NCBI GenBank assembly: GCA_015485595.1
Contig: WFTH01000081.1
Coordinates: forward strand, 1-15,338
DNA: 15,338 bases
Reading direction: 5' to 3'
DNA from: Candidatus Microgenomates bacterium
Lineage (GTDB): Bacteria > Patescibacteriota > Microgenomatia > UBA1400 > PJMF01
Shown: piece by piece, positions 1 to 15,338 of the stretch
Position numbering within the stretch: position 1 is the first letter of the stretch
Layout: every line of letters starts with the position of its first letter
The notes under the pieces: generated by a model
The model's database searches: none
The model's input: only the letters and a program-made list of their open reading frames with translations
What the model was told of the DNA's origin: nothing
Translations under genes and position numbers: made by a program

Positions 1-358
1 CAAGGGTGATCTCCTCTGGTTCGATGGTTTTTAAGGTGGTTGTCTGGCCAGGGTAGCCAAGCAGAGGGAGAGCCACCTCTTCTTTACCTTCCCACCGGCG
101 TTGGTTTCTAATTAGACTTGCCAGTTCATACAGGATCTCCTGAACCTCATCTAGCTTAAGTTCTGGCCTAAGCTGTTTGATGTAATCTAGTCGCCGCCAA
201 TGCGGCCCGGGCGAGGTGCTACCACCACTTCTGTCTTGGTTAGTTGATTGGCCTAATGGGGGAGGGTGAATAAACGGCGCTTGAGACACGCCCGATACCT
301 GTGTTTGATCTTTGTTTTGACTAACTGAGCCGGTCTTTGTCTTTATCTTTATGTCCAC
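1..358 (-). CDS. Unrecognised protein, 5' part of a gene that runs off the window
   Basis: An open minus-strand frame starts with GTG at 358 and stays open to base 1, giving 119 residues without a stop. No family is recognised. Residues 1-53 are rich in Ser, Thr, Pro, Gly and Gln and look disordered. From about residue 54 the sequence becomes a charged, amphipathic, helix-like segment (a W-R-R-L-D-Y start, then K-L-D-E-V-Q-E-I-L-Y-E-L), followed by a Leu/Gly/Thr-rich stretch. There is no signal peptide or membrane segment in the visible part, so it is probably cytoplasmic. The GTG was chosen because a stop codon lies upstream in frame (at 376-378) and a TATAAT box lies 5 bases before the GTG; no Shine-Dalgarno is visible. 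It is divergent from the gene at 452. The reading frame is convincing, the start moderately so, and the function unknown. Confidence 0.7.
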   Translation of the reverse strand, partial: MDIKIKTKTGSVSQNKDQTQVSGVSQAPFIHPPPLGQSTNQDRSGGSTSPGPHWRRLDYIKQLRPELKLDEVQEILYELASLIRNQRRWEGKEEVALPLLGYPGQTTTLKTIEPEEITL

Positions 359-363
359 AGGGT

Positions 364-369
364 TATTAT
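364..369 (-). promoter_or_regulatory. TATAAT -10 box just before the GTG at 358
   Basis: A perfect TATAAT reads on the minus strand at 369-364, five bases before the GTG start. Transcription would begin at or next to the start codon, implying a leaderless mRNA. No convincing -35 hexamer sits at normal spacing. Confidence 0.45.
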
Positions 370-413
370 AAAGGGTTTAGATAGTTTTTGGGGAAGAGTG
401 GTACAAACTAATT

Positions 414-442
414 TTAACTTGTTTGCTTTTTTGGTATATAAT
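414..442 (+). promoter_or_regulatory. Promoter for the gene starting at 452
   Basis: TTAACT (414-419) and TATAAT (437-442) are separated by 17 bases. The expected transcription start near 449 falls almost at the ATG at 452. This site lies inside the longest possible reading frame (GTG at 398), which argues that the true start is the ATG at 452 and that the mRNA is nearly leaderless. Confidence 0.5.
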
Positions 443-451
443 GCAACCTAT

Positions 452-2476
452 ATGCCTACCGAAAAAGATTTTATTAACTTCATAACGCAACTCGAAGCAA
501 AAGTTGCTAAAGGATCGCTTTCACCCGATGTTGCAGGTGAATCAATTGGTGATTTAAGTAGCTCAGTTACAACTAGTTTTCAGAAAGGAGAAATCAGCTT
601 TCAAGAAACACTAGAAATAAGGCAAAAATTAAGTTCTTTAAGAAAAAAAATAGAAAATGCGTTTCTTGGGCAGGGAATTTATGAACCTATAGGCTCAGCA
701 GATGAGATAGTTGTAAGAAAATACTTCTCAAAAACAACCTTAGAATTACTAAAAGGAGCATTTTCACCCAGCCCAACTGAAGGAGGGGAGGTTGGTAGGC
801 AAGTTTGGGATGAGGCCATTGAATTTTCTTTGGAAAAGATTAAACAAAAGTTTGTAGGTCATGGGCTATCCCTATCTCCACCTCTAACAGAGGCGGAGTC
901 TGAGCGTCTTTGGCAAGAGTTTAGGGCGTTGGTTCTTTCTGCTAAAGAATTAATCCTTTATCAACTTTTTTATCATGAATCTATAAACATAGATGAGTTG
1001 ACAGCAAAGCAAAACAAGTTGTTAAGAGCTGCTGAAACTCAAGGAGCGTTGGCTGCGTCTCACGGGTTTAACCAACTCGAACTGGTTAAAAGCACAGATA
1101 CTGATCCAGAAAAGTTTTCACCCAACATGGGACTTGTTCAAAAGATGGTCTATGCAATGTTTCAAGAGTTAAAAAAAGACTATGATCCCAACTCAAGAGA
1201 TGGGCAGAGCAGAACCTCTGCTTTTTCTAGGAACACCGACTTCACGGATGGTAAAACAGTGCCGGAATTGATAGAGGTTGTGTCTGGGTTAAATGAGATA
1301 ACTTTAAGGGATGGAAATGTAGTTAGCTTAGGAATTCAGTCAGAGCTGAATAAATTTCCACCAGAAGCTAGGAAGGTAATTAAGCAGATTGCTATATGGA
1401 AAGCATCTAGGGACGATATTGGATCTGACGCAGGAATGTTTCACCTTGGTTATAATAAAGGAGCTCCAAAATACCAGGACGGAGATAACGGTTCAAACGC
1501 AGCGCCCAGATTACTTGCTAACGCGTTATACAGAGTTGGGAAACATAGACAAGATTCATTTGACGCTGGCATTTTCTTTTTGATTGATCCTGTTAATTCT
1601 GAATTTATGGCAAAAGGGAGACCTGCAGGAACAAATGAAAGATACAATCCTCGAGCATGGAGTAATACACAGAACCGGAATATAGTTATTAAATTTTTGG
1701 ATCTAGGCAACTACCTAACGTATCTTTACCCTCAATTAGAAAAGAATAAGGTTGAGATTCCTAGATTCAAACAAAAACATTGGTTTGAACTTTTCCCCAC
1801 ACTAGATAGGCTGTTTAATCAAGAAATTGGCAAGGAGAAAAATGCAAGCGAATATATACAAGCAAGAGATAACATGACTAAAATGTTAGAGTTGGTAGTT
1901 AAATCTCCTTTTTTGACTAAAAAAATATTTGAGGAAGAGAAAGAATCACTCCAGCGTGCAAAAAGAATTCAAGACTCTTTATTTAAACCACTAGCAACAA
2001 ACATATCCTTAATTAACTCATTTATTGGCATGCCTGGAGAAAAGAGAGAGTTTGACTATGTTCATGAACTAATTATTGCCTCATTTAAGTTTGTTATTCT
2101 TAATGCTCTCTGTGCAATTCCCGCTCCAAAAAATTATATGGATTCCAAACATGATGAGACTCTTAGAATAATTGTTGCCAACCTAAAAGAGTATTGGGAA
2201 TCTAACAGCTCTTTAAAGCCATACGTTGATGATATAGAGAGATGGTTGAATACTAATCTAAAGTTATTTAGAAAGCATTACGATTTAACAAATGAGAATG
2301 CTGTTAATCAAAACCGTCAGGCATACTTACTCAAGCTTGATCCAGGTAGATATTTAGGTAATCCAAGGGGGCTTTTGGCAAGAATAAGGGCTAAAAATTC
2401 ATTTCTAACTTCACCCCCTACCGAGCCAATCGACTTTAGTGGGGGTTGGGTGCCAGTTAAAAAGGGCGATGATTAG
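452..2476 (+). CDS. Unrecognised 674-residue soluble protein, AT-rich orphan
   Basis: A long plus-strand gene ending in TAG. The frame can be extended to a GTG at 398, but the ATG at 452 is preferred: the protein then begins M-P-T-E-K-D-F, and a promoter-like TTAACT/TATAAT pair lies just upstream, inside the extension. I recognise no family. There is no signal peptide and no clear membrane segment. It is mostly charged and helix-like, with a possible coiled coil near the N-terminus, so it is probably cytoplasmic. Aromatic-rich patches occur in the middle (around the K-H-W-F-E-L-F-P stretch). Sampled 60-base lines have about 23-30 percent G+C, clearly lower than sampled lines in the pilin genes (up to about 57 percent), so it may be a recent arrival. 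It converges on the VirB6-like gene, with 27 bases between the stops. No hairpin terminator is seen there, only a T-rich stretch. The gene is certain; its function is unknown. Confidence 0.85.
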   Translation: MPTEKDFINFITQLEAKVAKGSLSPDVAGESIGDLSSSVTTSFQKGEISFQETLEIRQKLSSLRKKIENAFLGQGIYEPIGSADEIVVRKYFSKTTLELLKGAFSPSPTEGGEVGRQVWDEAIEFSLEKIKQKFVGHGLSLSPPLTEAESERLWQEFRALVLSAKELILYQLFYHESINIDELTAKQNKLLRAAETQGALAASHGFNQLELVKSTDTDPEKFSPNMGLVQKMVYAMFQELKKDYDPNSRDGQSRTSAFSRNTDFTDGKTVPELIEVVSGLNEITLRDGNVVSLGIQSELNKFPPEARKVIKQIAIWKASRDDIGSDAGMFHLGYNKGAPKYQDGDNGSNAAPRLLANALYRVGKHRQDSFDAGIFFLIDPVNSEFMAKGRPAGTNERYNPRAWSNTQNRNIVIKFLDLGNYLTYLYPQLEKNKVEIPRFKQKHWFELFPTLDRLFNQEIGKEKNASEYIQARDNMTKMLELVVKSPFLTKKIFEEEKESLQRAKRIQDSLFKPLATNISLINSFIGMPGEKREFDYVHELIIASFKFVILNALCAIPAPKNYMDSKHDETLRIIVANLKEYWESNSSLKPYVDDIERWLNTNLKLFRKHYDLTNENAVNQNRQAYLLKLDPGRYLGNPRGLLARIRAKNSFLTSPPTEPIDFSGGWVPVKKGDD

Positions 2477-2503
2477 TTTTCGTTATTTTATTTAAGTTTT
2501 TTT

Positions 2504-4339
2504 CTAAAGTTTGGAGCCTTCTGCAGCACGTTTCTTTAACGCTTCTTCTCTTCTTTTGGCAGTAGCCTTGGCTGCGTTAATTTTTGCATCAAAATTTTCA
2601 GCATCAAAATTAAGTATATTTTTCAAACTAAACTTGCGTCCTCCACTTCTAGTGCGTTTTTCGATTGACTCTGGGGTGTAGTAGCTATATGTTCCATCTA
2701 CTGCTTTTTCCAACCAACCAAGACTGCTAGGAGTCTTTCCTCCTATGCTTGAAGCTAAACTTCCGCCCAGCCTAGCTCCCCTAGATGCCGCAGATGCTGT
2801 TTGAGCTGCTGTATACCTAGAGGCTAGTATTAATCTGTTTATTGGGTTTACGTCCTTTCCGGTAGCCTTCCAGGCTCTAAACATGCTTACAGGCAAAGAA
2901 GCTGCGGCTAAAGTGGCACCCCCCACAGCTTTTGTAGCAATGGGCGTACCTTGCAGTGCCCTTACTGCAAAAGCACTAGCAATCATCTCCCCAATACCAC
3001 CCTTGCCACCTACACCTTCGCGGACGTGTTTAACGATCTCTGGCAAAGCCAACATTAAAGCCAGACCCATCACATAAGCAATCACGGTACCTTGGCCGCT
3101 ACCCCACATAAAAGGAGGCATAAACCCCCCTTGCTGAGACTTAAGCGTGTTACTGGTAAACTGTCCATAAAGGGTAATTACAAACAAGACCGTGGGAAAC
3201 GGTAAGAGATTGCCGACCACCGCTTTAAACCACTTAACAAAGACGTTCTGGCCGGGAATAGCTCCGATCATCAGTTCTAGTGGAGCTAACACAATATGAA
3301 CTACCGCCGTAGCGTAAGCTCTTAAAAGCTCAAAAAACAGTTTAAAAGCCGCGATCAGGATAGCAATAGCGATCACTACGGTTAAAGTTAAACCACCTAT
3401 AAAGCCAAAAAAGCTGTTTACCCAACCAGACACCTCTGCGTTTTTAAGTAGCTCAGAGACGATTGTACCTCCATTACCCACTAAACCACCGCCAGACCCC
3501 CAGCCGGTAGTGGCGGTAAACATGTACTTGACTAGATCGATAAAGTTCATCGAGATGGCGCTTCTGCCGCCAAAATCAGGCTGAAACAAACCTTGAATTA
3601 AGACCATGGAAAGATACATCAAGTCAATAATAAAGCCGGCAATTGCATAAGAAAAGGTAACCAGTATTAACGCGATAATTACGTTTGGAATAGCTTGCTG
3701 GGCGGTAACCGCGGCTTGACCAACTTTGGCCCGGAACATAATCATAAAACCAATGACGATAAAGATAACTACAAAGAAAAGATAAGCGATATTCCGGAAG
3801 GTTTTCCAGACATTTAGTATTGGGTTAAGCGAGGAAAAACCCAGCCCTTGAGCGTAAACTGGGGGAGCCAGATTAAGTGTTTGAGCCACGTCGGCTACAT
3901 AGGTGCGGCTACTGGCGATCGGGTGAGCGTACATAGCATCAATTAAGGAGAAAAGTCCGCCGATAGCACCCTGATAAGCCACTTTAGATTGAGTTGGTAA
4001 TTTGCTAGTGGGTGAGGTGTTGTCAAAACCTGTTTGGGTGCTGCCAGTGGTTTGGTAGTAGGTCTCGATCATCACAAACTGGTAGATGTTGTGCACCAGA
4101 CACTCAAGCGAGGGAGTGTCGCAACCACCGTTTTCTGGATCGATAACCGACATATAGTTATCGATTAGGTCTTGAGCTAAGTAGTAAGTGGAGCGAGGGG
4201 TATCTGACTCAATTTTTAAAGTATCTTCTGGGGTATCTTGGGCTAAGACTTTCTGAGGCTTAATTAAAGAGGGGGTAAAAAAGAAACTGAAAATAAAAAC
4301 TGCCAAGATCTGCCAGTAGAACTTTCTTAAAAACTTCAT
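2504..4339 (-). CDS. VirB6/TrbL-like polytopic membrane protein
   Basis: A 611-residue protein that probably forms the inner-membrane channel part of a type IV secretion or pilus-like apparatus. Residues 1-33 look like a signal peptide ending V-L-A before Q34. Residues 34-180 form an exported domain with two cysteines (C73, C80). Membrane segments lie at about 184-202, 219-250, 308-336, 338-361, 376-392 and 417-433. The stretch L-A-P-L-E-L-M-I-G-A-I-P-G (351-363) between hydrophobic segments is typical of the TrbL/VirB6 type. Residues 440-611 are a Gly/Ala- and Lys/Arg-rich tail, likely cytoplasmic. VirB6/TrbL proteins are known to help substrates cross the inner membrane; assignment here rests on topology and context, not on a catalytic motif. 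A second A-x-A-like site, P-V-Y-A before Q164, precedes the first internal membrane segment. The pilin array downstream supports the call. Confidence 0.72.
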   Translation of the reverse strand: MKFLRKFYWQILAVFIFSFFFTPSLIKPQKVLAQDTPEDTLKIESDTPRSTYYLAQDLIDNYMSVIDPENGGCDTPSLECLVHNIYQFVMIETYYQTTGSTQTGFDNTSPTSKLPTQSKVAYQGAIGGLFSLIDAMYAHPIASSRTYVADVAQTLNLAPPVYAQGLGFSSLNPILNVWKTFRNIAYLFFVVIFIVIGFMIMFRAKVGQAAVTAQQAIPNVIIALILVTFSYAIAGFIIDLMYLSMVLIQGLFQPDFGGRSAISMNFIDLVKYMFTATTGWGSGGGLVGNGGTIVSELLKNAEVSGWVNSFFGFIGGLTLTVVIAIAILIAAFKLFFELLRAYATAVVHIVLAPLELMIGAIPGQNVFVKWFKAVVGNLLPFPTVLFVITLYGQFTSNTLKSQQGGFMPPFMWGSGQGTVIAYVMGLALMLALPEIVKHVREGVGGKGGIGEMIASAFAVRALQGTPIATKAVGGATLAAASLPVSMFRAWKATGKDVNPINRLILASRYTAAQTASAASRGARLGGSLASSIGGKTPSSLGWLEKAVDGTYSYYTPESIEKRTRSGGRKFSLKNILNFDAENFDAKINAAKATAKRREEALKKRAAEGSKL

Positions 4340-4346
4340 CTAGATT

Positions 4347-4355
4347 ATTATAGCA
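4347..4355 (-). promoter_or_regulatory. Extended -10 promoter of the VirB6-like gene
   Basis: The minus strand reads TGCTATAAT at 4355-4347, an extended -10 element (TGn before TATAAT). Only 7 bases separate it from the ATG at 4339, so the transcript should start at or beside the start codon. No Shine-Dalgarno is present. Confidence 0.55.
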
Positions 4356-4370
4356 GAAATCATTTCATCA

Positions 4371-4399
4371 TTGACAGTCTTTTTTTACTGTTTTAGTAT
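4371..4399 (+). promoter_or_regulatory. Promoter of the DHH-like gene
   Basis: A perfect TTGACA (4371-4376) is followed after 17 bases by TAGTAT (4394-4399). The predicted start near 4406 gives a leader of about 65 bases before the ATG at 4471. It lies back to back with the VirB6-like promoter in the 131-base divergent gap. Confidence 0.6.
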
Positions 4400-4452
4400 G
4401 AGTTTGTTATATTTTTCCCTGCCCGCAAAGGCTACTAACTTTTAGTTTAGTT

Positions 4453-4459
4453 AAAGGAG
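4453..4459 (+). promoter_or_regulatory. Shine-Dalgarno of the DHH-like gene
   Basis: AAAGGAG lies 11 bases before the ATG at 4471, a slightly long spacing. It is one of only two clear ribosome binding sites in the window, and it supports this start codon. Confidence 0.55.
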
Positions 4460-4470
4460 CTTGTTAAAGT

Positions 4471-5265
4471 ATGCTAGATGACTCCCAGCTATCTCAACTA
4501 AAGAACTTAAGTGAGACCGCTTCAAACCACCTAGTGCTTTATGATGTCAGCGCCAAAGACAGCATCTTGGCAGCAGCTAGTGGCTGGTATCTAGCTTTGA
4601 AAGAGAGGGGAGTGGATGTGAGCTTGGCAGCGCTAAAAAAGCCAACCAATAAGCGTCTTAATGGGTTAAAGGCAACCGAGACAGATCTGGGCAAGCAGAA
4701 CCTAACCATTAGTTTTGACTACCACGAAGAAGCGGTTGACAAGATTAGTTACCACATAGGCCAGGAGACAAAAAAGTTTTACCTAACTATCAAGCCTAAG
4801 AAAGGCCATAAGCCGCTTGAGGCTAAAACGGTAGAGTTTGCCTATACCGGGTTTGAGGCAGACATCATCTATGTTTTTGGGGTTAGCAAGCTAGAGGATC
4901 TGGATAAGCTTTATTTTGGATATGAGGAGCAGTTTAAACAGATACCGCTGGTGGCCTTTCATACTCAAGGGTTAGATTACGGCACAATCAAGATCTACAA
5001 CCAAGCTCCGGCTTTAAGTGAGGATGTTTTTCGCTTATTGACTCGCTTGGTTTGGCCGATCACACCAGATGTAGCCACCGACTTACTGTACGGTATTGAG
5101 GCAGAGACCAAGGGTTTAACTTCGCCACTGGCTACCGCCGAGACGTTTGATGCGGTAGCCAGACTCATGAAGTTGGGAGCAAAACGAGTTTGGTTAAAGA
5201 AAAAAAGACCAAGGCCAACTGCTAGTTTAAAAAGAGAAAAGAAAGAGGTGGTGGTTAAGGCTTAA
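4471..5265 (+). CDS. DHH-phosphoesterase-fold protein, probably inactive (NrnA-like pseudoenzyme)
   Basis: A 264-residue soluble protein whose layout follows the DHH/NrnA family, which in active members cleaves nanoRNA, pAp or cyclic dinucleotides. Residues 19-52 match the first Rossmann-like unit, but where NrnA has H-x-x-P-D-G-D there is Y-D-V-S-A-K-D-S. At 130-147 the strand that should carry a metal-binding Asp reads Y-V-F-G. Where the DHH triplet is expected (163-165) the sequence is F-H-T. Residues 201-237 correspond to the NrnA segment G-I-x-T-D-T-G, here G-I-E-A-E-T-K-G, followed by a well-kept helix ending in K-L-G-A. Nearly all metal ligands are therefore lost while the fold pattern remains, suggesting a binding or structural role. 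The C-terminus is a basic Lys/Arg tail. It is divergent from the VirB6-like gene and convergent with the 1275-residue gene, with 20 bases between the stops. Confidence 0.68.
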   Translation: MLDDSQLSQLKNLSETASNHLVLYDVSAKDSILAAASGWYLALKERGVDVSLAALKKPTNKRLNGLKATETDLGKQNLTISFDYHEEAVDKISYHIGQETKKFYLTIKPKKGHKPLEAKTVEFAYTGFEADIIYVFGVSKLEDLDKLYFGYEEQFKQIPLVAFHTQGLDYGTIKIYNQAPALSEDVFRLLTRLVWPITPDVATDLLYGIEAETKGLTSPLATAETFDAVARLMKLGAKRVWLKKKRPRPTASLKREKKEVVVKA

Positions 5266-5285
5266 GGGGGTTTAAGAGGTGATTT

Positions 5286-8200
5286 TTAAATGGGGCAGTC
5301 GCTGGCTGAAAACTCCTTTAGAATGTTCGGGAAGATGGCTCGGCAGCAGATGTTGGAACTTAGGTTGTTTAGGTTAAGTCCGGGCCTGCCCGTAATATCT
5401 AGATATTTCTGTAGATTATCTGGGTTTTTGGTTAAAAACTGCTGGATGAGTGAGGGGTTTGAGCTGCAGCCGTAGTCGGATTTAACTTGATCTCCATAAA
5501 GACCACCACAGGCACTGTTTAAGGCTAGATCGTAAGAATTGTCCAGTTGGCACATAACTTGATCATTTCCAACTTGTGTTAGAACCTCTTCTCCTGGTTT
5601 GGCTCCACTTGATCCACCCGGCATGTTTGAGTTAAGAGTCAGCTTAGCACAGTACTGTTCTTTGGTGGGGCCGATGCTAAACTTAATTAAAGATGATTCG
5701 CCAACGGCAACCAAATTAGTACTTGTTTCTTTTTCGATGCCATCTTGACTAACAATCACGGTTTTGCTGGAGATACAAGCACTATCCACCGGAGCAAAAA
5801 TGGCATAGTGTCCGGCCTTGACCTTTAGATTAAGTACTACGTTCATGTAGCCTTTTGCGTCTGTTTGACCTGGGTCGGGGTGGTACTTAAGTTTAGCAGC
5901 GTTATTACGCCAGTAGTTAAAGTCCAAGAGTTCTAGATCAGTAACATCGTTGGGAATATACCAAATCTCAAAATGAGATTTATCGTTTCCGCCACAGCTA
6001 CGATTCCTACCACCATGACCAAGTGATTTCTGCCACTGACCTGGGTTCATCGGTGTTAGACTACCCGTAGTAATTAAAGTGGCTCCATCGATCACCATGC
6101 TGGCTAGTTTTAGTCTGTAAGGGGATTTTTCGTCTAAAAAGTAAAATTTGTCGTTTGAGGTTACCGGTTTTTGACAGTGATCACTACCCAAATCCTTACA
6201 GATCTTAAAGTTAATCGTTTCGTTTGTAACCGTGTCTTGTTGGACGCTGCAGTAAGCTCCCACAATGGTAGAGGGGTTGGTTTTCATGTATCTTGGGGCT
6301 ACGTCTTCGCCACTACAAGTACCCAAAAGGTACTCTTCGGTGGTTTTACACTGAGCTAAGTAGGCTCGTGGAGCATCTTTGAGTGTGTTTAGGTTAAGTT
6401 GGATCACTCTCATAAAGTAACCTATCCCTCCGCCAATAACGCGAATCGGGTCGGTTATGAGCTTGCTAATAGAGGCGGTGAAGCTTTTAGTGATGCTTTT
6501 AACTTCGTCTGCGCAGATTTGCCCCCCATCTGGGTTTGGAAGACATATTTTTTTGCCGGTTTTTTCTTGACCTGCTACAAAGGAGCGACCTTCACTACCT
6601 GGAGTAAAGTTAGTCAGAGTGCTTTGCATGGGGAAGCCAGATTTTTTATAAGGATCTCGGTAGTTTAGGGACTTAAGTTCTTCGGTGGTAAAAAAGGCTC
6701 CAGCTAGGGCCTCCTCGACCTCTTTAAGTTCATATCCGGCGGGGTAGACCAAGTAAAACTTAACCTCGGTTTCTCCTCCTTGTTTATAGGTATCTGGTTT
6801 GACCTCATACTCTGATTTAATCTCTACCTCGGCTGTCTCGTTTCCCTCTAGACTATCCGGTTTAAACAAAAACTTTAAAATCTCTTTACCAAAGGTTTCT
6901 TTAAACGCTGCTTGATTTGCATCGTTAAGCTTTAGGTTTGCGTTATCGCTAATGATAGAGCTACCTTCAAAGCTTGTGTTAGTGCAAAACATCTCTTTTC
7001 TTAGCTCATCATCTCGCCACTGACCGTTAATAATGTCGATTAAAGCTCGACCCAAAGGAGCTTGCTTGGGATCACAAGCTGTGCCGCCACCAGCGCAGTA
7101 GATAGCATCTTCTCCTGGAATCTGATTGTGAGCTAGTGTAGCCAGATCCCTTAGTCTTTGAGATAACTCCTGCCTTTTTTCGTCTTGTTCAAGTTGCTTG
7201 TTTATAGCAGTTAGGCTCTTTTGAGTGAGCTTTAGGGGGTCGATTCTTTCTTCAAAGTTGTCTCTTATCTGGTTTGGAGACACTTGGTTGTTTATGAGTT
7301 TTTTTAGATAGTCGGTGCGCTTGTTTACTTCATCCAAGACCTCGTTTGTGCCCAGATCTGGAATCTTAAAAGCAATGGCCAAGGTTTCCTCCCAACTAGC
7401 TTGCTCGTTCTTTGGTAAGAAGAAGTTAAACAGCCTGTTTGGTTCTTTTGGCACCTGCTTAACAGACATAACCAAAAAGGCCAGTCGGTAAGCTCGATCT
7501 AGATAGAGGGGGGTAAGGTAAAGTGCTTGAACCATCTTTTTTATCTTTTCGTCATTAGGATACTTGGCTAACCAGTCGTTACATGGTTCGTCTATCTTGT
7601 TGCCTAGCCTGGGGGTGTTTGTCATTACGGTGCCAAGCAGTGTTCGGTAGGTGAACTCCGTGTCTGGTATTTTTTGATCATAAAGGGCGCACACATCTGG
7701 ATTTTCTAGCTTCTCACAAAAGATCTTAGTCTGAACCAACAACCTGATGGCGGTCTTACATCTTTGAGGTCGAGTTAAAAGCGAGTTTATAGGTCCAGAG
7801 TTTAGCTCGGCTTGACTGACTGAGTCTGGATCTTTGGTATCCAGAAACCCAAAAAACTCCTCCATCGAGGCAAAAAGAAAACGTTTATCCGATGTGTCTC
7901 TAAAAATAGGGGTGCGAGCGCCAGTAAAGTCAAGCACAAACTTGGAGTTAAACGGCATAGTAATAGGACCGTTAAGCTCAAGAAACTTTTTAACAATGTC
8001 TTGAGGGCCAAGTGAGGGGTTAAGGTAGTACTTGGGAGTGGCGCAGTAGGCTTGGTAGCCTTGGCTAACTAGCTCGGAACGGATGGCGTTAACATCTTTT
8101 GTTTTAAGGCTTTTTATGGGGTAAAGGTAGAACTTGGTCTCGTCTATGTCGTAATCATCAAACCGGGACTTATCGTAACCGGAGTCTTTGTTAATTTTTT

Positions 8201-9113
8201 CCCAAGGACCTGTTTCGGTAATAATCACCCGATTATTTCCTAGTTGAGAAATAATTGGTGTTACATGTTCTTGCCAAGTTTTAACCATGGCTTGTCCGTT
8301 GGGATATATGTTTCCTGCTATAGCATAGAGTTTATCGAATCTAGCACCGCTTTCCTTCATTGCAAGAGCAATGCTTTCTCCTTGATCATTAAAGGTGTAG
8401 CTAGTGAAGTTAAAAGCTGGGGAAAGAAGTTTGACGTTGTCAGGTAAGCCACTGTTTAGCACCGTGTTCATATATTTGGCTAGCTTGGAACCGACGCAGT
8501 CGTACCACTCTTCTTTTCCAGGGGAAGGTGATCCACAGTGATGAGCCCAGTTTTCTATGTCAGGTTCATTTGGTCCTACAATGGCATAAAATGTTTTTCC
8601 TCCAATACCATCACTTATCCTCTTTAGAAAGGTTGCATAAACTTGTGGGTCTTCTAGTCCGAGAGCGCTACCTCCAACTCCTACCCTAATAATCACATTG
8701 TTAATACCTTCATTATTAATCACATCTATTATTGCTTGTTCGCTACCAGCTCTAGCGATTTCTAAACTCCAGTTCATTTGATGTTGACGAGCTTTATCGT
8801 AGCGTCCTCCTTTATAAATTGTTCCAAAGTTTGCACCGATATTTTTAGTACTACAACTACCTTCACAAAGGGTCTCGATCTGATTATCGCTCAAGCGATG
8901 TTTGGTAAAGTTTTGATCAGGGTTTGACCCAAAGGGTGTAAAAAGCAAAGCAGCTTGCACGCCAGGTTGATTTAGCAGTTCTAAAAGGTCATTTTTAAAA
9001 ACTTCAAATCTATCTTGATTTTGAGCCAGAACTACTTTTTTAACACCTAATAAACTTAAGGATCCAATAAATAGGGTCATTAGTACTAGCGGAACTAGCA
9101 AAGAATTTTTCAT
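5286..9113 (-). CDS. Very large exported protein with a glycoside hydrolase-like TIM barrel (clan GH-A type)
   Basis: A 1275-residue protein. Residues 1-30 are a signal peptide with likely cleavage after V-L-A (Q31). Residues about 90-330 show a barrel-like alternation with clan GH-A landmarks: I-G-A-N-F-G (92-97), I-I-R-V-G-V-G (141-147), G-P-N-E-P-D (180-185) with E183 as candidate acid/base, G-N-I-Y-P-N (267-272), and I-I-T-E-T-G (297-302) with E300 as candidate nucleophile. Beyond that, residues 400-700 are mostly helical with a possible coiled coil near 588-662. Residues 760-800 and 1085-1150 look beta-rich, and cysteines are scattered through the C-terminal half. There is no obvious C-terminal membrane anchor. 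The substrate is not predictable. The position between the VirB6-like gene and the pilin array suggests a surface-displayed or secreted accessory of that apparatus. The gene and its export are clear; the hydrolase assignment is a motif-based inference, and the barrel could be a binding domain. Confidence 0.7.
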   Translation of the reverse strand: MKNSLLVPLVLMTLFIGSLSLLGVKKVVLAQNQDRFEVFKNDLLELLNQPGVQAALLFTPFGSNPDQNFTKHRLSDNQIETLCEGSCSTKNIGANFGTIYKGGRYDKARQHQMNWSLEIARAGSEQAIIDVINNEGINNVIIRVGVGGSALGLEDPQVYATFLKRISDGIGGKTFYAIVGPNEPDIENWAHHCGSPSPGKEEWYDCVGSKLAKYMNTVLNSGLPDNVKLLSPAFNFTSYTFNDQGESIALAMKESGARFDKLYAIAGNIYPNGQAMVKTWQEHVTPIISQLGNNRVIITETGPWEKINKDSGYDKSRFDDYDIDETKFYLYPIKSLKTKDVNAIRSELVSQGYQAYCATPKYYLNPSLGPQDIVKKFLELNGPITMPFNSKFVLDFTGARTPIFRDTSDKRFLFASMEEFFGFLDTKDPDSVSQAELNSGPINSLLTRPQRCKTAIRLLVQTKIFCEKLENPDVCALYDQKIPDTEFTYRTLLGTVMTNTPRLGNKIDEPCNDWLAKYPNDEKIKKMVQALYLTPLYLDRAYRLAFLVMSVKQVPKEPNRLFNFFLPKNEQASWEETLAIAFKIPDLGTNEVLDEVNKRTDYLKKLINNQVSPNQIRDNFEERIDPLKLTQKSLTAINKQLEQDEKRQELSQRLRDLATLAHNQIPGEDAIYCAGGGTACDPKQAPLGRALIDIINGQWRDDELRKEMFCTNTSFEGSSIISDNANLKLNDANQAAFKETFGKEILKFLFKPDSLEGNETAEVEIKSEYEVKPDTYKQGGETEVKFYLVYPAGYELKEVEEALAGAFFTTEELKSLNYRDPYKKSGFPMQSTLTNFTPGSEGRSFVAGQEKTGKKICLPNPDGGQICADEVKSITKSFTASISKLITDPIRVIGGGIGYFMRVIQLNLNTLKDAPRAYLAQCKTTEEYLLGTCSGEDVAPRYMKTNPSTIVGAYCSVQQDTVTNETINFKICKDLGSDHCQKPVTSNDKFYFLDEKSPYRLKLASMVIDGATLITTGSLTPMNPGQWQKSLGHGGRNRSCGGNDKSHFEIWYIPNDVTDLELLDFNYWRNNAAKLKYHPDPGQTDAKGYMNVVLNLKVKAGHYAIFAPVDSACISSKTVIVSQDGIEKETSTNLVAVGESSLIKFSIGPTKEQYCAKLTLNSNMPGGSSGAKPGEEVLTQVGNDQVMCQLDNSYDLALNSACGGLYGDQVKSDYGCSSNPSLIQQFLTKNPDNLQKYLDITGRPGLNLNNLSSNICCRAIFPNILKEFSASDCPI

Positions 9114-9123
9114 CTAAAAACTT

Positions 9124-9129
9124 ATTATA
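9124..9129 (-). promoter_or_regulatory. TATAAT -10 box of the 1275-residue protein gene
   Basis: TATAAT reads on the minus strand at 9129-9124, ten bases before the ATG at 9113, giving a leader of about 3 bases. There is no clear -35 box and no Shine-Dalgarno. The gap to the pilin gene ending at 9171 is 57 bases. Confidence 0.45.
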
Positions 9130-9170
9130 CCTTGAAAAAAGCAAGATGTGAGTCAAAAGAGACAAGCAGC

Positions 9171-9608
9171 CTACTTCCATTCAGTATTGGGGCCGGGGAT
9201 AACAAACTTACGGATGATGTTTACTCCGGTAAAGTCGGCAATTAGGTTAATGACTATAAAAGCACTCAAAGCTACCACTAAACCCACAACCGCAAACGTC
9301 ATGGTGTTTCTGGCTGTTTCTATGCCTTTACTACTACCACCAGAGGTCATCCAGCGTACCCCAGCCACCAAAAACATCACAAATCCAGCCAGTCCTAAAA
9401 GAGTGATAAAGACGGTAAAGATGTTTGCAATCAAGCACTCAAGACCTTGGATGGTTGCTACATCATTTGCGATACCGCTGGCCGGTCCTACACAAACACC
9501 AGACCACTCTTGCGTTTGGGCGAAAACTTTTAAAGGAAAAACGATGAGATAAAGAAAAGCTAAGCTCCAAAAAACTGTTAGTTTAAGTTTTAACTTCTTT
9601 TTGGGCAT
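9171..9608 (-). CDS. VirB2/TrbC-like pilin paralogue, divergent loop
   Basis: A 145-residue two-helix pilin-like protein. The signal peptide spans residues 1-30 and ends V-F-A before Q31. Membrane helices lie at about 58-83 and 102-125. The loop reads R-W-M-T-S-G-G-S-S-K (85-94), then A-R-N, so the usual G-D is replaced by G-S; this is the most divergent of the well-formed loops. Cys39 and Cys58 could pair. VirB2/TrbC pilins polymerise into a pilus after signal removal, with the loop between the helices lining the lumen; that role is inferred from topology. It is the last gene of its transcription unit, starting 17 bases after the stop of the 9626-10150 gene, and has no visible Shine-Dalgarno. 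Confidence 0.72.
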   Translation of the reverse strand: MPKKKLKLKLTVFWSLAFLYLIVFPLKVFAQTQEWSGVCVGPASGIANDVATIQGLECLIANIFTVFITLLGLAGFVMFLVAGVRWMTSGGSSKGIETARNTMTFAVVGLVVALSAFIVINLIADFTGVNIIRKFVIPGPNTEWK

Positions 9609-9625
9609 AAGCTAAATTGTTTGTT

Positions 9626-10150
9626 TTAGAGTTTGCTTGTTGAGGGACTGATCGGCACGATGTTATTAAACACTTCGGTGAGCGAGCCAAACCCTAAAAA
9701 TCTTAACATAATTTGTAGGACAGCATAGCTAGCGGCGATAATAATTACTCCAACTAAGGCCGAGATAATCTTGCTTCTAGCCTGGTCAGTCTTAGCTTTA
9801 TCACCACCAGAAGTAATCCACTCTATACCGCCCCAGATTAGATAGACAAAGACTAGTAAAGAGACCACAGCTATTAACAAGCTTAAAACACCTGTTAGCA
9901 AGGTGGTTAGGTTGTGGGCATAGCCTTGAGGTAATAAAGCAAGATCCGGGTTGCTTGTGTCTGCAGCAGAACTTGCGCCAATGGCGGTGCTAAGATAGGT
10001 GGTGCCGTCACTTTTAGTTACCAAACCGTCGTTTGAACCTGCGGCAAAAACTGAAGGATTAAAGTAAGCAGCTGAGAGAAGTAGGGCAAAAGTAATAAAG
10101 GGTGTAAAAATCAAAGGGCTTAGGCTAAGGTCAAGTTTTTTCTTTCTCAT
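9626..10150 (-). CDS. VirB2/TrbC-like pilin paralogue
   Basis: A 174-residue member of the pilin array. It has a basic N-terminus (M-R-K-K-K), a signal peptide ending V-F-A at residue 36, a 45-residue Ser/Asp/Leu-rich exported segment, and membrane helices at about 82-106 and 128-150. The loop W-G-G-I-E-W-I-T-S-G-G-D-K-A-K-T plus A-R-S-K (106-127) is the canonical form. The end of helix 2 and the tail (S-Y-A-V-L-Q, then L-G-F-G-S-L) match the genes at 10235 and 10726, so these three are a subfamily. It starts a new two-gene unit with its own TATAAT after a terminator, and the 9171 gene follows. It lacks a Shine-Dalgarno. Confidence 0.8.
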   Translation of the reverse strand: MRKKKLDLSLSPLIFTPFITFALLLSAAYFNPSVFAAGSNDGLVTKSDGTTYLSTAIGASSAADTSNPDLALLPQGYAHNLTTLLTGVLSLLIAVVSLLVFVYLIWGGIEWITSGGDKAKTDQARSKIISALVGVIIIAASYAVLQIMLRFLGFGSLTEVFNNIVPISPSTSKL

Positions 10151-10159
10151 AATAAATTT

Positions 10160-10168
10160 ATTATACCA
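10160..10168 (-). promoter_or_regulatory. Extended -10 promoter of the 9626-10150 gene
   Basis: TGGTATAAT reads on the minus strand at 10168-10160, nine bases before the ATG at 10150. A weak TTGTTT -35-like hexamer at 10188-10183, at 17 bases, overlaps the foot of the terminator stem. A very short leader is implied. Confidence 0.5.
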
Positions 10169-10176
10169 AAATGCCC

Positions 10177-10217
10177 AGAAAAAAACAAAACCCCCGACTG
10201 ACCGGAGGTTTTGTTTT
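10177..10217 (-). terminator. Intrinsic terminator after the 10235-10639 pilin gene
   Basis: Bases 10182-10196 and 10203-10217 are inverted repeats forming a 15-base-pair stem with a 6-base loop. On the minus-strand RNA the only imperfection is one U:G pair, whereas on the plus strand it would be a C:A mismatch. On the minus strand the stem runs into a T-tract. It lies 18 bases past the stop of the pilin gene and separates the two transcription units. Confidence 0.8.
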
Positions 10218-10234
10218 AATTTTTTAGTGCCTAG

Positions 10235-10639
10235 TTACAAGCTAATATTTTGAGTGTCTTGGATCGGGTTAACATTAGTGAAAGTCTCGCTAATGCTGCC
10301 AAAACCAAGCACGTTCAGACCAATCTGAAGGATGGCATAGCTGGCTGCCAAGACGATCAAACCAATCACAGCTGCGGTAATTTTGTTTCTGGCTTCCTCG
10401 GTTTTACCTTTATCTCCACCAGAAGTAATCCACTGAATGCCGCCCCAGATTAGGTACATAAAGACCAGCAAGGCAGCAATGGCCATGATGAAAGAAAGCA
10501 CAGTCGAGATAATACTTCCGATGTTAGCGGCAAAACCTTTACTACCTTTAATGTCTCCTACCTCTATCGCAAAAGCCATGGGGGAAGTAAGTAGAAACGC
10601 AGTCGCGCTAACACTCAAAGCGGCAAGTTTTTTTGACAT
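10235..10639 (-). CDS. VirB2/TrbC-like pilin, candidate major pilin with its own transcription unit
   Basis: A 134-residue pilin-like protein, compact and with little beyond the core. The signal peptide is residues 1-24 (ends A-F-A), giving a mature chain of about 110 residues. Membrane helices lie at about 42-66 and 88-110. The loop W-G-G-I-Q-W-I-T-S-G-G-D-K-G-K plus A-R-N-K is canonical. The tail L-G-F-G-S-I, then N-V-N-P-I, resembles the 9626 and 10726 genes. It is the only pilin gene here with all signals of strong independent expression: a TTGACT/TATAAT promoter at 18-base spacing, a strong AGGAGA ribosome binding site 6 bases from the ATG, and an intrinsic terminator behind it. That makes it the best candidate for the abundant pilus subunit; this is inference from signals, not from protein data. 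Confidence 0.82.
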   Translation of the reverse strand: MSKKLAALSVSATAFLLTSPMAFAIEVGDIKGSKGFAANIGSIISTVLSFIMAIAALLVFMYLIWGGIQWITSGGDKGKTEEARNKITAAVIGLIVLAASYAILQIGLNVLGFGSISETFTNVNPIQDTQNISL

Positions 10640-10644
10640 AGTTA

Positions 10645-10650
10645 TCTCCT
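10645..10650 (-). promoter_or_regulatory. Strong Shine-Dalgarno of the 10235-10639 pilin gene
   Basis: The minus strand reads AGGAGA at 10650-10645, with 6 bases between GGAG and the ATG at 10639. It is the strongest ribosome binding site in the window; the other pilin genes lack one. Confidence 0.75.
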
Positions 10651-10677
10651 TTTTTTTAACTCTAACTATTACTAGGC

Positions 10678-10707
10678 ATTATACGCATGTTGTACTTATC
10701 AAGTCAA
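10678..10707 (-). promoter_or_regulatory. Full promoter of the 10235-10639 pilin gene
   Basis: TTGACT (10707-10702) and TATAAT (10683-10678) are separated by 18 bases, the best match to a housekeeping promoter in the window. The start near 10671 gives a leader of about 31 bases containing the Shine-Dalgarno. Confidence 0.75.
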
Positions 10708-10725
10708 GATTTAATCTACCAGGTA

Positions 10726-11127
10726 TTAACTGCTACCTATTGGTTTGATTAGTTTAATGCTGTTGTTCAGACTACCCAAGCCAAGCAGTTTAAGTGCTAG
10801 CTGCAAGATAGCATAGCTTGCAGCTAAGGCCAGTAAGCCGATTACAGCCTGCATCATCTTGTTTCTAGCTTTCTCCACTTTGCCACTGTCACCTCCAGCG
10901 CTAATCCACTCTATTGCTCCCCAAACCAGGTAGGCAAACACCAAAAGAACACTAATTCCCATTACTACCGAGATTAAACTAGTAACCAGACTGCCAAGAT
11001 CAGGGGCGTATCCAGGAGGATTTTCTATTACTCCAGGCGATATGGCTTGGGCAAAGACAGGCTGAACCTGGCTTAAAACCAAGCTTCCTAGACTAAAAAT
11101 AGTTGTAAGTCGAGTAAGTTTTTTCAT
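10726..11127 (-). CDS. VirB2/TrbC-like pilin paralogue
   Basis: A 133-residue pilin-like protein. Signal peptide 1-26 ends V-F-A before Q27. Membrane helices lie at about 45-69 and 92-115. The loop W-G-A-I-E-W-I-S-A-G-G-D-S-G-K-V plus A-R-N-K is close to canonical. It bridges two subfamilies: the second helix and tail (A-S-Y-A-I-L-Q, L-G-L-G-S-L, ending K-P-I-G-S-S) resemble the 10235 and 9626 genes, while the D-S-G-K loop and the N-K-M-M after it resemble the 11139-12465 group. It starts 11 bases after the stop of the 11139 gene and is the last gene of the upstream operon. No Shine-Dalgarno or terminator is visible. Confidence 0.8.
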   Translation of the reverse strand: MKKLTRLTTIFSLGSLVLSQVQPVFAQAISPGVIENPPGYAPDLGSLVTSLISVVMGISVLLVFAYLVWGAIEWISAGGDSGKVEKARNKMMQAVIGLLALAASYAILQLALKLLGLGSLNNSIKLIKPIGSS

Positions 11128-11138
11128 ATTGGTTTGTT

Positions 11139-11603
11139 TTATTTACAAGCGCCACCGATGCCTATAAGACAAACTCCCAAGAACTGTTGTAGGGCAGCAA
11201 AGATAGCTGTTACCGAAGCCAAGATGATCAAGCCAATAACCGCATGCATCATCTTGTTTCTAGCTTTTTGAAGCTTGCCAGAGTCTCCTTCAGAAGTGAT
11301 CCACTCAACCGCACCCCAGATTAAGTAGGCTAAGACTAACAAGGCGGCAATCGGCATAACTACACCCATCAGCCGACCGACCCAGTCCCAAAAGTTAGCC
11401 TCGTAGTTACCAGTACCAGCGTGGGGAATAACTCCCTTGCCAGCTTGACCGATGTTAAAACTACCCTCGGTGTAGTTTGCCTCACCATTAGGTGGTCCAC
11501 CCCCTCCAGTACGTGGACTTGGAATCGGCTTGTCTGGCCCAAGTGTTATGGCCCAAGCTTTACCTACAAGAGTTTTGTTTATAGTTGCCAAGACTTTTAA
11601 CAT
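11139..11603 (-). CDS. VirB2/TrbC-like pilin paralogue with Gly/Pro-rich exported segment
   Basis: A 154-residue pilin-like protein. The N-terminus is only weakly signal-like (a possible A-W-A site at 16-18). Residues 25-60 are rich in Gly and Pro, including four Gly in a row, and would be exposed. Helices lie at about 75-97 and 119-139. The loop W-G-A-V-E-W-I-T-S-E-G-D-S-G-K-L plus A-R-N-K is canonical except S-E-G-D in place of S-G-G-D. After helix 2 a Gly-rich tail carries two cysteines (C145 and C153). Loop DNA is identical over 35 bases to the next two genes. It starts 12 bases after the 11616 gene's stop; no Shine-Dalgarno is seen. Confidence 0.78.
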   Translation of the reverse strand: MLKVLATINKTLVGKAWAITLGPDKPIPSPRTGGGGPPNGEANYTEGSFNIGQAGKGVIPHAGTGNYEANFWDWVGRLMGVVMPIAALLVLAYLIWGAVEWITSEGDSGKLQKARNKMMHAVIGLIILASVTAIFAALQQFLGVCLIGIGGACK

Positions 11604-11615
11604 AGTTAAAGGTTT

Positions 11616-12038
11616 TTAGTTTGTTTGCTTGTTTGCAAAGATAAAGTTTAGGTTGAGTATATCAAAGTTATCGCCAAAGAGCAGGCGAGAGACAAAGCCG
11701 ATGATTATGAAAGCAGAGACTAAGATTAAAAGACCGATGGCTGCATGCATCATCTTATTTCTAGCTTTTTGAAGCTTGCCAGAGTCTCCTTCGGACATAA
11801 GCCACTCAAACGCACCCCAAAGAAAGTACATAATCGTAAGCAGTCCACCGACTGCAACCGCATTGCCCCAATAACGCACGAACTGCTCTAGAAGCAGCTG
11901 CCCGCTTTTGGCTTTATTTGGGTTATTACCCAGAGAATTAATAGCCGGATTAGTAACAGATTCAAGCGCAAAGGTTTGAGTAACTTTAATGTCAAGGCTC
12001 AGACCGAAAATAATAAGCGATTGAATAATTTTTTTCAT
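11616..12038 (-). CDS. VirB2/TrbC-like pilin paralogue
   Basis: A 140-residue pilin-like protein. The signal peptide is probably residues 1-24 (T-F-A site). Helices lie at about 56-78 and 98-119. The loop is W-G-A-F-E-W-L-M-S-E-G-D-S-G-K-L plus A-R-N-K-M-M-H-A. The tail after helix 2 is short and Asn/Phe-rich. Its loop-coding DNA is identical over 47 bases (11758-11804) to the gene at 12061, and over 35 of those bases to the gene at 11139, pointing to recent duplication or gene conversion. It starts 22 bases after the 12061 gene's stop with no Shine-Dalgarno; a TATAAA-like box lies in that gap but is weak evidence for a promoter. Confidence 0.78.
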   Translation of the reverse strand: MKKIIQSLIIFGLSLDIKVTQTFALESVTNPAINSLGNNPNKAKSGQLLLEQFVRYWGNAVAVGGLLTIMYFLWGAFEWLMSEGDSGKLQKARNKMMHAAIGLLILVSAFIIIGFVSRLLFGDNFDILNLNFIFANKQTN

Positions 12039-12060
12039 GATTTATAGCTTCAAATTCAAA

Positions 12061-12465
12061 CTAGTTGGTAGGCGCAACTTCTTTTAGGATTTTAGCTGGG
12101 TTCAGAATATCAAGCCCGACCAAGCTGCCGATCAGTCCAATAATAGCGTAAGCTCCAACCACTAAGGCTAGGCCGATAACCGCGTGGATCATCTGGTTTC
12201 TAGCTTTTTGAAGCTTGCCAGAGTCTCCTTCGGACATAAGCCAAGCGTAAGCAGCCAAAAGAAAATAGATGATAAAAAATATACCCGCAGCTACCGTCCC
12301 AATAGCGATCACATTTGAGATCATGGTGGTCATAGCATTTAGCGCTGTTTCTCCAGTAGCGTCTGTAACTGCTTCCTGAGGGGCGTAGATGTTTTTTTCT
12401 GCAGGAGGTTGAATGCCGGAACCAAACTGGGCTATCTGGACGACTAGGAGTAGTGTTCCTAACAT
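12061..12465 (-). CDS. VirB2/TrbC-like pilin paralogue, unusual N-terminus
   Basis: A 134-residue pilin-like protein. The N-terminus (M-L-G-T-L-L-L-V-V-Q) is hydrophobic but very short and lacks the basic residues of a normal signal peptide, so export may differ or the start may be misplaced. Helices lie at about 50-73 and 94-114. The loop lacks the W-G of its relatives (L-A-A-Y-A-W-L-M-S-E-G-D-S-G-K-L) but keeps A-R-N and the whole acidic/basic pattern. It is the sister of the 11616 gene. An extended -10-like TGGTAAAAT lies 11 bases upstream, so a local promoter is possible. Confidence 0.75.
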   Translation of the reverse strand: MLGTLLLVVQIAQFGSGIQPPAEKNIYAPQEAVTDATGETALNAMTTMISNVIAIGTVAAGIFFIIYFLLAAYAWLMSEGDSGKLQKARNQMIHAVIGLALVVGAYAIIGLIGSLVGLDILNPAKILKEVAPTN

Positions 12466-12476
12466 AGACTTGTTTT

Positions 12477-12485
12477 ATTTTACCA
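12477..12485 (-). promoter_or_regulatory. Possible extended -10 element before the 12061-12465 gene
   Basis: The minus strand reads TGGTAAAAT at 12485-12477, eleven bases before the ATG at 12465, in the 33-base gap after the previous gene. No -35 box is seen, so this is tentative. Confidence 0.35.
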
Positions 12486-12498
12486 CATTTTTATTAAG

Positions 12499-13164
12499 TT
12501 AGGGTGTGGGTGGAGCAAGCGCTCCGTATTTAGTAAGATCGGGATTAAGCACGATTCCCGGATCACCGAAAAAGATGTAACCAAAGAGTGCAGCGCCGGT
12601 ATAAGCAGCTACAATGATAATTATACCAATAATGCTAAAGGTTAGCTTGTCTTTAATTTCTGCATACAGACCGGTGTTACCGGCAGAGGTGATATAGACA
12701 TAACCTGCAGAGATAAAGTTGACAAAGATTAAAAGTCCCGCCACGATGTTTACCAGTTTTAAAAGTTTAGAGGCGAAAACTAAGATGCCGATGTTGATGC
12801 CGCTTGAACCACCTGCACGGGCATTATATTCAAAAACGCCCTTTGGTGGTTCAACCTTGCCGATAAGAGCTGACCCACACGTTCTATTGCTAAGTCGAAT
12901 CACCTTTTTTTTCACTCCTCCAACATCTACTTCCGCACTTTCACATATTTTATTATTAACGCACTGGCCATCACGTGTGCAGCCACCGTAACAGCTATAT
13001 CCTGGAGGACATGCTGTCGCTTGGACTTGAATTTTGCTTGTTTGTAAAAATTGATTAGCAAAACCAACTCCCAAAAATAAACTGATAATCACCAAGCTTA
13101 TTGACAGTGTTGTCTTAATTACATTAACCATATTGATTGCTAGTTTTGGGTTGTGATTTTTCAC
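12499..13164 (-). CDS. Pilin-like protein with a six-cysteine exported domain
   Basis: A 221-residue protein with the two-helix pilin core at its C-terminal half (helices about 125-155 and 173-198). The loop is Y-V-Y-I-T-S-A-G-N-T-G, a diverged form lacking G-D and A-R-x-K. The tail F-G-D-P-G-I-V-L-N-P matches the 13258 gene, so these two are a pair. N-terminal to the core, residues 45-120 form an exported segment with six cysteines (52, 58, 62, 68, 74, 96) in a tight spacing typical of a small disulfide-linked module. The start is ambiguous: GTG at 13164 (used here) or ATG at 13131; either leaves the hydrophobic export segment near residues 14-36. No Shine-Dalgarno decides between them. The cysteine module could be an adhesive or specificity head on a minor pilin; this is inference. 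Confidence 0.75.
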   Translation of the reverse strand: MKNHNPKLAINMVNVIKTTLSISLVIISLFLGVGFANQFLQTSKIQVQATACPPGYSCYGGCTRDGQCVNNKICESAEVDVGGVKKKVIRLSNRTCGSALIGKVEPPKGVFEYNARAGGSSGINIGILVFASKLLKLVNIVAGLLIFVNFISAGYVYITSAGNTGLYAEIKDKLTFSIIGIIIIVAAYTGAALFGYIFFGDPGIVLNPDLTKYGALAPPTP

Positions 13165-13192
13165 TTTTTAGTTTAGCATTTATAATTTATAA
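13165..13192. repeat. AT-rich heptamer tract before the 12499-13164 gene
   Basis: This gap begins with a short AT-rich stretch containing TTTATAA twice in direct tandem (13179-13185 and 13186-13192). It resembles the longer seven-base-period tracts at 13632 and 14192. Confidence 0.45.
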
Positions 13193-13204
13193 AATTTTGT
13201 TTTT

Positions 13205-13240
13205 GGATTCTCCACCCACTACGCTTAAGGAGAATGACAT
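13205..13240. repeat. Inverted repeat resembling a dispersed palindromic element
   Basis: ATTCTCC (13207-13213) and GGAGAAT (13229-13235) can form a 7-base-pair stem with a 15-base loop, ending in AATGACAT. Read on the minus strand it has the G-T-C-A-T-T-C to G-A-A-T-C-C outline of palindromic repeats scattered in many bacterial genomes. It follows the 13258 gene but has no T-tract, so it is not a clear terminator. Confidence 0.4.
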
Positions 13241-13257
13241 TAGTGTGCAACATAGTG

Positions 13258-13626
13258 TTATGGTCCAGAAATTTCTGGTTTAAGTACAAATCCAGGGTCT
13301 CCCCAAAGCAAATAGCTTAAAACAGCGGTAATTACATATGCACCGATAATTAGAGCTAGACCGATGACACTCATGGTAATTTTTGCCTTAACTAACTCAT
13401 GAGACTTGGTATCTCCTTTACCGGTAATGTAGATATAGCCTGCTAGGATAAAGTTAAACAAGACCCAGATGCCTAGAAACGCCAGGGCTACCTTCATAAG
13501 GTTAGAAACAAACCAGAAGATGGCGATTTCATTCTTAGTGGGATTAAGTCCAGAAGCTTGAATTTGTTTATCCACTCCCGGTGGGGGAGAGATGGCGCCG
13601 ATTGATTTAGTTAGATCTGTTGGCAT
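13258..13626 (-). CDS. Minimal pilin-like protein without a signal peptide
   Basis: A 122-residue pilin-like protein. Unlike most relatives it has no signal peptide: residues 1-40 are polar and Pro-rich (M-P-T-D-L-T-K start). Helices lie at about 44-66 and 83-107. The loop Y-I-Y-I-T-G-K-G-D-T-K keeps G-D, but a V-K-A-K replaces A-R-N-K. The tail W-G-D-P-G-F-V-L-K-P pairs it with the 12499 gene. The first helix could itself act as the export signal, with the N-terminus either in or out. It sits between two intergenic repeat tracts, so it may be transcribed separately, but no firm promoter or Shine-Dalgarno is visible. Confidence 0.75.
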   Translation of the reverse strand: MPTDLTKSIGAISPPPGVDKQIQASGLNPTKNEIAIFWFVSNLMKVALAFLGIWVLFNFILAGYIYITGKGDTKSHELVKAKITMSVIGLALIIGAYVITAVLSYLLWGDPGFVLKPEISGP

Positions 13627-13631
13627 ATGTT

Positions 13632-13769
13632 TGATTTAAAATTTAAGATTTAAAATTACGAGACGTTAGTCATTAGTTATTTGAGCATTAGTGATTCGTT
13701 ATTTCAATTTAGCAATGTTTGCACATTGATATTTGTTTGTATTTTGGTCATTGATCGATTGATCATTAC
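13632..13769. repeat. Intergenic tract with seven-base periodicity
   Basis: The gap between two pilin genes reads as successive degenerate heptamers. It opens with TGATTTA, AAATTTA, AGATTTA and AAATTAC (13632-13659), and GATTTAAAATT recurs exactly 14 bases apart (13633 and 13647). TAGTCAT/TAGTTAT and similar words follow. It contains one copy of an element shared with 14246-14290. Confidence 0.6.
13694..13738. repeat. Copy 1 of a shared intergenic element
   Basis: Bases 13694-13712 are identical to 14246-14264 over 19 bases (ATTCGTTATTTCAATTTAG). The similarity continues for about 25 more bases with a few substitutions and small gaps (TGTTT, then CAC, TTGATA, TTG). Confidence 0.65.
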
Positions 13770-14183
13770 TTAAAGTATTATATCTGCTCCTGTAATCAGT
13801 TTAATGATTTGGACGATCCAGTAAGCACCGAACATGATTAAAAAGCCCACAAGCCCCCACAGGGCAATCTGATTAGCATCCTGCAAAGCCTTTTTTCCTC
13901 CAGTTATGTACTTATAACCGACGATGATGGCAAGAACCAATACCATCATGCCACCCAAGATCATTAGGTTGCGAACTATAAGGTTAACTAAGAAGGCTGG
14001 TTGGCTGTAGACGTCTTTTATGGGGGTGTCGTTAGACAGTTTTAGACAGGTGCCGAGGTCTACACCAGAGCCAGGATCGCAAACACCAGTGGTTGGTGTA
14101 ACAGCAAAAGCGGAAGTGCTTGTGATTAATATGATCAAAGTGGATAAAGCAAGTGGTAAAATACGTTTAAGTTTGGCTGACAT
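13770..14183 (-). CDS. Pilin-like protein, two-cysteine type
   Basis: A 137-residue pilin-like protein. The signal peptide is residues 1-27 (A-F-A before V28). The short exported segment holds Cys35 and Cys46, likely a disulfide. Helices lie at about 72-92 and 107-130. The loop Y-K-Y-I-T-G-G-K-K-A-L-Q-D-A is a reduced form without G-D. Helix 2 and the tail (G-A-Y-W-I-V-Q-I-I, then I-T-G-A-D) match the 14329 gene, making a pair. It is flanked on both sides by the heptamer-periodic tracts, so transcription may be independent of its neighbours; there is no Shine-Dalgarno. Confidence 0.75.
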   Translation of the reverse strand: MSAKLKRILPLALSTLIILITSTSAFAVTPTTGVCDPGSGVDLGTCLKLSNDTPIKDVYSQPAFLVNLIVRNLMILGGMMVLVLAIIVGYKYITGGKKALQDANQIALWGLVGFLIMFGAYWIVQIIKLITGADIIL

Positions 14184-14191
14184 TGTGTTTA

Positions 14192-14328
14192 AGATACTAG
14201 ATACCAGATACTGGATATTTGTTTTTAGTCATTTAAGTATTCGTTATTCGTTATTTCAATTTAGTATTGTTTACACTTGATACTTGGTTATTGTTTGTTA
14301 TTTGTGTTATTGGTGCTTAATACTTAAC
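14192..14328. repeat. Intergenic tract with seven-base periodicity
   Basis: From 14192 the gap divides into heptamers in one unbroken phase, opening with AGATACT, AGATACC, AGATACT and GGATATT. TCGTTAT appears twice in tandem (14241-14254). Across 21 consecutive heptamers (ending inside the next gene's tail at 14338) the seventh base is T in 17. The region is T-rich, which lowers the weight of that count, but the exact tandem copies are clear. Confidence 0.65.
14246..14290. repeat. Copy 2 of a shared intergenic element
   Basis: The first 19 bases are identical to 13694-13712, followed by a diverged stretch. It lies inside the second heptamer tract, and both copies are upstream of a pilin start on the minus strand. 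Confidence 0.65.
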
Positions 14329-14949
14329 TTACAGTATTTTAACACCAAAGACTACTTGAATAATCTGCCAGATCCAGTAGGTGGCAAACAGGATAAAAAA
14401 GCCGACTATAGCGGCAGTCACTCTTTGTTTGCCGGCATCGACTTTTTTGCTAATTGAACCCATCATGATCTCAAATCCACCCCAAACGAGCATGACGAAC
14501 AGCACTAGACCTGCCAGAGGAAAAAGAAACTTAATTACCCGAGAGACAATGCCTCCCGGGGTAGATAAATCACTCACATACTCTGACTCTTTTTTTTCTG
14601 CAATATTATCTGCTCCGCCAATATATAAGGGGTTTAGAGCATTAAAGGTTTCATTGTCCGGACCCTCTATAGGGTTGTTAATTCTATCCAGTGGCTGACT
14701 TTGACAACTACCATCATAGTACCAGCCACAGCAGTATTCATCATCAGTAATGAATTGACCGCTTGTTTTTTGATCATCATACTCACAACTGCAACTAACA
14801 TCATCATATGCTTGGATATTTGTTTCTTGACCACAATGCATATTGAGCACATTTTGTGCTTTTACATGAGGGACACTGATAAAAATAAGAACTAATAAAA
14901 GAAAGTTGAAAGATAGTGTCATGATAAGTATATGAGTAATTTTTCTCAT
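14329..14949 (-). CDS. Pilin-like protein with an acidic, cysteine-rich exported domain
   Basis: A 206-residue protein. The signal peptide is residues 1-31 (V-K-A before Q32). Residues 32-135 are a long exported domain, acidic and aromatic, with six cysteines (39, 53, 55, 73, 74, 82) including a C-S-C and an adjacent C-C pair. The pilin core follows: helices at about 139-157 and 177-201, with a loop of the form W-G-G-F-E-I-M-M-G-S-I-S-K-K, then A-G-K-Q-R, lacking G-D. The end (A-T-Y-W-I-W-Q-I-I) matches the 13770 gene. The spacing of cysteines differs from the 12499 gene, so the two cysteine modules probably arose separately. It could be a minor or tip pilin carrying a binding head; this is inference. 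It starts 32 bases after the stop of the 14982 gene without a Shine-Dalgarno. Confidence 0.77.
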   Translation of the reverse strand: MRKITHILIMTLSFNFLLLVLIFISVPHVKAQNVLNMHCGQETNIQAYDDVSCSCEYDDQKTSGQFITDDEYCCGWYYDGSCQSQPLDRINNPIEGPDNETFNALNPLYIGGADNIAEKKESEYVSDLSTPGGIVSRVIKFLFPLAGLVLFVMLVWGGFEIMMGSISKKVDAGKQRVTAAIVGFFILFATYWIWQIIQVVFGVKIL

Positions 14950-14976
14950 TTTTAACTTTTAATTGTTAATTTTAAT
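14949..14976. repeat. Short heptamer tract before the 14329-14949 gene
   Basis: The gap reads TTTTTAA, CTTTTAA, TTGTTAA, TTTTAAT in succession from 14949, again with a seven-base step. It is very AT-rich, so periodicity here is only suggestive. Confidence 0.35.
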
Positions 14977-14981
14977 TAATG

Positions 14982-15315
14982 CTACCCTCCAAACCCAGGT
15001 ATTTTAAGTATATTCCACCCCACAAACTGAAGCAACGTAACAGAAAAGATAATAAACAAAAGTCCAGATAAAGAAGCAACGATCATCTCTTTTGCCTGAC
15101 CGACGCGTTTAGGATCCCCCTCTGACACACTAAACATAAACCCGCCAGCTAAAAGTGAAAGCAGTGCTACCCCTCCCGCCGCTCCTAAACCTAGACGAAT
15201 CAATGCTTGAATTAGTTTGGTTGGATCACTTTTAATACAGCCCACAGCGGTCCAGATACCGTCAGATCCATTTGGTCCCAAACAGTTAATGCAGGCTTGT
15301 TGAGCACTCGTATTA
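14982..15315 (-). CDS. Pilin-like protein, N-terminus lost at the contig end
   Basis: A partial gene; genuine sequence ends at about 15315. An apparent full-length reading that starts at 15332 with M-C-I-R-D-S is an artefact, because those codons come from the Nextera transposon end. About 110 genuine residues remain. They begin with a Cys-containing segment (A-C-I-N-C-L-G-P, then G-I-W-T-A-V-G-C), then two membrane helices with a loop of the form V-S-E-G-D-P-K-R-V, then A-K, which keeps E-G-D but has K where A-R is usual. The tail is W-N-I-L-K-I-P-G-F-G-G. The real start and any signal peptide lie beyond the window. It belongs to the VirB2/TrbC-like pilin group and may open the array, or further members may follow off the contig. 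Confidence 0.75.
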
Positions 15316-15338
15316 CTGTCTCTTATACACATCTGACG
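15316..15338. other. Nextera transposase adapter left at the contig end
   Basis: Bases 15316-15334 are exactly CTGTCTCTTATACACATCT, the Nextera mosaic end, and the next four bases (GACG) continue the standard adapter. This is library-preparation sequence, not genomic DNA. Confidence 0.97.

Follow-up and report, generated by a model that had tools for sequence, protein, structure and literature searches.

The window, the whole stretch of 15,338 nucleotides analysed here, carries an array of at least twelve pilin-like genes that is part of a chromosomal T4SS locus. The array is read, with a probability of about 0.6, as a T4SS pilin module of fixed, ordered subunits, with P3 as the major pilin and the others as dedicated minor subunits, not switchable spares. 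What is noteworthy is the conserved order together with the separate major-pilin unit, not array size. The host is a small, probably uncultured bacterium, presumably a Patescibacterium of the class Microgenomatia.

Twelve adjacent minus-strand ORFs were found (P1 to P12, 9171-15332 in the ORF list of the window; Table 1), bearing out the initial annotation, which had counted at least twelve consecutive paralogues. The two-helix pilin core and charged loop ascribed to them there were found in all twelve when the cores were compared. Because the contig ends in a sequencing adapter, which we take to be Nextera, the last ORF opens (15332) with a start codon that does not belong to the genome. P12 itself is what the contig end leaves of a longer gene, its C-terminal piece, and the count of at least twelve stands with the twelfth partial. 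The C-terminus of a 410-aa protein from the relative G012 matches P12 at 62% identity. Its full-length relatives in the family and the named loci (scored up to L061, with L062-L066 left out) have 214-515 aa, though shorter P12-type ORFs (117-172 aa) also occur elsewhere in the class. P11 is 142-543 aa long in family relatives, and its N-terminal domain, like that of P12, is variable. The N-terminal part of a modelled P12 orthologue (L052, 415 aa, 9 sequences) is beta-rich, which is taken only as a hint because model confidence is low (mean pLDDT 43.6). Twelve such genes also occur in two relatives, but in broken arrays: G014 has a 4-kb gap, and in G035 they lie on two contigs.

Table 1. Positions in the window of the pilin-like genes, their neighbours and associated signals.
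Feature	Position	Strand	Basis
VirB6-like polytopic membrane protein, 611 aa	2504..4339	-	Named by position and hydrophobicity; without family match
Exported protein, 1275 aa, adjoins array	5286..9113	-	Match in 27 of 42 family genomes, window genome included
P1, pilin-like, 145 aa, last gene of array	9171..9608	-	PF18895 29.4 bits; orthologues one clade, 100% bootstrap
P2, pilin-like, 174 aa, P3-like, only in some relatives	9626..10150	-	PF18895 30.9 bits; clusters with P3
Terminator-like hairpin and T run 3' of P3	10179..10212	-	-20.6 kcal/mol
P3, pilin-like, 134 aa, candidate major pilin	10235..10639	-	PF18895 38.4 bits, best of array
Shine-Dalgarno (SD) AAGGAG of P3	10646..10651	-	Found 5' of P3
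Promoter-like site of P3, TTGACT-18-TATAAT	10678..10707	-	Best of window, 11/12
P4, pilin-like, 133 aa, lineage-specific extra copy beside P3	10726..11127	-	PF18895 30.5 bits; without stable orthologue group
P5, pilin-like, 154 aa	11139..11603	-	PF18895 36.1 bits
P6, pilin-like, 140 aa	11616..12038	-	PF18895 33.3 bits; one clade, 100% bootstrap
P7, pilin-like, 134 aa	12061..12465	-	PF18895 26.0 bits, slightly below cut-off 26.6
35-bp identical loop segment	12197..12231 (P7), 11257-11291 (P5), 11758-11792 (P6)	-	Sequence comparison
P8, pilin-like, 221 aa, Cys-rich N-terminal domain	12499..13164	-	PF18895 23.8 bits; sequence
P9, pilin-like, 122 aa	13258..13626	-	PF18895 18.5 bits; 39% identity to P8 over 112 aa
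P10, pilin-like, 137 aa	13770..14183	-	PF18895 none; PF04956 14.9 bits (below cut-off); one clade, 100%
P11, pilin-like, 206 aa, Cys-rich N-terminal domain	14329..14949	-	PF18895 25.5 bits
P12, C-terminal piece; relatives with long N-terminal domain	14982..15315	-	PF18895 20.5 bits
Adapter, non-genomic, contig end	15316..15338	.	Exact 19-mer, 1 match vs 0 expected

Profile searches matched 11 of the 12 proteins to PF18895 (T4SS_pilin), six (P1-P6) over the cut-off of 26.6 bits and P7, P8, P9, P11, and P12 below it; in a six-frame search of the genome, 9 of 11 matches were over the cut-off. All 11 PF18895 matches of the whole genome (E up to 1) lie inside the array. At E up to 1 the profile also finds matches in 11 of 14 control genomes, so cross-genome counts use E 0.01 or 0.001, at which 1 of 14 is matched. 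None of the proteins reached the cut-off of PF04956 (TrbC/VirB2, 27.9 bits), for which P10 (14.9 bits) and P4 (12.8 bits) were the sole proteins to appear. Within the set of twelve, BLASTP with P10 returned P11 (E 6e-10) and P1 (E 2e-6). Similarity to the Mbov_0395 conjugal pilin-like family (NF045849) is weak, with P3 at E 7e-8 and 7 of the 12 better than 1e-3, none of them reaching the curated cut-off of 40 bits. The VirB2-type features are present, namely a signal-like N-terminus (seen by eye in P1-P4, P6, P8, P10, and P11, and not clear in P5, P7, and P9), two long helices, and a short charged loop. In the P3 model the helices span 40-72 and 77-110 (block pLDDT 85-95, overall 74.6). A two-helix hairpin is also the build of the VirB2, TrbC, and TraA conjugative pilins (T-pilus 8exh) and of the archaeal conjugation pilins (8dfu). 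The first Foldseek match of P3 is 8dfu, at a non-significant E of 2.1; with a second aligner the T-pilus 8exh also appeared, and unrelated helical hairpins scored as high as the pilin match. Neither P3 nor its alignment brought up a useful match when searched against PDB sequences. In the interpretation of the initial annotation, which is upheld in part, the label of VirB2-like pilins is supported by PF18895, by the sub-cut-off Mbov_0395 likeness, and by the T4SS setting; the cut-off of the TrbC/VirB2 profile PF04956 itself is missed.

That setting is of the VirB2 type, with a VirB6-like protein in the window (match in 32 of 42 family genomes, window genome included) and with VirB4 and a PrgI-like protein on a second contig of the same genome, C98. 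The PrgI-like protein was recognised by eye in comparison with G012, and DnaA, also on C98, by eye. C98 is the other half of the T4SS locus, with counterparts in G012. The locus adjoins dnaA, for which reason a horizontal or phage origin of the array was set aside. In G012 the 1275-aa protein corresponds to two ORFs, of which the second has a lysozyme-like SLT_3 domain. In the 92%-complete genome, the relaxase family PF03432, the only one searched, had no match, and the coupling protein PF02534 had none at E 0.01, which divergent homologues could escape; no VirB5-like gene was recognised by reading the sequence.

Mean core identity was 42% for neighbours and 30% for all pairs, and 0 of 20,000 random orders reached the neighbour value, in agreement with the initial annotation that neighbours are most alike. 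Its subfamilies mostly hold (P2/P3/P4 at 48-63%, P5/P6/P7 at 42-55%, P8/P9 at 37%, and P10/P11 at 30%), with P1 and P12 standing apart from them, but the boundary between P4 and P5 does not: P4 resembles P5 (61%) as much as it does P3 (63%), and P2-P7 are therefore one gradient, with identity down to 21% for P2 versus P7. Besides the 35-bp loop segment identical in P5, P6, and P7, a loop tract of 47 bp is common to P6 and P7. Similarity of the P5-P7 loops was 0.68 within versus 0.54 between genomes (p 0.0005) in a test of 7 genomes and 8 subunit sets, with a clear signal only in sets of P5, P6, and P7; their second helix has a small within-genome excess too (0.34 versus 0.30, p 0.005). The P5-P7 loops evolve in concert inside genomes, with helices that are position-specific.

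The order of the types was compared in relatives using a core profile and type profiles built from arrays that include the window's own genes, with the P2 and P4 labels in relatives assigned by position. Among 42 family genomes, a P1-P10-type array was examined in 25 (window genome included); G001 (two pilin-like genes) and G029 (one) were left untyped, and G030 has zero pilin-like genes. The type order was the same as in the window in all 23 family arrays compared, with best hits in array order in 7 of 7 arrays of at least 3 genes and in 16 of 16 further ones, one of which has only two genes. Beyond the family, 20 arrays from other families of the class were hand-picked among high-scoring places, most with several neighbouring matches, and gave a net concordance of 305 of 411 gene pairs, compared with a maximum of 115 in 20,000 shuffles; all 20 were counted, including those without order or too short (G286, G282, G051, G064, and G230). 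Outside the class the types could not be told apart: 20 arrays gave a net concordance of 67 in 272 pairs, and best and second-best profile scores were nearly equal. In bootstrap trees, P1, P6, P10, and P12 each formed one clade in 100%, and on the tree the twelve labels required 17 changes, compared with a minimum of 11 and a mean of 70 for shuffled labels. P5 was one group in just 52% of the bootstrap trees, P7, P8, P9, and P11 need two changes each, and P2, P3, and P4 group by genome; P2 and P4 alone are lineage-specific copies.

The signals around P3 recur in the family. A terminator-like hairpin, which for P3 of the window is absent from the list of a simple terminator scan, follows 21 of 24 P3 genes in family arrays versus 0 of 158 other pilin genes; an SD of at least 5 bases precedes P3 in 22 of 24 arrays versus 10 of 158 other genes, and a promoter-like site of at least 10/12 in 17 of 24 versus 14 of 158. 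These counts cover 24 family arrays, leaving out G036 (two genes, without P3) and the separate P12/P11 pairs of G018, G019, G003, G021-G023, and G040. Within the class but outside the family, these P3 signals weaken (terminator 5/16, promoter 7/16, and SD 4/16). By the signals in the family P3 is a transcription unit of its own and is likely the major pilin. Six pilin types are under purifying selection in the genome pair G024/G025, with dN/dS of about 0.01 (P3) to 0.10 (P7), values that come from this one pair since dS was saturated or large in other pairs.

Conserved order, orthology, the P3 unit, and purifying selection therefore lead to the pilins being read as dedicated parts, not spares. 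One major pilin with about nine dedicated minor subunits is the best reading, and these would co-assemble in one filament; a mixed composition or many minor subunits, as had been proposed for the pilus at the outset, fits the data best, with the assembly itself presumptive. In the mechanism that we infer for expression level, assembly, tip role, and assembly sequence, P3 would be the major pilin by its own strong promoter and terminator, P1 and P5-P12 would be dedicated subunits of low abundance, each with its own place given by its own transmembrane helices, and P2 and P4 would be local copies of P3. Subunits would reach the membrane through Sec, their charged loop facing inward, and the VirB4 ATPase and a VirB6/PrgI platform would extract them, those with ectodomains first and the P3 shaft after. 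As tip or host-contact subunits, the absent VirB5 may be replaced by P12 and P11, the first two genes of the array and the bearers of the variable N-terminal domains. It is possible, though doubtful, that the pilus is a programmed heteropolymer of a major VirB2-like pilin and some nine obligate, non-interchangeable minor pilins whose gene order mirrors position throughout the class, with P12/P11 at the tip replacing VirB5, P10-P5 as graded adaptors, P3 as shaft, and P1 as base.

The minor "pilins" could instead be pilin-fold membrane proteins that make up the envelope platform or translocation channel of a monoderm T4SS, and a pilus would then be formed by P3 alone or not at all. Gram-positive T4SSs are generally without a pilus (PMC12102498; PMC10633639), the pilin profile is a distant fit for several types (P9 at 18.5 bits, P10 with none), and any fixed complex fits conserved order and purifying selection. 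However, the pilin core and loop are common to all twelve, and the loop concert of P5-P7 is expected of subunits with one partner, though a filament is not required for it; this alternative is considered unlikely. A switchable or host-range repertoire, with alternative major pilins by strain or phase by analogy with Bartonella and Anaplasma, is proposed for Patescibacteria arrays in the part of PMC12102498 that treats them; switchable subunits were also among the suggestions of the initial annotation. The labile P3 copies P2 and P4 agree with it, as do the short tracts common to P5, P6, and P7, which point to sequence exchange. It is contradicted by order and orthology conserved across genera and families, by low dN/dS (0.01-0.10) in the single pair judged, by the array's repeats, with no inverted repeats of at least 20 bases found and just three short tandem repeats, and by full expression signals that are regular only at P3. 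Such a repertoire is improbable, and antigenic switching, the published suggestion, was rejected on order, orthology, and selection. Neighbours would also be most alike after serial tandem duplication if neutral or dosage copies had merely been retained by chance, but the types are old, each is conserved in its own right although the genomes measure only some 0.7-1.3 Mb, and they are under purifying selection in the pair judged; this explanation is the least credible. If the pilins are instead fixed parts, as preferred here, the question shifts from which pilin is on to the role of each part.

Patescibacteria VirB2-like arrays were described in 2025 (PMC12102498): 441 arrays of 2-11 genes, with a mean identity of 25% and a maximum of 54%, for which a role in host versatility was suggested by analogy with antigenic variation. 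As that paper's array section presents them, they share with the window PF18895, the T4SS setting, divergent tandem pilins, and abundance in Microgenomatia; the window array differs in having at least 12 genes, and the same section is without mention of conserved order, orthologous types, a major-pilin unit, or loop concert. Size and order had both been singled out for attention in the window; the order (and the separate P3 unit) merits it, whereas the size, given the published arrays of 2-11 genes, does not. In S. epibionticum, the one species tested, the T4SS pilin series is essential, and the pilins lie in a T4SS cluster without recognisable relaxase or coupling protein, according to a 2023 report (PMC10633639); a review gives it six pilins (PMC12857230). 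It is a Saccharibacterium, and its genome was not among the 20 arrays outside the class. The tandem trwL (VirB2) copies of Bartonella Trw vary in number by species and are regarded as variant surface forms, the surface-detected adhesin being TrwJ (VirB5), as outlined in PMC3406051. Tandem T4SS pilin gene copies are the likeness to the window array, which differs from Trw as outlined there in its conserved order and types and in that reading the sequence brought up no VirB5-like gene. Patescibacteria in cultivation live on other microbes (PMC12206443), and described conjugative pili consist of VirB2 with VirB5 at the tip (PMC12624023). A small literature search, which is no proof of absence, found no heteropolymeric conjugative pili with minor pilins. 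If true, a VirB2-type structure with dedicated minor pilins would be a new architecture for the superfamily, one that would follow a logic akin to that of type IV pili with their minor pilins.

P1 to P12, adjacent minus-strand genes, all encode a common two-helix core flanking a charged loop. The window comprises one complete contig, C81. In a Pfam profile search, six of the twelve proteins scored above the curated cut-off of T4SS_pilin (PF18895) and five matched below it; P10 gave no match to this profile and was placed in the pilin set because of its similarity to P11 and P1 and the position of its orthologues. The genes had been called VirB2/TrbC-like in the initial annotation; the cut-off of the TrbC/VirB2 profile was not reached by any of P1 to P12. 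All 11 PF18895 matches of the genome (688-kb assembly, 92% complete) lie inside the array. Similarity between neighbours exceeded that in all 20,000 random gene orders, a pattern for which chance is ruled out, and across P2 to P7 identity declines in a gradient as distance along the array grows.

Coordinates of the array and other features on the contig
Feature	Position	Strand	Observation
Array P1 to P12	9171-15315	minus	pilin-like genes
P3	10235-10639	minus	candidate major pilin
P2 start codon	10150	minus	TATAAT box 9-10 bases ahead
1275-aa exported protein	5286-9113		beside the array; matches in 27/42 family genomes, window's included
Start codon of 1275-aa gene	9113		TATAAT box 9-10 bases ahead
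Gene among minus-strand T4SS genes	398-2476	plus	no family match over cut-off
Gene among minus-strand T4SS genes	4471-5265	plus	no family match over cut-off
Transposase (sequencing) adapter	15316-15338		contig right end

Gene order was compared in arrays of the family and of other families of the class, presumably Microgenomatia. Seven family arrays with at least three genes each had their best window hits in array order, with ties, and the types P10, P8/P9, P7, P6, P5, P3, (P2), P1 occurred in that order in 16/16 further family arrays, judged as far as each contig extends (one has two genes only). In a tree of 93 cores, whose 90 columns leave many forks weak, P1, P6, P10, and P12 were each a single clade in 100% of bootstrap trees and P5 in 52%. 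P7, P8, P9, and P11 took two changes each, P2, P3, and P4 grouped by genome, and the twelve labels jointly took 17 changes (minimum 11, shuffled mean 70). Net order concordance in 20 class arrays from other families was 305/411 gene pairs (20,000 shuffles reached at most 115); among those with more than three genes, P12 was first in 12/17, the P3 type second-last in 14/17, and P1 last in 15/17. Types were not resolved in 20 arrays from outside the class (67/272; p 0.0007), where the concordance stayed within the range of the shuffles, the largest of which gave 79. PF18895 was present in 265/276 class-sample and 233/240 phylum-sample genomes. At 11198-12013 of locus L074 in G038, neighbouring P6- and P5-type pilins (labels of the present analysis) form one ORF with two pilin cores, a natural fusion. 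The P3-like copy after P3 in G010 and G011 (L205, L206) has 261-265 aa, roughly double the normal size.

The best promoter-like site in the window belongs to P3, which also has an AAGGAG Shine-Dalgarno (SD) and a strong hairpin with a T run. Across 24 family arrays, window's included, P3 genes differed from other pilin genes in terminators (21/24 versus 0/158), SD (22/24 versus 10/158), and promoters (17/24 versus 14/158). The signals were weaker in other families, yet still leaned to the last P3-type gene (terminator 5/16 versus 1/108, promoter 7/16 versus 9/108, SD 4/16 versus 3/108). In one close pair (G024/G025), dN/dS of six types was lowest in P3 (0.01), followed by P5 (0.02) and the others (0.06-0.10), with P1, P2, P4, P11, and P12 outside the comparison. 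Besides the TATAAT boxes of P2 and the 1275-aa gene, P10 in four relatives has one 7-11 bases ahead of its start; these boxes suggest leaderless messages, unlike P3 with its SD.

An exact 35-bp loop segment is common to P5, P6, and P7 (47 bp to P6/P7), despite which their helices diverge widely. In seven genomes, P5-P7 loops resembled one another more closely inside a genome (0.68) than across genomes (0.54; permutation p 0.0005), and this within-genome similarity also exceeded that of orthologues (0.56), whereas helices were more alike between orthologues (0.48, 0.57) than between within-genome paralogues (0.34, 0.34). The second helix had a small within-genome excess (0.34 versus 0.30, p 0.005) and the first had none in the seven genomes (p 0.11). 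The loop pattern looks like short-tract gene conversion or a common constraint on the loop. The loop of VirB2-type pilins is the cytoplasmic, later lumenal part, and the pattern fits subunits handled by one partner.

Because the contig ends in an adapter, P12 is a fragment and its initial residues are an artefact; a gene caller would assign it a false start there (MCIRDS). Its relatives at eight named loci have 214-515 aa; their N-terminal part varies, a Cys-containing segment is conserved, and the pilin core is C-terminal. Some P12-type ORFs in other parts of the class have only 117-172 aa. A search of the rest of the assembly with the protein of the relative G012 as query did not recover the N-terminal part that P12 lacks.

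The array is adjoined by a VirB6-like gene with family matches in 32/42 genomes, window's included. A second contig (C98) carries the remainder of the locus, namely a large protein, a 321-aa protein, a PrgI-like protein, VirB4, and DnaA, with names other than VirB4 assigned by reading against G012. There, the entire locus lies on a single contig in the order recF-like gene, P12 to P1, large exported proteins (one with a lysozyme-like domain), VirB6-like gene, M23 peptidase protein, PrgI, VirB4, dnaA, and dnaN (recF, dnaA, dnaN, and VirB6 named from reading translations). Profile searches of the 92%-complete genome found neither a relaxase (PF03432) nor a coupling protein (PF02534). The two plus-strand genes have G012 counterparts, by eye, in the same places and the same relative orientation. 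The 1275-aa protein has only a sub-threshold cellulase-like stretch; two ORFs correspond to it in G012, and the second of these has a lysozyme-like SLT_3 domain at its end.

We consider a T4SS surface structure the likeliest mechanism; P3 would be its bulk subunit and the remaining pilins specialised minor subunits. We infer that all pilins enter one filament; the chief alternative holds that most of them belong to a channel or platform. P12 and P11 would be located at host contact, given their variable ectodomains, their array-opening position, and that no VirB5-like gene was recognised by reading. In several relatives (G018, G019, G003, G021, G022, G023), P12 and P11 lie beside the VirB6-like gene and P10-P1 elsewhere, which suggests two modules.

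The pilin array per se is not new, since tandem arrays of 2-11 genes with a mean identity of 25% are described in Patescibacteria, abundantly in Microgenomatia (PMC12102498), and the T4SS pilins of S. epibionticum are reported as essential (PMC10633639). No account of the conserved order, orthologous types, separate major-pilin unit, or loop concert was found in the array section of PMC12102498 or in titles and abstract openings of related literature. In analogy to Bartonella and Anaplasma, array variety has been proposed to aid adaptation to host strains (PMC12102498); the present results agree better with dedicated parts that form a fixed set than with a wardrobe of variants.
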